From Salinivirgaceae bacterium (GTDB lineage Bacteria; Bacteroidota; Bacteroidia; Bacteroidales; SZUA-534): a stretch of 64,000 bases of DNA. Where the stretch lies: positions 1 to 64,000 of the forward strand of contig JAFVGW010000003.1 of NCBI GenBank assembly GCA_017474765.1. The letters run 5' to 3'. Of this stretch, positions 1-64,000 are shown piece after piece (the stretch's first letter is position 1; the number at the start of each line of letters is the position of its first letter). Under the pieces are notes generated by a model that was not told the DNA's origin, did not search any database, and saw only the letters and a program-made list of their open reading frames with translations. Made by a program: the position numbers and the translations under genes.

Positions 1-360
1 GCCTATTTTTGTCTGCTAAACGACAAGATTAGCCGCGTTGAAGTTACAAACAGCCAATGGAAGAAGGTCAAGGACAGTTTCCCCGACGGGAAGAGGTTTC
101 GCAGTTATCCTGCCATAAAAATCGGACGTTTTGCTGTGTCGATAGACTATCAGGGTCATGAAATCGGCAGCAAATTGATGGACTTGCTGAAAGACCAATT
201 GAACTCACAATTAAGTCAATCTGCATTCCGCTTTATTACTGTAGATGCCTACCATTCTGCCATTCATTTTTACCAGAAAAACGGTTTTGTGGAACTCTCG
301 CAAAAAGAAGAAGATGAGCACACTCGCCTTATGTTTTTCGATATGATGGAAGTTGGTTGA
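1..360 (+). CDS. GNAT-family N-acetyltransferase, 5' truncated by window edge
   Basis: The frame is open from base 1 and encodes about 119 residues, so the true start lies outside the window. The segment VSIDYQGHEIGSKLMDLL resembles the acetyl-CoA binding motif A of GNAT enzymes, which has an R/Q-x-x-G-x-G/A pattern. The later AYHSAIHFYQKNGFVEL is the typical C-terminal GNAT motif. The family transfers an acetyl group from acetyl-CoA to an amine. Small GNATs of this shape include TacT-like toxins that acetylate aminoacyl-tRNA, but no antitoxin partner can be seen here, so the substrate is left open. Confidence 0.75.
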   Translation, partial: AYFCLLNDKISRVEVTNSQWKKVKDSFPDGKRFRSYPAIKIGRFAVSIDYQGHEIGSKLMDLLKDQLNSQLSQSAFRFITVDAYHSAIHFYQKNGFVELSQKEEDEHTRLMFFDMMEVG

Positions 361-423
361 TTATTCTCCTAACGGTTTTCCGTTTTTCAATCCCTCAATC
401 CTTAAATTATTCAATCCTTCAAC

Positions 424-456
424 AAATAAAAAAAGCCACCCCGAAGGATGGCTTTT
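424..456 (-). terminator. Rho-independent terminator of gap
   Basis: A hairpin with arms AAAAGCCA and TGGCTTTT around a GC-rich tip (431-456) is followed on the minus strand by a T-rich run. It lies about 20 bp after the gap stop codon. Confidence 0.8.
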
Positions 457-478
457 CTCATATTTTGTTAAGTCTAAA

Positions 479-1498
<1,020 letters not shown>

Positions 1499-1548
1499 TT
1501 AAAAATTAGAAACTTAAATCTCTTTATTGTTCCCTTTTAAAAATCGCT

Positions 1549-1579
1549 CAAAAGTATAAAATCGGCTTGTAAAAACAAA
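1549..1579 (-). promoter_or_regulatory. gap promoter (Bacteroidota type)
   Basis: Read on the minus strand, TTTG (1576-1579) is separated by 19 bp from TActTTTG (1549-1556). This matches the Bacteroidota sigma consensus TTTG-N19-TAnnTTTG. The implied 5' leader is about 65 nt. Confidence 0.65.
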
Positions 1580-1722
1580 TATGATTTATGCTATTTTTTT
1601 CTTTTTACGAAAAGCACTGAAATTGGAAAACCCGATGATTTTAACTGCTTGTTGGTTAAGACCTTAAACAACAAAACCTGACTTGAGCCAGGCCAGGTGT
1701 GCGATTATAACTTTCACATATT

Positions 1723-1755
1723 AAATAAAAAACCTCATTAAGAGGTTTTTTATTT
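1723..1755. terminator. Perfect 14-bp hairpin, terminator overlapping a stop codon
   Basis: Arms AAATAAAAAACCTC (1723-1736) and GAGGTTTTTTATTT (1742-1755) are exact complements around a 5-nt loop. The element overlaps the stop codon of the small lipoprotein and would terminate its minus-strand transcript. Confidence 0.7.
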
Positions 1756-1888
1756 AGCGCTGTGCGATTTGTTCTGTTGGTTGTGCGTTGTTCTGCGAGT
1801 AAGCGGGGCAATTGCCTTTTGATGATGCGCAAGCCGACAAAACGGCTACTGCAGCCACTGCAACCATAATTACTGCGTATTTTTTCAT
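1754..1888 (-). CDS. Small lipoprotein, 44 residues
   Basis: From the ATG at 1888 the product begins MKKYAVIMVAVAAVAVLSAC. This is a lipoprotein signal peptide with lipobox LSAC, followed by a short polar tail containing GNCPAY. An in-frame ATG two codons upstream (1894) is an alternative start. Tiny lipoproteins with a CPAY segment occur widely in Bacteroidota; I know no assigned function. It should be anchored in the inner or outer membrane. The stop codon is embedded in a strong terminator. Confidence 0.65.
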   Translation of the reverse strand: MKKYAVIMVAVAAVAVLSACASSKGNCPAYSQNNAQPTEQIAQR

Positions 1889-2047
1889 CTCCATAAAGTT
1901 TAAGATTACTAACGGTGTAAAAGTAAAAGTTTTTGTAAACCGCAGCACAAAAAAACTCATTATTTTTTATTAACACTGAAACATTTTCCCGCAATGAGTT
2001 GCACATTGTTTTACAAGAAACTGAATTACAAAAGTTTGGATAAACAA

Positions 2048-2158
2048 AAAGGGGCGGAAACCAAATTCCCGCCCCTTTCTCTTTTATATCAAGCAACCAA
2101 TCTCTCACAAACAGCGTCTTGCAATTGGTTTTGTTTTTAACTTTGGCCTATGACAACT
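2048..2158 (+). repeat. Direct repeat copy A (terminator plus promoter unit)
   Basis: This 111-bp unit recurs at 2649-2760 with one substitution and one T indel. It contains a GC hairpin (AAAGGGGCGG / CCGCCCCTTT), an A/T-rich stretch and a TAacTTTG -7 box (2138-2145). The two copies place the same promoter in front of the genes at 2172 and 2786. A partial third copy, hairpin part only, is at 3324-3393. Confidence 0.85.
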
Positions 2159-2171
2159 AATTTAAAATAGT

Positions 2172-2567
2172 ATGGTAACTAAAGAAATGATAAAAAAGGA
2201 GTACATAGAATTGCGCGATACATACTTGAAAATCGCTGTTCTATTTAGGCAAATACAAGATAAATCTACAACAAAATACAAAAAAGGGTTTGCTATTGAC
2301 TGTTGTCCTAGGTTTTTGGGACAATTTGAGATACGAGCGAATTATATACAAAAGGCTTTAGATGAAGAACGGTTTGATTTAAATACGATTCGACAGGTTC
2401 ATATGAGTTGTTGTACAATTTTTAGAGCATATGAGAGCGTGTATGATTATACAACAGAACACGAAGAAATAGAACGTTTGTTGAAAAGAATTGAACAGGG
2501 ATTAGTAAATACAAATGTTTTTATCAAAGAACTTGAGCAGGAAGAGAATAATAAAAATTTGGTTTAG
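2172..2567 (+). CDS. Hypothetical protein, 131 residues, flanked by direct repeats
   Basis: I do not recognise the family. The product is predicted to be helical and charged, without signal peptide or membrane segment. It has several cysteines (a CC pair near residue 44 and another near 79) and a coiled-coil-like acidic C-terminus. The DNA is much more AT-rich than the neighbouring housekeeping genes. The gene sits between two nearly identical 111-bp repeats and so looks like a cassette gained by duplication or recombination. The ATG at 2172 is chosen because it follows the copy A promoter by about 27 nt; a second ATG lies four codons in. Confidence 0.55.
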   Translation: MVTKEMIKKEYIELRDTYLKIAVLFRQIQDKSTTKYKKGFAIDCCPRFLGQFEIRANYIQKALDEERFDLNTIRQVHMSCCTIFRAYESVYDYTTEHEEIERLLKRIEQGLVNTNVFIKELEQEENNKNLV

Positions 2568-2570
2568 TAG

Positions 2571-2590
2571 TGACGCGGCGCGCCACGTCA
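2571..2590. repeat. 20-bp GC-rich palindrome
   Basis: TGACGCGGCGCGCCACGTCA is symmetric except for one pair of positions. It lies directly behind the stop codon of the preceding AT-rich gene. It could fold as a hairpin, but there is no T-run behind it. Confidence 0.4.
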
Positions 2591-2648
2591 TTACAGGCCA
2601 GTGGTGGCGAAAATCTGCGTTCAAAAAATCGCCCCAGCGTACAAAAAC

Positions 2649-2760
2649 AAAGGGGCGGAAACCAAATTCCCGCCCCTTTCTCTTTTATATCAAGCAACCA
2701 ATCTCTCACAAACAGCGTCTTGCATTTGGTTTTGTTTTTTAACTTTGGCCTATGACAACT
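2649..2760 (+). repeat. Direct repeat copy B (terminator plus promoter unit)
   Basis: This is the second copy of the unit at 2048-2158. Homology with copy C extends leftward (2612-2676), through AATCTGCGTTCAAAAAATCG. It supplies a terminator for the gene at 2172 and a TAacTTTG promoter for the gene at 2786. Confidence 0.85.
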
Positions 2761-2785
2761 TTGCGGACACCTTTAAGGAAAATGT

Positions 2786-3274
2786 ATGAAAGAGAAAATT
2801 AAACGTTTTAAGAGCGGGAAGGAACAGATTTTTGTTTTACTTTTTTATGGGTCCCTATTTATTATAATGTCATATAATTTCATAGACAGCGCATTTCAAG
2901 ACGAAACGGAATTATTAGAACATTGGGGAAAACAAAAATTGGTTGGAAGTGGTGGACAGCGTTCAGCCCAAGCAATAGAGATGTTTGTTATAAACAATTT
3001 CGGGAAAGTTGGATTTTTAGTGTTTTCATTGATAATCGATGCTTTTTTGCTCACAGGCCTTCTAAAAACTATTTCAACTTACCGTCGTTTCAAGAAACGA
3101 GAACGAGAAATCCGTGAAGGCCTGCGCGCCCCCGATGATTATGTGGATGATTACGTGCGAGTTCCATTATGGAGGAAGGTTGTAAACCTGTTTACCAAAA
3201 AACGGAAAAAGAAATACCCTTCGGAGCGAGAAATGCGCGAATCGCTAAAGAAAAACAAATACTATAAGGAGTAG
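2786..3274 (+). CDS. Two-helix membrane protein, unknown function
   Basis: The 162-residue product has a short basic N-terminus, a first hydrophobic helix near residues 16-33, a second near 73-93, and a long basic, KR-rich cytoplasmic tail. I do not recognise the family. An AAGGA sequence 6-10 nt ahead supports the ATG at 2786. Its promoter is the repeat copy B. It is followed by a hairpin that terminates both this gene and convergent carB. Confidence 0.6.
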   Translation: MKEKIKRFKSGKEQIFVLLFYGSLFIIMSYNFIDSAFQDETELLEHWGKQKLVGSGGQRSAQAIEMFVINNFGKVGFLVFSLIIDAFLLTGLLKTISTYRRFKKREREIREGLRAPDDYVDDYVRVPLWRKVVNLFTKKRKKKYPSEREMRESLKKNKYYKE

Positions 3275-3323
3275 GGCAAATCGGCAGTCAATCAATGTTA
3301 TAAAAATCTGCGCCAATCCGTTC

Positions 3324-3393
3324 AATCTGCGTTCAAAAAATCGCCCCAGCGTACAAAAACAAAAAAGGGCGGAAACCAATTTCCCGCCCCTTT
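3324..3393. terminator. Repeat copy C with bidirectional terminator
   Basis: The first 40 bp repeat the sequence at 2612-2651. The hairpin GGGCGG / CCGCCC is followed by TTTTTATT on the plus strand and by a T-rich run on the minus strand. It therefore serves the gene ending at 3274 and carB, which ends at 3444. The promoter half of the repeat is absent. Confidence 0.7.
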
Positions 3394-3443
3394 TTATTCA
3401 AATCCCGAAAACTATCGGGATAAATATCTAACTCCTACCTGAA

Positions 3444-6400
3444 TCAATACTCCTGCCAACTCTTAATCTGAATGTCGCCCATTTCCTTAACGCAACTTGC
3501 GTGGATGAACGCGCTTGCCAGGCGGGCGTTTGTGAGCAATGGGATATTGTGGTCGATGGCCGAGCGGCGGATTTTGTAGCCGTTGGTCAACTCGCGGTGA
3601 GTGTGGTTCTTCGGGATGTTGACAACCAGGTCAATCTTGTGGTCCTGCATAAGTTCGGTGATGTTGGCGTCGCCAGTGTGCTCGTCGGGCCAACTAACGC
3701 GCTCGGCAGTAACACCGTTGTCGGCAAGGAATTTCTGCGTGCCAGCGGTGGCGTAAATCTTAAGGCCTTTCTCCTGAAGCATTTTGCACGAGTCGAGCAA
3801 GTCAACCTTGCCGCGAACGTCGCCCGACGATACCAGAACGCCCTTTTCAGGCTTGTGGAAGCCCACCGAGTAGAGAGCGGCCAGCAGTGCGTCGTTGAAG
3901 TCGGTGCCAAGGCAGCCAACCTCACCCGTCGATGACATATCGACACTCAAAATCGGGTCGGCGCGGTGCAGACGGGCAAACGAGAACTGCGATGCCTTCA
4001 CTCCGATGTGGTCGATGTCGAAATCCGACGAGTCGGCCTTCTGAACAGGCTCGCCAAGCATAATCTTTGTGGCGGTCTCAATGAAGTTGCGTTTCACAAC
4101 CTTCGACACAAACGGGAACGAACGCGATGCGCGCAGGTTGCACTCAATCACCTTAACCTCGTTATTTTTAGCAAGATACTGAATGTTGAACGGTCCGCTG
4201 ATGTTCAACTCTTTGGCTATCTTCTTGCTTATCTGTTTGATGCGGCGTGCTGTTGCCAGATAGATGTTCTGTGCGGGGAACACCAGCGTTGCGTCGCCCG
4301 AGTGGACGCCCGCAAACTCAATGTGCTCCGAGATGGCGTACTCGTAAATCTCGCCGTTCTTGGCCACGGCGTCGAACTCTATCTCCTTGGTATTCTGCAT
4401 AAATTGCGAAACCACAACAGGATACTCCTTCGACACTTTGGCGGCGGCGTTCAGGAAGGTGCGCATTTGGTCCTTGTCGTAGCAGACGTTCATTGCCGCG
4501 CCCGAGAGCACGTACGACGGACGAATCAGCACGGGGAAGCCCACCTCGTCAACAAACTTGTCAATCTCCTCGAAACTTGTCAGAGCCTCCCAGCGCGGTT
4601 GGTCGATGCCCAGTTGGTCGAGCATTGCCGAGAACTTGTTGCGGTTTTCGGCGCGGTCAATCGACACAGGCGATGTGCCCAGAATCGGCACGTTCTGACG
4701 GTAGAGTTTCATTGCCAGGTTGTTCGGAATCTGTCCGCCCACCGACACAATCACGCCCTTCGGAATCTCAAGGTCGATGACGTCGAGCACGCGCTCAAAC
4801 GACAACTCGTCGAAGTACAGGCGGTCGCACATATCGTAGTCGGTGCTGACCGTTTCAGGGTTGTAGTTAATCATTATCGACTTGTAGCCCAGTTTGCGAG
4901 CCGTTTGGATGGCGTTCACCGAGCACCAGTCGAACTCAACGCTTGAGCCGATGCGGTAGGCGCCCGAACCCAGCACGATTATCGACTTGTCGTTTTTGTA
5001 GGCGTAACTGATGCTGTGCTCCTGCACGCCGTAAGTCATATAAAGATAATTAGTTAACTCAGGATGCTCTGATGCCACGGTGTTGATGCGGCGAACGGCG
5101 GGCAGAATGTTGTTCTTCTTGCGGTGGTCGCGCACGCGCAGAATCTCCTTCTCCATTGTGCCCGACGGGTTCTCAACAAAGCGGGCAATTTGGAAGTCGC
5201 TGAATCCCAGACGTTTCGCCTCACGCAGAACGTCGGCGGGCAGGTCCTCAATCTTCTTGTACTGACCCAGAACCTTTGTGTAATCCACAATGTTTTTCAG
5301 TTTCTTGATGAACCAGACGTCGATTTTCGTCAACTCCTCAATGCGCTCAGGCGTGTAGCCCTTCTCAAGCGCTTTCGCGATGGCGAAGATGCGCATATCG
5401 GTCGGGTGGCTCAACTCCTTGTCAAGGTCGTCGAACTCAAGGTCGTTGTTGCCGACAAATCCGTGCATACCCTGACCAATCATACGAAGGCCCTTCTGCA
5501 TAATCTCCTCAAACGATTTGCCGATAGACATAATCTCGCCCACCGACTTCATACTTGAGCCGATTTCGCGGTCAACGCCCACAAACTTGCTCAAGTCCCA
5601 GCGCGGAATCTTGGCGATGATGTAGTCGACCGAAGGCGCAACGTAGGCCGAGTTTGGCGTGCCCATTTCGCCGATTTGGTCCAGAGTGTAGCCCAGCGCC
5701 AGTTTGGCTGCCACAAAGGCGAGCGGGTAGCCCGATGCCTTCGATGCCAGGGCCGATGAGCGGCTCAAGCGGGCGTTTATCTCGATGATTCGATAGTCGT
5801 TGGTCTGCGCGTTGAAGGCGAACTGAATGTTGCACTCGCCCACAATGCCGATGTGGCGCACAACCTTCTTCGCAATCTCCGAGAGCATATTGATTTGCTC
5901 CTCCGAAAGGGTGATGATTGGCGCGATGACGATGCTCTCGCCCGTGTGGATGCCCAGCGGGTCAACATTCTCCATTGGAACCACCGTGAAGCAGTGGTCG
6001 TTGGCGTCGCGGATAACCTCAAACTCAATCTCTTTCCAGCCCTTCAGCGACTCCTCAACCAGAATCTGTTTCGAGTAGGCCAGAGCGTTGTTGCACAGGT
6101 CGATGAACTCTTTCTCGTTGGTGCTGATGCCCGAGCCCAGACCGCCCAAAGCGTAAGCCGAGCGGACCATTACGGGGAAGCCCAGCGTGTGAGCCTCGTC
6201 AAGAGCGTCCTCAAGGCTCTCAACCGCCCGCGACGATGGTGTTTTGGCGTCAATCTCCTTCAGTTTCTTCACAAACAGGTCGCGGTCCTCAGTAATCATA
6301 ATGGCCTCAACCGATGTGCCGAGCACCCGAACGCCGTATTTCTCCAGCACGCCCGAAGTGTAAAGCGCTGTGCCGCAGTTCAGAGCGGTCTGTCCGCCGA

Positions 6401-6659
6401 AAGCGAGCAGAATACCGTCGGGGTTCTCCTTTTTGATGACTTCCTCAACAAAATACGGGGTGATAGGAAGGAAGTAAACCTTGTCCGCAACGCCGTCCGA
6501 CGTCTGTATTGTTGCAATATTGGGGTTTATCAGCACTGTCGATATACCCTCTTCGCGCATAGCCTTCAACGCCTGCGAACCTGAATAGTCAAACTCACCT
6601 GCCTGACCAATCTTCAACGCTCCTGAACCTAACAAGAGCACTTTTTTTACTTCTTTCAT
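3444..6659 (-). CDS. carB: Carbamoyl-phosphate synthase large subunit
   Basis: The 1071-residue subunit makes carbamoyl phosphate from bicarbonate, ATP and ammonia supplied by CarA, feeding arginine and pyrimidine synthesis. Two homologous ATP-grasp halves are visible. The N-terminal half starts LLLGSGALKIGQAGEFDYSG, and the second starts near residue 560 with IVLGSGAYRIGSSVEFDW. The C-terminal 130 residues form the MGS-like allosteric domain. Length is normal. No carA lies beside it. It is downstream of argR and a 37-codon ORF on the same strand, which suggests arginine control. Confidence 0.97.
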   Translation of the reverse strand: MKEVKKVLLLGSGALKIGQAGEFDYSGSQALKAMREEGISTVLINPNIATIQTSDGVADKVYFLPITPYFVEEVIKKENPDGILLAFGGQTALNCGTALYTSGVLEKYGVRVLGTSVEAIMITEDRDLFVKKLKEIDAKTPSSRAVESLEDALDEAHTLGFPVMVRSAYALGGLGSGISTNEKEFIDLCNNALAYSKQILVEESLKGWKEIEFEVIRDANDHCFTVVPMENVDPLGIHTGESIVIAPIITLSEEQINMLSEIAKKVVRHIGIVGECNIQFAFNAQTNDYRIIEINARLSRSSALASKASGYPLAFVAAKLALGYTLDQIGEMGTPNSAYVAPSVDYIIAKIPRWDLSKFVGVDREIGSSMKSVGEIMSIGKSFEEIMQKGLRMIGQGMHGFVGNNDLEFDDLDKELSHPTDMRIFAIAKALEKGYTPERIEELTKIDVWFIKKLKNIVDYTKVLGQYKKIEDLPADVLREAKRLGFSDFQIARFVENPSGTMEKEILRVRDHRKKNNILPAVRRINTVASEHPELTNYLYMTYGVQEHSISYAYKNDKSIIVLGSGAYRIGSSVEFDWCSVNAIQTARKLGYKSIMINYNPETVSTDYDMCDRLYFDELSFERVLDVIDLEIPKGVIVSVGGQIPNNLAMKLYRQNVPILGTSPVSIDRAENRNKFSAMLDQLGIDQPRWEALTSFEEIDKFVDEVGFPVLIRPSYVLSGAAMNVCYDKDQMRTFLNAAAKVSKEYPVVVSQFMQNTKEIEFDAVAKNGEIYEYAISEHIEFAGVHSGDATLVFPAQNIYLATARRIKQISKKIAKELNISGPFNIQYLAKNNEVKVIECNLRASRSFPFVSKVVKRNFIETATKIMLGEPVQKADSSDFDIDHIGVKASQFSFARLHRADPILSVDMSSTGEVGCLGTDFNDALLAALYSVGFHKPEKGVLVSSGDVRGKVDLLDSCKMLQEKGLKIYATAGTQKFLADNGVTAERVSWPDEHTGDANITELMQDHKIDLVVNIPKNHTHRELTNGYKIRRSAIDHNIPLLTNARLASAFIHASCVKEMGDIQIKSWQEY

Positions 6660-6699
6660 ATTCTTTTATTTTGTAGTTATAGTTTTTATCTGTCGGCTT

Positions 6700-6813
6700 T
6701 TACACAAGGCGCACACCAGTTGCGTTCCACTTTTTTGTGAAAAAAACCGCCCCCTTGTCCGCAATTTTCATTGCTGGAACCTTCGAATCGGGAGTGATGA
6801 TTGCCTTTGTCAT
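6700..6813 (-). CDS. Possible small protein of 37 residues between argR and carB
   Basis: An ATG begins 3 nt after the argR stop, and the frame runs MTKAIITPDSKVPAMKIADKG and on to a TAA at 6700-6702. The tight spacing suggests translational coupling to argR. The 40-bp gap to carB leaves room for no other gene. I do not recognise the sequence. It may be a real small gene, a leader, or the remnant of a larger arginine gene. Confidence 0.35.
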   Translation of the reverse strand: MTKAIITPDSKVPAMKIADKGAVFFTKKWNATGVRLV

Positions 6814-6816
6814 TTA

Positions 6817-7302
6817 CTAATACTGGATTTTTCCTGTCAATTCGGGGAAACTTCCAACAAGCGACTGGGCCACGTTTTTGGGCGAAAAGCCGTCTCTGAT
6901 AACAAGTAAAATTGTGTCGTTTCCCGCTATTGTGCCAATCACCGACGGGAAATGCTCGTCGTCGATGGCCTGCGAAATTGGCTGGGCGAATGCTGGCACG
7001 GTTTTAATCACCGCCAGGCTGCTGCCCGAGAACTCAATCGATATAAAGCCGTCGAATGCAGTGGCAGTTTTCGGGAGCGATGTTGCAACCACCTGGCCAC
7101 CCGCTGGCAAAGCATACTTGTAACGACCATCCTGAGTTGGATGTTTATACACCTTCAGCAGTTTGAGGTCGCGCGACAAAGTGGCTTGGGTAATATCACA
7201 GCCGCGATCCGCAAGTGTCTTTAAAAGAGTACTTTGCGAATTGATTTTCTCATTCTGAATGATGTCTGTGATCAATGCCAGCCGTTGGCTCTTGTTTTCC
7301 AT
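6817..7302 (-). CDS. argR: Arginine repressor
   Basis: The 161-residue protein begins MENKSQRLALITDII. Its N-terminal winged helix reads SQSTLLKTLADRGCDITQATLSRDL, and its C-terminal oligomerisation and arginine-binding domain ends with GTIAGNDTILLVIRD. ArgR represses arginine synthesis genes when arginine is bound. The ATG at 7302 is preferred over an upstream in-frame start at 7365 because it gives the family length and follows a TAccTTTG box at 7327-7334. It heads a minus-strand unit that continues into carB. Confidence 0.93.
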   Translation of the reverse strand: MENKSQRLALITDIIQNEKINSQSTLLKTLADRGCDITQATLSRDLKLLKVYKHPTQDGRYKYALPAGGQVVATSLPKTATAFDGFISIEFSGSSLAVIKTVPAFAQPISQAIDDEHFPSVIGTIAGNDTILLVIRDGFSPKNVAQSLVGSFPELTGKIQY

Positions 7303-7607
7303 CGATTGATGTTTATTTATACGTGACAAAGGTAATTCTTTTTTGACAGCGGCACCTTCCTCCACTCAATGTTTGTTCCAAAAAATAAGAAATTCACTTA
7401 TGCGCAGGGAGACACCATTTATGCATAACGCTTATTTAAAGCATTTTAAACAAACGTCATCATTTTTTCAAGATTTCACATAACTCAAACGGTTGACAAA
7501 GACATGGCCCTTTGACAGCGTAATTGTTTGTTTTATTTTTTCTGAAGAGTGGCAAGTTTTTTTAGTATAATTGCATTACCAAAGTTTAACAATTAAGAAA
7601 CAATAGA
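7303..7607. promoter_or_regulatory. Divergent intergenic region argR / lipoprotein with palindrome
   Basis: The region holds a minus-strand -7 box TAccTTTG (7327-7334) for argR and the palindrome TTATGCATAA (7419-7428). The palindrome could be an ARG-box-like operator, but nothing beyond symmetry supports this. It also holds an AT-rich promoter region before 7608. Confidence 0.35.
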
Positions 7608-8699
7608 ATGAAAGGGGTTATAAAAATTGGCCTAATAGCAACAATGCTGACAGCATTTGTATTTGCAGGTTGCAAAAAAGATGATGACAACAACCAAGAT
7701 ATCAAAAAAAGAGGAATGTATTTGTTGTCATCGACACGGGTGGATTATGATACAATTAAGGATCTATATGGAGATCTTATATTTAAAACAACAATTGAGA
7801 GGAAATATGACAAAAAAGGTAATGAGATTGAAGAATTATACACAAAGACCTCAAACGGAGCTGTAATAGAGGAGAAAAAAAGTGAGCGCAAATATGATGA
7901 TAACAACCGTATAATAGAGTTTTCTTCTTCATATTGTGATGAGTTAACAATATACAAATATGACGAACACGGCAATCGTATAGAAAGCACAACCACCAGC
8001 ACCAACATTCTTACCGGAGAAAACTACATATACAATGATAAATATGAATACAAATACAATGGGGGACACATAACAGAAAGGACATGGTATTATAATGGTA
8101 AAATAAAAGAGAAACAAGAACGCTCCTACGATAAAAACACTATCAGTATAACTGGAAAACAATATGGGAATGATGTGGAAGAAAAGTCATATAATACAAT
8201 AGAAGTATATGCCGACTCTGAATATAAACAGATACTAACATCAACTACAAAAAACACATATTTCAGCGTTCGTGTTGATTCGTCGAAATGCGTATACGAA
8301 TATGACAGTGAAGGAAATAAGACGTTTGATGCCTACTACTATAATGGACAATTGAGCTCCCAAACCGAATGGCTGTTTGATGGTAATACTGTAATATACA
8401 CACATCAACAGTTTACAGGCGACATAGGAACTTTTACAACCAAAACTGTCTATTTAAATTCAAATCACGGTAAAATCTTGACATATGAGGAGTCTGCCAA
8501 CTACAACATTACTACAAAAGATGAATACACGTATGATGTTGATGAGGATTTGATTGGGGTGAAGAACTACTATGAGGGAAGGTTAATACGTGAGAAAAAA
8601 GATTATGTATACGATGGAAATACAGTAACGTACACAGAATATGGGTATAGTGACGATGGCACAGAGATTATATATTGGACGGCCGTCTATGGTGATTAA
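7608..8699 (+). CDS. Lipoprotein with YD-like repeats
   Basis: The 363-residue product begins MKGVIKIGLIATMLTAFVF followed by AGCKKDDDN, a lipobox with FAGC. The mature part is built of recurring units of the type YDxxGN-hydrophobic-(D/E)xxxYYNG. These are reminiscent of YD/RHS-type beta-strand repeats (for example YEYDSEGNKTFDAYYYNG). Such repeats form extended beta structures in surface proteins. The gene is AT-rich compared with its neighbours. No enzyme motif is visible, and the function is unknown. Confidence 0.7.
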   Translation: MKGVIKIGLIATMLTAFVFAGCKKDDDNNQDIKKRGMYLLSSTRVDYDTIKDLYGDLIFKTTIERKYDKKGNEIEELYTKTSNGAVIEEKKSERKYDDNNRIIEFSSSYCDELTIYKYDEHGNRIESTTTSTNILTGENYIYNDKYEYKYNGGHITERTWYYNGKIKEKQERSYDKNTISITGKQYGNDVEEKSYNTIEVYADSEYKQILTSTTKNTYFSVRVDSSKCVYEYDSEGNKTFDAYYYNGQLSSQTEWLFDGNTVIYTHQQFTGDIGTFTTKTVYLNSNHGKILTYEESANYNITTKDEYTYDVDEDLIGVKNYYEGRLIREKKDYVYDGNTVTYTEYGYSDDGTEIIYWTAVYGD

Positions 8700-8713
8700 T
8701 CACGATAGCCGTT
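8680..8713 (+). terminator. Hairpin overlapping the lipoprotein stop
   Basis: An imperfect stem is centred on GTGATTAATCAC, with outer arms ACGG-CTAT and ATAG-CCGT, followed by TTTATTT. It spans the stop codon of the lipoprotein gene. Confidence 0.45.
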
Positions 8714-8754
8714 TATTTAATATGGAAGTATTCCTCACCAACTAATTCCCAGAT

Positions 8755-9336
8755 TCAGTCAATCTGTCGGAGGAAATTCACAAGTTTGCCAACAGCAAGC
8801 CCTCTGTGGCTGATTTTGTTTTTCTCTGTCAAAGGCATTTCGGCAAAGGTTCGGTTTTCGCCATCAGGCATGAAAATAGGGTCGTAGCCGAAGCCTTCGG
8901 TTCCTGAAAAAGAAGTGGTTATTGTGCCATTGACAACACCTTCAAACAGATGCTCAACGCCACCCGAAATCAGACAAATCACTGTGCGGAAACGTGCTTT
9001 GCGGTTCGATTGGCCATCAAGCTCGGCGAGCAGTTTTTTCATGTTTTTCACTGAGTCGCACTCCTCCCCTGCATACCGCGCTGTATAAACTCCAGGTTGG
9101 CCGTTCAATGCCTCAACCTCAAGTCCGGTATCATCAGCAAAAACGTCGAGTCCCGTGCGGTCATAAACATAGCGGGCCTTCTCCCGCGCATTGGCCTCAA
9201 GGGTGTCGCCGTTCTCGGGAATGTCTTCCGTAATGCCGATGGCGTCAAGTTCACGGATTTCGTACAATCCGCCAAGCAGATTGTTTATCTCACTGGCCTT
9301 GTGGCTGTTGTGTGTTGCAAAGACAAGAGCTTTCAT
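8755..9336 (-). CDS. rdgB: Non-canonical purine NTP pyrophosphatase (RdgB/HAM1)
   Basis: The 193-residue enzyme hydrolyses dITP, XTP and ITP to monophosphates, protecting DNA from deaminated purines. Family signatures are the N-terminal ATHNSHKASEI, the central FADDTGLEVEALNGQPGVYTAR and the FGYDPIFMP motif. It is the last gene of the minus-strand set coaD - thioredoxin-like - rdgB. Confidence 0.95.
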   Translation of the reverse strand: MKALVFATHNSHKASEINNLLGGLYEIRELDAIGITEDIPENGDTLEANAREKARYVYDRTGLDVFADDTGLEVEALNGQPGVYTARYAGEECDSVKNMKKLLAELDGQSNRKARFRTVICLISGGVEHLFEGVVNGTITTSFSGTEGFGYDPIFMPDGENRTFAEMPLTEKNKISHRGLAVGKLVNFLRQID

Positions 9337-9354
9337 AGGCTTTCCAAATATGAA

Positions 9355-10764
9355 TCAATATTTTTTGCTCCTGAAAATCCGCTGGAACTGCTTTTCAAAA
9401 TTCTCCGACGGTGAAGAAGCCGGCGACATACAGAGCGTTCCATCGACATCAATAAGATAATAAGATGGATAGGCCTGAACTTTGTAGCGCTCAATCACCG
9501 TCGGGTCACCTTTATAGTCCAGAAGCGTCCAATTATACTTATGGCGCTTGAAGTAGTTCTTTACTTTCTCAAAATCCTCATCGATAGATATCGACACCAC
9601 CTCTATCACGTCTTTGGTCTTCTCGTTGAGTAGTTTGAGTTGCTCAAGGTCCTGGGTGCAGGCATAACTGTCGAGCGAGATGAAGTTCAGATAGACGAAT
9701 TTCTTCTGATACTCGTCGACGCTGCGGAACACGCCAGCCGTATCGGCAAGGCAAAAACCAGGCGCGTGCGTTCCTGTCTGAACAATCTTGCTTTTCCTTT
9801 CAATATTCTGCGCTATCTGCTTGTGCTGGTCGATTTTAGTCGTGTTTTTGATTGAGTCGAGTGTTATCTGCAAACTGCTTGGTTTAAAATAATAATCGTA
9901 GATGGCATCGTTGATTCCTTTGAGCAGAACCATCTCCTGAAGAGTATCGTTGGTCACGGCAAGGCTGTTTGAAAGCGTCTGCTTGGCTTTCGCAGGACTC
10001 TTGTCGTACACTATATCAGAATAGATTCGCTCGCCCTCGCGGGTGTTCATATAGAATCGCAGAAAGTTGGTGAACATCTGGTTGAACAAATCCATATAGG
10101 CAGGATTGTCGTAAGCCACAGGCTTATCGTTGAAATATTCGCGCGACATATAGCGCCAGTCGCGCATATAACTTATGTACTTCAGCCATGCGTATTTATA
10201 CTGCCGATAGGTGTGAAAAAACTCGCTCGGAATGGTGTCAAACGACTGCTCGATTTCGCTGATGATGCTGTCCACAGCCGTCTGCGCTGGTTTGCGGAAC
10301 AGCATGTAGTAGTTGCGCTCAAGTTGCTCCTCATAAGCATAATCGAACATATCGATATACATATTTATATTATAGCGGTCGGGATTTTTGATGCCCACCA
10401 AAAATTCGTCGGGCTCAAAATAGGGGTTCAGCATGTCGCCTTTGGTTTTCGGGCGATAGTCGGGCAGAACAATGTCGTAAGTCATTGCTGTATCGGCATA
10501 CAGCACTCCCCTCATGCGTCCAAGTTCGAGAGTGATGCGGCATGTGGCTTTAATATTGAGTTCGATTCGGAAGTTGCCAGTGCTGTCGGCTATTCCTGAG
10601 CCAACCAATGTTTTGGTTTCTGAAATATAATCGGTGCACGAGTAAACGTCGATTTTCTGGCCGCGGTATGTGGGGTTGCAGCCTTGCAGAATGGTCTTCT
10701 GAGCGCTTGCCGCAACCGCTAATCCTAAAAAGGCAATCACCAACAACAATTTGACTGGCTTCAT
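9355..10764 (-). CDS. Secreted TlpA-like thioredoxin-fold protein lacking the CxxC pair
   Basis: The 469-residue protein has a Sec signal peptide ending ASAQ. Its N-terminal part resembles the DUF4369 type that often precedes TlpA domains in Bacteroidota, and a long helical middle follows. The C-terminal thioredoxin fold contains QAYPSYYLID with the cis-proline (P433). Where CGPC is expected it has SYAC (about residues 366-369), so the nucleophilic cysteine is missing. It is therefore probably not a disulfide reductase and may have a binding role. It overlaps the coaD gene by 4 bp. Confidence 0.75.
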   Translation of the reverse strand: MKPVKLLLVIAFLGLAVAASAQKTILQGCNPTYRGQKIDVYSCTDYISETKTLVGSGIADSTGNFRIELNIKATCRITLELGRMRGVLYADTAMTYDIVLPDYRPKTKGDMLNPYFEPDEFLVGIKNPDRYNINMYIDMFDYAYEEQLERNYYMLFRKPAQTAVDSIISEIEQSFDTIPSEFFHTYRQYKYAWLKYISYMRDWRYMSREYFNDKPVAYDNPAYMDLFNQMFTNFLRFYMNTREGERIYSDIVYDKSPAKAKQTLSNSLAVTNDTLQEMVLLKGINDAIYDYYFKPSSLQITLDSIKNTTKIDQHKQIAQNIERKSKIVQTGTHAPGFCLADTAGVFRSVDEYQKKFVYLNFISLDSYACTQDLEQLKLLNEKTKDVIEVVSISIDEDFEKVKNYFKRHKYNWTLLDYKGDPTVIERYKVQAYPSYYLIDVDGTLCMSPASSPSENFEKQFQRIFRSKKY

Positions 10765-11252
10765 TTCTTTTTCCGTTTGTTTAAAACGCCATTGATATCC
10801 ATGCTTGCAGGCACAAACTGGCTCACATCGCCGCCATAACTGAGAATGTCGCGCACAATGGTGGAGTTGACTGGCGTTAGTTCGGGCGTGGTGAGCAGAA
10901 AGACTGTCTCAACACCAGGTCGCATCAGATGGTTCATCTGCGAAATGGCGCACTCATACTCAAAATCGGCCACCGTGCGGATTCCGCGCAGCATGAACTC
11001 GGCTCCAATCTGGCGGCAGAAATCGATAGTAAGTCCGTCGTAAGCCTCAACCCTGACTTTGGGTTCGTTGCGATAAACGCTCTCTATCAGTTCAATGCGT
11101 TCATCGATGCTGAAAAAACAGTTTTTCATGGTGTTTTTACCAATGGCAACAACCACCTCGTCGAAAAGGGGCAAGGCACGCGTCAGAACCGAATGATGAC
11201 CGAGCGTGAACGGATCGAACGAACCTGGGAAAACTGCTATTTTTTTTGCCAT
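10761..11252 (-). CDS. coaD: Phosphopantetheine adenylyltransferase
   Basis: The 163-residue enzyme transfers AMP from ATP to 4'-phosphopantetheine, the penultimate step of coenzyme A synthesis. The nucleotidyltransferase motif is FPGSFDPFTLGHHSVL, with the T/HxGH core. The second motif is NSTIVRDI. It starts the operon with the thioredoxin-like gene and rdgB, with a 4-bp ATGA overlap. The last CoA gene, coaE, lies at 37088. Confidence 0.96.
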   Translation of the reverse strand: MAKKIAVFPGSFDPFTLGHHSVLTRALPLFDEVVVAIGKNTMKNCFFSIDERIELIESVYRNEPKVRVEAYDGLTIDFCRQIGAEFMLRGIRTVADFEYECAISQMNHLMRPGVETVFLLTTPELTPVNSTIVRDILSYGGDVSQFVPASMDINGVLNKRKKK

Positions 11253-11412
11253 ATCAAATTCCGATAGTGCGGCAAAAATAGCATTTTGAGTTACAAGTTG
11301 AAAGCAGAAAGTATAAACGCTTTATTGTTGAGAAGTTGAGTTCAGAATCAGGGAGCGCCAGCAAATCATCCGATTCAGGGGCGCAATTTGAAATTTTTAC
11401 CTACCGAATCAC

Positions 11413-11441
11413 TTGTTAATTAAAATGGCTTACTAACTTTG
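11413..11441 (+). promoter_or_regulatory. Promoter placing the start site at the ATG
   Basis: TTG (11413-11415), 18 bp, then TAacTTTG (11434-11441). The expected transcription start lies 5-8 nt downstream, at or next to the ATG at 11448, so the message is probably leaderless. Confidence 0.55.
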
Positions 11442-11447
11442 CCCATT

Positions 11448-12398
11448 ATGATTCGATTAGTTGCGCTTATAATATCAATAACGCTGCAGGTTGTTGCTGC
11501 AGTTCTGGCCATAAGGCTTATGCGCGTCACCAAATACCGCGCGTCGTGGATTCTCATCTCCATCGGTTTCATTCTGATGGCAGTCAAAATGTCCATTAAA
11601 CTGATACAGTTCATCAACGACGACTTCTCGTTCTATCTCCGTCCAGCCGACGACTGGCTGGGTGTTGTCATTGCGTTTCTGTTCACCGCGGGAGTCTTCC
11701 TCATCGGCGAACTGTTCTACACACTCAGCCGCGCCGAACGTGAGCGCCGACGCTCTGAACGCCGACTGATGCGAGCCATCATCCAGACCGAGGAGCGCGA
11801 GCGCCGACGCTTTGCAAAAGACCTTCACGACGGTCTGGGACCACTGCTCTCAACAGCACGAATGTCGATGTCGGCACTACTGCAGAACGAGCGCGACGAC
11901 CACTCGCGGCAGGTGATGGAAAACGCCAACAATGTGATCAACGAAGCAGTTGAAAGCATCAAGGAGATTTCGAACAACCTAAGTCCGCACGTACTCACCA
12001 ACTTCGGACTGGCAAGCGCCATCCGCAATTTTGTCTTCAAAGTGGGCCAGTCGAAAACTGTCAGCATCAACTTCAGCACCGTTCTGACCGACAGCGACCG
12101 CTTCGACTCGAACATTGAAACAGTGATGTACCGCGCCACCTGCGAACTCATCAACAACACGCTGAAGCACGCCGAAGCCACGACCATCGACATCAGTCTT
12201 GAAAAAGTCCAGCGCACGCTCGTGATAAAATACGACGACAACGGAAAAGGCTTCGACAGCGAGACCGCTGCAAACGCACAAACCAACGGCATGGGGCTGT
12301 CAAACATCGCATCGCGGATGAACTCGATAAACGGAGTGTTCGTCTACAACAGCGCTCCGAACGACGGATTCCACGCCATCATGAAGGTAAAAATCTGA
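11448..12398 (+). CDS. Membrane sensor histidine kinase, NarL/HisKA_3 type
   Basis: From the ATG at 11448 the product has 316 residues. Three hydrophobic segments (about residues 3-22, 34-52 and 73-92) are followed by a basic linker and the HisKA_3 box ERRRFAKDLHDGLGPL, with phospho-acceptor H127. The HATPase_c domain follows, with CELINNTLKHAEAT and DNGKGFD. There is no extracellular sensor domain, so it may sense through the membrane segments. It phosphorylates the response regulator encoded 3 bp downstream. A TTG three codons earlier is a less likely start. Confidence 0.93.
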   Translation: MIRLVALIISITLQVVAAVLAIRLMRVTKYRASWILISIGFILMAVKMSIKLIQFINDDFSFYLRPADDWLGVVIAFLFTAGVFLIGELFYTLSRAERERRRSERRLMRAIIQTEERERRRFAKDLHDGLGPLLSTARMSMSALLQNERDDHSRQVMENANNVINEAVESIKEISNNLSPHVLTNFGLASAIRNFVFKVGQSKTVSINFSTVLTDSDRFDSNIETVMYRATCELINNTLKHAEATTIDISLEKVQRTLVIKYDDNGKGFDSETAANAQTNGMGLSNIASRMNSINGVFVYNSAPNDGFHAIMKVKI

Positions 12399-12401
12399 CC
12401 T

Positions 12402-13049
12402 ATGGACACCATCCGCATTGCATTAGTCGACGACCACGCACTCTTCCGCAATGGGCTCAAACTGCTGCTTGACAACATCAAGAATTTCAAAGTGGTGACC
12501 GAGGCGAAGAACGGCAAGGAATTCGTTGACCAACTCTCGCCCGACAACGCACCTGATGTGGTGCTGATGGATATCAACATGCCGATAATGAACGGCATTG
12601 AGGCGGCAAAAGCGGCTACAGCCCGAGTTCCGCAACTGAAAATCATTGCACTGTCGATGTTCGGCGAGGAGGATTATTACTATGAGATGATAAACGCGGG
12701 AGCCAAAGGGTTTCTGCTGAAAAACTCCGACATCAACGATGTGACCACGGCTATTGAGCAGGTGATGATGGGCAACAGTTATTTTTCGCAGGAGGTGCTC
12801 TACAACGTCATCCGCAAATTCCAGCCACACAAGGAGGATGAACTTGACACCGCAACGCTCTCGAAACGCGAACTGCAGGTGCTGCAAGGCATCTGCCGCG
12901 GGCTCTCGAACCAAGAGATTGCCGACACTCTTTTCCTCAGCAAACGAACTGTGGACAAACACCGCTCAAATCTGCTCAGCAAAACCAACTCAAAAAACAC
13001 TGCCAACCTCATCATGTATGCCATAAAGAATAAGATTGTAAGTGTTTAG
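12402..13049 (+). CDS. Response regulator, NarL/FixJ family
   Basis: The 215-residue protein has a receiver domain with acidic pair DD (10-11), phospho-acceptor D57 in VVLMDINMP and conserved K in GFLLKNSD. A LuxR-type helix-turn-helix follows: LSKRELQVLQGICRGLSNQEI. It is cotranscribed with the kinase. Targets cannot be read from the sequence. Confidence 0.94.
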   Translation: MDTIRIALVDDHALFRNGLKLLLDNIKNFKVVTEAKNGKEFVDQLSPDNAPDVVLMDINMPIMNGIEAAKAATARVPQLKIIALSMFGEEDYYYEMINAGAKGFLLKNSDINDVTTAIEQVMMGNSYFSQEVLYNVIRKFQPHKEDELDTATLSKRELQVLQGICRGLSNQEIADTLFLSKRTVDKHRSNLLSKTNSKNTANLIMYAIKNKIVSV

Positions 13050-13154
13050 AGTGGCGAGAGGTGAGTGTTTAGTGTTGAGAAGAAATGTGGCAATGAAACA
13101 AACGAACATCAAAGATTCTGAACCCTTACCTCTAACCGTTTAACTTTTAAATAG

Positions 13155-13934
13155 ATGATTGATTTCAAAATCGATAAAGTAAGCGAGACGCTCTCAACCA
13201 ACGAGTTGCTCAAGAGTCTGGCCGAGAAGGAGCCGCTTCCCGAAGGCTACACGGTGATGGCTGTTGCGCAAACTGCAGGACGCGGACAGATTGGCGCCTC
13301 GTGGGAGAGCCAGCCAGGTCAGAACCTGACTTTCAGTGTGTTGCTCCGCCCCGATTTTCTGAAAGCCGAAAAAATGTTCATGGTTTCAAAGGTGGTGGCG
13401 CTGGCACTTACTGACTATCTTGCATCAACTGGCGGAATATTCAAAATCAAGTGGCCGAACGACATTTATCACTTCGACAGCAAAATATGCGGCATTTTGA
13501 TTGAAAATCAACTTATGGGGAGCCAAATTGTCTATTCAATTATCGGCATCGGATTGAATGTGAATCAGGAGGCTTTCATCAGCGATGCTCCAAATCCGAT
13601 TTCGATGTTCAACATTTTCGACCGCAAGTTCGACCTCAACGAAGAACTCGCCAAACTGCTGGAACAGATTGGTTTATGGTATCAGATGCTTGCCGACGGC
13701 TGGGAAGAGAAAATTAACGATACCTACCTTAAGCGCCTCTATCGCAAAGGCGAATTGTGCGATTTTGTGACACCTTCGGGTGAGCGTTTCCGCGGGCAGA
13801 TAGAGAATGTGGAACCCAACGGCCGCCTGACCATTGAAAGCAATGGCGGAAAACGCTATTTCTGGTTCAAGGAAGTGTCGTTCTGGAAACCCGATAACAA
13901 CCAGCCGACATTTTCGGAACATACTGAATGGTAG
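13155..13934 (+). CDS. birA: Biotin--[acetyl-CoA-carboxylase] ligase, short form
   Basis: The 259-residue enzyme attaches biotin to carboxylase subunits through biotinyl-AMP. The adenylate loop GRGQIGASWES and the motif IKWPNDIY are present. The N-terminal DNA-binding domain of E. coli BirA is absent, so this is a pure ligase, not a repressor. The C-terminal SH3-like domain is present (RGQIENVEPNGRLTIES). Confidence 0.93.
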   Translation: MIDFKIDKVSETLSTNELLKSLAEKEPLPEGYTVMAVAQTAGRGQIGASWESQPGQNLTFSVLLRPDFLKAEKMFMVSKVVALALTDYLASTGGIFKIKWPNDIYHFDSKICGILIENQLMGSQIVYSIIGIGLNVNQEAFISDAPNPISMFNIFDRKFDLNEELAKLLEQIGLWYQMLADGWEEKINDTYLKRLYRKGELCDFVTPSGERFRGQIENVEPNGRLTIESNGGKRYFWFKEVSFWKPDNNQPTFSEHTEW

Positions 13935-13976
13935 ACCGAACTATCTCACAAGAATCACCACAACGCACGCTGCAAC

Positions 13977-15893
13977 TTACATTGCCGCAACCATCAATTT
14001 GTGCTTGGGTTTAAACTCGTGGTCAAGTTCCTCGTAGATTGAATTCTGGCTTATGAATTCAGGCACAATCTCCTTCATCAACTTGACAACCTTATAGTTA
14101 TCTTGCTCCGCAATCAGCGGCAGGAAACCGTCGATTTTTGAGTTGGCCTCATCGTGGTCATACTCACGAACCTTTGCCACCATAATCTGCGGGTGCGGTG
14201 TTGGAATTGTATTTTCCTTGTTTGCAAGCAGTTCCTCGTAGAGTTTCTCGCCTGGACGCAGACCCGTGAAGGTGATTTGAATGTCGCGGCCAAGTTCCAA
14301 ACCCGAAAGTTTAATCATCTTTTTAGCCAAATCGACAATCTTGACCGACTTGCCCATGTCGAAGATGAAAATCTCACCGCCCTTGCCCGATGCACCTGCC
14401 TCCAAAACCAACTGGCAAGCCTCTGGAATGGTCATGAAGTAGCGCGTAATCTGCGGATGAGTAACGGTTATCGGACCGCCCTCCTCAATCTGTTTTTTGA
14501 ATCGCGGAATCACCGAACCATTTGAACCGAGCACATTGCCGAAACGTGTTGTAATAAAGCGGGTTGACGATTTGCCATTGAGCGATTGAGTGTAAATTTC
14601 AGCAATACGCTTGGACGCACCCATCACATTTGTCGGGTTGACCGCCTTGTCGGTTGAAACCATCACAAAACGTTTAACACCGTATTTCACAGCCATATCA
14701 GCAATGAGCCTTGTTCCGATTACGTTGTTGCGAACCGCTTCAACAGGGTTGTTCTCCATCATTGGCACATGCTTGTAAGCCGCTGCATGATAGACAATTT
14801 CGGGTTTGTAGTCGTTGAAAACCTCCTCAACGCGCTGCTGGTCGGTAATATCGCCTATAACAACCGTTATGTTGCTGGCCGACTGCGAGTCGCGCAGTTC
14901 CATCTCAATGTCGTACATTGGTGTTTCGGCCTGGTCGAAAAGCACAATGTTGTGCGGCTCAAACCTGATGAGTTGGCGCACAATCTCGCTGCCGATAGAA
15001 CCTGCGGCACCAGTAACAAGCATTGTTTTGCCTTTCACCTGTTCTTGTATTCGCTTGAAATCGAGTTGGATAGGATTGCGCTCCAACAAATCCTCGATTT
15101 TTATGTTTCTGATTTGTTTCGAACTCAATTCGCCGTTAATCCACTTCTCAACTTTCGGAACATTGAGCATTGTGAGTCCTCGGTTCAAGCCCAACTCAAT
15201 CACTTCCTGCTTCTTTTCAATGGTTTGGAACGGCTTGGCAACCAACAGGTTGCGAGCGTCGAGTTCAACAATGAGAGATTCGAGTTCATCGATAGGATAA
15301 ATCGGCAAATCGTTGATTTTGTTGATAGATTTTTTATCGATGTCATCGACAAAGGCCACCACTTTATAATGTGCGTTATGGTCTTCCTCGAGTGCGTTTT
15401 TCGCCGCCAGAGCGTTGCGGTCGGTGCCATACACAATCACATTGTTGTTTCTGACAGTCGAACGGAAATCGAAGAATATCGATTTAACCAAGAAACGCAA
15501 CGAAACCATGAAGAACGTGGTTGTGAGGAATTCGATAATCAGAATCGACATCGGCACAATGAATGCCTGCGTAATCCCCGAACGATAGCATACAATATTA
15601 ATAATAACGAGTGCCAAACTGCCCGAAGCAACAGTAATCAGTATGCGGCGAGTGTCACGCGCACCCGTGTATCGAACAATTCCAGCATATGTCTGCGCTA
15701 TCAGAAAACTAACAACGCGGACGAACATAACAAGTTCAACAATCTGCTTCAAATCGCCAATTTTCCTCTCATTATCAGGTATTTCAAAATTGAATCGAAG
15801 AAGATAGGCTATTATGATGGACGCCGCACAAATGAAAACGTCAATCAAAAAAACTATCCAACGCGGCGCATATTTCTTACTAAAAATCGACAT
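13977..15893 (-). CDS. Membrane-bound nucleotide-sugar dehydratase, CapD/WbpM type
   Basis: The 638-residue protein starts at ATG 15893 (MSIFSKKYAPRW). Four N-terminal membrane helices are followed by a first Rossmann-like CoA-binding fold and a C-terminal SDR domain. The SDR domain has TGAAGSIGSEIVRQL (NAD binding) and MGASKRIAE, where Met replaces the catalytic Tyr as in WbpM/CapD. Such enzymes convert UDP-GlcNAc to 4-keto-6-deoxy sugars for capsule, O-antigen or glycoprotein sugars. The gene stands alone, with a minus-strand -7 box TAtaTTTG at 15919-15926. Confidence 0.9.
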   Translation of the reverse strand: MSIFSKKYAPRWIVFLIDVFICAASIIIAYLLRFNFEIPDNERKIGDLKQIVELVMFVRVVSFLIAQTYAGIVRYTGARDTRRILITVASGSLALVIINIVCYRSGITQAFIVPMSILIIEFLTTTFFMVSLRFLVKSIFFDFRSTVRNNNVIVYGTDRNALAAKNALEEDHNAHYKVVAFVDDIDKKSINKINDLPIYPIDELESLIVELDARNLLVAKPFQTIEKKQEVIELGLNRGLTMLNVPKVEKWINGELSSKQIRNIKIEDLLERNPIQLDFKRIQEQVKGKTMLVTGAAGSIGSEIVRQLIRFEPHNIVLFDQAETPMYDIEMELRDSQSASNITVVIGDITDQQRVEEVFNDYKPEIVYHAAAYKHVPMMENNPVEAVRNNVIGTRLIADMAVKYGVKRFVMVSTDKAVNPTNVMGASKRIAEIYTQSLNGKSSTRFITTRFGNVLGSNGSVIPRFKKQIEEGGPITVTHPQITRYFMTIPEACQLVLEAGASGKGGEIFIFDMGKSVKIVDLAKKMIKLSGLELGRDIQITFTGLRPGEKLYEELLANKENTIPTPHPQIMVAKVREYDHDEANSKIDGFLPLIAEQDNYKVVKLMKEIVPEFISQNSIYEELDHEFKPKHKLMVAAM

Positions 15894-15918
15894 AACCCCA
15901 TTCAATTTTTACGAAGCG

Positions 15919-15926
15919 CAAATATA
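15919..15926 (-). promoter_or_regulatory. -7 box for the CapD-like gene
   Basis: TAtaTTTG on the minus strand, 26 bp upstream of the ATG at 15893. Confidence 0.5.
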
Positions 15927-16101
15927 GTTTTTTGCATTTACAATTGGTTGCATGTTTTATGAATCGACAACATTTGTTGATAGGAATCGGTGTTTTACCC
16001 ACCGACAACAAATACGACCTTCCGCTCCACCAACAACCTCAAGGATAAATCATATTATCGACTTTATTGCTAATTTAGCGCCGCAAAATAAAGAGTGAAC
16101 T

Positions 16102-17076
16102 ATGAAAAAGATTTTAGGAATGGGCAATGCCCTTGTCGATATTATGACCTCCCTGCCCGACGACGGTGTGCTGGCCGAATTCAATTTGCCCAAAGGCAGT
16201 ATGCAGTTGGTTGACAGCAGTTTGTGCGACAAAATCAACAAACGGATTGAGTGCTACAACCCGAAAATTTCGGCGGGTGGCTCGGCGGCCAACACCATCA
16301 AGGCTATGGCGCACCTTGGCGCTCCGTGCGGGTTCATCGGCAAAACCAGCCTCGACAAGTTGGGAACGCTTTTCCGTCAGGACCTTGCCAATGCGGGCGT
16401 TGCGCTGCACATTCTTGACAGTCAGTCGGCTACGGGACACGCCATCGCGCTTGTGTCGCCCGACTCCGAGCGCACGTTCGCTACCCATTTGGGCGCGGCT
16501 GTCGAACTGTCAGCAAGCGAAATCGACTCGGCGGTTTTTGCCAAATACGACTTTTTTTATATTGAAGGTTATCTGGTTCAGAACCACGAACTTATTGAGA
16601 GTGCCGTAAAAACCGCACGCTCGCTGAATATGAAGGTTGCCATCGACCTTGCGAGTTACAATGTTGTGGCCGAAAACCTTGATTTTCTGCATATTATATC
16701 GAAAGAATATGTTGACATTATTTTCGCCAACGAGGAAGAGACCAAAGCCTTCACAGGCAAGGATGCCGAAGCCGCTGCCAATGAGATTGCTGCAATGTGC
16801 AACATTGCCGTGGTCAAGGTTGGCAAACGAGGTTCGATTATCCGTCAGGGCGACAAGGAGTTCCGCACAGGAATCATCGATGCCAACTGCATCGACACCA
16901 CTGGGGCTGGCGACTTCTACGCTGCTGGATTTATGTTCGGTTTGGCATCGGGCTACAGCCTCGACCGCTGTGGGCAACTGGGTGCACTGCTCTCGGGCAA
17001 GGTGATTGAAAGTCTTGGCGCACAAATCTCGCCCGAAGGCTGGGATTTTGTCAGCAAACAGATGAAAAAGATTTAA
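16102..17076 (+). CDS. PfkB-family carbohydrate kinase, probable adenosine kinase
   Basis: The 324-residue protein has PfkB signature 1 (SAGGSAANTIKAMAHLG) and signature 2 (DTTGAGDFYAAGFMFG), with the catalytic Asp in GAGD. The N-terminal GMGNALVDIM and overall length resemble bacterial adenosine/ribokinase-like enzymes common in Bacteroidota. Phosphorylation of adenosine to AMP is the best guess; another nucleoside or sugar is possible. It is monocistronic. Confidence 0.88.
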   Translation: MKKILGMGNALVDIMTSLPDDGVLAEFNLPKGSMQLVDSSLCDKINKRIECYNPKISAGGSAANTIKAMAHLGAPCGFIGKTSLDKLGTLFRQDLANAGVALHILDSQSATGHAIALVSPDSERTFATHLGAAVELSASEIDSAVFAKYDFFYIEGYLVQNHELIESAVKTARSLNMKVAIDLASYNVVAENLDFLHIISKEYVDIIFANEEETKAFTGKDAEAAANEIAAMCNIAVVKVGKRGSIIRQGDKEFRTGIIDANCIDTTGAGDFYAAGFMFGLASGYSLDRCGQLGALLSGKVIESLGAQISPEGWDFVSKQMKKI

Positions 17077-17143
17077 ATCAGCCGCGTCTGCGGAAATTGT
17101 TTATATCAGATAAAAACGGGTTGAATCGGTTAGAGACAAACAA

Positions 17144-20107
17144 ATGTTTCGGCTACGCAAAATATTGACAATCATTTTGTTCGCAGCATCATTCGCTGAT
17201 GCCGCTGCTCAGCCTTCGGAATACCAATTCACATTTGAGTTCACCAGCCGCGCCCAACTCGACAGCCTGTCGCAACGGATTTCAATCGACAAAGTTGAAG
17301 GTAGCCGCGTGTGGGCCTACGCCAACACCGACGAGATGGATTGGTTTCGTCAGACGGGCATCAAGTTTGAACTCTGCCCCGACAAAAACGCCGCAAAAGC
17401 TTCATACCCAATGGCTAAACTTGTCAGCGAGATGCAGAACCTCGACCGCTACCCCACCTACGAGGTTTACGACACGCTGATGCGGAATTTTGCACACGAC
17501 TATCCGCGGTTGTGCCGACTTGAGGTTGTGGCCACACTGCCATCGGGGCGGCAGATTCTGGCCGTGAAAATCTCGAAAGACGTGGCGCTCGACAACACCA
17601 CAAAACCCGAAGTACTCTGCACAGCCACAATGCACGGTGACGAAGGAATTTGTGCCACTACAGCGCTCAATTTCTGCAACTTTCTATTGACCAACTACGG
17701 CACCGACAAACGCGTTAACCGTTTGATTGACAGCGTTGAGTTTTGGATAATCCCTATTTTCAACCCCGACGGGATGTATAAAGGTGGCAATAGTTCGGTC
17801 AGCGGCTCGACGCGCTCGAATGGCAATTCAAAAGACCTGAACCGCAACTATCCTAGTGTCAGCGGCAGCACCCCCACCAGCCAGCCCGAGACAAAGGCAA
17901 TGATGGAATTCTTTGAAAAACATCACTTTACACTTTCCACAAACCTTCACGCTGGCAACGAATGTTTCAACTATCCGTGGGACACATGGTCGCGCGCCAC
18001 TGCCGACAACGACTGGTGGCGACTAGTTGGCTCCGCTTATCGCGATACCGCACAGCATTATGGTTCAAGCGGTTACTTCGACGATGGCTGCAACAATTCG
18101 GCCAACGGCCTGACCAACGGCTACGCGTGGTACTCGATTTCGGGCGGACAGCAGGATTGGGCAAACTACTTTATGCACTGCCGCGAGGTTACAATAGAGA
18201 TTTGCGGAACAAAAGCGCCGACATCAACCACCACCATCGCCAACATTTGGAAATATAATAAAAACGCGCTGCTGAACTTCTACGCCGAGAGCCTGAACGG
18301 CGTGCGCGGAACGGTGATGAACGCCGCTGGCCAACCGCTTTCAGCCCGCATCACCATTGCTGGACACGACAAAGACAACTCGTGGATTGAGACCGACGCA
18401 CGCGCTGGCGACTACCACCGTCTGCTTAAGGCTGGCACTTACAATCTGACTTTCGAGGCTGATGGTTATCTGCCGCAAACTGTTAAAACAAAGGTGGTTG
18501 ACGGCAAGCCTACATGGCTCACTGTGGTGATGCTGGACAAAAATCTTGCCCCACTCAAACTTGAATCTGAAAGCATTCGATTTGAATTGCCCCTCAACAC
18601 CAGCGAGTTAAAATTGTTCGAGGTTGCCAACACAAGCAACCGCCAAATCAACTATACAATCACCTCAGAAGCAATGCCTCCGTGGCTGAAACTGAATAAA
18701 TTAAGCGGCAATATTGAAGCAAACAACAGTGATACGGTTCGGATAACAGCCCACTGCCAGGCACTGCCCGCTGGCAATTATTCAACTGTCATTCGGTTTT
18801 CGTCAGTCAGCCAGACAGTTCATTTGAATATCGGACTGAATGTAATTGATAATTCGCCTGTTACGCCTGCCGAGTTGACAGGAATAACGATTGCCACTTT
18901 GCCCACAAAACTTGAATACAGAATTGGCGACACGCTCAACGTTGACGGCGGAACGCTGAAACTGGCCTACAGCAACGATTCAATAGCCATCATCGACATT
19001 AAGCGCGAGATGATTACGAATTTCAGCAGTGCTGATGCGGGAACTAAATTATTGACAATCAATCATGACGGATTTACAGCAATATTCAGTGTGATTGTTC
19101 GTGCCGACAGCACCCATCCACAGCCACAACTAATTATCCTCCAATCGGTTACCATAGCATCGCTGCCCACAAAACTTGAGTATAAAATCGGTGACACGCT
19201 CAATGTCGATGGCGGAACACTGAAACTGACCTACAGCAACGATTCAATAGTCACCATCGAGATGAAACGCGAGATGATTTCGAATTTCAGCAGCGCCGAT
19301 GCAGGAACTAAATTGCTGAATGTCAGCCTGAATGGCTTTGTGTCGGTTTTCAGTGTGATCATCATCACCAACGACACAATCCCCACTCCGCCCATTGTGC
19401 TACAATCAGTTGCCATTTCTGCGTTGCCTACCAAACTCGAATACAAAATCGGCGACACGCTCAATGTCGATGGCGGAACGCTGAAACTGACCTATAGCAA
19501 CGACTCGACAGCCTTCGTTGGAATGAGACGCGAGATGGTTGCAAATTTCAACAGCACCACATGCGGAGTCAAACTGCTGAATGTCAGTCTGAATGGCTTT
19601 ATTTCGGTATTCAGCGTGGTTGTTCACGCCGACAGTGTGCCAGCACAACCAACTGTTCTCCAATTGGTTGCCATATCAACGCTGCCAACAAAACTGGAAT
19701 ATAAGATTGGTGACACTCTCAACGTTGACGGCGGGACGCTGAAACTGACCTACAGCAACGACTCAACGGCCATCGTCAGCATGAAACGCGAGATGATTTC
19801 GGCTTTCAACAACTCTACCACTGGAACCAAATTGCTGACTGTCAATTTCGAAGGACTGGTAACAATTTTCTCAGTTAAAGTGATGGACAATGACACGCAG
19901 ATTTTGGAATCGGAGTCGGAAACAATCATCGAAGTTCATGGAAAAGTCATCACCATCGAAAATGCTCATTCAGAGACAGTTGTTTATGACCTGCGCGGAC
20001 GCATCGCAGCAACCGACAAACGCTCAAACGCCCAAATATCGGTTCCAAAAGCAGGAATCTACATTGTGAAATGTGACACTGTGACTAAAAAAATAGCCAT
20101 CAGATAA
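17144..20107 (+). CDS. Secreted M14 zinc carboxypeptidase with four Ig-like repeats
   Basis: The 987-residue protein has a signal peptide ending about residue 22. Its M14 catalytic domain has zinc ligands H164 and E167 (MHGDE) and H269 (NLHAG), DLNRNYP for substrate binding, and catalytic E352 (VTIEIC). A carboxypeptidase regulatory-like domain follows (RGTVMNAAGQPLSARITI). Four near-identical Ig-like units of about 87 residues, of the Big_3 type, come next. The last 60 residues (VVYDLRGRIAAT ... IYIVKC) resemble a type IX secretion sorting domain. It likely acts at the cell surface, trimming peptides. Confidence 0.9.
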   Translation: MFRLRKILTIILFAASFADAAAQPSEYQFTFEFTSRAQLDSLSQRISIDKVEGSRVWAYANTDEMDWFRQTGIKFELCPDKNAAKASYPMAKLVSEMQNLDRYPTYEVYDTLMRNFAHDYPRLCRLEVVATLPSGRQILAVKISKDVALDNTTKPEVLCTATMHGDEGICATTALNFCNFLLTNYGTDKRVNRLIDSVEFWIIPIFNPDGMYKGGNSSVSGSTRSNGNSKDLNRNYPSVSGSTPTSQPETKAMMEFFEKHHFTLSTNLHAGNECFNYPWDTWSRATADNDWWRLVGSAYRDTAQHYGSSGYFDDGCNNSANGLTNGYAWYSISGGQQDWANYFMHCREVTIEICGTKAPTSTTTIANIWKYNKNALLNFYAESLNGVRGTVMNAAGQPLSARITIAGHDKDNSWIETDARAGDYHRLLKAGTYNLTFEADGYLPQTVKTKVVDGKPTWLTVVMLDKNLAPLKLESESIRFELPLNTSELKLFEVANTSNRQINYTITSEAMPPWLKLNKLSGNIEANNSDTVRITAHCQALPAGNYSTVIRFSSVSQTVHLNIGLNVIDNSPVTPAELTGITIATLPTKLEYRIGDTLNVDGGTLKLAYSNDSIAIIDIKREMITNFSSADAGTKLLTINHDGFTAIFSVIVRADSTHPQPQLIILQSVTIASLPTKLEYKIGDTLNVDGGTLKLTYSNDSIVTIEMKREMISNFSSADAGTKLLNVSLNGFVSVFSVIIITNDTIPTPPIVLQSVAISALPTKLEYKIGDTLNVDGGTLKLTYSNDSTAFVGMRREMVANFNSTTCGVKLLNVSLNGFISVFSVVVHADSVPAQPTVLQLVAISTLPTKLEYKIGDTLNVDGGTLKLTYSNDSTAIVSMKREMISAFNNSTTGTKLLTVNFEGLVTIFSVKVMDNDTQILESESETIIEVHGKVITIENAHSETVVYDLRGRIAATDKRSNAQISVPKAGIYIVKCDTVTKKIAIR
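18880..19896 (+). repeat. Four tandem ~261-bp coding repeats
   Basis: Each unit encodes PTKLEYKIGDTLNVDGGTLK plus a variable second half. Copies begin near 18880, 19140, 19402 and 19660. The first halves are nearly identical at protein level, while the ends and linkers diverge. Confidence 0.9.
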
Positions 20108-20119
20108 TCGTCTGATGGC
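20096..20119 (-). terminator. Convergent terminator inside the M14 gene end
   Basis: GCCATCAGA and TCTGATGGC form a 9-bp stem. On the minus strand it is followed by TATTTTTTTAG, so it best terminates the SiaC-like gene. It overlaps the stop codon of the plus-strand M14 gene. Confidence 0.65.
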
Positions 20120-20142
20120 CATTTGATTATAAATGGTAACAA

Positions 20143-20517
20143 TCAGTATTTCACAAAATTAAACGGGTAACGCAGCATTTTTGAGAATCCCTGGCCAGCC
20201 TCAAACATATCGTCATCGTCCTCCTGCACATACCAATTGAAAACCAGCGATTTGCCATTGCTAACCAATGGTTTCATCTCCACCATAATATCGAAAAGAT
20301 ATTTGGTTGATGCCGTATTGAAATACTTCAGTTTGAAACTGACGCTTGTATCCTCGTTGGGGCTTTTCAAGTAGTCATCAATCCATGCAATTATCTGGTC
20401 GTAAAATTTGCGGGCATTTTCAGGAATTGATGTGCCTGTGATTGTGAATTTTCCTGTTTCAGGGTCGAAAACAACTTCTGGTGTGTCCTCTGTCCCATTA
20501 ATAATTAGTGGTGCCAT
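20143..20517 (-). CDS. DUF1987 / SiaC-like regulatory phosphoprotein
   Basis: From the ATG at 20517 the product has 124 residues (MAPLIINGTEDTPEVVFDPE). It matches the DUF1987 family, with FDPETGKFTITGTSIPENA and FKLKYFNTASTKYLFDIM. In Pseudomonas the homologue SiaC is phosphorylated and switches the diguanylate cyclase SiaD. The T-S-T segment around the phospho-site is present here, but no kinase, phosphatase or cyclase partner is adjacent. Confidence 0.85.
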   Translation of the reverse strand: MAPLIINGTEDTPEVVFDPETGKFTITGTSIPENARKFYDQIIAWIDDYLKSPNEDTSVSFKLKYFNTASTKYLFDIMVEMKPLVSNGKSLVFNWYVQEDDDDMFEAGQGFSKMLRYPFNFVKY

Positions 20518-20623
20518 TTGAAAAAACTTTTGAGTAATAGTAACCACAAAGTTAAGTGAAGTTCGATAATTTTTACCGTTTTGCAGAAAAATTGCACAAA
20601 AAACGGGCTTATGCAATTTGAGA

Positions 20624-20648
20624 CGAAATTTCGACGAAATAATTTCGT
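20624..20648. promoter_or_regulatory. Two abutting palindromes before the amidohydrolase gene
   Basis: CGAAATTTCG (20624-20633) is directly followed by ACGAAAT-A-ATTTCGT (20634-20648). Next comes TATTTTG, a possible -7 region for the gene at 20680. The doubled symmetry suggests an operator. Confidence 0.45.
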
Positions 20649-20679
20649 ATTTTGTAAACTGAAATACGAAAAACGAGCA

Positions 20680-22260
20680 ATGATGTCGCACAAACGTATA
20701 TTACTGATATTATTAGGTTTATCACTGCTAACGGTAAGTTGCAGCCATAAAGAGCATGTCGACTTGATACTGCGAAACGCCAAAATATACACAGTGAACA
20801 GCAATTTTGCAGTGATGCAAAGCGCGGCCGTGCGCAACGGCAAATTTGTGGCCGTCAGCAGCGATGCAAACATCAGTGCCCGCTACACCGCCGACAGCGT
20901 TATCGAGTTGAAAGGCAAGTTTGTCTATCCTGGATTCATCGATGCCCATGCGCATTTCTCGCAATATGCCTTGTCGCTTTCGTACATCAATCTCGATTCC
21001 GCCCTAACAATAAAAAACGTTATCGACCAACTCGATGATTTTCAGCGTGATAATCCAGATATGTGGATTGTGGGAAACAATCTGAATGCAGAAGTTTTCT
21101 ACGATAAAGAGATGCAAATCTGCACCATTCTCAACAGCCATTTCGCCCAAACGCCTGTGCTCATCTGGTTGAGCGACTATAATTCTGCCCTGATTAACAA
21201 GGCTTTTGCCGATATGATTCCTGCCGATGCAAACATCAGAAGCGGCATAATAAACCAACGCAAAGCGCTTAATGCGGCGAAGTTCATCCCCGCTCCCAGC
21301 GACAGCATCATGGCTGAACTTCTGAAACAGGCAGAGCAGAACTGTTTCGACGCGGGAATAACATCGACAACCGATTTCGGAGCATCGTACAGCGACGTGC
21401 AACTCATTGACAGTCTGCAAAAAAATGGTTACCTGAGGATTCCTGTTTACGCCATTCTTGAACCTTTGGACGAAAATGTCAGAGAATATATCAGCAAGAT
21501 GCCGTATCAGACTGACAACCTGAAAGTTCAGTCGGTTGGCATTAGTCTTGACGGCAAACTCACGCAAAATTTAGCCGTCATGCGCGCCCCCTATGGCGAC
21601 AAGCAGAACGGACAACTCGCCATATCAGCCGACAGCCTGCAGAATATTTGCAGAACCGCCTACGAACATGGTTTTCAGATGTGCGTGAACAGCATCGGCG
21701 ACTCTGCCACCCGATTGGCTCTCAATACTTTTACCAAGATTCTGCCCATAAAAAACGATTTGCGCTGGCGAATTGAAGGTTTGCACATGACTGTCCGCAA
21801 AGACCTGCGGGGTTTAAACCATTACAACATCATCCCGTCGATTCAGCCATCTCAATATCAAGCATCTAAAGCGTTTATAGACAGCAATTTTAGCAGAAAA
21901 CTATCGCGTGAGGCATTTGCATGGAAGCATTTTCTCAGCCACAACCAGGGCATTGTCTGCGGAACCGACTGCCCATACAGCCAACTCAACCCAATGGCTG
22001 TTTTTTACGCCGCCGTGAAACAAGAAAAGCAGAGGACCCACAACAAGCAAAGCCAAGAACTAACAACCACTCAAGCACTTAAGGCAATGACCATCTGGGC
22101 TGCATATTCGCAATTCGACGACAAACAGAAAGGCAGCATCGAAGTTGGCAAATGGGCCGACTTCATAATAACATCGGAAAATATTACCACAATGTACCAG
22201 CCCAACCTGCCTAACGTGACCGTTGAGCGCACCTACCTTAGGGGAAAAAGAGTTAAATGA
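20680..22260 (+). CDS. Amidohydrolase, YtcJ-like lipoprotein
   Basis: From the ATG at 20680 the product has 526 residues. It starts with a lipoprotein signal peptide, with lipobox LTVSC. The metal-dependent hydrolase pattern is PGFIDAHAHF near the start, E/H-rich central strands and a late GTDCPYSQLNP. It belongs to the amidohydrolase 3 (YtcJ) group, which hydrolyses C-N bonds of unknown substrates. An upstream in-frame start (20581) would place the signal peptide internally, so 20680 or 20683 is preferred. Confidence 0.85.
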   Translation: MMSHKRILLILLGLSLLTVSCSHKEHVDLILRNAKIYTVNSNFAVMQSAAVRNGKFVAVSSDANISARYTADSVIELKGKFVYPGFIDAHAHFSQYALSLSYINLDSALTIKNVIDQLDDFQRDNPDMWIVGNNLNAEVFYDKEMQICTILNSHFAQTPVLIWLSDYNSALINKAFADMIPADANIRSGIINQRKALNAAKFIPAPSDSIMAELLKQAEQNCFDAGITSTTDFGASYSDVQLIDSLQKNGYLRIPVYAILEPLDENVREYISKMPYQTDNLKVQSVGISLDGKLTQNLAVMRAPYGDKQNGQLAISADSLQNICRTAYEHGFQMCVNSIGDSATRLALNTFTKILPIKNDLRWRIEGLHMTVRKDLRGLNHYNIIPSIQPSQYQASKAFIDSNFSRKLSREAFAWKHFLSHNQGIVCGTDCPYSQLNPMAVFYAAVKQEKQRTHNKQSQELTTTQALKAMTIWAAYSQFDDKQKGSIEVGKWADFIITSENITTMYQPNLPNVTVERTYLRGKRVK

Positions 22261-22335
22261 TTGTGAATTGAAAACTCAAATATTTGAAATTAAATATTTA
22301 ATATTGAGCGATAAAAGAATTAAAACATTTCGATT

Positions 22336-22839
22336 ATGAGGAAGTTCATTTTAGCAGCGATTGTGGCAGTGGCCGCCGTTACTGGAGTCAATGCTCAAAA
22401 CGTAAAAGTTGGTGACATTCTGCCCGACTTCACACTGAAAACTGTGAACGGCGAAGACATGAGTCTGTCACAATTCAGAGGCAAGGTGGTGCTTGTCGAT
22501 TTTTGGGCATCGTGGTGCGGACCATGCCGCCGCGAAAATCCGAAAGTGGTTGCCGCCTACAACAAGTACAAAGACAAAAAGTTCAAAAAAGGCAAAGGCA
22601 AAGGGCTGGTTATCCTGAGTGTATCGCTCGACTACGATAAAGATGCATGGATTAAGGCCATCGCCGACGACCATCTTGAATGGGACACTCACGTATCGGA
22701 CCTGAAATATTGGGACGGCATTGCCAAAAAATTCGACATTAAAGCAGTACCAACAAACTTTCTTGTCGATGGCAAAGGCAAGGTTGTCGGCATTGGCCTG
22801 CGCGGTGACAAACTGATGGAGGCGCTTAAGAAATTGTAA
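22336..22839 (+). CDS. Periplasmic thiol-disulfide oxidoreductase, TlpA/ResA-like
   Basis: The 167-residue protein has a cleavable signal peptide (to A20) and a TlpA-type thioredoxin domain with intact WASWCGPC (C61, C64) and cis-proline in AVPTNFLVDG. It would reduce disulfides in periplasmic proteins or cytochrome apo-forms. It is monocistronic, with its own terminator at 22865-22906. Confidence 0.9.
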   Translation: MRKFILAAIVAVAAVTGVNAQNVKVGDILPDFTLKTVNGEDMSLSQFRGKVVLVDFWASWCGPCRRENPKVVAAYNKYKDKKFKKGKGKGLVILSVSLDYDKDAWIKAIADDHLEWDTHVSDLKYWDGIAKKFDIKAVPTNFLVDGKGKVVGIGLRGDKLMEALKKL

Positions 22840-22864
22840 CCAGATTTTTCAGGCTAACACGAGC

Positions 22865-22906
22865 AGTCAGGGACAGAGGCGGTCACACGTTCTGATTCCT
22901 GACTTT
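22865..22906 (+). terminator. Terminator of the TlpA-like gene
   Basis: AGTCAGG (22865-22871) pairs with CCTGACT (22898-22904), followed by TTTTTT. Confidence 0.6.
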
Positions 22907-22907
22907 T

Positions 22908-24032
22908 TTATTGCATCGTCCGTTCAATGCCATTCCAAAGGTCAACCGCCGACTTGTCCCACGAGAATTTCTGACGCTGCACTTTTGCGTTGGCGACAAG
23001 TTGTGCGCGCAATTTTGCATCGGAAGCCATCCGCTTCAGCGCATTAGCAATATCATCGTCGGAGTGCGGATTGACGAGCAGGCCAGCATCTCCCGCAACC
23101 TCTGGCATCGATGTGCAATTCGACGTTATGACTGGCACATCGCAGTTCATTGCCTCAACCAACGGAACTCCGAAACCTTCGAGAAAAGACACAAGAACCA
23201 AGGTCTGGGCACTTGCCAACACACTTTGTAAATCAAGCGCATTCAAACGTCCAAGAAAAACAACCTCATCGGCATGCCTCATATGCTCAAGCGTATGGTC
23301 GATCGATGACATCGACCACATACATTCTCCAACAATCACCAATTTGTGATTCGAACCCACATCCTCCTTAAACTTGTCGAATGCCCGCAGCAATCCTTCA
23401 ACATTCTTGCGCTGATTGAGAGAACCAACAAACAAAAAATACGGGCAGCCATCTGAAATTCTGTCTCTTACCTGTTGTTGTTCGGCATCATCCATCGGTT
23501 TGAAAACCGTTTTTACACCATTATATATAACATCGATATTATCAGGCGAGATGCCCCAGGTTTTCACAATATCGGCCTTTGAATACTCCGAGACGGTTCC
23601 CAATCTTGTGGCCCTATCGGCAAAGAGCGGGAAAAAACGGTTATAATATTTGCTGGTCAGAAACGGCTGACTCTTAGGCTGATGCACAAAACCAATATCG
23701 TGAATGACATTATATGTTCTCACCTTCGGATGCAATGGCATATAACCGTCGGTTGAGAGAAACATATCGGCTTTATGTTTGTTTAATATCGAAGGAATTG
23801 AATATTCGAAACGCCAATACCACAAAAAAGGATGACGCGACGGCAGCACCGTTTTGACTGGCAACACATTGTCGGCATAAATGAACGACGGGTCCCAATC
23901 GCGGTCGAATATGAAAACAAACTTGTGCTCAGGATGGTTTCGAACCATCCGCGACAAAATTTCATCAGTAAAACTTCCAAGACCTTCAAGCCTGTCTTTC
24001 AACAAAGTCTGCGTGTTAACCGCTATTATCAT
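22908..24032 (-). CDS. Glycosyltransferase, family 4 type
   Basis: From ATG 24032 (MIIAVNTQTLL) the product has 374 residues. The donor-binding half carries FLFVGSLNQRKNVEGLLRAF and SFLEGFGVPLVEAMNCDVPV, the GT4 E-x7-E pattern. It transfers a sugar from a nucleotide donor to an unknown acceptor at the cytoplasmic face. It is a lone gene, so the glycan is not known. An upstream start at 24053 is less likely because 24032 fits the promoter at 24051-24058. Confidence 0.88.
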   Translation of the reverse strand: MIIAVNTQTLLKDRLEGLGSFTDEILSRMVRNHPEHKFVFIFDRDWDPSFIYADNVLPVKTVLPSRHPFLWYWRFEYSIPSILNKHKADMFLSTDGYMPLHPKVRTYNVIHDIGFVHQPKSQPFLTSKYYNRFFPLFADRATRLGTVSEYSKADIVKTWGISPDNIDVIYNGVKTVFKPMDDAEQQQVRDRISDGCPYFLFVGSLNQRKNVEGLLRAFDKFKEDVGSNHKLVIVGECMWSMSSIDHTLEHMRHADEVVFLGRLNALDLQSVLASAQTLVLVSFLEGFGVPLVEAMNCDVPVITSNCTSMPEVAGDAGLLVNPHSDDDIANALKRMASDAKLRAQLVANAKVQRQKFSWDKSAVDLWNGIERTMQ

Positions 24033-24050
24033 AGACAAATATTGTGGCCG

Positions 24051-24067
24051 CAAAATTAGTAATTTTG
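24051..24067. promoter_or_regulatory. Symmetric divergent -7 boxes
   Basis: CAAAATTA-G-TAATTTTG is a perfect palindrome. Each arm is a TAnnTTTG -7 box, the minus one for the glycosyltransferase and the plus one for valS (5' leader about 130 nt). Confidence 0.55.
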
Positions 24068-24206
24068 TTGAGGGGGAAAATAAGGCAATGATGTTCTTTT
24101 TTTCACTCTTTCAGTTTGCCGACAAACACCATTTGCTATTTTTGCAGTTCTTTTTAAACGAGTTGACTTTTATCGGAAAACGTAACAATTTGAAATCGAA
24201 ATAGAA

Positions 24207-26918
24207 ATGAAAAAGGAACTTGAGACAAGGTACAATCCGGCTGCGGCCGAAGAAAAATGGTACAAGTTCTGGATGGACAACAAATTCTTCCATTCTGAAC
24301 CCGACCACCGCACACCATATACTATTGTGATTCCGCCGCCGAACGTTACTGGCGTGCTGCATATGGGCCATATGCTCAACAACACCATTCAGGACATTCT
24401 GGTGCGCCGCGCCCGTATGATGGACCGCAACGCTTGCTGGGTGCCAGGCACCGACCACGCTTCAATCGCCACCGAAGCAAAGGTTGTGAAGAAACTGGCC
24501 GATATGGGCATTAAAAAGCGCGACCTGACCCGCGAGGAGTTCCTGAAATACGCTTGGGAGTGGAAGGAAGAGCACGGCGGCGTGATTCTTGAGCAACTCA
24601 AGAAGTTGGGCGCTTCGTGCGACTGGGACCGCACCGCTTTCACAATGGACGATGTGCGCAGCGAATCGGTTTTGCGCGTGTTTGTCGATTTGTATCGCAA
24701 AGGACTGATTTACCGCGGTTTGCGAATGGTCAACTGGGACCCGAAGGCACAGACCGTGCTGAGCACCGAGGAGGTTATCTATCGCGAAGAGAAAAGCAAA
24801 CTCTACTATCTACGCTACTATGTGGCTGACGCCGATACAAATCCCGTGAAACCCACTGGAACCGAAGGCGAAATCATCCATAAAGACGCGAAAGGCTACT
24901 ACGCAGTGATGGCCACAACCCGCCCCGAAACAATTATGGGCGATACTGCGATGTGTATCAACCCGAAAGACCCGAAAAACCAATGGTTGCGCGGTCACAA
25001 GGTGATTGTGCCGCTTGTGGGGCGCGTCATTCCTGTAATCGAAGACAGATATGTTGACATTGAGTTCGGTACTGGCTGTCTGAAAGTTACGCCCGCCCAC
25101 GATGCCAACGACTACGCTCTCGGTCAGACTCACAATCTGGAGACCATCGACATTTTCAACCCCGATGGAACGCTGTCGGAAGCCGCTGGACTCTATGTTG
25201 GTCAGGACCGTATGGATGTGCGCAAGCAGATTGCTATCGACCTGCAGAACGCTGGTCTGATGGAGAAAATCGAGGATTACGACAACAAGGTGGGCTACTC
25301 GGAGCGCAATCAGGATACGGCTGTGGAGCCGCGCCTGTGCAAGCAGTGGTTCCTGTCAATGAAGCACTTTGCCGACATTGCACTGCCGCCCGTGCTCGAG
25401 GGAAAAATCAAGTTCCACCCCAACAAATACGTATCGACCTACCGCAACTGGCTCGAAAACATTCAGGACTGGTGTATCAGCCGACAACTCTGGTGGGGAC
25501 ACCGCATTCCCGCCTATTTCCTGCCAACGGCCGAAGGCGAGGAAGAAAAATTCGTGGTTGCACTCACTGCCGACGAGGCTCTGGCCGAAGCACGCAAAAT
25601 CAAGGGTTACGAGAACATTACCGCCGACCAACTGCGTCACGATGAGGATGCGCTCGACACCTGGTTCTCGTCGTGGTTGTGGCCTGTTTCACTTTTCAAT
25701 GGCATTAACAACCCTGGAAATAAGGAGATTAACTACTATTACCCCACTTGCGACCTTGTCACGGGCCCCGACATTATCTTCTTCTGGGTTGCCCGAATGA
25801 TTATGGCTGGTGAGGAGTATCAGCACGATGTGCCGTTCCGCAACGTCTATTTCACTGGTATTGTGCGCGATAAGTTGGGCCGCAAGATGTCGAAATCGCT
25901 CGGCAACTCACCCGACCCGCTCAAACTCATTGCCGACTACGGTGCCGATGGTGTGCGTGTGGGAATGCTGCTATGCTCGCCTGCTGGCGGCGATTTGCTT
26001 TACGACGACTCGCTGCCTGAGCAAGGCCGCAACTTCGCCAACAAGATTTGGAACGCTTTCCGCCTGGTTTACAGTTGGAATGTCGATGACAAACTGCCGC
26101 AACCCGAAGCCGCACGCGTGGCCATTGAGTGGTTCAACCAAAAACTGAGCAGCACCATTGTGCAACTCAACGACCACTTCGACAAGTTCCGCCTGTCGGA
26201 GGCGCTGATGACCGTTTACCGCCTGTTCTGGGACGAGTTCTCGGCTTGGTTCCTTGAAATGGTGAAGCCCGCATACCAAACGGCTTGCGACGCCACAACC
26301 TATAATGCTGTGATTGAGTTGTTTGAGAAGATGCTCAAACTGCTGCACCCATTTATGCCGTTCATTACTGAGGAGATTTGGCAGTCGATTAAGGAGCGCC
26401 AAACCACTGACAGCCTGATAGTTGCCAAATGGCCTGAGGCTGGAGCGTTCAACAAAGATTATCTGGCGGAATTCGAGAATGTTAAGCAGACAATTGCCGA
26501 AATCCGCACCGTCCGCACCGACAAGAAAATCCCGAACCGCGATGCAATCAAACTCTTTGTGAACAAAGGCAGCAAAGGGTACAACGCACAGTTCGACAGC
26601 GTGATAGCAAAGATGGGCAACGCCGAATCGATTGAGATTGTCAGCCAAAAAGTCGACGGCACAGTCGCCTTTATGATTCAGACAACTGAATTCTACGTTC
26701 CGTTCGGCAGCAATATCGATGTTGAGGCCGAACTGGCCAAACTGCAAGCCGACCGCACTTATCTGGAAGGCTTCCTGCAGTCGGTGATGAAGAAACTCTC
26801 GAACGAGAAGTTTGTGAACGGAGCCCCCGCAGCCGTTGTTGAGAACGAGCGCAAGAAGCAAGCCGACGCCGAAGCCAAAATCAAAGCAATCGACGAGCAG
26901 ATTAAAGCGCTGAGTTAA
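24207..26918 (+). CDS. valS: Valyl-tRNA synthetase
   Basis: The 903-residue class I synthetase charges tRNA-Val. The HIGH-type motif is HMGHMLN within [12 protein letters not shown], and KMSKS is exact in [11 protein letters not shown]. The editing domain lies between them ([12 protein letters not shown]). A C-terminal coiled-coil ([15 protein letters not shown]) is present. Length is normal. It is monocistronic, with a promoter at 24060-24067 and a terminator at 26946-26979. Confidence 0.97.
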
Positions 26919-26945
26919 GAATCTTGCTGATATATAGCACAAAAC

Positions 26946-26979
26946 AAAGTCCGCAGCCTGATTGGGTGCGGACTTTTTG
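26946..26979 (+). terminator. valS terminator
   Basis: AAAGTCCGCA and TGCGGACTTT form a 10-bp stem, followed by TTGT. Confidence 0.8.
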
Positions 26980-27038
26980 TAAATAATAATTAGGAGTTGC
27001 AAGCATAAAAATGGAAATGCGCAATTGGCATATTTTTA

Positions 27039-27046
27039 TATATTTG
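27039..27046 (+). promoter_or_regulatory. -7 box TAtaTTTG
   Basis: An exact TAnnTTTG match 20 bp before the ATG at 27066. Confidence 0.5.
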
Positions 27047-27065
27047 CACCCGATTTTTGAAAAAA

Positions 27066-28268
27066 ATGAATATGAAAGGAGTAAAACCAATAATGCTATT
27101 GTCAGCTACCCTACTGACATTTAGCGCATTAGCACAACAGGGCGTTTTCTACTACGTCAACACAAACGCCGAACACGTCAATTCAAAAACTGCAGATATT
27201 CTATTGAACGATAATGGATTGGTTATTCTTAATGAGTGTTCCAACTCAAAATACGAGAAACCTGCCATACAACTTATCGAACTGAACAACAGCTTTATAA
27301 AGACATCAGAAAATATAATAGGTGTTGATGGAATGGAAAGCGTTAGTTGTTTTGCCAAATATGACGATGGAAATTACGGCATCTATGCCAACGCCGAGCA
27401 AAACCCTGTTGTAGTGAACATCTCAAAAGCTTATAAAGAGTTGTCGCATAACAAGCTGACCGACCAACAATATGAACTGTTTATCGGCAAGGCATTGGTT
27501 GGCAAGCAAATATTGGTTGCGTCAACAATGTCGGAGAGTAAAGGAAAATACGCCATTGTGCTGACAAGTTTCGATGCCGCCAGCGGTGAGAAACAGTGGA
27601 CAAAGAAAGTTTCAAGCGAAACTAACGAGTCGGCTGATGCGGTCGTTGCCGATGAAGCTGGTAACGTGGTTATTTTGGGAAGAAAATACAACGACAACGC
27701 AACAGAATATATACCAATCCTTTATAAGATTGAAGCCAACGGTAACGTTGTGTGGAAGAAAAGCGGTGTTGACATGCCGTCAAACTTCTACTCGCAGAGC
27801 ATTGTTGTAAGCACGAATGGTGATATCTACTATTCTTGCTGCCTTACACAACGTGCGGGCGCACTTCAAACCAAAGTCATAAAACTTGATGCCAATGGTA
27901 ACTCAAAACGAACAATCAACATAAACGAGTTCACTGGTAATGGTGCCCTCTGGCTTTCGTCGGACAAGCTACTGCTTTATGGATCAAAATTCCATACCGA
28001 TACAAAACAAGTGGTCACCAAAGGATCGTTCGTGATTCTCGACAGCGACCTGAACGTATTGAGTAACAAATCATTAAGCATGAATGACAAACCCGATTCG
28101 GATTTCAATTACAGCACTACAAGCAGTTCCGACCTCCAAGCGGCTGCTGAACTGTCATCAGGAAGTGTGGTGATGGTTGGTAAGGTTACAATGCCTCAGG
28201 CTGGTGGGTCCGACAAACAGAACAACACAATTGTTGTGGTTGTTGACGCTTATGGTAATTATAAGTAA
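27066..28268 (+). CDS. Secreted beta-propeller-like protein, unknown function
   Basis: The protein, about 400 residues, has a signal peptide ending LAQQ. The mature part has repeating strands such as GNVVILGRKYNDN, GNVVWKKSG and NGDIYYSC, which look like PQQ/kelch-type propeller blades. No catalytic motif is seen. The ATG at 27066 or 27072 is preferred to a TTG at 27057. It is a single gene with a terminator at 28289. Confidence 0.65.
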   Translation: MNMKGVKPIMLLSATLLTFSALAQQGVFYYVNTNAEHVNSKTADILLNDNGLVILNECSNSKYEKPAIQLIELNNSFIKTSENIIGVDGMESVSCFAKYDDGNYGIYANAEQNPVVVNISKAYKELSHNKLTDQQYELFIGKALVGKQILVASTMSESKGKYAIVLTSFDAASGEKQWTKKVSSETNESADAVVADEAGNVVILGRKYNDNATEYIPILYKIEANGNVVWKKSGVDMPSNFYSQSIVVSTNGDIYYSCCLTQRAGALQTKVIKLDANGNSKRTININEFTGNGALWLSSDKLLLYGSKFHTDTKQVVTKGSFVILDSDLNVLSNKSLSMNDKPDSDFNYSTTSSSDLQAAAELSSGSVVMVGKVTMPQAGGSDKQNNTIVVVVDAYGNYK

Positions 28269-28288
28269 ATCTTTTAATTAATATGATT

Positions 28289-28324
28289 AATAACGCGTTG
28301 GCACTGTCAGCGCGTTATTTTTTT
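28289..28324 (+). terminator. Terminator
   Basis: AATAACGCG and CGCGTTATT form a 9-bp stem, followed by TTTTT. Confidence 0.8.
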
Positions 28325-28455
28325 GATGCCGCCCCCCCAAAAAAAGTGTTTGCTTTAAAATATACCCACAACATCATTTGAATGAATATGGTCCACAACG
28401 CTTGCTGATTCAAATTTTTATTACTTTTATTTTTGAATTGAAAAACCTTACTGCA

Positions 28456-29547
28456 ATGAAACTTAAATTTTTTCCATTAGTTGCGGCATTTATTTTTGCC
28501 CCAGGAATAGTGCAAGTCATTAAAGCCCAAAGTTTTGAGGAGTTTGTCAAACAACAGAACGAAGAGTTTGAGAGGTTCGCTAAAGAGCGCCAGCAAGGCA
28601 TTGAGGCTCTGCGCAACGAGTACGAACAGACAGTTGAGGACTACAAGCGCGCCATGAACCGAATGTATGACTCCGAAATTTCGTCAATCGACCTGATGAA
28701 ATCTGATGACAACATTGAAAACACAAGCAAGGCCAAAGCCCCAAAATCCGCAATCAATTCATCCGACCTCGAGAAAGATGCAAAAGACGCTAAACAGACC
28801 ATCGCAAATACATCATCGAGCGAACTGATGAAGCAGATTACCGGCACAACTACTGACGAAGCCAACGCACAACAGGTGAAAGAAGCCACAAATAAACTGG
28901 CCGCAGTGATTAGCGATGTGATAAATCAAACGGTAACAACGCCAAAGGAGCAACCAAAAACAGAACCTAAGAAAGCGGAAAAAGCTGAACCTGAAAAGGA
29001 ACAGAAAGCAGAACCCAAGAAAGAGAAAGAACAAAAGGCCGAGCAAAAGAGCGAACCTGAAAAAGAACAAAAAACTGAACCTAAAAAGGAACAAAAAGCA
29101 GAGCAAAAGAATGAGCAGAAAGCAGAAACGAAAAAATCAGAAACAAAATCAAACAATGGCAATATCCCAAGCGGGAAACCATGCACCTACAGCCGCATAT
29201 CTTCACCATTTGGCGAGCGCATCCACCCTGTTTACGGCAAAAAAAGTTTCCACAAAGGCATTGACCTCGCCGCTCCCAACGGAACACCCATCTACGCCAC
29301 AGCCGACGGTGTTGTTGCATTTGCGGGCGTATGCAACGGCTACGGGAACTTCATCAAGCTGAACCATCAAAATGGTTATAAAACAGGGTACGCACACATG
29401 TCGAGTATGGTTGTCAAAACCAACGATAAGGTAAAAAAAGGTGACCTCATCGGTTATGTCGGTTCAACCGGAACCTCAACAGGCAACCACCTGCACTACG
29501 AGGTTTACTACAACGACCAAGTGACCGACCCAGCAAAGACATTGTAA
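28456..29547 (+). CDS. M23 peptidoglycan endopeptidase with coiled-coil and EK-rich linker
   Basis: From the ATG at 28456 the product has 363 residues. A signal peptide (to about A23) precedes a coiled-coil segment rich in E, Q and R. Next comes a linker dominated by Lys, Glu, Gln, Pro and Ala in repeats like EPKKEQKAEQK, and then a C-terminal LytM/M23 domain. Zinc ligands are in FHKGIDLAAP and NHLHYEVY. Such proteins cut peptide cross-links or, if regulatory, activate amidases during division. The zinc ligands look intact. The linker probably spans the periplasm. Confidence 0.9.
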   Translation: MKLKFFPLVAAFIFAPGIVQVIKAQSFEEFVKQQNEEFERFAKERQQGIEALRNEYEQTVEDYKRAMNRMYDSEISSIDLMKSDDNIENTSKAKAPKSAINSSDLEKDAKDAKQTIANTSSSELMKQITGTTTDEANAQQVKEATNKLAAVISDVINQTVTTPKEQPKTEPKKAEKAEPEKEQKAEPKKEKEQKAEQKSEPEKEQKTEPKKEQKAEQKNEQKAETKKSETKSNNGNIPSGKPCTYSRISSPFGERIHPVYGKKSFHKGIDLAAPNGTPIYATADGVVAFAGVCNGYGNFIKLNHQNGYKTGYAHMSSMVVKTNDKVKKGDLIGYVGSTGTSTGNHLHYEVYYNDQVTDPAKTL

Positions 29548-29575
29548 AGAAAATCAAGAAAATAAAGATGGGAAG

Positions 29576-29600
29576 AGCCGCATTGTACTGCGGCTTTTTC
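29576..29600 (+). terminator. Terminator of the M23 gene
   Basis: AGCCGCA and TGCGGCT form a 7-bp stem, followed by TTTT. Confidence 0.75.
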
Positions 29601-29753
29601 TGTTTAGTTAACCTGCTTTACGGAATATTTGTCAATCTGACGGACAACCGAGCCTGACATCTCTCCCATCGTTCTTAAAATGTGAATAAACCACTATTGA
29701 CAGCCCCCTAATCTTTTGTAAATTCGCGCATTATATTTTTAAAACGAAATTTG

Positions 29754-32700
29754 ATGGTTACCTTCTTTAAAACACCTGAAAACAAAGTGATTGCAGTGCA
29801 GACGGCCGCCGAAATCGCAGCCGCCGACATTGAGAAACTGAACTGGCTTTTCGGCCGTTCGGAGTGCCTGGGACAGAAAGCGCCCGCCGGCTCGTTTGTG
29901 GGCCCGCGCAAGGAGATGATTACCCCGTGGAGCACCAACGCCGTCGAGATTACCCAAAATATGGGTATCAGCGGCATTGTCCGCATTGAGGAGTTCGAGG
30001 CGCAGAGTGCCGACAAAAAGCACTTCGACCCGATGCTCAAATCGTTCTATAACCAATTGGACCAAAGCATTTTCACTGTCGATATCAAGCCGCAGCCCAT
30101 TGTCCACATAACCGATATCAGGGCCTACAACAAAAAAGAAGGCTTGGCACTTAAAGAAGAGGAAATCAACTATTTGGAAGGTCTTGCAAAGAAACTCGGC
30201 CGCCCGCTCACCGACAGCGAGGTGTTCGGCTTCTCGCAGGTGAACTCGGAGCACTGCCGTCACAAAATCTTTGGCGGACAGTTCATTATCGACGGCGAGG
30301 AGAAAAAGGAAACGCTCTTCGGCCTGATTAAAAAGACTACAAAAACCAACCCGAACAACGTGGTTTCGGCCTACAAAGACAACTGCGCGTTTATGCAGGG
30401 ACACACTCTGGAGCAGTTTGCACCGGCCGCGCAGGAGAAATCGGATTTCTTTGAAGTGACTGATTACGAGTCGGTTTACTCGCTGAAAGCCGAAACTCAC
30501 AACTTCCCCACAACTGTGGAGCCGTTCAATGGTGCCGCAACTGGTTCGGGCGGCGAAATCCGCGACCGTATGGGAGGCGGCAAGGGCAGTATGCCGATTG
30601 CCGGAACGGCCGTTTATATGACTTCGTATCCGCGCCTTGACGGCGGACGTCAGTGGGAGAAGGCCACCGAGCCGCGTCCTTGGCTCTATCAGACGCCGGA
30701 GCAGATTCTTATCAAGGCGTCGAACGGCGCGAGCGACTTCGGCAACAAGTTCGGGCAGCCGCTTATCTGCGGAAGTTTGCTCACAATGGAGCACTTCGAG
30801 CAATACAAGAAATTCGGTTTCGACAAGGTGATAATGATGGCCGGCGGTGTGGGCTACGCCAAAAAGAAGGACTGCCTGAAGGCCGACCCCGAGCCGGGCG
30901 ACAAGGTGGTGATTCTGGGCGGCGACAACTACCGCATTGGTATGGGCGGCGGCGCAGTGTCGTCGGTTGCCACGGGCGAGTACAACAACTCGATTGAGTT
31001 GAACGCCGTACAGCGTTCGAACCCCGAAATGCAGCGCCGCGTTTACAACGCAATCCGCGCCCTGAGCGAGCAGTCGGACAACCCGATTGTGTCAATCCAC
31101 GACCACGGCGCAGGCGGCCACCTGAACTGCCTTTCGGAGTTGGTTGAGGCCACCGGCGGCGTTATCGACATTCGCAAACTGCCTATCGGCGACCCGACTC
31201 TTTCTGACAAGGAAATTGTTGGCAACGAGAGTCAGGAGCGTATGGGTTTGGTGCTGAAAGACAAGGATATAGACCACTTGAAGAAGATTGCCGACCGCGA
31301 GCGCGCGCCAATGTACGTTGTGGGCGAGGCCACAGGTGATATGCAGTTCCGCTTCACCGACAAGCAGACCAACGAAGACCCTATCAATCTGCAACTTGCC
31401 GATATGTTTGGCAACCCGCCGCGCACCATAATGAACGACAAAACCGTCAAAGAGCAGTATGCCGATTTGAAATATGACACCGCTAAAGTTGCCGATTATC
31501 TGGAGCAAGTGCTTCAACTTGAGTCGGTTGCGTGCAAAGACTGGCTCACTAACAAGGTCGACCGCTCGGTGACCGGAAAGGTTGCAATGCAGCAGTGCGC
31601 CGGCCCGCTTCACCTGCCGCTCAACGATTGCGGCGTGGTAGCGCTTGACTATCAGGGCAAATACGGCGTTGCCACTTCGGTTGGTCACGCCCCGCTTTGC
31701 GCGATGATTAATCCTGCCAAAGGTTCGCGAATGGCTGTGGCCGAGGCACTTACAAACATTGTCTGGGCGCCGATTCAGGACAAACTGAAAGGCATATCGC
31801 TGAGCGCCAACTGGATGTGGCCGTGCTTCAATCCGGGCGAGGACGCAAGGCTGTACAAGGCTGTTGAGGCCCTGAGCGACTTCTGTATCAAGTTGGGAAT
31901 CAACGTTCCAACAGGTAAGGACTCGCTCTCAATGACGCAGAAATATCCGAACGGCGACAAGGTTCTGTCGCCCGGAACGGTGATTGTTTCGGCCGTTGGC
32001 GAGACCACCGATATCCGCAAGGCTGTGTCGCCCGTGCTGCACAACGTGAAGTCGGAACTGATTTATATCGATTTGTCGAAAGACGCCTTGAAACTTGGCG
32101 GTTCGGCGTTTGCACAGATAATTAACGGCGTTGGTGCTGATTGCCCTGATGTTACTGACACTGAATATTTTGCAAAGGCATTCAACGCTGTTCAGAGCCT
32201 GATTGAAGGCGGTCTGGTGATTGCTGGACACGATGTTTCGGCCGGCGGTCTGGTTACCACATTGCTCGAGATGGCCTTCTCGAACGACGAGACTGGTCTG
32301 AATATCAATCTTGCCGACTTTGGCGAGAACGACCCTGTGAAACTGTTGTTTGCTGAAAATCCGGCACTTGTGCTGCAAGTTGCCGCCGACGGCAAAGCCG
32401 CTGACGCACTCAAAAAGGCGGGCGTGGCATTCAAGACTATCGGCACGCTGGGCACTGCAGGCAAACTCGACATTGCCGCAGGTGCAAACAATTACTCATT
32501 CGATATCAAGAAGTTGCGCGACACTTGGTTCCGCACTTCGTATCTGCTCGACTGCGACCAAACTCAAAACGGCCTGGCGCTCGAGCGCTTCAACAACTAC
32601 AAGAACCACGCCCACAAGTTCGATTTCAAAGCCTTCGACGGCTCGGCAAAATCGCTTGGTATCGACCTGAAACGCCGCACAAAGAGCGGCATTAAGGCTG

Positions 32701-33443
32701 CCATAATCCGCGAGAAGGGCAACCAATGCGACCGCGAGGTGGCCTATATGCTCTACACCGCCGGTTTCGATGTGAAAGACGTTCATATGACCGACCTTGT
32801 GAGCGGCCGCGAGACGCTTGAGGATGTGAATATGATAATCTTCGTCGGCGGATTCTCAAATTCCCACGTTCTGGGTTCGGCAAAAGGCTGGGCCGGCGCG
32901 TTCCTTTACAACGAGAAGGCCAAAAAGGCGCTCGAGAACTTCTACGCCCGCCCCGACACGTTGAGTATGGGTATCTGCAACGGCTGTCAGGTGATGGTTG
33001 AACTCGGACTTATCAATCCTGCCGACGCTGAAAAGCCGCGGATGCTGCACAACAAGTCGCACAAGTTCGAATCGGGCTTTGTCGATGTTGTTATCGAGCC
33101 GAACAACAGCGTGTTCTTCAAGAATATGGCAGGAATGAGGCTTGGCGTTTGGGTGGCTCACGGCGAAGGCCAATTCAGTTTCCCGTACAGCGAGGACAAA
33201 TACAACATTCCTGTTAAATACGCTTACGGCACCTATCCTGCCAACCCGAACGGCTCGGCGTTCAACGCCGCCGGCATTTGCTCGGCCGATGGCCGCCACG
33301 TGGCAATGATGCCGCACCCCGAGCGCGCTCTGTTCCCGTGGCAGTGGCCGCACTACCCCGAGGGCCGCAAACAAGACGACCTGTCGCCGTGGGCAATCGC
33401 TCTGCGAAATGCGTTTGAATGGGTGAAGGCGAAGAAAGGGTAA
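29754..33443 (+). CDS. purL: Phosphoribosylformylglycinamidine synthase, single-chain
   Basis: The 1229-residue enzyme converts FGAR, glutamine and ATP to FGAM in purine synthesis. It is the large fused form. The N-terminal and two AIRS-type halves contain SEHCRHKIF and NFPTTVEPFNGAATGSGGEI. The C-terminal glutaminase domain contains the nucleophile Cys in MGICNGCQVM and ends with HVAMMPHPER. The ATG at 29754 is preferred to a TTG one codon earlier. A plausible promoter (TTG and TAaaTTcG) lies at about 29698-29726. Confidence 0.97.
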   Translation: MVTFFKTPENKVIAVQTAAEIAAADIEKLNWLFGRSECLGQKAPAGSFVGPRKEMITPWSTNAVEITQNMGISGIVRIEEFEAQSADKKHFDPMLKSFYNQLDQSIFTVDIKPQPIVHITDIRAYNKKEGLALKEEEINYLEGLAKKLGRPLTDSEVFGFSQVNSEHCRHKIFGGQFIIDGEEKKETLFGLIKKTTKTNPNNVVSAYKDNCAFMQGHTLEQFAPAAQEKSDFFEVTDYESVYSLKAETHNFPTTVEPFNGAATGSGGEIRDRMGGGKGSMPIAGTAVYMTSYPRLDGGRQWEKATEPRPWLYQTPEQILIKASNGASDFGNKFGQPLICGSLLTMEHFEQYKKFGFDKVIMMAGGVGYAKKKDCLKADPEPGDKVVILGGDNYRIGMGGGAVSSVATGEYNNSIELNAVQRSNPEMQRRVYNAIRALSEQSDNPIVSIHDHGAGGHLNCLSELVEATGGVIDIRKLPIGDPTLSDKEIVGNESQERMGLVLKDKDIDHLKKIADRERAPMYVVGEATGDMQFRFTDKQTNEDPINLQLADMFGNPPRTIMNDKTVKEQYADLKYDTAKVADYLEQVLQLESVACKDWLTNKVDRSVTGKVAMQQCAGPLHLPLNDCGVVALDYQGKYGVATSVGHAPLCAMINPAKGSRMAVAEALTNIVWAPIQDKLKGISLSANWMWPCFNPGEDARLYKAVEALSDFCIKLGINVPTGKDSLSMTQKYPNGDKVLSPGTVIVSAVGETTDIRKAVSPVLHNVKSELIYIDLSKDALKLGGSAFAQIINGVGADCPDVTDTEYFAKAFNAVQSLIEGGLVIAGHDVSAGGLVTTLLEMAFSNDETGLNINLADFGENDPVKLLFAENPALVLQVAADGKAADALKKAGVAFKTIGTLGTAGKLDIAAGANNYSFDIKKLRDTWFRTSYLLDCDQTQNGLALERFNNYKNHAHKFDFKAFDGSAKSLGIDLKRRTKSGIKAAIIREKGNQCDREVAYMLYTAGFDVKDVHMTDLVSGRETLEDVNMIIFVGGFSNSHVLGSAKGWAGAFLYNEKAKKALENFYARPDTLSMGICNGCQVMVELGLINPADAEKPRMLHNKSHKFESGFVDVVIEPNNSVFFKNMAGMRLGVWVAHGEGQFSFPYSEDKYNIPVKYAYGTYPANPNGSAFNAAGICSADGRHVAMMPHPERALFPWQWPHYPEGRKQDDLSPWAIALRNAFEWVKAKKG

Positions 33444-33482
33444 GAAGTTTAGAGTTTAGAAGTTTAGAGCTTTCGCGATAAT

Positions 33483-33518
33483 AAAAAAATCCCGTTCGAG
33501 TTTCGGACGGGATTTTTT
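33483..33518 (+). terminator. purL terminator
   Basis: ATCCCGT and ACGGGAT form the stem core, flanked by A-run and T-run arms. Confidence 0.8.
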
Positions 33519-33519
33519 A

Positions 33520-33715
33520 TAGAACAATATGATATGTAACATGAATTGTTATGATATTCTTTATTAAAATATATGTTTAGAAACATAAACATAATTAAAA
33601 CCAAAATTTCAACACTCCGTTTAAGGACTTGTAGGATTTTGATAGATAGTTTTTTTCATAAGGTTTGAGTTAGTTAGTACAGAAGGGCCCCGGTTAAAAC
33701 CGGGGTTCTTTGTTT
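33520..33715 (+). ncRNA. Candidate small RNA ending in a strong terminator
   Basis: No ORF of useful length lies between the purL terminator and a second hairpin, CCCCGGTT-AA-AACCGGGG (33688-33705), followed by TTCTTTGTTTTT. A strong orphan terminator implies that some transcript ends here. The preceding 150 nt are AT-rich with no obvious protein. Promoter and 5' end are not clear. Confidence 0.3.
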
Positions 33716-33836
33716 TTACTCTATTGGAAGCCAATAAAACCATTGCAGCCATTGCGCGGCAACCATGAAGGCCAATATCACTAAATATTACAAAGCATTT
33801 TTTCTGCGCAAAAAGTATATTTCACAAACAATTTTC

Positions 33837-33844
33837 TAAATTTG
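33837..33844 (+). promoter_or_regulatory. -7 box TAaaTTTG
   Basis: An exact TAnnTTTG match 24 bp before the ATG at 33869. Confidence 0.55.
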
Positions 33845-33868
33845 TTTATTGATTTAAAAATTATTGAG

Positions 33869-34213
33869 ATGGATGATTTTGTGAAGAAAGATTTCAAGTC
33901 AGATTCTGATTCGGTGTTTTCAAAGGTTGTGAAGGCTGGTAAACGCACTTATTTCTTTGATGTGAAGACAACCCGCCAGAATGAGCACTACATTACGATT
34001 ACCGAAAGCAAGAAAATTTTCGAGGACAATGGCGGCTCACATTTCGAAAAACATAAAATTTTCTTGTATAAGGAAGATTTTGAGAAGTTTATGGACAGTC
34101 TCGACGATACTCTTCAGTACATCAAGGAGAATGCCAGCGAGGCTGACGCTATCAACAACACTGCCGACAGTAAATTCACCGATGTTGAGTTTGAAGACCT
34201 TGACAAAGAATGA
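33869..34213 (+). CDS. PUR-family (DUF3276) nucleic-acid-binding protein
   Basis: From ATG 33869 the product has 114 residues. It contains the single PUR repeat typical of Bacteroidota DUF3276: VVKAGKRTYFFDVKTTRQNEHYITITESK followed by HKIFLYKEDFEKF. The acidic tail is also typical. PUR-alpha-like folds bind single-stranded DNA or RNA. Its bacterial role is not established. It is monocistronic. Confidence 0.85.
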   Translation: MDDFVKKDFKSDSDSVFSKVVKAGKRTYFFDVKTTRQNEHYITITESKKIFEDNGGSHFEKHKIFLYKEDFEKFMDSLDDTLQYIKENASEADAINNTADSKFTDVEFEDLDKE

Positions 34214-34261
34214 TTTTGTTATTTAGCTTACTGTCAGTTAGAATCTTAGAGGAATGTTTAT

Positions 34262-34290
34262 AAAATGGCGGACGCTTGTTCGCCATTTTT
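34262..34290. terminator. Bidirectional terminator
   Basis: AAAATGGCG and CGCCATTTT form a 9-bp stem with T-runs in both directions, between the convergent DUF3276 and NUDIX genes. Confidence 0.75.
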
Positions 34291-34301
34291 TATAAGTAAA
34301 A

Positions 34302-34730
34302 TCATATTCCAATTTTCTTCAACCCAGATTGAATGATTTCAAAGTGGTCAAAAGCCAATGTGGGTAAGTTGCTTATTTCAAACCATTTGAGATTTTTGGC
34401 ATCATCTGCAGCACACGCTTGCTGCGGATTGTCGGCAAAGCCCCAATAAGCGATGGTGATGGTGTGTCCGCGCGGGTCGCGACCTGGTTTGCCAAATGCT
34501 CCAAACTGATGCAAGGCGACACCCGTAAGATTTGTTTCCTCCCTCAACTCGCGTAGCGCGGCATCGTTAATATCCTCATTTTCATCAACAAATCCACCAG
34601 GTAAAGCCCAACAACCAGCGTATGGATCATTTCGACGCTCAATTAGCAAAATTCGTGGTGAAGCGCCAGATTTGTCAAGAATAAGCATATCAACGGTTAC
34701 TGCCGGACGGGGATATTGATAAGTGTACAT
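34302..34730 (-). CDS. NUDIX hydrolase
   Basis: The 142-residue enzyme has a complete Nudix box, GGFVDENEDINDAALRELRE followed by ETNL (G-x5-E-x7-REUxEExGU). It begins YQYPRPAVTVDMLI, like the ADP-ribose pyrophosphatase / NrtR-type NUDIX domains, but no winged-helix domain is attached. It hydrolyses a nucleoside diphosphate linked to another moiety. The substrate cannot be told. Confidence 0.9.
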   Translation of the reverse strand: MYTYQYPRPAVTVDMLILDKSGASPRILLIERRNDPYAGCWALPGGFVDENEDINDAALRELREETNLTGVALHQFGAFGKPGRDPRGHTITIAYWGFADNPQQACAADDAKNLKWFEISNLPTLAFDHFEIIQSGLKKIGI

Positions 34731-34876
34731 GACTTTTAGGTGGAAGTGTGAGTTGTAAATTGCTGATTTTTAAGTGTAGTCGTTTCATTCAAAATAGCTA
34801 TCGGAATAGAAGTCTGAGAATGCTTAGTTTTTTATAATTCCATATTCCACTGCGAAAGTCTGAATTTTGCATCTCT

Positions 34877-35779
34877 CTAACTCTCCAATTTTCCAAATGA
34901 TAAATTACTAAAACTTTCATTCACTGACAATTGTGCCCTTTGCCCAAAAATTAGTGGATAGTTTGGCTGATGATGACCAGCCTCAAAGCCGAAAGCCACA
35001 GGATAGCCATAGTCGGCCACGGCGTCCATCACTATTTGGTTGGCGGTCAAGCCGAAAGACGGTGTGCTGTCTTCGGCATCGGTGAAATATCCGCAGACCA
35101 AGCCGGCCAAATTAGTCAGCATTCCAGCCTCGCGCAACTGCCGCATCATACGGTCGATGCGGTAGAGCGGCTCGCCAACGTCCTCAATGAAAAGGATTTT
35201 GCCATCGGTGTTGAGTTGCCACGGCGTGCCAATAAGCGAGCAGACGATTGACAGATTTCCGCCGCAAACCTCACCGCGGGCTTCGCCGCATTGGTTGCCA
35301 TCGCCGGCGAAAGTGTAGTTTGGCAAGCGGCCTTCGAGAACGCTGAAAAGTTCGTCAACGCTTGCTTGCGGCTTGCTGAAGTTCACCGGCATCTGTCCGT
35401 GGACGCTCTCAACGCCCAACTGCGTCAGCGCCGCGTGCAGCACCGTTATGTCGCTGAAGCCCACAAGCCATTTCGGCGACCGCAAAAGTCCCGAAAAATC
35501 GACTTTCCCCACCATCCGCACGCAGCCGTAACCGCCACGCACACAAAATATTGCGCGAATTTCGGTATCGTAAATCATCTGCTGAAGGTCGGCGGCGCGC
35601 TCGCTGTCGGTTCCGGCAAAAATGCCGTGCTCAAGGCGTGTTGTCAGGCCTCGGACGGGGCAGTAGCCGTAACTCTCAATGGTTGAGCATATTGCGGCGT
35701 AGTTTTCCTGTCCGACAAACCGTGCCGGCGCTACAATCCCGACTTTGTCGCCTTTCTGCAGTGACGGTGGTGTTATCAT
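34877..35779 (-). CDS. LD-carboxypeptidase, peptidase family S66
   Basis: The 300-residue protein starts ITPPSLQKGDKVGIVAPA and carries GGYGCVRM and WLVGFSDITVL, the family nucleophile region, plus the C-terminal GHHQPNYPLIFG with the catalytic His. S66 enzymes remove the terminal D-Ala from murein tetrapeptides during cell-wall recycling. It ends a minus-strand run of genes. Confidence 0.9.
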   Translation of the reverse strand: MITPPSLQKGDKVGIVAPARFVGQENYAAICSTIESYGYCPVRGLTTRLEHGIFAGTDSERAADLQQMIYDTEIRAIFCVRGGYGCVRMVGKVDFSGLLRSPKWLVGFSDITVLHAALTQLGVESVHGQMPVNFSKPQASVDELFSVLEGRLPNYTFAGDGNQCGEARGEVCGGNLSIVCSLIGTPWQLNTDGKILFIEDVGEPLYRIDRMMRQLREAGMLTNLAGLVCGYFTDAEDSTPSFGLTANQIVMDAVADYGYPVAFGFEAGHHQPNYPLIFGQRAQLSVNESFSNLSFGKLES

Positions 35780-35794
35780 TGCTCAAAAAAATGT

Positions 35795-36250
35795 TTATTT
35801 CTCAGGTTCAGTTAGTTGCGGAGCGTTGCCTTCGCCTTCGTTCTGCTGCGGACGGCGATATTGACGGCGGTGGTGGTTGTTGCGGCCACCTTCATTCGAC
35901 TTGTTTTCAGCGTTTTCACCGTTGTTCTCACCACTCGGTTTGCGGTTGTTGCCGCCTTTGCCACGCACTTCGCGACGCAAATTCTTGATATCCTTATCGA
36001 TAGAGTTCTTTGTCGATTCGAGCATAATCTGAAACTCTTCGGTGGCGTTAATCATCGCGCGTTTGCTGTCGCGCATCGCCTTGAACGCCAAAATCAGTGC
36101 GCCGACGGCTATCACAGCCGCAGCCACGGCTACGCACGTTGTCAGATTTCCGCAACCGCTTGTGGGTGCGCAAGTTTGTGCAAAACACTCAGCCGAAGTG
36201 GCTGCCACGCAAACTGTTGTTAAGGCTAAAGCCTTGATAATCTTACTCAT
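35795..36250 (-). CDS. Membrane protein with Asn/Gly/Arg-rich tail, unknown
   Basis: The 151-residue protein has a signal-like N-terminus ending CFAQ. A second hydrophobic segment (VAVAAAVIAVGALILAFKAM) is followed by a helical stretch. The last 50 residues are low-complexity, dominated by N, G, E, R and Q with an HHRRQYRRP cluster. I do not recognise the family. The basic tail could bind nucleic acid or polyanions; this is inference from composition only. Confidence 0.6.
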   Translation of the reverse strand: MSKIIKALALTTVCVAATSAECFAQTCAPTSGCGNLTTCVAVAAAVIAVGALILAFKAMRDSKRAMINATEEFQIMLESTKNSIDKDIKNLRREVRGKGGNNRKPSGENNGENAENKSNEGGRNNHHRRQYRRPQQNEGEGNAPQLTEPEK

Positions 36251-36307
36251 AATGTTTAAGTTTTTAGTTCTTTTTGTTAAAAATGAAATTATTTAAAATG
36301 TTGGTTT

Positions 36308-37075
36308 TCAACTGAATCCACGCTGTTTTTTTATGGCCTCATACGCCTCGTTGATTTTCTGGAACTTCTCCTTGGCGGCGCGTTGCACATCCTCGCCCAA
36401 ATAAGCTACCTTGTCAGGGTGGTTCTCGACGGCCATTTTGCGGTAGGCTTTCTTGACTTCGTCATCGGTGGCTGTTGGACTGATTCCCAGAATTTTATAT
36501 GCAGAGTCGGCATCAGCTTTCACAAACATCGATTTTATCGAGTTAAAATCGGTACCATTAACCCCCATATAATTAGCGATTGTCTCAATTAGCCTAAGTT
36601 CGCTTGGTAGCACAGTGCCTTTTGTGCTTACTATACCAAACAGATAATCAACGAGTTGAAGTCGGCTCGAGTAGTTGAGCATCTGACCAATCTGGCGGCT
36701 CACTTCGTAAACGGGAATCTGCTGTTTGAGCACGTCGCGCAGCATTCGAATGCCGTCGGTGGCGGCTTCAACGCCAAACTGCCGCACAAAAAACTGCTTC
36801 ACATAGTTGAGTTCGGCTTGCGTAACCTTACCGTCGGCCTTCATCACAGCGGCAGTCAGTACCACAAGGCTCACCATAAAGTCTCCACGCGAAGTCTGCG
36901 GGCGTGAGTATCTGGTTCCGCCAGGCTGTTGCCCACCATATCTGGTACCGTTATTTTGGCTCTGTTCAGGCTCTTTTGAGTCGAAAGCGGCGCCTATGAA
37001 GTAACCCAAAATGCCGCCCAACGGTCCGCCCAAAGCCCAACCGATGCCGCCGCCAATCCATTTTCCAAATTTCAT
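36308..37075 (-). CDS. TerB-DnaJ (DjlA-like) co-chaperone
   Basis: The 255-residue protein has a glycine-rich hydrophobic N-terminal hairpin (GGGIGWALGGPLGGILGYFIG). A TerB-like helical domain (KADGKVTQAELNYVKQFF) follows. A C-terminal J domain carries the HPD motif in ENHPDKVAYLG. This is the DjlA layout: a membrane-tethered J protein stimulating DnaK. It lies 12 bp downstream of coaE in the same operon. Confidence 0.9.
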   Translation of the reverse strand: MKFGKWIGGGIGWALGGPLGGILGYFIGAAFDSKEPEQSQNNGTRYGGQQPGGTRYSRPQTSRGDFMVSLVVLTAAVMKADGKVTQAELNYVKQFFVRQFGVEAATDGIRMLRDVLKQQIPVYEVSRQIGQMLNYSSRLQLVDYLFGIVSTKGTVLPSELRLIETIANYMGVNGTDFNSIKSMFVKADADSAYKILGISPTATDDEVKKAYRKMAVENHPDKVAYLGEDVQRAAKEKFQKINEAYEAIKKQRGFS

Positions 37076-37087
37076 CTTAATATCATT

Positions 37088-37681
37088 TTATGCTTTTGCC
37101 GTTGCGGCATTGCGTTGGTTTTCAATTATTTTCTTAATCTCGGTGTCGATTTCTGCCGTGCCATCGTTCACAATCACGTGATTGGCGTGGGTGCGAAAGT
37201 AATCATCGTTGCGCTGGTTTGCAATACGCTGTGCAACTTGTTCGCGCGTTGCGCTGTCGCGGCGCATCACTCGTGCAATGCGAACTTCAATTGTTGCAAC
37301 CACGGCCACCACCGTGTTGCAGAGTTTTTCAAGTCCGCCTTCGAACAAAACAGCCGACTCAACCACCACAATATCAGTGGTTTGATTGTCGCGCCAAGCC
37401 GCAAAATCGTTCCTGACGGCAGGGTGGATAATGCTGTCAATCCACTCAAGTTCGGCCTTGTCGGCGAAAATGCGGCTTGCCAAGAACTGACGGTTCAGCC
37501 TTCCGTCAGTATAGGCTTCGGCACCGTATCGGTCTGTAACCAAACGCTTTATGTCGGCGTTATCATAGAGCAGTTTGGCACGCTCATCGCAGTTGTAGCA
37601 CGGCACGCCCATCGCTGCAAAGCGCTCTGCCACAAAACTTTTGCCGCTTCCGATTCCGCCTGTCAAGCCAATAGTTATCAT
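37088..37681 (-). CDS. coaE: Dephospho-CoA kinase
   Basis: The 197-residue enzyme phosphorylates dephospho-CoA, the last step of coenzyme A synthesis. The P-loop is GLTGGIGSGKS at the N-terminus. The lid region with RIARVMRRDS and the family C-terminal pattern are present. It overlaps the YbbR gene by 4 bp, so the two are cotranscribed. Confidence 0.96.
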   Translation of the reverse strand: MITIGLTGGIGSGKSFVAERFAAMGVPCYNCDERAKLLYDNADIKRLVTDRYGAEAYTDGRLNRQFLASRIFADKAELEWIDSIIHPAVRNDFAAWRDNQTTDIVVVESAVLFEGGLEKLCNTVVAVVATIEVRIARVMRRDSATREQVAQRIANQRNDDYFRTHANHVIVNDGTAEIDTEIKKIIENQRNAATAKA

Positions 37682-38667
37682 CGCGGTTCGAGAACAAAAT
37701 TGACAACTTGCGGCTCAACGCTCACATTATAAACATTGGCAGGCTGAACTGTCACTGCCACAGGAAGTTGCATTCCAAGCATTGTTTTTATCTGTTCCGC
37801 GTCGGCTTCAACCTTGAAATCGTTGTGGCTCAAACGCGCGTAGTCGTTGGTCGAGACCCAATAGCGGATTGTCACGTCGTTGGGCATCAGCCTTACAGCA
37901 ACAGAGTCGGGCTCGCCAACAACGGTGATGGGCACGGTGACCACGGCTTCGGTGAACTTCGAAACGGGCACATCGACCTTCACTTTGCGATGAATGAAAA
38001 CAATGCCATCAATAGGCTGCAAATCAATATTTTTGCTAATGTCGGATGTCACGCCGCGAACTGTTATCCGTTTGGTATAGACGGCCTGCAGGGTGTCGAG
38101 CAGCAGGTCGGGGCCGTTCACCGTAACCATCGATGGCGTAACGCTGACAATGCCGTCGATGCGGCACTGGCTGTCGAAATGCAGGTCGAGCACGGGCCGC
38201 ACGGGCACGCGTTTCTCGCCGTAGTTCGAGAAGACGAAATAGATGGTGTCGGGCTGAATCATCGACAGGGCAAGGTTTGCAGGCAACTGCGACTTTATCT
38301 CTTCAAACAGCGCGCTGGTGCCCAAATGGAATTCCATTGTCGATTCTTTGGCCAAAATATGGTTCAGGCGGCTCAGGTTGATGACCACTGGCTCGGGCAT
38401 CTTGCCCATCTTGTAGCGCAGAATGTCGAATCCGCGGCCCTGCACGTTCAGGTCGAGATTTTCGGGCAGGTCGTTCACCACCACCTTCTGCATAGGCAGG
38501 TTGATGAACGTGACGGGGTAGTGGATGGTGGCGTTCGTCTCATCGCCCAACTTGTTGAAGAACCACATCAGCGACGAGAAGCCGATGAACACAAAATAGA
38601 GTAGCATCCGCTTGTCGAACCGCAATCGGTTTTTGACCGCTGATATGTCAAGGTTTGGATGTTTCAT
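37678..38667 (-). CDS. YbbR-like domain protein
   Basis: From ATG 38667 (MKHPNLDIS) the product has 329 residues: one membrane helix (about 20-40) followed by several YbbR-like beta domains (PVTFINLP..., VPVRPVL..., VDVPVSKF...). In this phylum the gene commonly stands between yajC and coaE. The YbbR fold resembles ribosomal L25 domains, but its function in Bacteroidota is not settled. The 4-bp overlap with coaE implies coupling. Confidence 0.85.
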   Translation of the reverse strand: MKHPNLDISAVKNRLRFDKRMLLYFVFIGFSSLMWFFNKLGDETNATIHYPVTFINLPMQKVVVNDLPENLDLNVQGRGFDILRYKMGKMPEPVVINLSRLNHILAKESTMEFHLGTSALFEEIKSQLPANLALSMIQPDTIYFVFSNYGEKRVPVRPVLDLHFDSQCRIDGIVSVTPSMVTVNGPDLLLDTLQAVYTKRITVRGVTSDISKNIDLQPIDGIVFIHRKVKVDVPVSKFTEAVVTVPITVVGEPDSVAVRLMPNDVTIRYWVSTNDYARLSHNDFKVEADAEQIKTMLGMQLPVAVTVQPANVYNVSVEPQVVNFVLEPR

Positions 38668-38754
38668 TCGTTGGAAAAGAAAAATCCGCAATTGTTTTGC
38701 AGGCTTCAAAGTTAACAAAGCCTTACAAATATATTGCGGGTTGGAGTAAAATGT

Positions 38755-38850
38755 GCGGACTTTTCTCGCACAGATTACACAGAACGCACTGACATTTTGA
38801 ACGCAGATGACGCAGATTGAATGAATTTGCTCAGATTTTTAGAAGAGCAT
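38755..38850. repeat. ATCTGCG-type intergenic repeat module
   Basis: GCACAGATTACACAGAACGC and AACGCAGATGACGCAGATTG belong to the same family as spacer sequences at 2612-2640, 3305-3340 and 62370-62412 (ATCTGCGTTAATCTG types). These short modules sit in spacers, in either orientation. Confidence 0.5.
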
Positions 38851-38883
38851 TGTCGTGAATGTTCTGAAGTTTATACTGTTTAA

Positions 38884-39720
38884 CTATTTGCGACGAATGG
38901 GGCGAACAGAAAAGCCGTCACAACGATAGTGTGCACCTAATGGGCCTAAAAATCCGTTATTTATAGACATATAACGAGCTTCTCTAGGGCTAAAAGAATT
39001 TGTAGCAGACCAGTAATTACCATAGTATCCCCCCTCATTAAATCGGAAAGATGCTGGGAAGAATATATGTATGTCAGCAAGAGAATATTCACTCAATGGG
39101 TTGTCACCATTATAAAAGCCCAACCAATTCATATCTAACACCATTCCAGTTAAGTTGTCAATTATCCCCTTAACTTCATCACGCGTATAACTATGATACC
39201 CCCTATTAATTGCTTTGTCCTCATCGCATTTGGCCTTATATACGATATACCCTGACACACCAGTATTGTTATAGTCGGTAGTCCAAATCCAATAGCATTG
39301 GCTGCATAATTCCACCCAATCTGGCTCCGTTGGCGTTGAATAGTTACCACCCACTACCATTGTGGCTGCATCGTCAGCAGGTTCCAGGGTGTAAAGTTTA
39401 TCGCAAAAATCATTGTCACCACAAATGGGGTCATCGCAGTATTTAGTGAGCATAGGTCTGGCTTCACCGCCAGTGCAATATTTGTAGTTGTCCCAATTGT
39501 AGACAGATTTTGATGAAGTTTCACCCCAAGCGAAATAGTCACCATAGTCCCAAGGCTTTTCAGCCCCCACATTGCAGGTTGCCCATAATGTTCCACTTGG
39601 TAATCCTAAATCTACAACATTGTTGTCTTCAGGTTCATCCTTTTCTTTATCACAAGCCGTTACGCACACTAAAGCCGATAGAGCAAGGATGGAATACTTT
39701 AGAATATTTATCTTTTTCAT
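38884..39720 (-). CDS. FISUMP-type lipoprotein
   Basis: From ATG 39720 the product has 278 residues. A lipoprotein signal peptide with lipobox VTAC is followed by a domain of the Fibrobacter succinogenes major paralogous type. The markers are VDLGLPSGTLWATCNVGA, YGDYFAWGET, GNYWSATNS and the C-terminal GFSVRPIR. This C-type-lectin-like fold is common on Bacteroidales surfaces; its ligands are unknown. Placement is odd: it interrupts the yajC-ybbR-coaE cluster and is preceded by a long hairpin element (39825-39954). Confidence 0.85.
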   Translation of the reverse strand: MKKINILKYSILALSALVCVTACDKEKDEPEDNNVVDLGLPSGTLWATCNVGAEKPWDYGDYFAWGETSSKSVYNWDNYKYCTGGEARPMLTKYCDDPICGDNDFCDKLYTLEPADDAATMVVGGNYSTPTEPDWVELCSQCYWIWTTDYNNTGVSGYIVYKAKCDEDKAINRGYHSYTRDEVKGIIDNLTGMVLDMNWLGFYNGDNPLSEYSLADIHIFFPASFRFNEGGYYGNYWSATNSFSPREARYMSINNGFLGPLGAHYRCDGFSVRPIRRK

Positions 39721-39794
39721 TTTTACAATTTTAATTCGTTTTTTATTTTTTTTATTAAACATATCAGCACCGAATTTGAAAGATTGACATATAA

Positions 39795-39954
39795 AATTAG
39801 CGTGGTGCTAATTCGCTTTCAATCGACCTCTTTAGGATTTACTGGACTACCTGTTTATGCCAATCTATGTGAAATAAGCCCACGCTTACGCATAGGCATT
39901 TCGGCTTTATATTCTGGCATAAACGACTTAAAAGTGTCCAGTTTTTAAGAGGTC
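39795..39954 (-). ncRNA. Long nested hairpin element E1, candidate structured RNA
   Basis: Read on the minus strand, four nested stems are visible. They are GACCTCTT/AAGAGGTC (foot), ACTGGAC/GTCCAGT, GTTTATGCCA/TGGCATAAAC and GAAAT/ATTTC. The apex is GCCTATGC-GTAA-GCGTGGGC, closed with G-U pairs and a GNRA-type loop. A second short hairpin (AATTAGC/GCTAATT, 39795-39813) with a T-rich tail follows. It shares its apex, GGYAGTCC and CCTAAAGA segments with the element at 51145-51284. The role is unknown: structured RNA, attenuator or palindromic mobile element. Confidence 0.55.
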
Positions 39955-40174
39955 AGATTTATTGCTAAAACGCTATTTATGTTGTAATGTCTTTAAACTG
40001 TTATTTTACCATAGGCAAATAAGTTTAACATCAAATTCATTAACTATCTTGTTGCAATTGTATACGTACTTCTCAATCGTGACTTACGTAAACTATTGCC
40101 GTATTATTTTTGTTTATTGCAAATTTAGGAATTTGATAATTGATATGCAAAAGCGGAAATGCTATCCGCATAAA
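39955..40174. other. AT-rich spacer upstream of the hairpin element
   Basis: I see no gene in this AT-rich stretch. It contains GTTGCAATTGTATACG and several T-rich runs but no convincing promoter pair. Confidence 0.3.
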
Positions 40175-40206
40175 CAAAAAAGGCGCCGAAGAAACTTCAG
40201 CGCCTT
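40175..40206 (-). terminator. yajC terminator
   Basis: AAGGCGC and GCGCCTT form the stem. On the minus strand a TTTTTTGTTT tail follows. It shows that transcription from nusB-yajC ends before the FISUMP gene. Confidence 0.75.
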
Positions 40207-40229
40207 ATTGATTTCCGATGAATCGGAAT

Positions 40230-40562
40230 TTAAGCCTTTGGTGCCACGTCGGCAGGGTCTTTCACCAAGCCCGACTTGTCAACCTTAATCAGCACGCCGT
40301 TCGACACGTCGAGCAGAACGGTGGTGTCCTTCACTTCGGCAATGGTGCCGTAGATTCCTCCCACGGTGAGCACTTTGTCACCTTTTTTGAGCGCCTTGCG
40401 GAACTCGTTAATCTCTTTCTGCTTCTTGGTCTGCGGACGAATCATAAAGAAGTAGAACACAAAAATGATAAGCACCAGCATAATCAGGCTGCTTGCACCG
40501 CCGCCCTGAGCGCCTTCGGCACCACCTTGTGGCGCCATCAGAAAAATACTCAACAGATTCAT
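40230..40562 (-). CDS. yajC: Preprotein translocase subunit YajC
   Basis: The 110-residue protein has one membrane helix (MLVLIIFVFYFFMIRPQTKK). It then has the conserved cytoplasmic RPQ-K-KGDKVLTVGGIYGTI segment. YajC binds SecDF and the translocon. In this phylum it normally precedes ybbR and coaE; here 1.5 kb separate them. Confidence 0.93.
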   Translation of the reverse strand: MNLLSIFLMAPQGGAEGAQGGGASSLIMLVLIIFVFYFFMIRPQTKKQKEINEFRKALKKGDKVLTVGGIYGTIAEVKDTTVLLDVSNGVLIKVDKSGLVKDPADVAPKA

Positions 40563-40774
40563 TGTCGTTTTGTTTTGATTTATTGTTTAACTGTTTATCA
40601 ATTGTTTAAAGGTTGAGTCGCTTCGCTGTTTAGAAGTTTATCCCGATAGCTATCGGGGGCATCGCTGTTTAGATAACTAATCATTCTCAACTTTCTAAAC
40701 TTCTAAACTTCTCACCCCCTCATTTCCAATTATAAATTTCTAATTCCTAACTACTAAATCCTAAATCCTACCTA
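40563..40774. repeat. Spacer with AACAGCGAAGC and TTTAGA modules
   Basis: It contains, inverted, the module AACAGCGAAGCGACTCAACC, the palindromic CCCCCGATAGCTATCGGG unit, a run of TTTCTAAACTTCTAAACTTC, and CTAAATCCTAAATCC. The same modules recur at 57348-57543 and 61632-61732. Confidence 0.6.
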
Positions 40775-41185
40775 CTACTTAACTTCTGCAAATATCTGCA
40801 ATTTTACTGGTTTCTCGCCGCAATTTGTCCAGATGTTGGCGCTTTTCAACTGCTTGCCTTCGCGGCCGTAACTGTCGAAAATCACTTCAACGGTGCCGCT
40901 CTCGCCAGGTTTGACGGGCTCGGTTGAGTATTTCGACGCTGTGCAACCGCAACTGGTTGTTACGTCGGTAATCTGCAGGGCTCCGTCGCCTATATTCCTG
41001 AATTTGAACGTGTACGACACTTTTTCGCCTTGCGCGATGGTGCCGAAATTATGCTCGTATGTTTCGAAATTGATTTGTGGGGTACCATCGGCTTTTGCGT
41101 CGGTTTTTTGCTGATTTCCAGCGCATCCGAAGCAAACCACTGCCATAAGCAGCCCGATTTTTGCAAGTCCCCTCATCAGTTTCAT
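40775..41185 (-). CDS. DUF1573 lipoprotein
   Basis: The 136-residue protein has a lipoprotein signal (lipobox CFGCAG) and the DUF1573 domain: FETYEHNFGTIAQGEKVSYT followed by TSCGCTASKYS, an Ig-like/HYDIN-type fold. It is abundant in Bacteroidota, with no defined function. It overlaps the nusB stop by 4 bp. Confidence 0.88.
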   Translation of the reverse strand: MKLMRGLAKIGLLMAVVCFGCAGNQQKTDAKADGTPQINFETYEHNFGTIAQGEKVSYTFKFRNIGDGALQITDVTTSCGCTASKYSTEPVKPGESGTVEVIFDSYGREGKQLKSANIWTNCGEKPVKLQIFAEVK

Positions 41186-42126
41186 TCAATAAGTCCGCGG
41201 CCAGTTTTCTTGATTTTGCCTTCGGCCTTCATCTGGTTCACAATTTTGTCCAGAATGCCGTTCACAAAGGCGTTGCTGCGGTCGGTGCTGTAGAATTTTG
41301 CAAGGTCGATGTACTCGTTCAGGCTCACCTTCACGGGGATGCTCTCGAACGATGTAATCTCCGACATCGCCATCTCAATTATCAGCAGGTCCATCTGTGC
41401 CAGACGCTCAAGGTCCCAGTTTTTGATTGTGCTGCGGATAATGGTGTTGTTGGCATCGTGGTTGAGCACCGTCTTGCAGAACAGGTCGGTGGCAAAGCGG
41501 CGGTCATCGTCGTTCTTGTAGAGTTTCATCAATGCCATCCGTTCCGATGTCTCTTTTAGCTTTTCAACGGTTTTGATGTTCATACTCAACACAAACTCGA
41601 TGTCGTCGTTCCAGTATATTGAATTCTCTTCGAGCACCTGATAGAGCATATCGTCGTCCACCATATACTCGTTGAAGAAGTTCATCACAAACTTCTTGTC
41701 GGCTTCGTAACTGTTGTCGGGGCTGGCCATATAGGCTTTGTAACTGTCCGACTCAACCATCACGGTGTAGATGTGCTTGATGAGCTCGGGTGTTGCATTC
41801 CAGTTCAGGGTGTTGCTGTCGGCGTAAACCATCAGTTTTTCAGTCTGTTCCAACTGGCGGACCACTTTGTTGTCAACAAAACGAGTGTTGGGGTTCAGGT
41901 CGGCTTCGGTAGCCATCATCTTCGACTTGTAGATGTCGATTTTGTTCTGTGCGTAGCGGCTGACGTCGATTAGCAGCAAGAAGAACAAATGATACAGGTC
42001 GTATGATTTTTCGAGACTCTTCTGAAGGTCTTTTTCGTATTTGGGCAAGCCGTCGGTGTTGTTGCCGTTGAAGTATGCGTAGAGTAGTTGTAGAACCTTA
42101 ACCCTGATTAATCGTCTGCTAATCAT
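41182..42126 (-). CDS. nusB: Transcription antitermination protein NusB, long form
   Basis: The 314-residue protein begins MISRRLIRVKVLQLLYAYFN. It carries the classic NusB helical domain in its C-terminal half, ending with LIEMAMSEITSFESIPVKVSLNEYIDLAK and FVNGILDKI. The extra N-terminal half is normal for Bacteroidota. NusB with NusE binds boxA RNA during rRNA transcription. A TAtcTTTG box lies 36 bp upstream (42162-42169). Confidence 0.93.
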   Translation of the reverse strand: MISRRLIRVKVLQLLYAYFNGNNTDGLPKYEKDLQKSLEKSYDLYHLFFLLLIDVSRYAQNKIDIYKSKMMATEADLNPNTRFVDNKVVRQLEQTEKLMVYADSNTLNWNATPELIKHIYTVMVESDSYKAYMASPDNSYEADKKFVMNFFNEYMVDDDMLYQVLEENSIYWNDDIEFVLSMNIKTVEKLKETSERMALMKLYKNDDDRRFATDLFCKTVLNHDANNTIIRSTIKNWDLERLAQMDLLIIEMAMSEITSFESIPVKVSLNEYIDLAKFYSTDRSNAFVNGILDKIVNQMKAEGKIKKTGRGLIE

Positions 42127-42161
42127 TTGAAAGAGCCTTAAATTGTTATTAAAATCTGCAG

Positions 42162-42169
42162 CAAAGATA
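42162..42169 (-). promoter_or_regulatory. -7 box for nusB operon
   Basis: TAtcTTTG on the minus strand. Confidence 0.5.
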
Positions 42170-42327
42170 CATAAACAAATTGCACCTCCGACACTGTTGG
42201 CACAGATTATTTGAGTGAATCCATGACTATAGACAAACTACACTTATAATATAAGTAAGACTGCTGCGTTATGATTTCAGTTTGAGTCGAAATTTTGTTT
42301 ATCATTGCATACTAAATCTGACAAAAT

Positions 42328-43311
42328 ATGAAAAAACTATCATTAATAATGGCATTACCTTTTGTTATGGCAAACACTGCAAATGCTCAAATACCAGAAG
42401 GTTACGAAGTGGCCACATGGCACAATTTCAGTCAGGCTGCCATCACCTACTCTTTCGACGATGGCACGCCGAACCAGATTCCTGTGGCTGTTCCGCTTCT
42501 CGACAAATACGGCTTTCACGGCACTTTTAACCTGATTACCAGCTGGGTAAAAGATTGGAACGAATGGAAAAATGTCGCCAGGAAAGGTCATGAGATTGCC
42601 TCCCACACGGTGAACCACGTCAATTTTGGCCAAACACCAGAAGACAAGCAGGATGAAGAGTTGGCCGAGTCGAAGAAAATCATTGAGCGTGAGATTGGGA
42701 AAGAATGTATTACAATGGTTTATCCATATTGCGTCCGCGGGAACGACAAGATTGTGGCGCGCTACTACATCTCGGCTCGCGGCTGCAGTGGCCAGGTTGG
42801 CAATCCGACACCTGAGAACATGTTCGACATCACATCGAAAGTTGTTGGTACAGAAAGTGATATGCAAACCGCCGACAATTTCAACAAGTGGGTGGAATCG
42901 GCAACCAAAACCAAAGGCTGGTGCGTATTCCTGATTCACGCGCTCGATGGTGATGGCGGCTACTCTCCCATCCAATCGGCTGAATTTGAAGCACATCTGA
43001 AATACGTCAAACAGCAAGGACTAACTTATTGGGTTGGCACGTTTGCCGAAATATCAAAATATATTCTTGAACGCAACTCTCTCACAATCAATGAGCAGCA
43101 GGAGATGGACTACATTGAGATAACCGTTGGCTGCACCGCACAAAGCAAACTTACCAAACTCGACCAGCCAGTCACCATCAAACGTAAACTGCCCGAAGGC
43201 TGCACTAAAGCACGTATCGTGCGCAACAACAGCGAGATACCATCGCTGATTGCCGACGGCAGCATCATCTTCGACGTAGTGCCCGACGAGGTTTACGTGC
43301 TATCATTCTGA
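42328..43311 (+). CDS. Secreted polysaccharide deacetylase (NodB-like)
   Basis: The 327-residue protein has a signal peptide ending ANAQ and a NodB/CE4 domain. It has the metal/base motif TYSFDDGTPNQ and the HxxxH motif in IASHTVNHVNF. The substrate motif YPYCVRG replaces the usual RxPY. A small beta domain follows. It deacetylates an N-acetylated glycan such as peptidoglycan or a capsule polymer. It has its own terminator at 43338. Confidence 0.9.
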   Translation: MKKLSLIMALPFVMANTANAQIPEGYEVATWHNFSQAAITYSFDDGTPNQIPVAVPLLDKYGFHGTFNLITSWVKDWNEWKNVARKGHEIASHTVNHVNFGQTPEDKQDEELAESKKIIEREIGKECITMVYPYCVRGNDKIVARYYISARGCSGQVGNPTPENMFDITSKVVGTESDMQTADNFNKWVESATKTKGWCVFLIHALDGDGGYSPIQSAEFEAHLKYVKQQGLTYWVGTFAEISKYILERNSLTINEQQEMDYIEITVGCTAQSKLTKLDQPVTIKRKLPEGCTKARIVRNNSEIPSLIADGSIIFDVVPDEVYVLSF

Positions 43312-43337
43312 CATTTAGGATTTAAGAATTAGAATTT

Positions 43338-43365
43338 AGGGGGCTTGAAGGCCCTCTTTTTTTTG
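43338..43365 (+). terminator. Terminator of the deacetylase gene
   Basis: AGGGGGC and GCCCTCT form a stem, with one G-U pair, followed by eight Ts. Confidence 0.75.
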
Positions 43366-43775
43366 ATTGTTTGTTGGATATTTCAATAATTCACCTTGAC
43401 AATCAATATATTATATACCCCATTATCGATAATTTTCCGTTTTTTACCCATCAATCGGGCATTTTGGGGCCGATGGTTGAATAATAACCGTTATTCAATA
43501 ATAACTTGTTGATTATCAATACCAACATTGTCCACTTAATCGATAAAAAAAGTGCATTTATGGTCAATTTGGTTTAAAGCGTACCTCCTATCGACGTTTT
43601 TATCGGTAAAAATGGCCCAAACATAGACTCAGATTGAAATTCGGGAACTTCAATCGGCAATTTTTTACCCTTTATCTATAAGAAGATTGCGGTTTGAGTG
43701 AAACAAAATATACTTGCATCGTCGAAAATGACAAAAAGAGTAAATGAATTTATAAACACATAAAAAAACAGAGAT
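43366..43775. promoter_or_regulatory. Long AT-rich upstream region of the barrel gene
   Basis: No gene is seen. The region holds the palindrome TGAATAA-N6-TTATTCA near 43480-43500 and two copies of a TTTTTTACCC motif (near 43440 and 43665). A TTG and TAtaCTTG promoter-like pair ends near 43716. The length and repeated motifs suggest regulated transcription of the gene at 43776. Confidence 0.35.
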
Positions 43776-46739
43776 ATGAAAAAGTTGAGTTTAATTCTTT
43801 CGGTTCTGATTGGCAATGTGGCAATGGCACAAACCACATCAATTTCAGGTCAGTTGCTTGACAAGACCACAAACGAGGCCTTGCAGTATGCAAACGTACA
43901 AATCTACTCGCTGCCCGACAGTACTTTCCTGAAAGGCGACGTGACTAAAGATGATGGCTCGTTCAAAATTGAGGGCATCAAAGCTGAGAAATGCGTGGTG
44001 AAAGCTTCGTTCATCGGCTATACTGCTGTTTACAAGAATGTTACCGTTAAAACTGGACAAGACAACCCGGTTGGCAAGATTTACTTGCTGGAAGACAGCA
44101 AACAGTTGGCTGAAGTTAGCATTATAGCTGAAGCAACACCGATGACTGTAAAGGACGATACAGTAATATTCAATGCCGATGCATTCCATGTTACTGAAGG
44201 AGCTGTCCTTGAAGATTTAGTAAAAAAGATGCCTGGAACTGAAGTTTCTGATGGAGAGGTGACTGTAAATGGAAACAAAATTGGCAGAGTGCTTATGAAT
44301 GGAAAGGAATTCTATTCAAGTGATCCTCAAGTTGCTCTAAAGAATTTGCCTGCAAATATGGTGAAGGATGCCAAGACATATAGCAAGAGAAGCGAACAAG
44401 CAGAACTGACAGGAATGGAGGATGAGGAGGAAGAGTGGGTTCTTGACTTTACTGTACGTAAAGGCTTTATGAATGGTTGGATTGGCAAGATTTGGGCTGC
44501 TGGTGGACATGATATCGAAGGCGAAGATGATTATCGCTACGATGGTCACATTGACTTGAATACCATTACAGAAGAAGGTAACTTTTCTGTAATTGCAGGA
44601 GTAAACAACATCAATAATGCAAGTGCCCTTGATGATATGAGAAGTGGCGGCGGTAATAATAGAGGCGGCGGCATGGGTGGCGGCGGTATGATGATGATGA
44701 TGGGCATGCCGGGTGGTGGCATGATGGGTGGCAACCGTGGCTCAGGCAGCCGAAATGGTATGGGAGGAGGCATGATGATGATGATGGGAGGAATCACCTC
44801 TTCTGCCAGTGTAAATGCCTCTCTTGAACAAGAGCCAAGTAAATCATTGAAATATGGTGGCGATATTATGCTTCAGCATCAAAAAAGAGAGCAGGAGGGT
44901 TCGAACACTGTTGAAAGATTCTTGAATAATGGACAGACATCCCTTTCGAATAGTAATTCGTCTTCGACAACAACAACGAATATGTTGAATGTGTCTGGCC
45001 GATTGAATTGGGGTATCGATACCATGACCACTATACTGTTCAGACCGAGTCTTACTTTGATGAGCAATGAATCAAATACTTCCTATGCATCAAATAGTTT
45101 TGGAGCAATGGATCTTGTGACCATGTCTCGTGACTCCGTTAACAAATCAACAGATAGCTATGACGACAAGTCTACAAGCCTGAATTATAATATGAGTTTC
45201 CAAATCGTAAGAAAACTAAATGATAATGGTCGTAGCATAACTCTGGGTGTCCGTTTGAATGGAAATGCCAGCCCATCGGAGGGTAATACACTTTCTGATG
45301 CTTATTATTTCAATTTTAATAGAAGTGAAATTTCTGATCGTAATTCTGATGGTAAATCAAATAGTTTTGGATACAGCGGCGAGATTAGTTATGTGGAGCC
45401 ATTGTTCGATAAAAACTATTTGCAATTGCGTTACAACTATCAAAATACAGGTTCTGATTCATATTCATATGTTTATGAAAATGACAGCACTGAATACACC
45501 GATTCATTGAGCTCTAAGATTGAAAACACATACATTGGCCACCGCATTGAATTGACTTGGCAAGGACGTTACGACAAGTTGCGCTACAATTTGGGTGTGA
45601 CATTACAACCACAGGAGTCTAAAGTTGACAATTTTGTTGGAAAGAATGTTGGCAAAGACACAAAGCAAACTGTACTCAATTGGGCTCCAAATGTACGTGT
45701 TCAATACCGATTCACCAGTACAAGAAACTTGCAACTTCGTTACAACGGACGCAGTAGCGCACCTAGTGTCTCTTACTTGCAAGAAGTGATAGATGTAAGC
45801 AATCCTATGAGTTTGGAATATGGTAATCCCGAATTAAAGCCATCTTTCAATAATAATATTTCGTTGAATTTCAGCAATTTTAACAGAACAAACAACCGTA
45901 ACTTTATAATCAATCTGTCATATAGCAATACAATCAATTCCATTGCTACCGTGACTTACACTGATACGCTTACATTTAAAACTGAATCACATAAGGAAAA
46001 TGTCAATGGTAACTGGAGAACAAATGGGTTCCTGACCTTCTCAACTCCGTTTTCGAACCAGAAGTTCTCTATCACATCTCGTTCTTCAGTTGGTTATAGC
46101 GAAAATGTATCACTTACTGGAGACTTGGTTAATGGTGTAACCCAAAACAAAAAGAAAGGCACATCGACGTCATTGACGTTGAGCGAAACTTTGCAAGCCA
46201 ATTATCGTTGCGATGTGTTTGACTTTACAATTAGCGGTTCAGTTAATTACCAAAAGGCCAACAGAGGTAATTTGAATAATTCTAACAGTAATAGAGAAAC
46301 CACTTCTGCAAAATTGTCAAACAACGGTGAGACATTCAATTATACAGTGACTTTCGATGGCAACCTTCACTTGCCAGCTAAGTTTGATTTGTCATCTGAT
46401 TTCAACTATAGAATTTATCAAGGCTATGGTGAGAATTCAAACAACCGCAACACCGCCATCTGGAACGCCCAGTTGAGCAAGCGCTTCACTGATGATAGCC
46501 GTTGGACAGTACGCTTGAAGGTATATGATATTCTTCAACAACAGAAACTCATTTCCCGTAATGTTTCCGAGACTTCTATCACTGACTCTGAAAACAGTAC
46601 TTTGGGCTGCTATGCAATGGTTCAGGTTGTTTATACAATCAATAGCGTCGGCAAGAATAACAACCAGCGTAATGGATTCCCTGGCGGATTCGGTCCTGGC
46701 GGCTTCCCTGGCGGTTTCGGTGGTCCTGGAATGTTCTAA
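43776..46739 (+). CDS. Outer-membrane beta-barrel protein with Met/Gly-rich segments
   Basis: The 987-residue protein has a signal peptide to A18 and a carboxypeptidase regulatory-like domain (SISGQLLDKTTNEALQYANV). A plug-like domain (VKDDTVIFNADAF ... GRVLMNGKEFYSSDP) and an OMP_b-brl_3 barrel follow. Residues about 289-341 form an unusual segment of G, M, N and R with runs of four or five methionines. The C-terminus is again GFPGGFGPGGFPGGFGG. The family is related to TonB-dependent transporters. The Met clusters might bind soft metals, but this is inference only. Confidence 0.85.
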   Translation: MKKLSLILSVLIGNVAMAQTTSISGQLLDKTTNEALQYANVQIYSLPDSTFLKGDVTKDDGSFKIEGIKAEKCVVKASFIGYTAVYKNVTVKTGQDNPVGKIYLLEDSKQLAEVSIIAEATPMTVKDDTVIFNADAFHVTEGAVLEDLVKKMPGTEVSDGEVTVNGNKIGRVLMNGKEFYSSDPQVALKNLPANMVKDAKTYSKRSEQAELTGMEDEEEEWVLDFTVRKGFMNGWIGKIWAAGGHDIEGEDDYRYDGHIDLNTITEEGNFSVIAGVNNINNASALDDMRSGGGNNRGGGMGGGGMMMMMGMPGGGMMGGNRGSGSRNGMGGGMMMMMGGITSSASVNASLEQEPSKSLKYGGDIMLQHQKREQEGSNTVERFLNNGQTSLSNSNSSSTTTTNMLNVSGRLNWGIDTMTTILFRPSLTLMSNESNTSYASNSFGAMDLVTMSRDSVNKSTDSYDDKSTSLNYNMSFQIVRKLNDNGRSITLGVRLNGNASPSEGNTLSDAYYFNFNRSEISDRNSDGKSNSFGYSGEISYVEPLFDKNYLQLRYNYQNTGSDSYSYVYENDSTEYTDSLSSKIENTYIGHRIELTWQGRYDKLRYNLGVTLQPQESKVDNFVGKNVGKDTKQTVLNWAPNVRVQYRFTSTRNLQLRYNGRSSAPSVSYLQEVIDVSNPMSLEYGNPELKPSFNNNISLNFSNFNRTNNRNFIINLSYSNTINSIATVTYTDTLTFKTESHKENVNGNWRTNGFLTFSTPFSNQKFSITSRSSVGYSENVSLTGDLVNGVTQNKKKGTSTSLTLSETLQANYRCDVFDFTISGSVNYQKANRGNLNNSNSNRETTSAKLSNNGETFNYTVTFDGNLHLPAKFDLSSDFNYRIYQGYGENSNNRNTAIWNAQLSKRFTDDSRWTVRLKVYDILQQQKLISRNVSETSITDSENSTLGCYAMVQVVYTINSVGKNNNQRNGFPGGFGPGGFPGGFGGPGMF

Positions 46740-46762
46740 GAAATACAATAGATTATGTCACA

Positions 46763-46799
46763 AAAAATCCCGTCGGCAATGCGCTGGCGGGATTTTTTA
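46763..46799 (+). terminator. Terminator of the barrel gene
   Basis: AAAAATCCCG and CGGGATTTTT flank an imperfect GC tip, followed by T-rich sequence. Confidence 0.8.
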
Positions 46800-46881
46800 T
46801 TACAATTGGAAACCAACAAAAACCACATCTGCACTTTCAGTGGTATGATTATTGAATAAAAAATCAGTATCAATTTAGAAA

Positions 46882-46925
46882 AACCTATCGGATTGGTAGG
46901 TTAATGGGATTTATTATTACATTTG
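46882..46925 (+). promoter_or_regulatory. Operator A of the sulfur regulon with promoter
   Basis: Half sites AACCTATC (46882-46889) and GGTAGGTT (46895-46902) are separated by 5 bp. The -7 box TAcaTTTG follows at 46918-46925, 15 bp downstream. The site covers the -33 region. The same 8+5+8 pattern occurs at 55222, 59498 and 63145. Confidence 0.75.
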
Positions 46926-46946
46926 CGGCCGAAAAAATTGAATGAT

Positions 46947-48119
46947 ATGAACAGAGAAACAGCGGCATTACATTTGGCATATACCCGCCCCGACGCTTAC
47001 GGGGCATTGTCGGTTCCAGTTTACAACAACGTCTCGTATGAGTTTGCCGACGCGCAGACAATGTCGGACGTATTCTGCAATCGGATTAAGGCGCCCGACT
47101 ATTCGCGCGTGGCCAACCCAACGGTCACCAATCTCGAGCAGCGCGTCAAGGTGCTGACGGGTGCTGAGCACGTCACGGCGTTCAACTCGGGAATGGCGGC
47201 CATCAGCAACACGCTAATGGCGGTGGCTGGCCAGGGCGGGAACATTGTGACGTCGTGGCACTTGTTTGGCAACACGCTGGCGCTCATCGGCCGCACACTG
47301 CTGCGATTCGGCGTTACGCCCCGCTTGTGCGACCTGACCAATCTGGCCGAAGTTGAAAAACGCATCGACGAGAAAACCTGCTGCGTGTTTCTTGAGATTG
47401 TAACCAATCCGCAACTCGAAGTAGCCGACCTTGAAGCGCTGGCCTCCATCGCCCACAAAAAGGGCACGGTGCTGATTGCCGACTCAACGGTGATTCCGTT
47501 CACCGAAACGCATTTGGGCGATTTGGGCGTCGACATTGAAGTGCTGTCGAGCACCAAATACCTCTCGGGGGGCGGCACGTCGCTTGGCGGACTGGTCATC
47601 GATTATGGTTGCAAACCTGAGTTCAACCAGCGGCTGAAACAAGAGCAATTATTCAATTTCGGCGCCTATATGCCCGCTCAATCGGCTTATATGCAGACAC
47701 TTGGCCTTGAAACGCTTGCCGTGCGCTATCGCCAGCAGGCCGCCAATGCTCTGGCTCTGGCCGAAGCGTTGCAGAACGTAAAAGGCATTGTAAGAGTTGA
47801 TTACGTCGGGCTTCCGAACCATCGGTTCCACGATTTGGCGCAGCGACAGTTCGGCCCCACGGCGGGCGCAATGCTCACCTTCGACCTTGAGTCACAACAG
47901 GCGTGCTTCAATTTCCTTAACCGACTGAAAATCATACATCGGGCAACGAATCTTTTCGACAACCGCACGCTCGCCATCCACCCAGCAAGCACCATTTTCG
48001 GCCTTTTCGGCGACAAAGAGAAGCGGGTAATGGACGTGCGCCCGACAACCATCCGCCTATCGGTGGGGCTCGAAGCAGTTGAAGATTTACTGTCGGACAT
48101 CAAACAAGCCTTGGAATGA
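46947..48119 (+). CDS. Cys/Met metabolism PLP enzyme (cystathionine gamma-synthase or O-acetylhomoserine sulfhydrylase)
   Basis: From ATG 46947 the product has 390 residues. It is a fold-type I PLP enzyme of the Cys/Met group, with PLP lysine in SSTKYLSGGGTSLGG and YSRVANPTVTNLE near the start. The family either joins cysteine to an activated homoserine or uses sulfide (or a thiocarboxylate carrier) to make homocysteine. Sequence alone does not decide. The next gene, a beta-lyase overlapping by 4 bp, favours transsulfuration; the carrier cluster downstream would also allow a MetY-like role. It is controlled by operator A. Confidence 0.88.
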   Translation: MNRETAALHLAYTRPDAYGALSVPVYNNVSYEFADAQTMSDVFCNRIKAPDYSRVANPTVTNLEQRVKVLTGAEHVTAFNSGMAAISNTLMAVAGQGGNIVTSWHLFGNTLALIGRTLLRFGVTPRLCDLTNLAEVEKRIDEKTCCVFLEIVTNPQLEVADLEALASIAHKKGTVLIADSTVIPFTETHLGDLGVDIEVLSSTKYLSGGGTSLGGLVIDYGCKPEFNQRLKQEQLFNFGAYMPAQSAYMQTLGLETLAVRYRQQAANALALAEALQNVKGIVRVDYVGLPNHRFHDLAQRQFGPTAGAMLTFDLESQQACFNFLNRLKIIHRATNLFDNRTLAIHPASTIFGLFGDKEKRVMDVRPTTIRLSVGLEAVEDLLSDIKQALE

Positions 48120-49282
48120 AATACGATTTTGACAAAATAATCGACCGCACTGGTAGCGACGACTTGAAACACAGCGTTTTACAGCAACGTTACGGCCGCG
48201 CCGACCTGCTGCCCCTTTGGGTGGCCGATATGGATTTTGCAACACCACCGTTCATCACCGAGGCGCTGCGCAAACGGCTCGAGCACTCGCTTTTCGGCTA
48301 CACCGTGACGCCCGACGAACTCTGGGACTCGGTGGCCGAATGGATTGAGACGCACCATGGCTGGCGCATCGACAAGCGGTGGCTCACCTACATTCCTGGC
48401 GTGGTGAAGGGCATTGGAATGGCCGTGAACGTTTTCACCCGCACCGACGAGAAAGTCATCATCCAACCGCCTGTATATCACCCGTTTCGCCTAACTCCGC
48501 AGGGCAATGGCCGAAAGGTGGTTTTCAATCCGCTTCGGCTGACGGCCAACGGCTACGAAATGGACTTCGACAATCTGGTCGAAGTGACCGACGAAAAATG
48601 TAAGATATTGATACTGAGCAATCCGCACAATCCTGCGGGCATCTGCTGGAAGGCCGAAACGCTGCGCCGTCTGGCACATTTCTGCGCAGAACGGGGCATC
48701 ATCGTCATCAGCGACGAGATTCATTCTGATATGGCACTTTTCGGCAACCGTCACATTCCGTTCGCCACAGTGAGCGACGAGGCCGCGCAATGCAGCATCA
48801 CGTTTGGCGCGCCGTCGAAAACGTTCAACATGGCGGGAATTGTCAGTTCGTATGCCATTGTGCCGAACGACACGCTGCGCCGTCGTTTCTACACGTGGCT
48901 CGAAGCCAACGAACTCAACGAGCCACACCTTTTCGCGCCTATTGCAACCATTGCCGCCTACAGACAGGGCGAAGAGTGGCGCCGCCAAATGCTGGATTAT
49001 GTTGAGGAAAACGTGCGGTTTGTTGAACGTTTCTGCACCGATAATCTGCCGAAAATTAAACCATTGCGACCGCAGGCATCATTTCTGGTCTGGCTCGACT
49101 GCCGCGGACTCGGACTCAGCCACGACCAACTTGTAAGCCTTTTTGTGGACAAGGCCCGCCTTGCGCTCAACGACGGCGCAATGTTCGGCCCTGGCGGCGA
49201 CGGGTTTATGCGTCTCAATGTGGGCACACCCCGCGCCGTGCTCGAACAGGCTCTGAGGCAACTGCTTGACGCGCTGCAATGA
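48116..49282 (+). CDS. PatB/MalY-type cystathionine beta-lyase / aminotransferase
   Basis: The 388-residue fold-type I PLP enzyme has FGAPSKTFNMAGI with the PLP lysine, LSNPHNPAGICW and the N-terminal LPLWVADMDFATPP typical of the MalY/PatB group. It cleaves cystathionine to homocysteine, or cysteine to sulfide, pyruvate and ammonia. The 4-bp overlap with the preceding PLP gene makes a two-gene operon from cysteine to homocysteine. Confidence 0.92.
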   Translation: MKYDFDKIIDRTGSDDLKHSVLQQRYGRADLLPLWVADMDFATPPFITEALRKRLEHSLFGYTVTPDELWDSVAEWIETHHGWRIDKRWLTYIPGVVKGIGMAVNVFTRTDEKVIIQPPVYHPFRLTPQGNGRKVVFNPLRLTANGYEMDFDNLVEVTDEKCKILILSNPHNPAGICWKAETLRRLAHFCAERGIIVISDEIHSDMALFGNRHIPFATVSDEAAQCSITFGAPSKTFNMAGIVSSYAIVPNDTLRRRFYTWLEANELNEPHLFAPIATIAAYRQGEEWRRQMLDYVEENVRFVERFCTDNLPKIKPLRPQASFLVWLDCRGLGLSHDQLVSLFVDKARLALNDGAMFGPGGDGFMRLNVGTPRAVLEQALRQLLDALQ

Positions 49283-49422
49283 CTTATTCGACGGTTGAAA
49301 CTACCGAAACCGAATCAATAAAAAAAGGAAAAAACCGCGTTCAGAAAATGCGGACACACGCGGCGCGTACCTACCTGTTTTTGGCCTATATACCAACATT
49401 CTAAAACAAAACGCATCGGCTT

Positions 49423-49493
49423 ATGCCAAATGTTTGGTATGCGAAATGCTATAAACGGGCGATTGCTGGGGAGGCGGACTCCGCGCATCTTTG
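49423..49493 (+). promoter_or_regulatory. Promoter with 18-bp palindrome before the Met/His lipoprotein
   Basis: ATGCCAAA-TG-TTTGGTAT (49423-49440) is symmetric allowing one G/T position. TTG at 49463-49465 is spaced 20 bp from cAtcTTTG (49486-49493). The palindrome differs from the sulfur operator and may be for another regulator. Confidence 0.45.
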
Positions 49494-49527
49494 CATCGAT
49501 TTAGAAACGACTAAAAACAGAAGTAAA

Positions 49528-50478
49528 ATGAGAAAGAAATTTAATTTGTTTTTGGCTGCGCTGGTCCTGGTTGGACTGGCCGCCTGCAACTCGAACGACG
49601 ACAACGGAACCCCCGACATCGAGATTCCTGGAATAACTTTCGACGGCGATATTGACTGCTGCTCGGCCGAAGAGGCGCTGCAAGTTTACAAGTTCCTGCA
49701 AACGGTGAAGATTCTGCCCGAATTGTCGCTATCGATTGACGGAAAATACGACATCACGGCCTACGCTGCCGCTGGCGGGTTTCACACGGGCTACAACGAA
49801 ATCTTTTTCGTGGCCACGAAAAAAATATCTGGAAACTACATCAAGAATTTTGAAATCAGCGATTTGACACCGCTAATGCATATGGTTAAAATGGATATGT
49901 ACCACAGCACGCCTGTGGGCGCCGTCGAGAGTTTCGACAGCAGCATTCTGGCTGTGAAGCGCGGTTGGGTGTCGTATATAATGAGCAGCAGCGACGGCGG
50001 CACGTGGGCGCTGGCCTACAATGCCAAAGTGCTCGGAACCACTGGCGAGACTGGCCCCATCGACATTACGGTGAACGCACTACCCGAAGGTCAGGCCTGG
50101 GTTAAGAGTTTCAAGGTGGGCGACGACACATATTACCTTTCGATTGTCAATCCAACCAATTGGAAGACAGGCACTAACGCTGCCACCGCATACGTGTCGA
50201 AGAAAAGTGCGAAAGCCACCACGCCCTATGCGCTGGCCGCAGAGCGCTTCACCATCGAGATTGACCCGCGTATGCCCGATATGGGTAACCACACGTCGCC
50301 CGACAACACGGCTCTCACCCGTCAGGACGACGGCAGCCACCGCGGCACCATCAACCTGACAATGACTGGCCTGTGGCGTATCCACCTGACTGTCAAGGAC
50401 GCGGAAGGAAATGTGGTTGCAGGCGGCGACGATTTGAGCGACGGCTACAGTTCACTCTTCTGGGACGTGACGATTTGA
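49528..50478 (+). CDS. Lipoprotein with Met/His-rich motif, possible copper binder (YtkA/FixH-like)
   Basis: From ATG 49528 the product has 316 residues, with lipobox LAAC (C20). The region LMHMVKMDMYHSTPVG (116-131) packs four Met and two His, and a vicinal CC lies at 44-45. The pattern MHMxKxxMxHS with a later RGTINLTMTGLWRIHLTVKD resembles YtkA/FixH-like beta-sandwich domains found near copper genes. Copper binding is inferred from this and from the OprC-like receptor at 55380. An upstream start at 49423 would place the signal peptide internally. Confidence 0.65.
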   Translation: MRKKFNLFLAALVLVGLAACNSNDDNGTPDIEIPGITFDGDIDCCSAEEALQVYKFLQTVKILPELSLSIDGKYDITAYAAAGGFHTGYNEIFFVATKKISGNYIKNFEISDLTPLMHMVKMDMYHSTPVGAVESFDSSILAVKRGWVSYIMSSSDGGTWALAYNAKVLGTTGETGPIDITVNALPEGQAWVKSFKVGDDTYYLSIVNPTNWKTGTNAATAYVSKKSAKATTPYALAAERFTIEIDPRMPDMGNHTSPDNTALTRQDDGSHRGTINLTMTGLWRIHLTVKDAEGNVVAGGDDLSDGYSSLFWDVTI

Positions 50479-50500
50479 GATTGAAAGTCAGTTAATAATT

Positions 50501-50544
50501 TGGCTATCTGCGTAGAATCAAGTTCGGCAGATAGCCATTTTTGT
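50501..50544 (+). terminator. Terminator
   Basis: TGGCTATCTGC and GCAGATAGCCA form a perfect 11-bp stem, followed by TTTTTG. Confidence 0.85.
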
Positions 50545-50640
50545 TTTATGGAAATCCAAATCAGCGGTAGTGGAAAATATTGGATTTTCTTTTGTAAGTT
50601 TGTAGGCAATGCAATAAAATGATAAAATAAGTGCTTGTTT

Positions 50641-50982
50641 ATGAGCAACATTGAAAGCGTAAACCTTTTTTCAGACTTATGTACCATTGTTGAAACAACA
50701 AAACGCAAAACTGCGGTTGCTATCAACAGCGGCATAGTGTTTATGTATTGGAATATTGGGCACCGCATAAACACCGAAGTTCTTGATAACAAGCGTGCTG
50801 AATACGGAAAACAAATTGTGTCGACACTGGCGACACAATTGAATGAGCATTTGCAGTTAGACCAATCAGGCATACGCGTGGCACAATATCTGACCGAATT
50901 TCCATCGAAGGAATTACTTCAGAAGCATTTGCGCCATCATATTGAAAATGATAGTGATGAATGTGCCGATTCTGATTTTTAA
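50641..50982 (+). pseudogene. DUF1016 (YhcG-like) nuclease with internal deletion
   Basis: The 113-codon frame starts like the N-terminal domain of DUF1016 proteins (INSGIVFMYWNIGHRINTEV ... RAEYGKQIVSTLATQLNEH). It then passes directly to what is normally the extreme C-terminus (SGIRVAQYLTEFPSKELLQK). Full-length relatives are about 340 residues, so roughly 230 residues including the PD-(D/E)xK core are missing. It is probably a non-functional remnant. It lies next to a restriction-modification pair, where DUF1016 genes are often found. Confidence 0.75.
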
Positions 50983-51144
50983 GAATGCAGAAAGTTTTCA
51001 ATTATAAGGTTACACCGCAACTTTCCACAGAAAAATTATTTTTGTGATTGGAAAACATTTAAACATTATTGAATGAAGTAAAGAAAAAGTTTAACTAACA
51101 TATTATTAATCAGCGTTTGTTTATTATTCGGAATCATCTTTGAA

Positions 51145-51284
51145 CCTAGGAAATTCAAAAATTACGAGTATTCACACGAATAAGTCAATGAATGCCTACG
51201 CTATGCGTGGGCTTGACTTATCTGTGAATACGGGCAGTCCTAGGGCCTAAAGATGTGGATAATGTTTAAGTCCACATTTTTTTA
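51145..51284 (+). ncRNA. Long nested hairpin element E2 plus terminator, candidate structured RNA
   Basis: Nested stems on the plus strand are CCTAGGA/TCCTAGG, GTATTCACA/TGTGAATAC, ATAAGTCAA/TTGACTTAT and the apex GCCTACGC-TAT-GCGTGGGC. The hairpin ATGTGGA/TCCACAT with a T-run (51253-51284) follows at once. Apex and 3' flank (GGCAGTCC, CCTAAAGA) match element E1 at 39825-39954, while the outer stems differ in sequence yet still pair. That pattern fits a conserved structure. No promoter is obvious. Confidence 0.55.
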
Positions 51285-51342
51285 TCCCAAAGGCAGTCCG
51301 TCAGCCCGAAACAGATAAGTGAGCGCGCAACCCACAAGGCGT

Positions 51343-53547
51343 ATGGCAAAATCTTTTACAGAAGCGAAAAATGATTTCGATAAACAGTATGGTAATTCAT
51401 CAGAATACCAATGTTTTTTACCTGAGCATCTGACCATTGGCAAGAGTACAAACTTGCGGAAAAGTAATGGTGACAAAAACGAACAATACTATAAGTGGCA
51501 GTTTCTTTATAGTATTGTTAATTCTGGATTATTCCCTAAAGATTTGATTGGTACAGAAATAAACTTTCCAAAAGGGAACAAATCATCTGCAGCGATAAAG
51601 TTAGATGGCGCCATTTTTGATGATGCCGTATGGTTTGATAAATATAAAGATTATCATCAATATAATAACGCCGACAGTCTTGATTGGTTGCGCAAGCATT
51701 TGATTGTTGCGCTTGAATTTAAAAAGGAAGACAGCAAAAATATTTCTGAGGTATGGGACAAACAATTAAAAGCCTATATGAAGGAGAGTGAGGCAGATTT
51801 TTGTTTGGGCATACTATATGATACCGAAAGGCTTTATTTGTTCCGTAAACACAATAATAAATATATACGTTACAGCGACGAATATAATATAAAAGGCATA
51901 GCAAGCAGCACAAAAGAGATGTCGCTGCATTTGCCCGACCCATACCGCAATATTCCAAACCTTAGTAAGGTAGTAAATTGGGTGGGTGCCAAAGAAATAG
52001 ACCGTTCAAGCCGAACAATAAATGACTTAGAAATAATCTCAGGCTTGCAATCTACCCAAATCAATGACGCAATGTCTGCCATTCTGCGGAGATTAGACAA
52101 ACTGGGAATGGTTAATCAAAAAGGTTTCGAAATCTTGGTACAAATTCTTTCGCTGAAAATTTATGATGAAAAACGAAATGAAAGGCAACCCGATAGGAGT
52201 CTTGATTTTTATGTTAAGTCAGAAGAAAGGAATTTTAATAGTTTGGCGGACAATGGGGTAAGAACATTTATTGAACGCATAACAAAATTAAAAGATGAAG
52301 CGACAGAGACTTATTACCGTATTTTACAAAACACAATATTAGATACTAAGGATGAAAAACACGTTCGAATACTGATAGAGGTTGTATATCAATTTCAAGA
52401 CTACTCATTTGTAAATTCACAGAAAACAGACCTTTACCAACTTGTGTTTTACAAATTTGCTGGACAGTTCTCAAAGGACCAAAATGCTCAATTTGTAACG
52501 CCTTTGCCAATGATTGATTTCCTAGTAAACATTGTGAATCCGAGAAATGGTGAAACTGTAGTTGACCCAACTGTCGGCATTGCGGATTTCCTTTCTGTTT
52601 CTTATGTAAACTCAAAGAGCAAACTTGATGACAAAAACATATTTGGGATGGACATTGACGACCAAATGGTTATGCTTGCCACTCTTAATATGCTTTTGAA
52701 TGGCGATGGAAACGCAAAAATTGTTGCACAAACCGATGGCTATGGTTCTTTACTTACCAAATTTTCAAACACTGGAGAGCCTTTGCAACTGATTCCGTCA
52801 ATGAACCAATATGGAGATTGGGACAATCGCCCCGATACGCAAAAACTCAAAAAGTTTGATGTTGTTTTAACCAATCCACCTTTCGGGGAAGACCGCGCGT
52901 TTGTTCCGAAAGAACCGAAGGATTTGGAAGTGATACAATGTTATGAACTTTGGAAATTATACGGGCAAAAAAATGAATTAAACGAGGATGAAAGCCCCGA
53001 CATTAAAGGTCAAAAGAAAAATAAGAAAGAACCAAAACCAAAAGATGCATCAAAAATTGATTTGGGTGTGGTGTTTTTGGAGAACGCATACCGCATTTTA
53101 AAAGAAAACGGTCGATTGGGCATTGTGTTGTCAAATTCCATTGCTAGTATCGATTCGCATAGAGTGGCACGACAATGGCTAATGGACAAAATGCGTATAG
53201 TTGCAATGTTCGATATGCCTGCAAATGTTTTTGCAGAAACGGGTGTAAATACCACGATTATAGTTGCATATAAACCAACCAATGATGAACTTAAACGACT
53301 GCAGGAACAAAATTATGAAATTTTCGTGCGTGATATACAAAAGGTTGGCTATGAGGTAAAAACAAGTAAACGTGTAAAATATTTCTCACCAACTTATAAA
53401 ATCAATTACGAAACTTTTGAAACTGAAATTGACGAGGACGGTAATCCGTTGCTTGACGAAGATTTTTCACAGACAATTGTGGATTTCCGTCAATGGTGCA
53501 TTACCCAAGAAAAAAACTTGCAAGATTTATTCATAAAAGAAAAGTAA
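51343..53547 (+). CDS. Restriction-modification enzyme: nuclease-methyltransferase fusion (BcgI-like)
   Basis: From ATG 51343, behind an AAGG, the product has 734 residues. The N-terminal domain looks like the HsdR_N/PD-(D/E)xK nuclease fold: D88 in KLDGAIF and E125-x-K127 in VALEFKKE. The C-terminal part is an N6-adenine methyltransferase with NPPFGEDRAF (about 509-518). Motif I reads DPTVGIADFL instead of the common DPxxGSGxFL. No helicase motor is encoded. Nuclease plus methylase in one chain with a separate S subunit is the type IIB (BcgI) layout. Confidence 0.82.
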   Translation: MAKSFTEAKNDFDKQYGNSSEYQCFLPEHLTIGKSTNLRKSNGDKNEQYYKWQFLYSIVNSGLFPKDLIGTEINFPKGNKSSAAIKLDGAIFDDAVWFDKYKDYHQYNNADSLDWLRKHLIVALEFKKEDSKNISEVWDKQLKAYMKESEADFCLGILYDTERLYLFRKHNNKYIRYSDEYNIKGIASSTKEMSLHLPDPYRNIPNLSKVVNWVGAKEIDRSSRTINDLEIISGLQSTQINDAMSAILRRLDKLGMVNQKGFEILVQILSLKIYDEKRNERQPDRSLDFYVKSEERNFNSLADNGVRTFIERITKLKDEATETYYRILQNTILDTKDEKHVRILIEVVYQFQDYSFVNSQKTDLYQLVFYKFAGQFSKDQNAQFVTPLPMIDFLVNIVNPRNGETVVDPTVGIADFLSVSYVNSKSKLDDKNIFGMDIDDQMVMLATLNMLLNGDGNAKIVAQTDGYGSLLTKFSNTGEPLQLIPSMNQYGDWDNRPDTQKLKKFDVVLTNPPFGEDRAFVPKEPKDLEVIQCYELWKLYGQKNELNEDESPDIKGQKKNKKEPKPKDASKIDLGVVFLENAYRILKENGRLGIVLSNSIASIDSHRVARQWLMDKMRIVAMFDMPANVFAETGVNTTIIVAYKPTNDELKRLQEQNYEIFVRDIQKVGYEVKTSKRVKYFSPTYKINYETFETEIDEDGNPLLDEDFSQTIVDFRQWCITQEKNLQDLFIKEK

Positions 53548-53548
53548 A

Positions 53549-55045
53549 ATGGGTAGTTACATTCATATTCCAAATGCAATAGACTTGCAAGAAATTGTAA
53601 ATAACAATTTTTCGTTGTCATCGTCTCAATATGTAAAACTTGTAATGCCAAACAAAAATTACAAGTTTGTGCGCGATTTTTTGAAACGTCCGCTGAATCG
53701 TAAAGATTTGGGTGTTGAAGTAGGCTCTTTAAACTATATTGATGAATCACCGTATCTCTTTATAAGAACCCAAGCATTTCAAGAACATTCATTTTTACTT
53801 GATATCAACAAAGAATCTGCTTTGCCGATTATGCCATCGGTATTTGTGCAAATGAATTTAAAAGAAGGTGATGTGCTGATTTCAAAAGACAGCAATATTG
53901 GTGAAATTATAATTCTTGACAAGGACTATCCCAATTGTATGCTTTCTGGTGCGATTTATCGGCTTCCCGTAAAAGATGAGTGGCGTTATTATTTGCTGGC
54001 ATTAATCAAGCACCCAATTTTTCGTGAACAATTGGATTTTATGGTTCCGAAAGGCGCAACAATCCGCCACGCAAAAACGAAGTTTTTAGATTGCAAAATA
54101 CCATTACCTAATAATAACGCAGAAAAGGTAGTTTATTTCATTTCGTTGCTTACACAGGCAATTGTTAATAAAGAAAAAATAATCCATCATCGTCATATTG
54201 CGATTTTACAACTCATTGAAAAAGAACTTGAAGAAAACCAAAGCAACAGCGACTTTTGTTACAACTTGCCAAAGTTTACAGAAGTAGAAGAATTAAATAG
54301 AATTGATACAAATATGTATAGGTTCTATTTTAAAAAAGAAGTTTTCAAAATTGTTAATTATCGTAATGGCAGTAAAAATATTGACGAATTAGGCTTTAAG
54401 ATGTCAAGGGGGCAAAATCTTCAAGTGTCCAATATCGGTAAAAGCATTTATTCTGATGAAAAACACCCCAATTTTTATACACTTGTGTTACCTAAATTTT
54501 TGTCAAAATACGGTATAATAGATAAAGTCAAATATTTAGGAAATCAAAACACATTAAAAGAACTAAAAGAAGGAGATTTAATAATAGGTGCAGAAGGATT
54601 TGAAAAGGGAAGGTCTATCGTAGTTATAGAAGGTAAGTCAAAAACTATTACTAATATTCACGGCATCACAATCCAACAAGAAGAACATAATTTGTTGAAA
54701 GCGGTTTTTGTGAAGTGTTTTTTGGACTATTTAAGGAGTAAAGGGCTAATTGATTTATTCGCAGTAGGTGGAAATGGCGGAAGTTTGGCTCAGAAATATT
54801 GGACATATATTCCTTTCCCCAATTTCCCTGAACCCAAACAAAAAGAGATAGCAAAATTGTATCACAACCCAAAAGAATACAAAACGGAGGATTTTACCCT
54901 TGATAATTTCTTGACCAAGGATGATGAATTTAATTCTACGGCTGGCATCTATGAATTGGACAAAACGGCCAAATACTTGAAAGACAAGTTAAACAAGGCC
55001 ATAGACGATATTGTGAATGATAGAGAAGTGAAAATCGAGTTTTAA
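53549..55045 (+). CDS. Restriction-modification specificity subunit (HsdS-like)
   Basis: The 498-residue protein is encoded one base after the methylase stop. It has two target-recognition-like halves separated by a helical stretch (IVNKEKIIHHRHIAILQLIEKELEE). The second half contains FKMSRGQNLQVSNIGKS and ends with the helical YLKDKLNKAIDDI. S subunits read the bipartite DNA target. The DNA is AT-rich compared with the flanking sulfur genes, which suggests horizontal transfer of the island. Confidence 0.85.
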   Translation: MGSYIHIPNAIDLQEIVNNNFSLSSSQYVKLVMPNKNYKFVRDFLKRPLNRKDLGVEVGSLNYIDESPYLFIRTQAFQEHSFLLDINKESALPIMPSVFVQMNLKEGDVLISKDSNIGEIIILDKDYPNCMLSGAIYRLPVKDEWRYYLLALIKHPIFREQLDFMVPKGATIRHAKTKFLDCKIPLPNNNAEKVVYFISLLTQAIVNKEKIIHHRHIAILQLIEKELEENQSNSDFCYNLPKFTEVEELNRIDTNMYRFYFKKEVFKIVNYRNGSKNIDELGFKMSRGQNLQVSNIGKSIYSDEKHPNFYTLVLPKFLSKYGIIDKVKYLGNQNTLKELKEGDLIIGAEGFEKGRSIVVIEGKSKTITNIHGITIQQEEHNLLKAVFVKCFLDYLRSKGLIDLFAVGGNGGSLAQKYWTYIPFPNFPEPKQKEIAKLYHNPKEYKTEDFTLDNFLTKDDEFNSTAGIYELDKTAKYLKDKLNKAIDDIVNDREVKIEF

Positions 55046-55221
55046 AGATAGTTTAAAATAATAGAAAAAGAATGTCAAACGTCTGAAATACTGCAACGTA
55101 TGGCTGCCTTGTTGGCAGCCATATGTTGTTTTCTGTCGCTTATAAACTATCGGACATTTGACCTTTTCGGATTTAATCTGCTTAAATCGGTTAGAGAAAA
55201 ATACCAATAATTCAGAAAATA
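55046..55221 (+). terminator. Spacer with a 10-bp hairpin after the S gene
   Basis: TATGGCTGCC (55099-55108) pairs exactly with GGCAGCCATA (55114-55123), followed by TGTTGTTTTC, a weak terminator tail. The rest of the spacer shows no gene. Confidence 0.5.
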
Positions 55222-55266
55222 AACCCACCAATCCTATAGGTTGGTAGAAAATAATATTTATCTTTG
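55222..55266 (+). promoter_or_regulatory. Operator B of the sulfur regulon with promoter
   Basis: Half sites AACCCACC (55222-55229) and TATAGGTT (55235-55242) have a 5-bp spacer. The reverse complement matches operator A at 19 of 21 positions. TAtcTTTG follows at 55259-55266, 16 bp away. No good -33 box is present. Confidence 0.72.
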
Positions 55267-55379
55267 CACCGTCATTAAAACATACAAGACGAGGGCGCAG
55301 ACTGGAATTTGATTTGGTAAATCTCACGAAATCAGGCAAGTTGGCGCCATCAAACTAAAATTAAAAATAGAGATAGAGA

Positions 55380-57347
55380 ATGGTATCATTACTGATTATA
55401 TCGACATTACTGACCACCGCCGCCGACACCACGGTGGCCCGCGAACTGACTGTGGACGAAGTGGTTATCGTTTCCACTGCGTCGCAGGGCGGACGGCGGG
55501 CGGTGAAGGGGCAGGCGGCAAGCATCGACGAGCACATTGGCAACCTGCGCAATGTGGCAATGGTGCGGCGCGGCTCGTACGCGTGGGAACCTGTGGTGAA
55601 CAATATGCCCACCGAGCGCCTTTCGACAACCATCGACGGAATGAAGATTTTCTACGCCTGCACCGACAAAATGGACCCTGTGACGTCGTATGTTGAGAGT
55701 GGTAACTTGCAGACTATCAGTCTGAACAGCGGTCTCGACGGCAATCCGCAGGCTACGGGCAACATCGGCGGAAGCCTTGATTTGCGGCTGCGGAAGGCTG
55801 GTTTCGACGCCGACCCGCTGCGGGTGAACCTGTCGGCGGGGCACGAGTGGAATGGCCACGTGCAGGTGTATGGCGCCGACGCGGCTCTGAGCGGCCATCG
55901 CGCTTACGCGAACATTGGCGCCTTCTACCGTCAGGCCGAGAATTACAAGATTGGCGGTGGCGAGCGGCTGCAGTTCTCGCAATTTCACAAAGTGAATGTT
56001 TTCAGTAATTTAGGTTTCCGCTTGACGGATAACGACGCTGTGGAAGCCACCTTCATCTTCGACCGCGCCACCGACGTGGGCTATCCTGCCCTGAATATGG
56101 ACGTGGGGCTGGCCCGCGGCATCATTACATCGCTGTCAGTCAAGCATTTGTTCGATTGGGCGAGTTGGGAAACGAAGGTTTACTACAACCACATCACCCA
56201 CGAAATGGACGACACGCAGCGGCCCGACGTCGAGATTCATATGGATATGCCTGGACGCAGCCAAACGGCGGGGCTCTACAGCCTTCTCACCGTATCGCGA
56301 AAGCGCCACGACCTGGCTCTGAACTACGACCTTTACCACAACCGCCGCTTTGCCGATATGACAATGTATCCTGGCGGCGCGGCGCCAATGTATATGGTGA
56401 CCTGGCCCGACGTGGCGACGCTCAACACGGGGCTGGCCCTGACGGACAATATCGGCTTGACCGAAAACCAACAGGTGCGGCTCTCGGCAAAGGTGGCGTG
56501 GCAGCATCAGCGGCTCGATAACGAAGAAGGCTACCACGCGCTGAAGGTTTTTTTCCCCGCAATGACCGACGCCTACTATCAGACCACGGGGCGGGTGGCG
56601 GCAAGTTACCGCGTGCAGTTGGGCGGCCTGCAACTGTCGGCTGGGGCTGGCTGGGGAAGCCGCGCGCCAACGGTGACCGAAGCCTACGGGTACTACCTGA
56701 ACAACACATTCGACCAATTCGATTACATCGGCAATCCGCACCTGAAAAACGAGTCGGCTTTTGAGTTGAACGCGGCTCTGAAATGGCGTGTGGGCGCGGC
56801 TTTGCAGGTGGGCATCGACGGCAGCGCCTTCCGTTTTGCCGATTACATCATCGGGCATCTCGAAGAGCGCATCTCGCCAATGACCGTGGGCGCTGAAGGC
56901 GTGAAGGTGTACGGCAACATCAGCCGCGCCACCATTGCCAACGCGTCGGCAACGGCCGAATGGCAGCCGCTTAAATGGCTGAATCTGAACGGCAAATTGA
57001 GCATCGGCTCGGGCCGCGACGCCGACAACGACCCGCTGCCGCTCATTGCGCCCCTGGGTTGGCAGACGCAAATCGGGCTGAACCACGGGCAGTGGCAGGC
57101 GCAGGTTGTTCTGCGTGGAAACGGCCGTCAGAGCCACTTTGCGGACAAATACGGCGAGACCGAAACGCCCGCGTGGACCGTCTGCGACCTGTCGGCACTC
57201 TGGCAGAAGCCTGTCGGCAATAAACGGCTGACTGTCAGGGCGGGAATCGAGAATCTGCTCGACAAGCGTTACGCCACTTATGCCGACTGGAACGAGATTC
57301 CGCAAAAGGGACGGAATGTTTTTGTGAATTTGACTTATGAATGGTAA
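55380..57347 (+). CDS. TonB-dependent receptor, OprC/NosA-like copper type
   Basis: The 655-residue receptor has a signal peptide, a plug domain (DEVVIVSTASQGGRRAVKG ... TTIDGMKIFYACTDKMDP) and a barrel ending with FVNLTYEW. It has CxxxM at C94-M98 and HxM at H274-M276. In OprC of Pseudomonas aeruginosa a CxxxM plus HxM pair forms the copper site, so copper import is likely. There is no carboxypeptidase regulatory-like domain, unlike SusC proteins. It is under operator B, with a 5' leader of about 105 nt. Confidence 0.85.
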   Translation: MVSLLIISTLLTTAADTTVARELTVDEVVIVSTASQGGRRAVKGQAASIDEHIGNLRNVAMVRRGSYAWEPVVNNMPTERLSTTIDGMKIFYACTDKMDPVTSYVESGNLQTISLNSGLDGNPQATGNIGGSLDLRLRKAGFDADPLRVNLSAGHEWNGHVQVYGADAALSGHRAYANIGAFYRQAENYKIGGGERLQFSQFHKVNVFSNLGFRLTDNDAVEATFIFDRATDVGYPALNMDVGLARGIITSLSVKHLFDWASWETKVYYNHITHEMDDTQRPDVEIHMDMPGRSQTAGLYSLLTVSRKRHDLALNYDLYHNRRFADMTMYPGGAAPMYMVTWPDVATLNTGLALTDNIGLTENQQVRLSAKVAWQHQRLDNEEGYHALKVFFPAMTDAYYQTTGRVAASYRVQLGGLQLSAGAGWGSRAPTVTEAYGYYLNNTFDQFDYIGNPHLKNESAFELNAALKWRVGAALQVGIDGSAFRFADYIIGHLEERISPMTVGAEGVKVYGNISRATIANASATAEWQPLKWLNLNGKLSIGSGRDADNDPLPLIAPLGWQTQIGLNHGQWQAQVVLRGNGRQSHFADKYGETETPAWTVCDLSALWQKPVGNKRLTVRAGIENLLDKRYATYADWNEIPQKGRNVFVNLTYEW

Positions 57348-57543
57348 GGGGTGAGAAGGTAAGAAGGTGAGAAAGTTTAGAGAGTTTAGAAGGGGTAGTA
57401 TTCTAAACAGCGAAGCCCCCGATAGTTATCGGGATAAACTTCTACACAGCGAAGCGACTCAACTTTTGCTCAACAGCGAAGCGCTAAACTTTCCTAACTT
57501 CGATTCACCGATTAAACGATTGAACAATTAAACAAAATAGTCT
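57348..57543. repeat. Spacer of AACAGCGAAGC / TTTAGA modules
   Basis: AACAGCGAAGC-like modules occur near 57407, 57445 and 57472. The palindromic CCCCCGATAGTTATCGGG unit and GAGAAAGTTTAGAGAGTTTAG runs are also present. The same set lies inverted at 40605-40700. Confidence 0.65.
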
Positions 57544-58743
57544 ATGAAACAATTAGTTATCTGGATTGGTGCGCTGGTTTTGGGCGCAGTTTTAGGCATT
57601 CTGGGCGTGGGCGCCATTGACGCCGTTGCCAATTTTGTGGCCACCGTTTTCACGCGGTTGTTCCAACTGCTGGCAATGCCCACCATTCTGCTTGTGGTGA
57701 TAAGCACGTTCGCCACTTTCGGCTCGAAGGGCTCGGGGCCGATTTTCCGCCGCACGGTCGTTTACACGCTGCTCACAACGGTGGCCGCGGCCGCTGTCGG
57801 TGCGGTGCTTTTCGTGCTGGTCAAGCCCGAAAACATTCCCGCGGGTGCGTTTGCCGCCACTGCCGAGCCGTCGGCGCAGACGCTCACCTACGCCGACCAT
57901 ATTCTTGGCGTTGTGCCGAACAACTTCCTGCGTCCGTTGCTCGAAGGTAACGTGCTGTCGCTCTTGCTGATAGCGTTTGTTGTGGGCATTGGCTTGTCGC
58001 GATTGCCCGAGTCGGACAACAAGGCGGCGGTGGTGCGTCTGATTCTCGGCCTTCAGGAACTGCTTTTCCTGCTTATCCGCTGGATAATCAAGATTTTACC
58101 CATTGGCATTGTGGCCTTTGCGGCGCAACTCACTGCACAACTTGGCGCAGGCGTTGTGGCTGGCTCGTTGGGCAAGTATCTGCTTGTGGTTCTGGGCGGA
58201 AACGTGGTGCAGTTCTTCGTTGTTCTGCCGCTGTTCCTGCTTGTGCGCGGGCTCAATCCGCTGACGGTTCTGGGCCGAATGGCGCCCGCCGTCCTGACCG
58301 CCCTGTTCACCAAAAGCAGCGCGGCCACCCTGCCCGTGACAATGGACTCGGCCGAGCGTCGGCTTGGCGTCCGCCCCACCGTGGCGCGCTTTGTGCTGCC
58401 CGTCTGCACCACCGTCAATATGAACGGCTGCGCGGCCTTCATTCTGGTCACTTCACTTTTCGTGATGCAAAACGGCGGCACGCCCATAACCTTCTCAACC
58501 ATAGCGCTTTGGTTGCTGATTTCGGTGGTTTCGGCCGTTGGCAACGCGGGCGTCCCGATGGGCTGCTATTTCCTGACGCTTTCGCTGATGTCGGGCGTCG
58601 GTGCCCCGATAGGCGTTCTGGCCGTCATTCTGCCGTTCTACACCATTATCGATATGATTGAAACCGCCGAAAACGTCTGGTCCGACTCGTGCGTCTGCGC
58701 GATGACCGATAAGGATTTGCGGGGCGAAACGGTGAGCGCGTGA
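57544..58743 (+). CDS. Dicarboxylate/amino acid:cation symporter (DAACS family)
   Basis: The 399-residue protein has about eight membrane segments and the two re-entrant loops of the SLC1/DAACS fold. The family motifs TKSSAATLPVT and VNMNGCAAF are intact. Substrates in the family are glutamate, aspartate, dicarboxylates, serine/threonine or cystine (TcyP). The position between a sulfur-regulon receptor and the cysK cluster makes cystine attractive, but the sequence alone does not show it. Confidence 0.88.
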   Translation: MKQLVIWIGALVLGAVLGILGVGAIDAVANFVATVFTRLFQLLAMPTILLVVISTFATFGSKGSGPIFRRTVVYTLLTTVAAAAVGAVLFVLVKPENIPAGAFAATAEPSAQTLTYADHILGVVPNNFLRPLLEGNVLSLLLIAFVVGIGLSRLPESDNKAAVVRLILGLQELLFLLIRWIIKILPIGIVAFAAQLTAQLGAGVVAGSLGKYLLVVLGGNVVQFFVVLPLFLLVRGLNPLTVLGRMAPAVLTALFTKSSAATLPVTMDSAERRLGVRPTVARFVLPVCTTVNMNGCAAFILVTSLFVMQNGGTPITFSTIALWLLISVVSAVGNAGVPMGCYFLTLSLMSGVGAPIGVLAVILPFYTIIDMIETAENVWSDSCVCAMTDKDLRGETVSA

Positions 58744-58810
58744 CGGTGTATCGATACGTATAAAAGGCGGACATTTGTTGGAACGTGCCGCGTCAGCAAA
58801 TAGTAATCCA

Positions 58811-59464
58811 TTGATTAAGACTAGATTACCATTGACCGTTTTCTTTGCAGCCGCACTGCACCTTGGCTGTGCCGCGTGGTGCGACATTGTTTTTGTGCTC
58901 GATAAAAAGGCGGCTTTCGGCAACGGCCATATTGCCGTGATGGTTGGCGATGAGCAGCGCGGCTGGCATTACGTCTCGATAAACGGAACCGCAGGAATGC
59001 CCAAGCCGTGGGGCTTCAACACCCTGGCGGACCGCGACATTCTGATAACCGACACTTCGGGCGCCGCGGTCGGCAATCTGCGCCAAGCCATACGCCGCGC
59101 CGACATTGTCAACGGCTCGAAAAGGCACCGTTACGCGGTTTTCCGCCGCATTAGGGCGTCAGCCGACGAGGACTCGGCCGTTCTCAATGCCGCCATACAA
59201 GCCGCGTCGGGATATCTGTACGGCATTGCTGGCCCTGGGCAGTCGTGTATCGATGTGGCGCAAACGGCTTTCTCGGCACTTGTCCGCCTTCGCCAACTCG
59301 ACCAAAACGGCTCTGTGCCTGGTCAAACCGATTTGATTCCGAAAAACTGGTTCCGCAAACTCGCCGCCCGCGTGCGAGCCGTCAACCGCGCGTCGCGAAA
59401 CAACCCCAACGCCATTCGTTTCTATCGCAAAATCAATAAGAAAGAGAAGATGGCTTTGAACTAA
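58811..59464 (+). CDS. Putative lipoprotein, permuted papain-like hydrolase candidate
   Basis: No ATG fits. The TTG at 58811 gives LIKTRLPLTVFFAAALHLGC, a lipoprotein signal peptide, and a product of 217 residues. The motif GNGHIAVMVGD followed much later by GQSCIDVAQTAF resembles a His-then-Cys order, as in permuted NlpC/P60 (YiiX-like) amidases. This is a weak resemblance. The tail is basic. It lies between the symporter and the cysK promoter. The start codon and family are uncertain. Confidence 0.45.
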   Translation: MIKTRLPLTVFFAAALHLGCAAWCDIVFVLDKKAAFGNGHIAVMVGDEQRGWHYVSINGTAGMPKPWGFNTLADRDILITDTSGAAVGNLRQAIRRADIVNGSKRHRYAVFRRIRASADEDSAVLNAAIQAASGYLYGIAGPGQSCIDVAQTAFSALVRLRQLDQNGSVPGQTDLIPKNWFRKLAARVRAVNRASRNNPNAIRFYRKINKKEKMALN

Positions 59465-59497
59465 AAATCTTTCTAAACAGGACATTTTAGAAAAAAT

Positions 59498-59541
59498 AAC
59501 CTACCAACATAGTGGGTAATAGAAAATTATTTTTACATTTG
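59498..59541 (+). promoter_or_regulatory. Operator C of the sulfur regulon with promoter
   Basis: Half sites AACCTACC (59498-59505) and AGTGGGTA (59511-59518) have a 5-bp spacer. TAcaTTTG follows at 59534-59541, 15 bp away. The right half is the least conserved of the four sites. No -33 box is seen. Confidence 0.68.
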
Positions 59542-59569
59542 CAAAGTCATAAAAAATAGATGTAAAAAA

Positions 59570-60502
59570 ATGGCAAAAGTTGCTAACAACATAACGGAAC
59601 TGATTGGCCGCACGCCGCTTCTGGAACTCACCAAAATCGAGAAAGAGCAGAGGACGAAGGCGCAGATTGTGGCCAAACTCGAGTTTCTGAATCCTGGACG
59701 CAGCGTGAAGGACCGCGTGGGGCTGAAACTAATCGACGAGGCCGAGCGCAAAGGGCTTATTGGCAAGCATACGGTGATTATTGAACCCACAAGCGGCAAC
59801 ACAGGCATTGGTCTGGCCGTGGTGGCTGCCACGCGCGGCTATCGGCTCATTCTCACAATGCCCGACTCAATGAGTCTCGAACGCCGTGCCCTGCTCAAGG
59901 CTCTGGGTGCCGAACTGGTGCTGACGCCCGCCTACGAGGGTATGCCTGGCTCAATCCGCAAGGCAAAAGAACTGGCGGCGCAGATTGGCGATGCGTTCAT
60001 TCCGCAACAATTTGAGAATCAGGCCAACCCAAAGGCACACATTGAGACAACGGCGCAGGAAATCATTGCCGACACCGACGGGCAGATTGACATTTTTGTG
60101 GCGGGTGTGGGCACGGGCGGCACCATTACTGGCGTTGGCGAGACACTGAAGGCCTTCAATCCCGAAATCAAGGTGATGGCCGTTGAGCCGCTGGGCAGCG
60201 CGGTGCTGTCAGGTTGCAAGCCTGGACCGCACAAGTTGCAAGGCATTGGCGCGGGCTTCATACCAAAGATTCTCAACACGCGCGTCTATGACGAGATTTT
60301 CCGCGTCACCGATGACGCCGCTTTCGAGGCCGCCCGCTACATTGCGCGGTGCGAGGGCGTGCTGGTGGGCATTTCGTCGGGGGCGGCGCTGCACGCGGCC
60401 ATTGAGATTGCGCGGCGTCCCGAGAACAAGGGTAAGCGCATTGTCGTTCTGCTGCCCGACTCTGGCGAACGCTATCTGTCAACAATGTTATTTAAAGATT
60501 AA
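59570..60502 (+). CDS. cysK: Cysteine synthase
   Basis: The 310-residue fold-type II PLP enzyme has PLP lysine K47 in [10 protein letters not shown], the phosphate loop [10 protein letters not shown] and the late [10 protein letters not shown] motif. It makes cysteine from O-acetylserine and sulfide. Some relatives (CysM of Mycobacterium) use a protein thiocarboxylate instead, and the carrier gene 20 bp downstream makes this possible here. It is the first gene of the operator C unit. Confidence 0.93.
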
Positions 60503-60523
60503 CATATTAAAAATCAGAATATT

Positions 60524-60736
60524 ATGGCAACAATTACAGTAAACGGCGACAAGCAGGAAGTCGCATTGCCGATAACAGTATCGGAATTGATAAAGCAAAA
60601 CAATGTGGCTCAGCCTGATATGGTCAGCGTGCAGATAAACGAAGAGTTTGTTGAAAGAGAAGATTACGACACAACCACTCTGAACGATGGCGATGCGGTT
60701 GATTTTCTGTACTTTATGGGCGGCGGAGCGATATAA
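60524..60736 (+). CDS. ThiS/MoaD-like sulfur carrier with C-terminal extension
   Basis: The 70-residue beta-grasp protein ends FMGGGAI. Mature carriers end in Gly-Gly, whose carboxylate is adenylated and thiolated. Here two residues (A69, I70) follow G66-G68, so a protease must trim it. HcyS of Wolinella succinogenes is an established precedent for such a trimmed carrier, with HcyD as the JAMM protease. A JAMM protein is encoded at 62676. The hydrophobic core VNGDKQEVALPITVSELI fits ThiS. Confidence 0.85.
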   Translation: MATITVNGDKQEVALPITVSELIKQNNVAQPDMVSVQINEEFVEREDYDTTTLNDGDAVDFLYFMGGGAI

Positions 60737-60812
60737 TTGAGAATTGAAAATTGAGAATTCGTAATTCGTAATTCAAAAGTCAAAAACCAAAAATCGTAAT
60801 TCATTAATTGCT

Positions 60813-61631
60813 ATGTTCGATTATACAGAAGAAGAACTAACCCGCTACTCGCGCCACATTCTGCTGAAGGACGTGGGTGTTGAGGGGCAGGAAAAGATAC
60901 GTGAGGCGAAGGTGCTGGTTATTGGTGCTGGCGGCCTGGGCGCGCCTGTGGCGATGTATCTGGCGGCCGCTGGTATTGGCACCATTGGCATTGTCGATGG
61001 CGATGTGGTTGACCTGAGCAACCTTCAGCGGCAGATTATCCACACCACGCCCGATGTTGGTCGGCCAAAGGTTCAGTCGGCCAAAGAGACGATGCAGGCA
61101 ATCAACCCGAGTGTGAAAGTGGTTGCATATCAGGATTTTCTGCGTGCCGACAATGCGCTCGACATTATTCGCGACTACGATTTTGTGGTTGACGGAACCG
61201 ACAATTTCCCCGTCAAATTCCTAATCAACGACGCTTGCGTGATGGCTGGCAAACCGTTCAGCCACGGCGGAATCTTACGCTTTGAGGGACAGACGTTTAC
61301 CTACGTTCCTGGCCACGCCTGCTACCGTTGTATGTTCAAGACACCGCCACCGCCGAACGCCGTCCCCACCTGCTCGCAGGCTGGCGTGCTGGGCGCCATT
61401 GCGGGAATGTTGGGCACAATTCAGGCTGCCGAAACACTCAAATATTTTATCGGTGTGGGCGAACTACTGACCGACAAACTGCTGACATTTAACGCAAAAA
61501 CAATGGATTTCAGAAAGATAAACGTCAAACGGCGCGAGAGTTGTCCGCTCTGCGGCACCAATCCGACAGTGACCGAACTGATTGATTATGAACAAGGTGT
61601 TTGCGACTTGGCAGCACATAAAAAGGGTTGA
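60813..61631 (+). CDS. Sulfur-carrier adenylyltransferase, MoeB/ThiF/HesA family
   Basis: The 272-residue E1-like enzyme adenylates the carrier C-terminus. The nucleotide loop GAGGLGAPVAMYLAAAGIG, the NLQRQ motif, the DGTDNFPVKFLIND segment and the catalytic-loop C187 in PTCSQAGV are present. A Cys4 zinc site is formed by C170/C173 and C244/C247. There is no rhodanese domain, so sulfur must come from another donor such as TusA or a persulfide protein. It is part of the cysK cluster. Confidence 0.92.
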   Translation: MFDYTEEELTRYSRHILLKDVGVEGQEKIREAKVLVIGAGGLGAPVAMYLAAAGIGTIGIVDGDVVDLSNLQRQIIHTTPDVGRPKVQSAKETMQAINPSVKVVAYQDFLRADNALDIIRDYDFVVDGTDNFPVKFLINDACVMAGKPFSHGGILRFEGQTFTYVPGHACYRCMFKTPPPPNAVPTCSQAGVLGAIAGMLGTIQAAETLKYFIGVGELLTDKLLTFNAKTMDFRKINVKRRESCPLCGTNPTVTELIDYEQGVCDLAAHKKG

Positions 61632-61732
61632 GAAGGTTGATGAAGTTGAGAAAGTTTAGAAGGTTTAGAGTCTAAACAGCGAAGCGCTAAACTTCTCAAC
61701 AGCGAAGCGACTAAACTTAAAAAAAAACGATT
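61632..61732. repeat. Spacer with two AACAGCGAAGC modules
   Basis: GAGAAGGTTGATGAAGTTGAG and TTTAGA runs precede two modules, AAACAGCGAAGCGCTAAACT and CAACAGCGAAGCGACTAAAC. They are the same family as at 40605 and 57407. Confidence 0.65.
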
Positions 61733-62212
61733 ATGGCAGACAAAAAGAAACTTTCATTGATAGCCTTTTCGGGCGAATTCGACAAACTGACGGCCGTGTT
61801 CACGCTGGCAACAGGCGCTGCGGCTGTGGGCTACGAGGTGAACATTTTCTTCACCTTCTGGGGGCTCGACGCAATCAAGCAGAAACGCGGCCGCGCCTTT
61901 GTGGGCGGCAACTGGCTCACAAAAATATTCGGCTTTATGATGGGCGGCCTGCACGCAACACCCACAAGCCGATTCAACTTCTGCGGTGCTGGTCCGCGCA
62001 TTTTCCGCAAACTGATGCGCAATAACAACGTGGCCACACTTGAGGAACTTGTTGAGGCGGCCACGGCGCTCGGCGTCAACCTGTACGCCTGCGAGATGGC
62101 GATGCACGTTCTGGGGCTCAAACAGTCCGATTTCATTCACGAGGTGAAGGACACACTCGGCGTGGCGTCGTTCCTTGAAATATCCGAAGGCGGACGGACG
62201 ATGTTTATTTGA
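61733..62212 (+). CDS. DsrE/DsrF-like sulfur-relay protein (DsrE2 type)
   Basis: The 159-residue protein has the DsrE fold: LIAFSGEFDKLTAVFTLATGAAAVGYEV and the NLYACEMAMHVLG motif with C120. A second cysteine is C84. It has a hydrophobic inserted loop (WLTKIFGFMMGGL) as in the DsrE2 subgroup, often paired with TusA and rhodaneses. It would pass persulfide sulfur within the relay. The next relay gene is tusA. Confidence 0.88.
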   Translation: MADKKKLSLIAFSGEFDKLTAVFTLATGAAAVGYEVNIFFTFWGLDAIKQKRGRAFVGGNWLTKIFGFMMGGLHATPTSRFNFCGAGPRIFRKLMRNNNVATLEELVEAATALGVNLYACEMAMHVLGLKQSDFIHEVKDTLGVASFLEISEGGRTMFI

Positions 62213-62450
62213 CAATTGAAAATTGAAAGTGGAAAATTGAAAATTAAAAATGAGCAATGAAGGTAGATGGATATGATTCGGGGTGCGCCCTGACGGGCGG
62301 AAATTTTTATAAAATTTTAAAACAAAATTTTGTCAGAATTTCTCGCGAAGCGACACCGCTTTGTAGAAAAAATCTGCGTTAATCTGTTAAATCTGTGTTA
62401 TCTGCGTTCATTCAAAATTCAAAATCCTAATTCCTAAATCCTAAATAACT
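62213..62450. repeat. Low-complexity spacer with ATCTGCG modules
   Basis: AATTGAAAATTGAAA runs, ATCTGCGTTAATCTG and ATCTGTGTTATCTGCG modules and TCCTAATTCCTAAATCC are present. No gene is seen. The modules recur in spacers at 3305-3340, 38755-38850 and 40738-40770. Confidence 0.5.
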
Positions 62451-62675
62451 ATGGCAACACACACATTAGACATTACCAACGAGCATTGCCCGATGACATT
62501 TGTCAGGACGAAACTCAAACTGTCGCAGATTGCTGAAGGCGATATTCTTGAAGTGCTGCTCACCGAAGGCGAACCGCTCACCAACGTGCCGCGCACGGCT
62601 GTTGAACAAGGCTATAACGTGCTGAGTATCACGCACGTCGAAGGAAATATTCACAAAGTAACCATTCAGAAATAG
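62451..62675 (+). CDS. TusA-like sulfur carrier
   Basis: The 74-residue protein has the SirA/TusA fold with persulfide Cys C13 in EHCPMTFVRTKLKL. The usual CPxP motif is CPMT here, with the second proline replaced. TusA accepts sulfur from a cysteine desulfurase and passes it to DsrE-like proteins or carriers. It is directly adjacent to the JAMM gene (TAG then ATG). Confidence 0.9.
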   Translation: MATHTLDITNEHCPMTFVRTKLKLSQIAEGDILEVLLTEGEPLTNVPRTAVEQGYNVLSITHVEGNIHKVTIQK

Positions 62676-63074
62676 ATGGAACTGACAATTACCGACGAGG
62701 CTTATCAGAGTGTTCTGGCACAGGCGCAAAACGATGCGCCCGTGGAGTCGTGCGGCTACCTGCTTGGTCCTGACCGTCAAACGGTTACGGTGAATTACCC
62801 GATGCGCAATATCGACCATTCGGAGGAGCATTTCAGTTTCGACCCGCGCGAACAGTTTGCGGCCGTCAAATACGCGCGGCAGAACGGACTTGTGATTGTC
62901 GGCAACTGGCACAGCCACCCTGCGTCGCCGTCGCGGCCGTCGGCCGAGGACATTCGGTTGGCCTTCGACCCGAATATTTTGTATTTCATTCTCTCGCTCG
63001 CTGGCCCGCAGCCTGTTTTCAACGCTTTCGCGATTGCCGACGGCGAGGTGAAGGAAAAGGTGAATTTGAGATAG
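62676..63074 (+). CDS. JAMM (Mov34/MPN) metalloprotease, Mec+/HcyD-like
   Basis: The 132-residue zinc protease has a complete JAMM motif: E24, H79-x-H81, S89 and D92 (NWHSHPASPSRPSAED). In known pathways such enzymes either cut cysteine from CysO (Mec+ of Mycobacterium) or trim the extra residue of HcyS (HcyD of Wolinella). The adjacent carrier with a non-terminal Gly-Gly argues for trimming, possibly plus product release. It is the last gene of the cluster. Confidence 0.92.
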   Translation: MELTITDEAYQSVLAQAQNDAPVESCGYLLGPDRQTVTVNYPMRNIDHSEEHFSFDPREQFAAVKYARQNGLVIVGNWHSHPASPSRPSAEDIRLAFDPNILYFILSLAGPQPVFNAFAIADGEVKEKVNLR

Positions 63075-63144
63075 AGCGAATCAGAAATCTGTGCTATCTG
63101 CTTCAGAATTAATGTGTTGTAGATAGCATTTTTTATCAAGAATA

Positions 63145-63165
63145 AACCTATTAAAATGATAGGTT
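63145..63165 (+). promoter_or_regulatory. Operator D of the sulfur regulon
   Basis: Half sites AACCTATT (63145-63152) and GATAGGTT (63158-63165) have a 5-bp spacer, seven perfectly symmetric positions per half. The expected -7 box about 15 bp downstream is weak (TAATGGCA). The site lies 115 bp before the encapsulin ATG. Confidence 0.7.
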
Positions 63166-63280
63166 GATAAGAATTGTAATGGCAAATAAAGTGTGTTTCC
63201 GAATCAGGAAATTGAGAAGAAAAACGAGATTGATAATTATCTAAATAATTTAAAATTAACTTTTTAAAAGCATTAAAACT

Positions 63281-64000
63281 ATGGCAGACAGCAACATTCA
63301 ACGCAGCATTACGACTGCAACGGCTCGCAAACTTGCGAATACTACCAAAACCCCACCGCAAATGGGGTCAATCACACCGCGGCTTCTTCTGAAACTGCTG
63401 CCGTGGACACAGGTTGAGAGCGGCACATACCGCGTCAACCGCACCAAAGTGGAACTGAAAAAGGCCGACCGCATTGCAATTCAGTATTTTGACGGCGTGC
63501 CGAGTTTCACGGCCAAAGATTTGCGACAGATTCCGCTCTTCGCAAGTATCGACCAAGAGATTGTGTCCGACCTTGCGCGCAACTTTGTGCCTGTTGAGGT
63601 GAAACGCGGTAAAAACCTTATCACTCAAGGCAAAGACAAGCAGAAATTCTTCATTGTGGCAAGCGGTCAGGCTGAGGTTATCAGCACGGGTATCCACGGC
63701 GAGGAACTGCGCATTGCCCTGCTTGGCACTGGCGAGTATTTTGGCGAGACCGACCTTTTGAGCGCCGCTAGTTCAACCGTCTCGGTACGCTCACTCACAA
63801 ACTCAACTTTCCTTCAGTTGGAAACGCCTGTGCTTGAGAAACTTATCAAAGAAAAACCGAATTTCCGCGAGCAGTTCAACAACGCTGTCGATGACCACCT
63901 GCGCCTGAAGGCCACAGTCAACGACCACGGTGAGAAGCATATCGACCTTGTCAGCGGCCACGAGGAGGACAACATTATCCCCGAAACATACATTGACTAC
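63281..64000 (+). CDS. Family 2B encapsulin shell protein with cNMP-binding domain, 3' end outside window
   Basis: The first 240 codons are open to the window end. Residues 14-53 read [15 protein letters not shown] then [12 protein letters not shown] then SGTYRVNR, the conserved N-terminus of family 2B encapsulin shells. A cyclic-nucleotide-binding-like domain follows (about 85-200, phosphate loop [10 protein letters not shown]), and then the [15 protein letters not shown] ... YIDY linker that leads into the HK97-like shell part. Family 2 shells often enclose a cysteine desulfurase. This is not a Crp-type regulator: the part after the cNMP domain is not a helix-turn-helix. Operator D lies upstream. 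Confidence 0.88.

Follow-up and report, generated by a model that had tools for sequence, protein, structure and literature searches.

The closest described systems to the element studied here, E2, are riboswitches and leader attenuators, with which it has in common the 5′ position, a conserved folded domain with an intrinsic-terminator-like hairpin behind it, and competing folds. Unlike these RNAs, the E2 family has a conserved module after the terminator, no match in Rfam 15 at the loci searched and no known ligand, and unrelated restriction-modification genes, instead of those of one pathway, are found behind the leader. Among the RNAs of Bacteroides, FopS consists of a single-stranded 5′ stretch and a terminator hairpin and has 14 members, which act in trans on SusC-type mRNAs (PMC11697453). 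Like FopS and GibS, E2 belongs to a multi-copy Bacteroidota RNA family with terminators; unlike FopS as described there, E2 has nested, pseudoknotted helices and sits before its gene. An RNA with a single-stranded 5′ seed and one terminator hairpin is not what we found, as the 5′ half of E2-type RNAs lies in conserved helices.

Candidate structured RNAs of Bacteroidetes were reported in 2010, including the GUCCY-hairpin, with names and taxa (PMC2864571). The word "restriction" is absent from the main text of that report, and those of its motifs that are in Rfam gave no match here; the GUCCY-hairpin, without an Rfam number in the table, is outside this comparison. Several Bacteroidetes RNAs of 80–132 bp, called terminators, are among the human-microbiome candidates (for example HMP2_4205 and HMP2_1032; PMC8040213). 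Their associated genes (TPR, ruvA, tonB) are unlike those of our type B leaders, described below, and "restriction", "methylase" and "defense" have no occurrence in the main text, but an overlap is not excluded. A search of Rfam 15 gave no match in the window or in 20 member loci, and a permissive threshold gave only chance-level matches; assignment to an Rfam family was rejected, everything tested being below the gathering threshold. Judged by titles and the openings of abstracts, no paper found in the open-licence literature describes an RNA leader of restriction-modification genes, or this motif. Among structured leader RNAs, the class of E2 stands out in two ways: it is dedicated to restriction-modification systems, and a third strand is conserved behind the terminator.

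The window, that is, the whole stretch of 64,000 nucleotides analysed, comes from a Salinivirgaceae bacterium. Our analysis indicated that E2 is probably a cis-acting structured leader with its own promoter, which controls a restriction-modification operon by attenuation together with a three-strand switch, although there are no expression, termination or translation data. The leader occupies positions 51093–51345 of the plus strand (250 nt) and reaches as far as the start codon of the N6-methyltransferase gene behind it. The earlier note had placed a hairpin element at 51145–51284; it is present there on the plus strand, but its true extent is longer, with a start near 51093, P1 from 51135 and a post-terminator module reaching 51343. 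Read from 5′ to 3′, E2 has a set of nested stems, among them a pseudoknot; a terminator hairpin that carries a T7 tract; a second conserved module; and the start codon. Its folding energy is −55.7 kcal/mol (z −6.70), and none of 200 shuffles was equally stable.

The gene behind the leader, at 51343–53547 (+), was predicted by Pfam to encode an N6-adenine DNA methyltransferase (N6_Mtase, Eco57I). Its open reading frame was listed as 51319–53547 with a GTG start, and the ATG at 51343 is in frame. It is followed at 53549–55045 (+) by a gene resembling those of type I specificity subunits (Methylase_S, also by Pfam). Directly 5′ of E2, at 50635–50982, there is a short DUF1016_N reading frame of 115 aa, apparently truncated.

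The apex of E2 was matched exactly at four places in the window's own genome, and other genomes of the genus added eight; a covariance model, R1, was built from nine of these sequences. Run on the window's own genome at E ≤ 1, R1 gave 12 matches, of which one is weak. Genomes with a match numbered 48 of 295 in the order, 23 of 295 in the class and 3 of 247 in a sample of the phylum, tallies that take in the window's own genome. The per-genome counts in these large scans are lower bounds, only 11–13 candidates having been scored per genome. In two genomes of about 2 Mb (G097 and G289) all 11 of 11 scored candidates matched, so that further copies are possible there, and the two of their copies that were seen (L147 and L148) stand before BspA-like leucine-rich repeat proteins. 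A DNA pattern scan of named genomes yielded 99 stretches, of which 93 had a model match (94 matches); the six without one include stretches from Lactococcus, Fibrobacter and two Bacillota bins. The named hosts were Bacteroidales and other Bacteroidetes bins (Paludibacteraceae, Salinivirgaceae, Rikenellaceae, Prevotella) and one Empedobacter. BLASTN searches of plasmid and phage collections with the leader gave no match. The search of this and related genomes that the earlier note had proposed brought together 133 distinct members, including nine seeds, one artefact (L162 on the minus strand, the reverse complement of a real match) and two weak or partial matches (L245:3934 and L265). E2 is one copy of a widespread, apparently undescribed Bacteroidia family of folded RNA leaders.

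The second member in the window, E1 (39823–39956, minus strand), was identified by motif and model matches 5′ of a predicted lipoprotein gene (38884–39762) and belongs to type A. As had been claimed, E1 and E2 have in common the apex (GCCTAYGC / GCGTGGGC), GGYAGTCC and CCTAAAGA, and their outer stems differ in sequence while each still pairs: CATCTTT/AAAGATG, CCTAGGA/TCCTAGG and GTATTCACA/TGTGAATAC in E2, and GACCTCTT/AAGAGGTC, CTGGAC/GTCCAG and GTTTATGCCA/TGGCATAAAC in E1. Both are followed by a hairpin with a T-rich tail and then by a gene on the same strand; in E2 this is the local hairpin at 51253–51277 with its T7 tract, and the T4 tract of E1 is weaker. The halves of the apex occur in the 64-kb window about as often as shuffles allow; the apex alone is neither diagnostic nor rare, and structure was therefore the criterion for accepting copies. 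An apex-only pattern search of viral contigs was discarded as giving only chance matches: among the matches listed, none had GGYAGTCC or CCTAAAGA downstream, and the covariance model, run as a control on 100 apex-bearing viral loci, matched none.

The protein encoded behind E1 (minus strand) is lipoprotein-like, has no Pfam match at E 0.001, and contains a sequence resembling the Fibrobacter succinogenes major domain. Five type A leaders (L001, L125, L128, L129 and L130) were seen to have about 330 bp in common, from TTTGCCTATGG to AACAGTAGGC. This block, possibly a mobile unit, exceeds the RNA fold, and the genes behind it are not all the same.

The leaders that we call type B, to which the following analyses mainly refer, were defined by RNA sequence alone and make up 49 of the 133 members. 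Sorting the members by their P1 flank, or by TTATC alone, had proved imprecise. The alignment used here (A8) contains 45 type B leaders. L149, L171, L184 and L241 were left out before counting; two of these are divergent members before non-restriction genes, one is cut by a contig end, and one is divergent and Flavobacteriia-like.

In the first fold, the 5′ strands of the nested stems (A) pair with their 3′ strands (B). The outermost stem, P1, which is supported by the A:B covariation, has its 5′ strand at 51135–51141 and its partner at 51249–51255. Within it lies the P1a hairpin GAA/TTC (51142–51156), whose loop contains the 5′ strand of P2, so that a pseudoknot is formed. P2 (CCTAGGA, 51145–51151) pairs with 51238–51244 and shows double changes in six of its seven pairs, and P3 (51168–51176) pairs with 51223–51231, with double changes in all eight pairs counted. 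The 5′ strand of P4, AATAAGTCAA (51179–51188), has its partner at 51213–51221; here 99.0% of cells are paired and most positions are invariant. The apical hairpin GCCTACGC-TAT-GCGTGGGC follows at 51194–51212 (99.4% of cells paired in the columns counted). All these features are on the plus strand.

The A:B helices comprise 37 pairs in A8, with 94.1% of cells paired and double changes in 21 pairs (224 cells). Their covariation was 0.379 against 0.163 in shuffles, and the measures for paired cells, double changes and covariation were each reached by none of 500 shuffles. When the alignment was slid, paired cells fell to 28–47%. The number of further pair types in A:B did not go beyond shuffles (173/500). 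The covariation of P1a was likewise reached by 0 of 500 shuffles, both on A8 and on alignment A4, which had been fitted to R1, though P1a is no part of that model. Compensatory changes, whose absence from other copies would have refuted the element, are abundant in A:B, P1a and the B:C helices described next. The structure is kept by compensatory changes and the element is positioned upstream of, and in line with, the genes, as expected of a structured leader.

The strand B (51213–51255, the 3′ strands of P4, P3, P2 and P1) has a second partner, as indicated by folding, permutation and covariation. Module C (51284–51326), after the terminator, can pair with it at 51296–51301 with 51230–51235 and at 51311–51320 with 51216–51225, which places the terminator at the apex of the B:C fold. 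When E2 was folded from P4′ to the start codon, a hairpin of −45.1 kcal/mol was obtained in which B is paired with the post-terminator sequence and the terminator is at the tip. On the alignment, B:C comprises 19 pairs with 90.4% of cells paired, double changes in eight pairs (21 cells) and a covariation of 0.209 against 0.164 (0 of 500 shuffles). In duplex permutations, for which 47 of the 49 type B members were used, two lacking a T-tract or flank, B:C with its own partner gave −32.47 against −28.34 with permuted partners (sd 0.48; 0 of 2000). Because A:B and B:C share strand B, the two folds are mutually exclusive. Outside type B, the preference for the own partner was not significant overall (164/2000, n = 81), L151, L161 and L153 being striking exceptions.

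A further helix may be closed between C and the conserved 5′ block and tail X (AACTAACATATTATTAATCA / AGCGTTTGTTTATTATTCGG, 51093–51131), a feature that rests on A8 and on the X:C duplex permutation (own −20.53, permuted −18.84; 0 of 2000, 47 type B members). The X:C covariation on the fixed alignment did not go beyond shuffles (122/500), and we keep this predicted closing helix as suggestive only. For A:C and X:B duplexes in the same 47 members, own partners were not better than permuted ones. None of these permutation tests corrects for relatedness among members.

Between B and C there is an intrinsic-terminator-like hairpin, ATGTGGA/TCCACAT with a T7 tract at 51277–51283 (51253–51283 as a whole), whose stem is nearly invariant, with 98.2% of cells paired. 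With T-tracts in 131 of the 133 members, the terminator-like site between leader and gene that an attenuator needs is present, termination itself not having been shown. In a mixed set from the order, the strand before the T-tract is complementary, with covariation, to the apical 3′ strand (own 7.1, permuted 6.34; 0/5000, n = 46/47), which implies that terminator and apical hairpin compete in those members. The same test is weak on the A5 set (35/5000 with a difference of only 0.06), the apical strand there being fixed by the search pattern. The type B terminator, by contrast, is a local hairpin; it overlaps P1 by only 2–3 nt, so that it is nearly compatible with A:B, and an exclusive choice between terminator and antiterminator is not shown for this type. 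A factor could then decide, and the fold might instead be the binding site of a processive antitermination or RNA-binding protein in whose presence the terminator is bypassed; that unrelated genes have one leader in common would also suit such a factor. We regard this as unlikely, since no candidate factor was identified and the covarying B:C fold would remain unexplained.

The surroundings of the leaders are also regular. TAnnTTTG is the consensus of the Bacteroidetes −7 box. Of 129 members, 79 carry it 40–150 nt upstream on the element's strand, where 9.4 were expected, and 19 carry it on the opposite strand. On this enrichment, TATTTTTG at 51037–51044 (+) is the likely promoter box of E2. 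A same-strand open reading frame follows in 128 of the 131 members with enough flank, at a median of 71.5 nt past the T-tract, and in most type B leaders the start codon comes about 28–34 nt after the GAUAAG of module C. The copies therefore do not lie randomly inside genes, which would have spoken against the element, and together with the covariation and the T-tracts this supports the proposal of a class of structured RNA or attenuator. A GCGC hairpin close to the start codon in type B was not supported (441/5000).

With a promoter box and a terminator of its own, and with several copies in a genome, as in the 12 matches noted above, the terminated leader could also be a small RNA acting in trans, the gene behind it being a mere neighbour or a target. 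This seems very unlikely to us: nearly all copies lie just 5′ of a same-strand gene, conservation runs past the terminator to the start codon, and B pairs better with its own C than with that of other copies, as expected in cis. The earlier observation on E2 holds and was understated; it missed the B:C fold, the pseudoknot, the promoter box and the restriction-modification specificity.

Two variations were seen in individual members. In L158, L165, L153 and L155, which are not type B, a short hairpin-like motif, approximately TTTTGGGNCTGG, follows the T-tract. In L208, L229, L233 and L218, unrelated sequence breaks into module C after CCGAA, and three of the four leaders have a palindrome-like stretch there, similar to GACACAATGCATTGTGTC; the interruption is possibly a later insertion.

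Of the first genes behind type B leaders, 42 out of 47 were restriction-modification-like, 38 by Pfam and four as type II methylases by PADLOC. The Pfam domains of the 38 were N6_Mtase, HSDR_N_2, MmeI, Eco57I, D12, N6_N4, C5, EcoRI methylase and ResIII-type helicases. The five not counted were those of L132, L149, L150 (radical SAM, with a weak viperin match), L171 and L234; L149 and L171 are thus included in the 47. Single-linkage BLASTP sorts the 47 proteins into 15 groups, so the count does not represent 47 independent cases. Upstream of type B (n = 46), DUF1016/YhcG nuclease genes were the neighbours in nine cases, and no methyltransferase was among the 25 of the 65 upstream families that were listed. 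Behind the other subtypes lie mainly genes for secreted or surface proteins (LRR_5, Por_Secre_tail, FISUMP; 74 proteins), and restriction genes are few there: three named and up to three more from tallies, assumed as 6 of 81, for which reason the Fisher p is indicative only and is not relied on. Protein set A6 was not used for the association because L151, L152, L166, L172, L213 and L259 had been chosen by their genes; under the RNA-only rule L151, L161 and L172 fall outside type B. In the window's genome the leader is present at only three of about 20 methyltransferase matches (three Pfam families).

E2 and its relative L127 have the same nucleotide at 216 of 244 leader positions, and their flanking DNA does not align (88/216 upstream, 117/348 downstream). 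A BLASTP comparison of their two proteins gave nothing meaningful (E 0.001 over 100 residues). Likewise, of the 680 pairs of type B leaders that could be aligned over 180 nt or more, 628 stand before proteins that show no similarity in BLASTP. Near-identical leaders before unrelated proteins indicate that the leader behaves as a separate module. They would also be found if the element worked at the level of DNA and served to swap genes, either as a miniature mobile element or as a site of recombination, its inverted repeats then folding in the DNA itself, and X and C do resemble terminal inverted repeats. G-U pairs, however, are common in the A:B and B:C helices, the orientation, T-tract and start-codon distance are fixed, and a promoter box lies upstream, so that we regard a DNA element as very unlikely.

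Returning to the cis-acting leader, the sequences show the order X-A-B-T-C-AUG, with two exclusive conserved folds, a terminator-like hairpin between B and C and a gene in the same direction. That transcription terminates and that the folds switch is inference, as are the signal and the direction of control, and all evidence is computational. The leader would be transcribed from its own promoter, and part of the transcripts would stop at the U-tract. Read-through transcripts would carry C. This strand could displace A from B, or else pair with X, and may thereby alter access to the start codon. A ligand or protein on the A:B pseudoknot domain might set the balance. The RNA class would be a separate module reused by many genes, in type B mainly by restriction-modification systems.

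Restriction-modification systems need controlled expression on entering a new cell, and their known control is mostly by proteins. It is possible, and we propose it only tentatively, that type B is a horizontally reused immunity control module, placed before unrelated type I, II, IIG and III systems in Bacteroidia, and that its switch holds these potentially self-damaging systems silent or low until the fold is flipped by a common signal, such as an attack by phage or arrival and establishment in another host. If this is true, a leader shared by most of these first genes, including those of unrelated systems, would mean a common RNA-level control of bacterial immunity, and unannotated defence genes would become easier to find. 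As for the wider family, which stands before variable surface proteins, it would then amount to a large class of regulatory RNA that has gone unannotated in Bacteroidia.

Follow-up and report, generated by a model that had tools for sequence, protein, structure and literature searches.

The window, a stretch of 64,000 nucleotides, comprises bases 1-64000 of a contig of 181,277 bases (C61), within a 3.63-Mb assembly of 62 contigs that is 98% complete. Its last 4.5 kb hold a run of forward-strand genes for cysteine synthase, a ThiS-type ubiquitin-like sulfur carrier, an E1-like adenylating enzyme, two sulfur-transfer proteins of the DsrE and TusA types and a JAMM metalloprotease, all of them named in a preliminary description of this DNA and all recovered by Pfam and NCBIfam models (Table 1). 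The run leads into an encapsulin shell gene that crosses the edge of the window and is followed on the contig by genes for a cysteine desulfurase, an ATP-grasp protein, an esterase and a serine O-acetyltransferase. The pair formed by the ATP-grasp and esterase genes (L004:7339-9295 in the window locus) recurs near the cluster, at varied positions, in four other loci (L105, L106, L134 and L083).

Table 1. Genes of the locus and sites of the palindromic operator in the window genome (G000); positions are those of the window unless a contig is named.
Feature	Position	Strand	Match or remark
Palindrome site	46883		O-acetylhomoserine sulfhydrylase-like gene
Palindrome site	55223		TonB receptor with symporter
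Palindromic operator copy ACCTACCAACATAGTGGGT	59499..59517	.	Precedes cysK; pattern ACCYAYN7RTRGGT
cysK, cysteine synthase, 310 aa	59570..60502	+	TIGR01139, 449 bits (cut-off 351)
ThiS-type ubiquitin-like sulfur carrier, 70 aa	60524..60736	+	TIGR01683, 65.5 bits (cut-off 37.5)
E1-like adenylating enzyme (MoeB/ThiF type), without rhodanese domain	60813..61631	+	PF00899, 283 bits; PRK05690 MoeB subfamily, 283 bits (cut-off 266)
DsrE/DsrE2-like sulfur-transfer protein	61733..62212	+	PF13686, 133.5 bits
TusA-like sulfur-transfer protein (CPMTFVR)	62451..62675	+	PF01206, 70.8 bits
JAMM metalloprotease (HSHP...S..D, E24)	62676..63074	+	Desampylase model NF041370, 69.8 bits (under cut-off 130)
Palindromic operator copy ACCTATTAAAATGATAGGT	63146..63164	.	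Precedes shell gene
Family 2B encapsulin shell, residues 1-240 of 479 in window	63281..64000, on to contig position 64720 (L004:4281-5720)	+	NF041163, 559.8 bits
Cysteine desulfurase, 534 aa	Contig 64720-66324, past window	+	TIGR01979 sufS, 543 bits (cut-off 475)
ATP-grasp protein	Contig 66339-67535, past window	+	PF13535, 25.8 bits (weak)
Esterase	Contig 67540-68295, past window	+	PF00756, 37.9 bits
Serine O-acetyltransferase	Contig 68338-69225, past window	+	TIGR01172, 161.5 bits
Palindrome site, outside window	C18:53958
Palindrome sites, outside window	C24:102763/108278/114928

Shell protein and adjoining desulfurase

The gene at the window edge had been described as a Family 2B encapsulin shell from its first 240 codons, which are indeed open on the forward strand and contain both of the sequence stretches quoted in support, and the reading frame, when extended past position 64000, is complete at 479 residues. 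The full protein matches the Family 2B shell model NF041163 well above its cut-off of 400 bits and over profile positions 1-449 of 450, and its top sequence matches in the PDB are solved 2B shells, aligned over their full length (9bje, E = 4e-112; 9bix; 9bhu), which are followed in the match list by SrpI and other 2A shells (6x8m, E = 7e-104). According to Pfam, an SrpI-like shell domain (PF19307, 376 bits) covers residues 209-466, and a CRP/cNMP-type domain (PF00027) at residues 105-191 separates the N-arm from the remaining HK97 domain. On these matches, the gene is that of a Family 2B encapsulin shell: the SrpI-like domain excludes a protein that lacks an HK97-like domain past residue 240, and the completed frame with its full-length 2B match excludes one that ends shortly as a Crp-like regulator. 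An AlphaFold model of the shell, computed on its own alignment, reached a pLDDT of 50.5 and is too poor to use, the alignment probably being shallow in diversity.

The inserted cNMP-binding domain of the preliminary description is present as a CRP-type fold, but "cNMP-binding" applies here only as the label of that fold. The phosphate-cassette arginine is absent in 23 of 23 aligned shells, and the 2B domains that have been assayed bind no cyclic nucleotide (PMC12407261); control of the shell by cyclic nucleotides was rejected on these two grounds. In solved 2B shells, the CRP-type domain sits over the two-fold pores (PMC12407261). We also note that the shell is 97% identical between the window locus and a locus in a genome of a different family (L077; G221, family code f5), which suggests that the gene was transferred horizontally between rumen Bacteroidales.

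Directly 3' of the shell gene lies a cysteine desulfurase gene with a long N-terminal extension, as had been predicted for the cargo. The two frames overlap by a single base, the final one of the shell stop codon (a gap of -1 bp), and among 80 loci, 53 have this overlap or a gap of 0 bp. The SufS domain of the window protein is preceded by ~135 residues of low complexity that are rich in proline and acidic residues, and the corresponding extension measures ~80-170 aa in rumen-type relatives. Among the relatives, fragments included, the motifs around the catalytic cysteine (RAGHHCAxP) and the PLP lysine (SGHK[IM]YGP) are kept in 78 and 77 of 82 sequences, respectively.

Within the N-terminal extension, 77 of 78 rumen-type desulfurases carry a helix-like motif resembling [VI]AxKYFxE together with FGxxxPE, and YYFL is found in none of the 78; since YYFL is present in 11 of the 12 desulfurases of other types that were compared, the rumen type seems to have exchanged this loading signal for another. 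In the 2A system of Synechococcus elongatus, cargo loading requires the disordered N-terminus, and YYFL is part of the known cargo motif (PMC8049743). The window desulfurase does not carry the 2A targeting motifs LARLANEFFS and YYFL, and with the family-2 cargo model NF041166 it scores 697 bits, below the cut-off of 800. It looks like a cargo, yet not like a typical 2A cargo, and the system offers a 2B desulfurase with a candidate cargo motif of its own, FGIGIPE.

Linkage of the shell genes to a sulfur-carrier module

A scan for the shell in one genome per species, over 84,980 species, yielded 443 confirmed places, the best 80 of which were kept; these derive mostly from rumen and gut Bacteroidales MAGs labelled Salinivirgaceae, Paludibacteraceae, Bacteroidaceae or Prevotella and, together with the window, form 81 loci in 23 clusters at 95% shell identity. 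At 51 loci, the flanks extend at least 4 kb upstream and at least 4.5 kb downstream of the shell, and all eight genes (cysK, ThiS, E1, DsrE, TusA, JAMM, shell and desulfurase) are present in 45 of these. DsrE, TusA and the desulfurase occur in 51/51, cysK in 49/51 and ThiS, E1 and JAMM in 47/51, the other four loci having DsrE, TusA, shell and desulfurase without ThiS, E1 or JAMM nearby.

The genes come in at least five orders. The ThiS-E1-JAMM genes stand in line before the shell in 39 loci and after the desulfurase in 23, with rarer placements further upstream and mostly before cysK (8 loci), divergent (1) or split (2), and at least seven changes of order are required on a quick shell tree (LG+G4). 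The block has switched sides of the shell genes more than once while staying within a few kilobases, and in nearly every order DsrE and TusA lie a short way upstream of the shell gene. Linkage that survives rearrangement in this way is strong evidence of shared function. In one split arrangement (L083/L055:157), a second, divergent desulfurase-like gene lies near the shell.

Shell and module also coincide across genomes. A 2B shell was found in 10 and a JAMM of this type in 16 of 393 Bacteroidales genomes, with both in 9, the shell only in 1 (a genome that is 65% complete), the JAMM only in 7 and neither in 376 (Fisher p = 2e-13); by genus, 7/7 shell-bearing genera include a genome with the JAMM, which is found in 10/206 genera (p = 4e-11). 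As genomes are not independent, such p-values overstate the association, and more weight belongs to the genus count and the five gene orders. Elsewhere in the phylum, ~50 small-genome species of one family (f136) bear 2B shells, with desulfurase N-terminal extensions that reach ~360 aa. The loci of this family that were read (L057-L063, L066) have the arrangement (cysK)-cysE-shell-desulfurase, and the carrier module was not found close by, so the shell is not strictly dependent on the module.

The module itself has the composition of a CysO/Mec-type set, with ubiquitin-like carrier, E1, cysteine synthase and JAMM encoded together. The window carrier ends in ...FLYFMGGGAI, two residues past the triple glycine. 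Likewise, none of 73 rumen-type ThiS proteins ends at GGG as encoded, all 73 continuing from FMGGG for at least one further residue and mostly for 1-10; such carriers would need trimming, and the JAMM protease is encoded alongside. The carrier is the sole ThiS-family gene found in the window genome, and a thiamine role for ThiS and E1 was ruled out because no ThiG was found in that genome. The carrier-linked CysK of the window and ~70 relatives reads NPxRSVKDR around the PLP lysine, the arginine being present in nearly all CysK proteins beside ThiS or DsrE. The six CysK paralogues that could be read at other places in rumen loci have NP[AG]GSVKDR, none with the arginine, which is perhaps a mark of carrier binding. 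The cysteine motif of DsrE (C[EQ]M[AST]M) is kept in 77 of 78 relatives and that of TusA (CPMTFVR-type) in 76 of 77, and the metal-site residues of the JAMM are invariant among 17 aligned relatives.

Operator, regulation and modules without a shell

The preliminary description had the shell gene share the operator of its neighbours, and this holds in the form of a 19-bp palindrome, copies of which precede both cysK and the shell gene. Genome-wide, the pattern has 10 sites against 2 for its reversed control, and 8 of the 10 precede sulfur or sulfur-linked operons. Besides the genes entered in Table 1, the units that follow such sites are the cysD-cysN-cysH operon, a porin gene, a Pst-like ABC permease pair and metY-cysK2, and the palindrome looks like the mark of the whole sulfur-assimilation regulon of the window genome. 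One Rrf2 protein was found in this genome; it is encoded directly after metY-cysK2 (C18:51010), resembles IscR and CymR, and is possibly the reader of the palindrome. In S. elongatus, the 2A shell and its desulfurase rise on sulfur starvation (PMC8049743), an induction that the regulatory setting described here would fit by analogy. The result is a candidate sulfur regulon for a system found in many rumen bacteria.

The cysK-side operator was seen in loci of the Salinivirgaceae and Paludibacteraceae types and not in those of the Prevotella type, for which reason we rejected it as a feature common to every operon of this kind. In front of the shell gene, an exact copy was found only in the genus of the window, other members of which (L067-L070) keep its position.

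In five of the seven genomes with the JAMM only, the ThiS-E1-DsrE-TusA-JAMM block, complete or partial, adjoins a NirA-like sulfite reductase. The sulfite reductase also matches TusA in L186, L187, L184 and L190, and that of L186 (7978-10320) carries a C-terminal TusA/YedF-like domain; from such a domain, sulfur could perhaps be handed directly to TusA. In L186, the neighbours of the block further include MetY, cysK, an Rrf2 regulator and apparent siroheme genes. The sulfite reductase family PF01077 was not found in the window genome or in two congeners (G229 and G371), all at least 98% complete, and the same is true of two more shell genomes with a completeness of 98% or above; in the window genome, cysD, cysN and cysH are nevertheless present. 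As PF01077 occurs in 3 of 10 shell genomes (G387, G064 and G300), as well as in 5 of 7 JAMM-only genomes, shell and sulfite reductase are not strict alternatives. Rather, there is a tendency for shell and desulfurase to occupy the place that is held elsewhere by sulfite reductase-TusA.

Proposed sulfur route and its relation to known systems

We suggest, with a probability of roughly 0.6, that the locus represents a group of sulfur-starvation operons in which an encapsulated desulfurase is coupled to protein-bound sulfur transfer and the sulfur is returned as cysteine. Around sixty shell proteins would build an HK97-type compartment, which the desulfurase would enter by means of its N-terminal extension. 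There, the enzyme would convert cysteine into alanine and an enzyme persulfide, and sulfane sulfur (as persulfide, polysulfide or S0) would collect inside, to be picked up by DsrE and TusA. On the carrier side, the JAMM would trim the residues past GGG and E1 would adenylate the exposed glycine, so that persulfide of TusA or DsrE could yield the carrier thiocarboxylate and stand in for the rhodanese domain absent from this E1. The last steps are modelled on the CysO-CysM-Mec pathway of M. tuberculosis: CysK would join the carrier thiocarboxylate with O-acetylserine, supplied by the neighbouring serine acetyltransferase, and the JAMM would cut the resulting cysteine off the carrier. The compartment may then act as a store or as an entry point for sulfur, its content returning as cysteine.

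The coupling is favoured by the identities of shell and cargo, the synteny, the co-occurrence, the operator regulon, the sole ThiS without ThiG, the conserved catalytic residues, the CysK subfamily and the N-terminal cargo motifs, as well as by the position of the module beside sulfite reductase-TusA in genomes that lack the shell; the published work on the S. elongatus 2A system (PMC8049743) and on CysO-CysM-Mec (PMC3227635) also speaks for it. Against it count the desulfurase score below the cargo cut-off (697/800) and the missing YYFL, the 4/51 loci without ThiS, E1 and JAMM, the shells of family f136 without the module and the restriction of the shell operator to one genus. The breakdown of cysteine during a shortage of sulfur is, in addition, a paradox, as it is in S. 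elongatus. More tentatively, in a proposal that we hold to be possible rather than probable, the encapsulin would be a cellular sulfur depot with a ubiquitin-like carrier as its outlet, and would form a main route of sulfane-sulfur assimilation in rumen Bacteroidales without a siroheme sulfite reductase, with shell and desulfurase standing beside the module where other Bacteroidales have sulfite reductase-TusA.

An alternative reading, which we regard as somewhat unlikely, is that of two separate pathways under one regulator. The desulfurase would then serve a store and the ThiS module would make cysteine from sulfide or other persulfides, with no sulfur passing directly between them, and their common response to sulfur shortage would explain why they sit together. 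One operator does precede both groups as well as other sulfur operons, 7/393 genomes have the module but no shell, and the shells of f136 lack a module close by; the repeated change of sides by ThiS, E1 and JAMM within a few kilobases, however, is less well explained by co-regulation alone, and the near-constant place of DsrE and TusA before the shell also speaks against separation. It is improbable that the carrier instead modifies proteins or thiolates tRNA, with the JAMM removing it from its targets, the shell desulfurase as sulfur source and cysteine synthesis not the purpose: a role in protein modification was proposed for E1-JAMM pairs (PMC1779556), and the best curated match of the JAMM is an archaeal desampylase, below the cut-off, but cysK accompanies the carrier genes in 49/51 loci and bears an arginine that its paralogues lack, serine acetyltransferase belongs to the same operon, and the shell-less module adjoins sulfite reductase and, in one locus, MetY. 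A third alternative, in which the gene codes for a Crp-like regulator or the remnant of a phage capsid and not for an encapsulin, would draw on its CRP-type domain (residues 105-191) and on an HK97 fold common to phages. We consider it practically impossible: the completed frame matches the 2B equivalog model as well as solved 2B shells over the full length, the surrounding 20 kb show no obvious phage genes, and the same cargo gene accompanies the shell in ~80 loci.

For the coupling of an encapsulated desulfurase to the carrier, the closest relatives on the shell side are the 199 operons of Family 2B shells with cysteine desulfurase cargo, in which serine acetyltransferases and rhodaneses are named as enriched accessory genes (Andreas and Giessen 2021, PMC8346489); a role of desulfurase encapsulins in storing sulfur is cited in PMC12407261. 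The present locus shares with those 2B operons the CRP-type domain in the E-loop, the adjacent SufS-type desulfurase with a long N-terminal extension and the serine acetyltransferase, but its accessory set is cysK, ThiS, E1, DsrE, TusA and JAMM, and neither "TusA" nor "sulfur carrier" occurs in the main text of that survey. With the 2A SrpI-CyD system of S. elongatus (PMC8049743), it has in common a closely similar HK97 domain (6x8m), the desulfurase cargo and the sulfur-starvation setting. The 2A shell, however, is without a CRP-type domain, its cargo carries LARLANEFFS and YYFL where the motifs here are [VI]AxKYFxE-like and FGIGIPE, and no carrier module was seen with it.

On the carrier side, the CysO-CysM-Mec cysteine synthesis of M. 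tuberculosis, the sulfur source of which was reported as unknown in 2011 (PMC3227635), likewise combines ubiquitin-like carrier, E1, cysteine synthase and JAMM in one set. Its E1 (MoeZR) has a rhodanese domain, whereas that of the window has none and is accompanied by TusA and DsrE, and mycobacterial CysM uses O-phosphoserine, whereas CysK and serine acetyltransferase here suggest O-acetylserine. Unlike CysO, the window carrier has a tail to be trimmed.

In the HcyS-HcyD-HcyF system of Wolinella succinogenes, the residue past the GlyGly of the carrier (HcyS-Ala) is trimmed by the JAMM HcyD, which also releases the amino acid, and homocysteine is made with MetY and sulfide; to our knowledge, no encapsulin belongs to this system. 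The module of ThiS, E1, JAMM, TusA and cysteine synthase was itself described by Iyer, Burroughs and Aravind (2006, PMC1779556), whose rows 4c and 4e, Wolinella included, share with the window a ThiS-like carrier, a JAB/JAMM protein, a SirA/TusA protein and, in row 4e, an E1 without rhodanese. Row 4e has sulfite reductase and sulfate-assimilation genes, to which the shell-less Bacteroidales modules beside sulfite reductase come close, whereas the window genome has shell and desulfurase next to the module and yielded no PF01077.

A stable union of shell and carrier was not found in the literature searched (supplements, subscription papers and preprints being outside its reach), nor in the main text of PMC8346489. 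A compartment coupled to protein-bound sulfur transfer had been put forward as a new arrangement; the coupling recurs in ~80 loci, but the pairing of 2B shell and desulfurase cargo was known already (PMC8346489). Shell type, cargo type and carrier module had thus all been described before, and only their coupling is new. Encapsulins with cysteine desulfurase rank among the most common ones, and the loci compared here name likely acceptors for their sulfur (DsrE, TusA and the ThiS-type carrier) together with a return path to cysteine, which makes the question of the fate of this sulfur testable with a handful of purified proteins.
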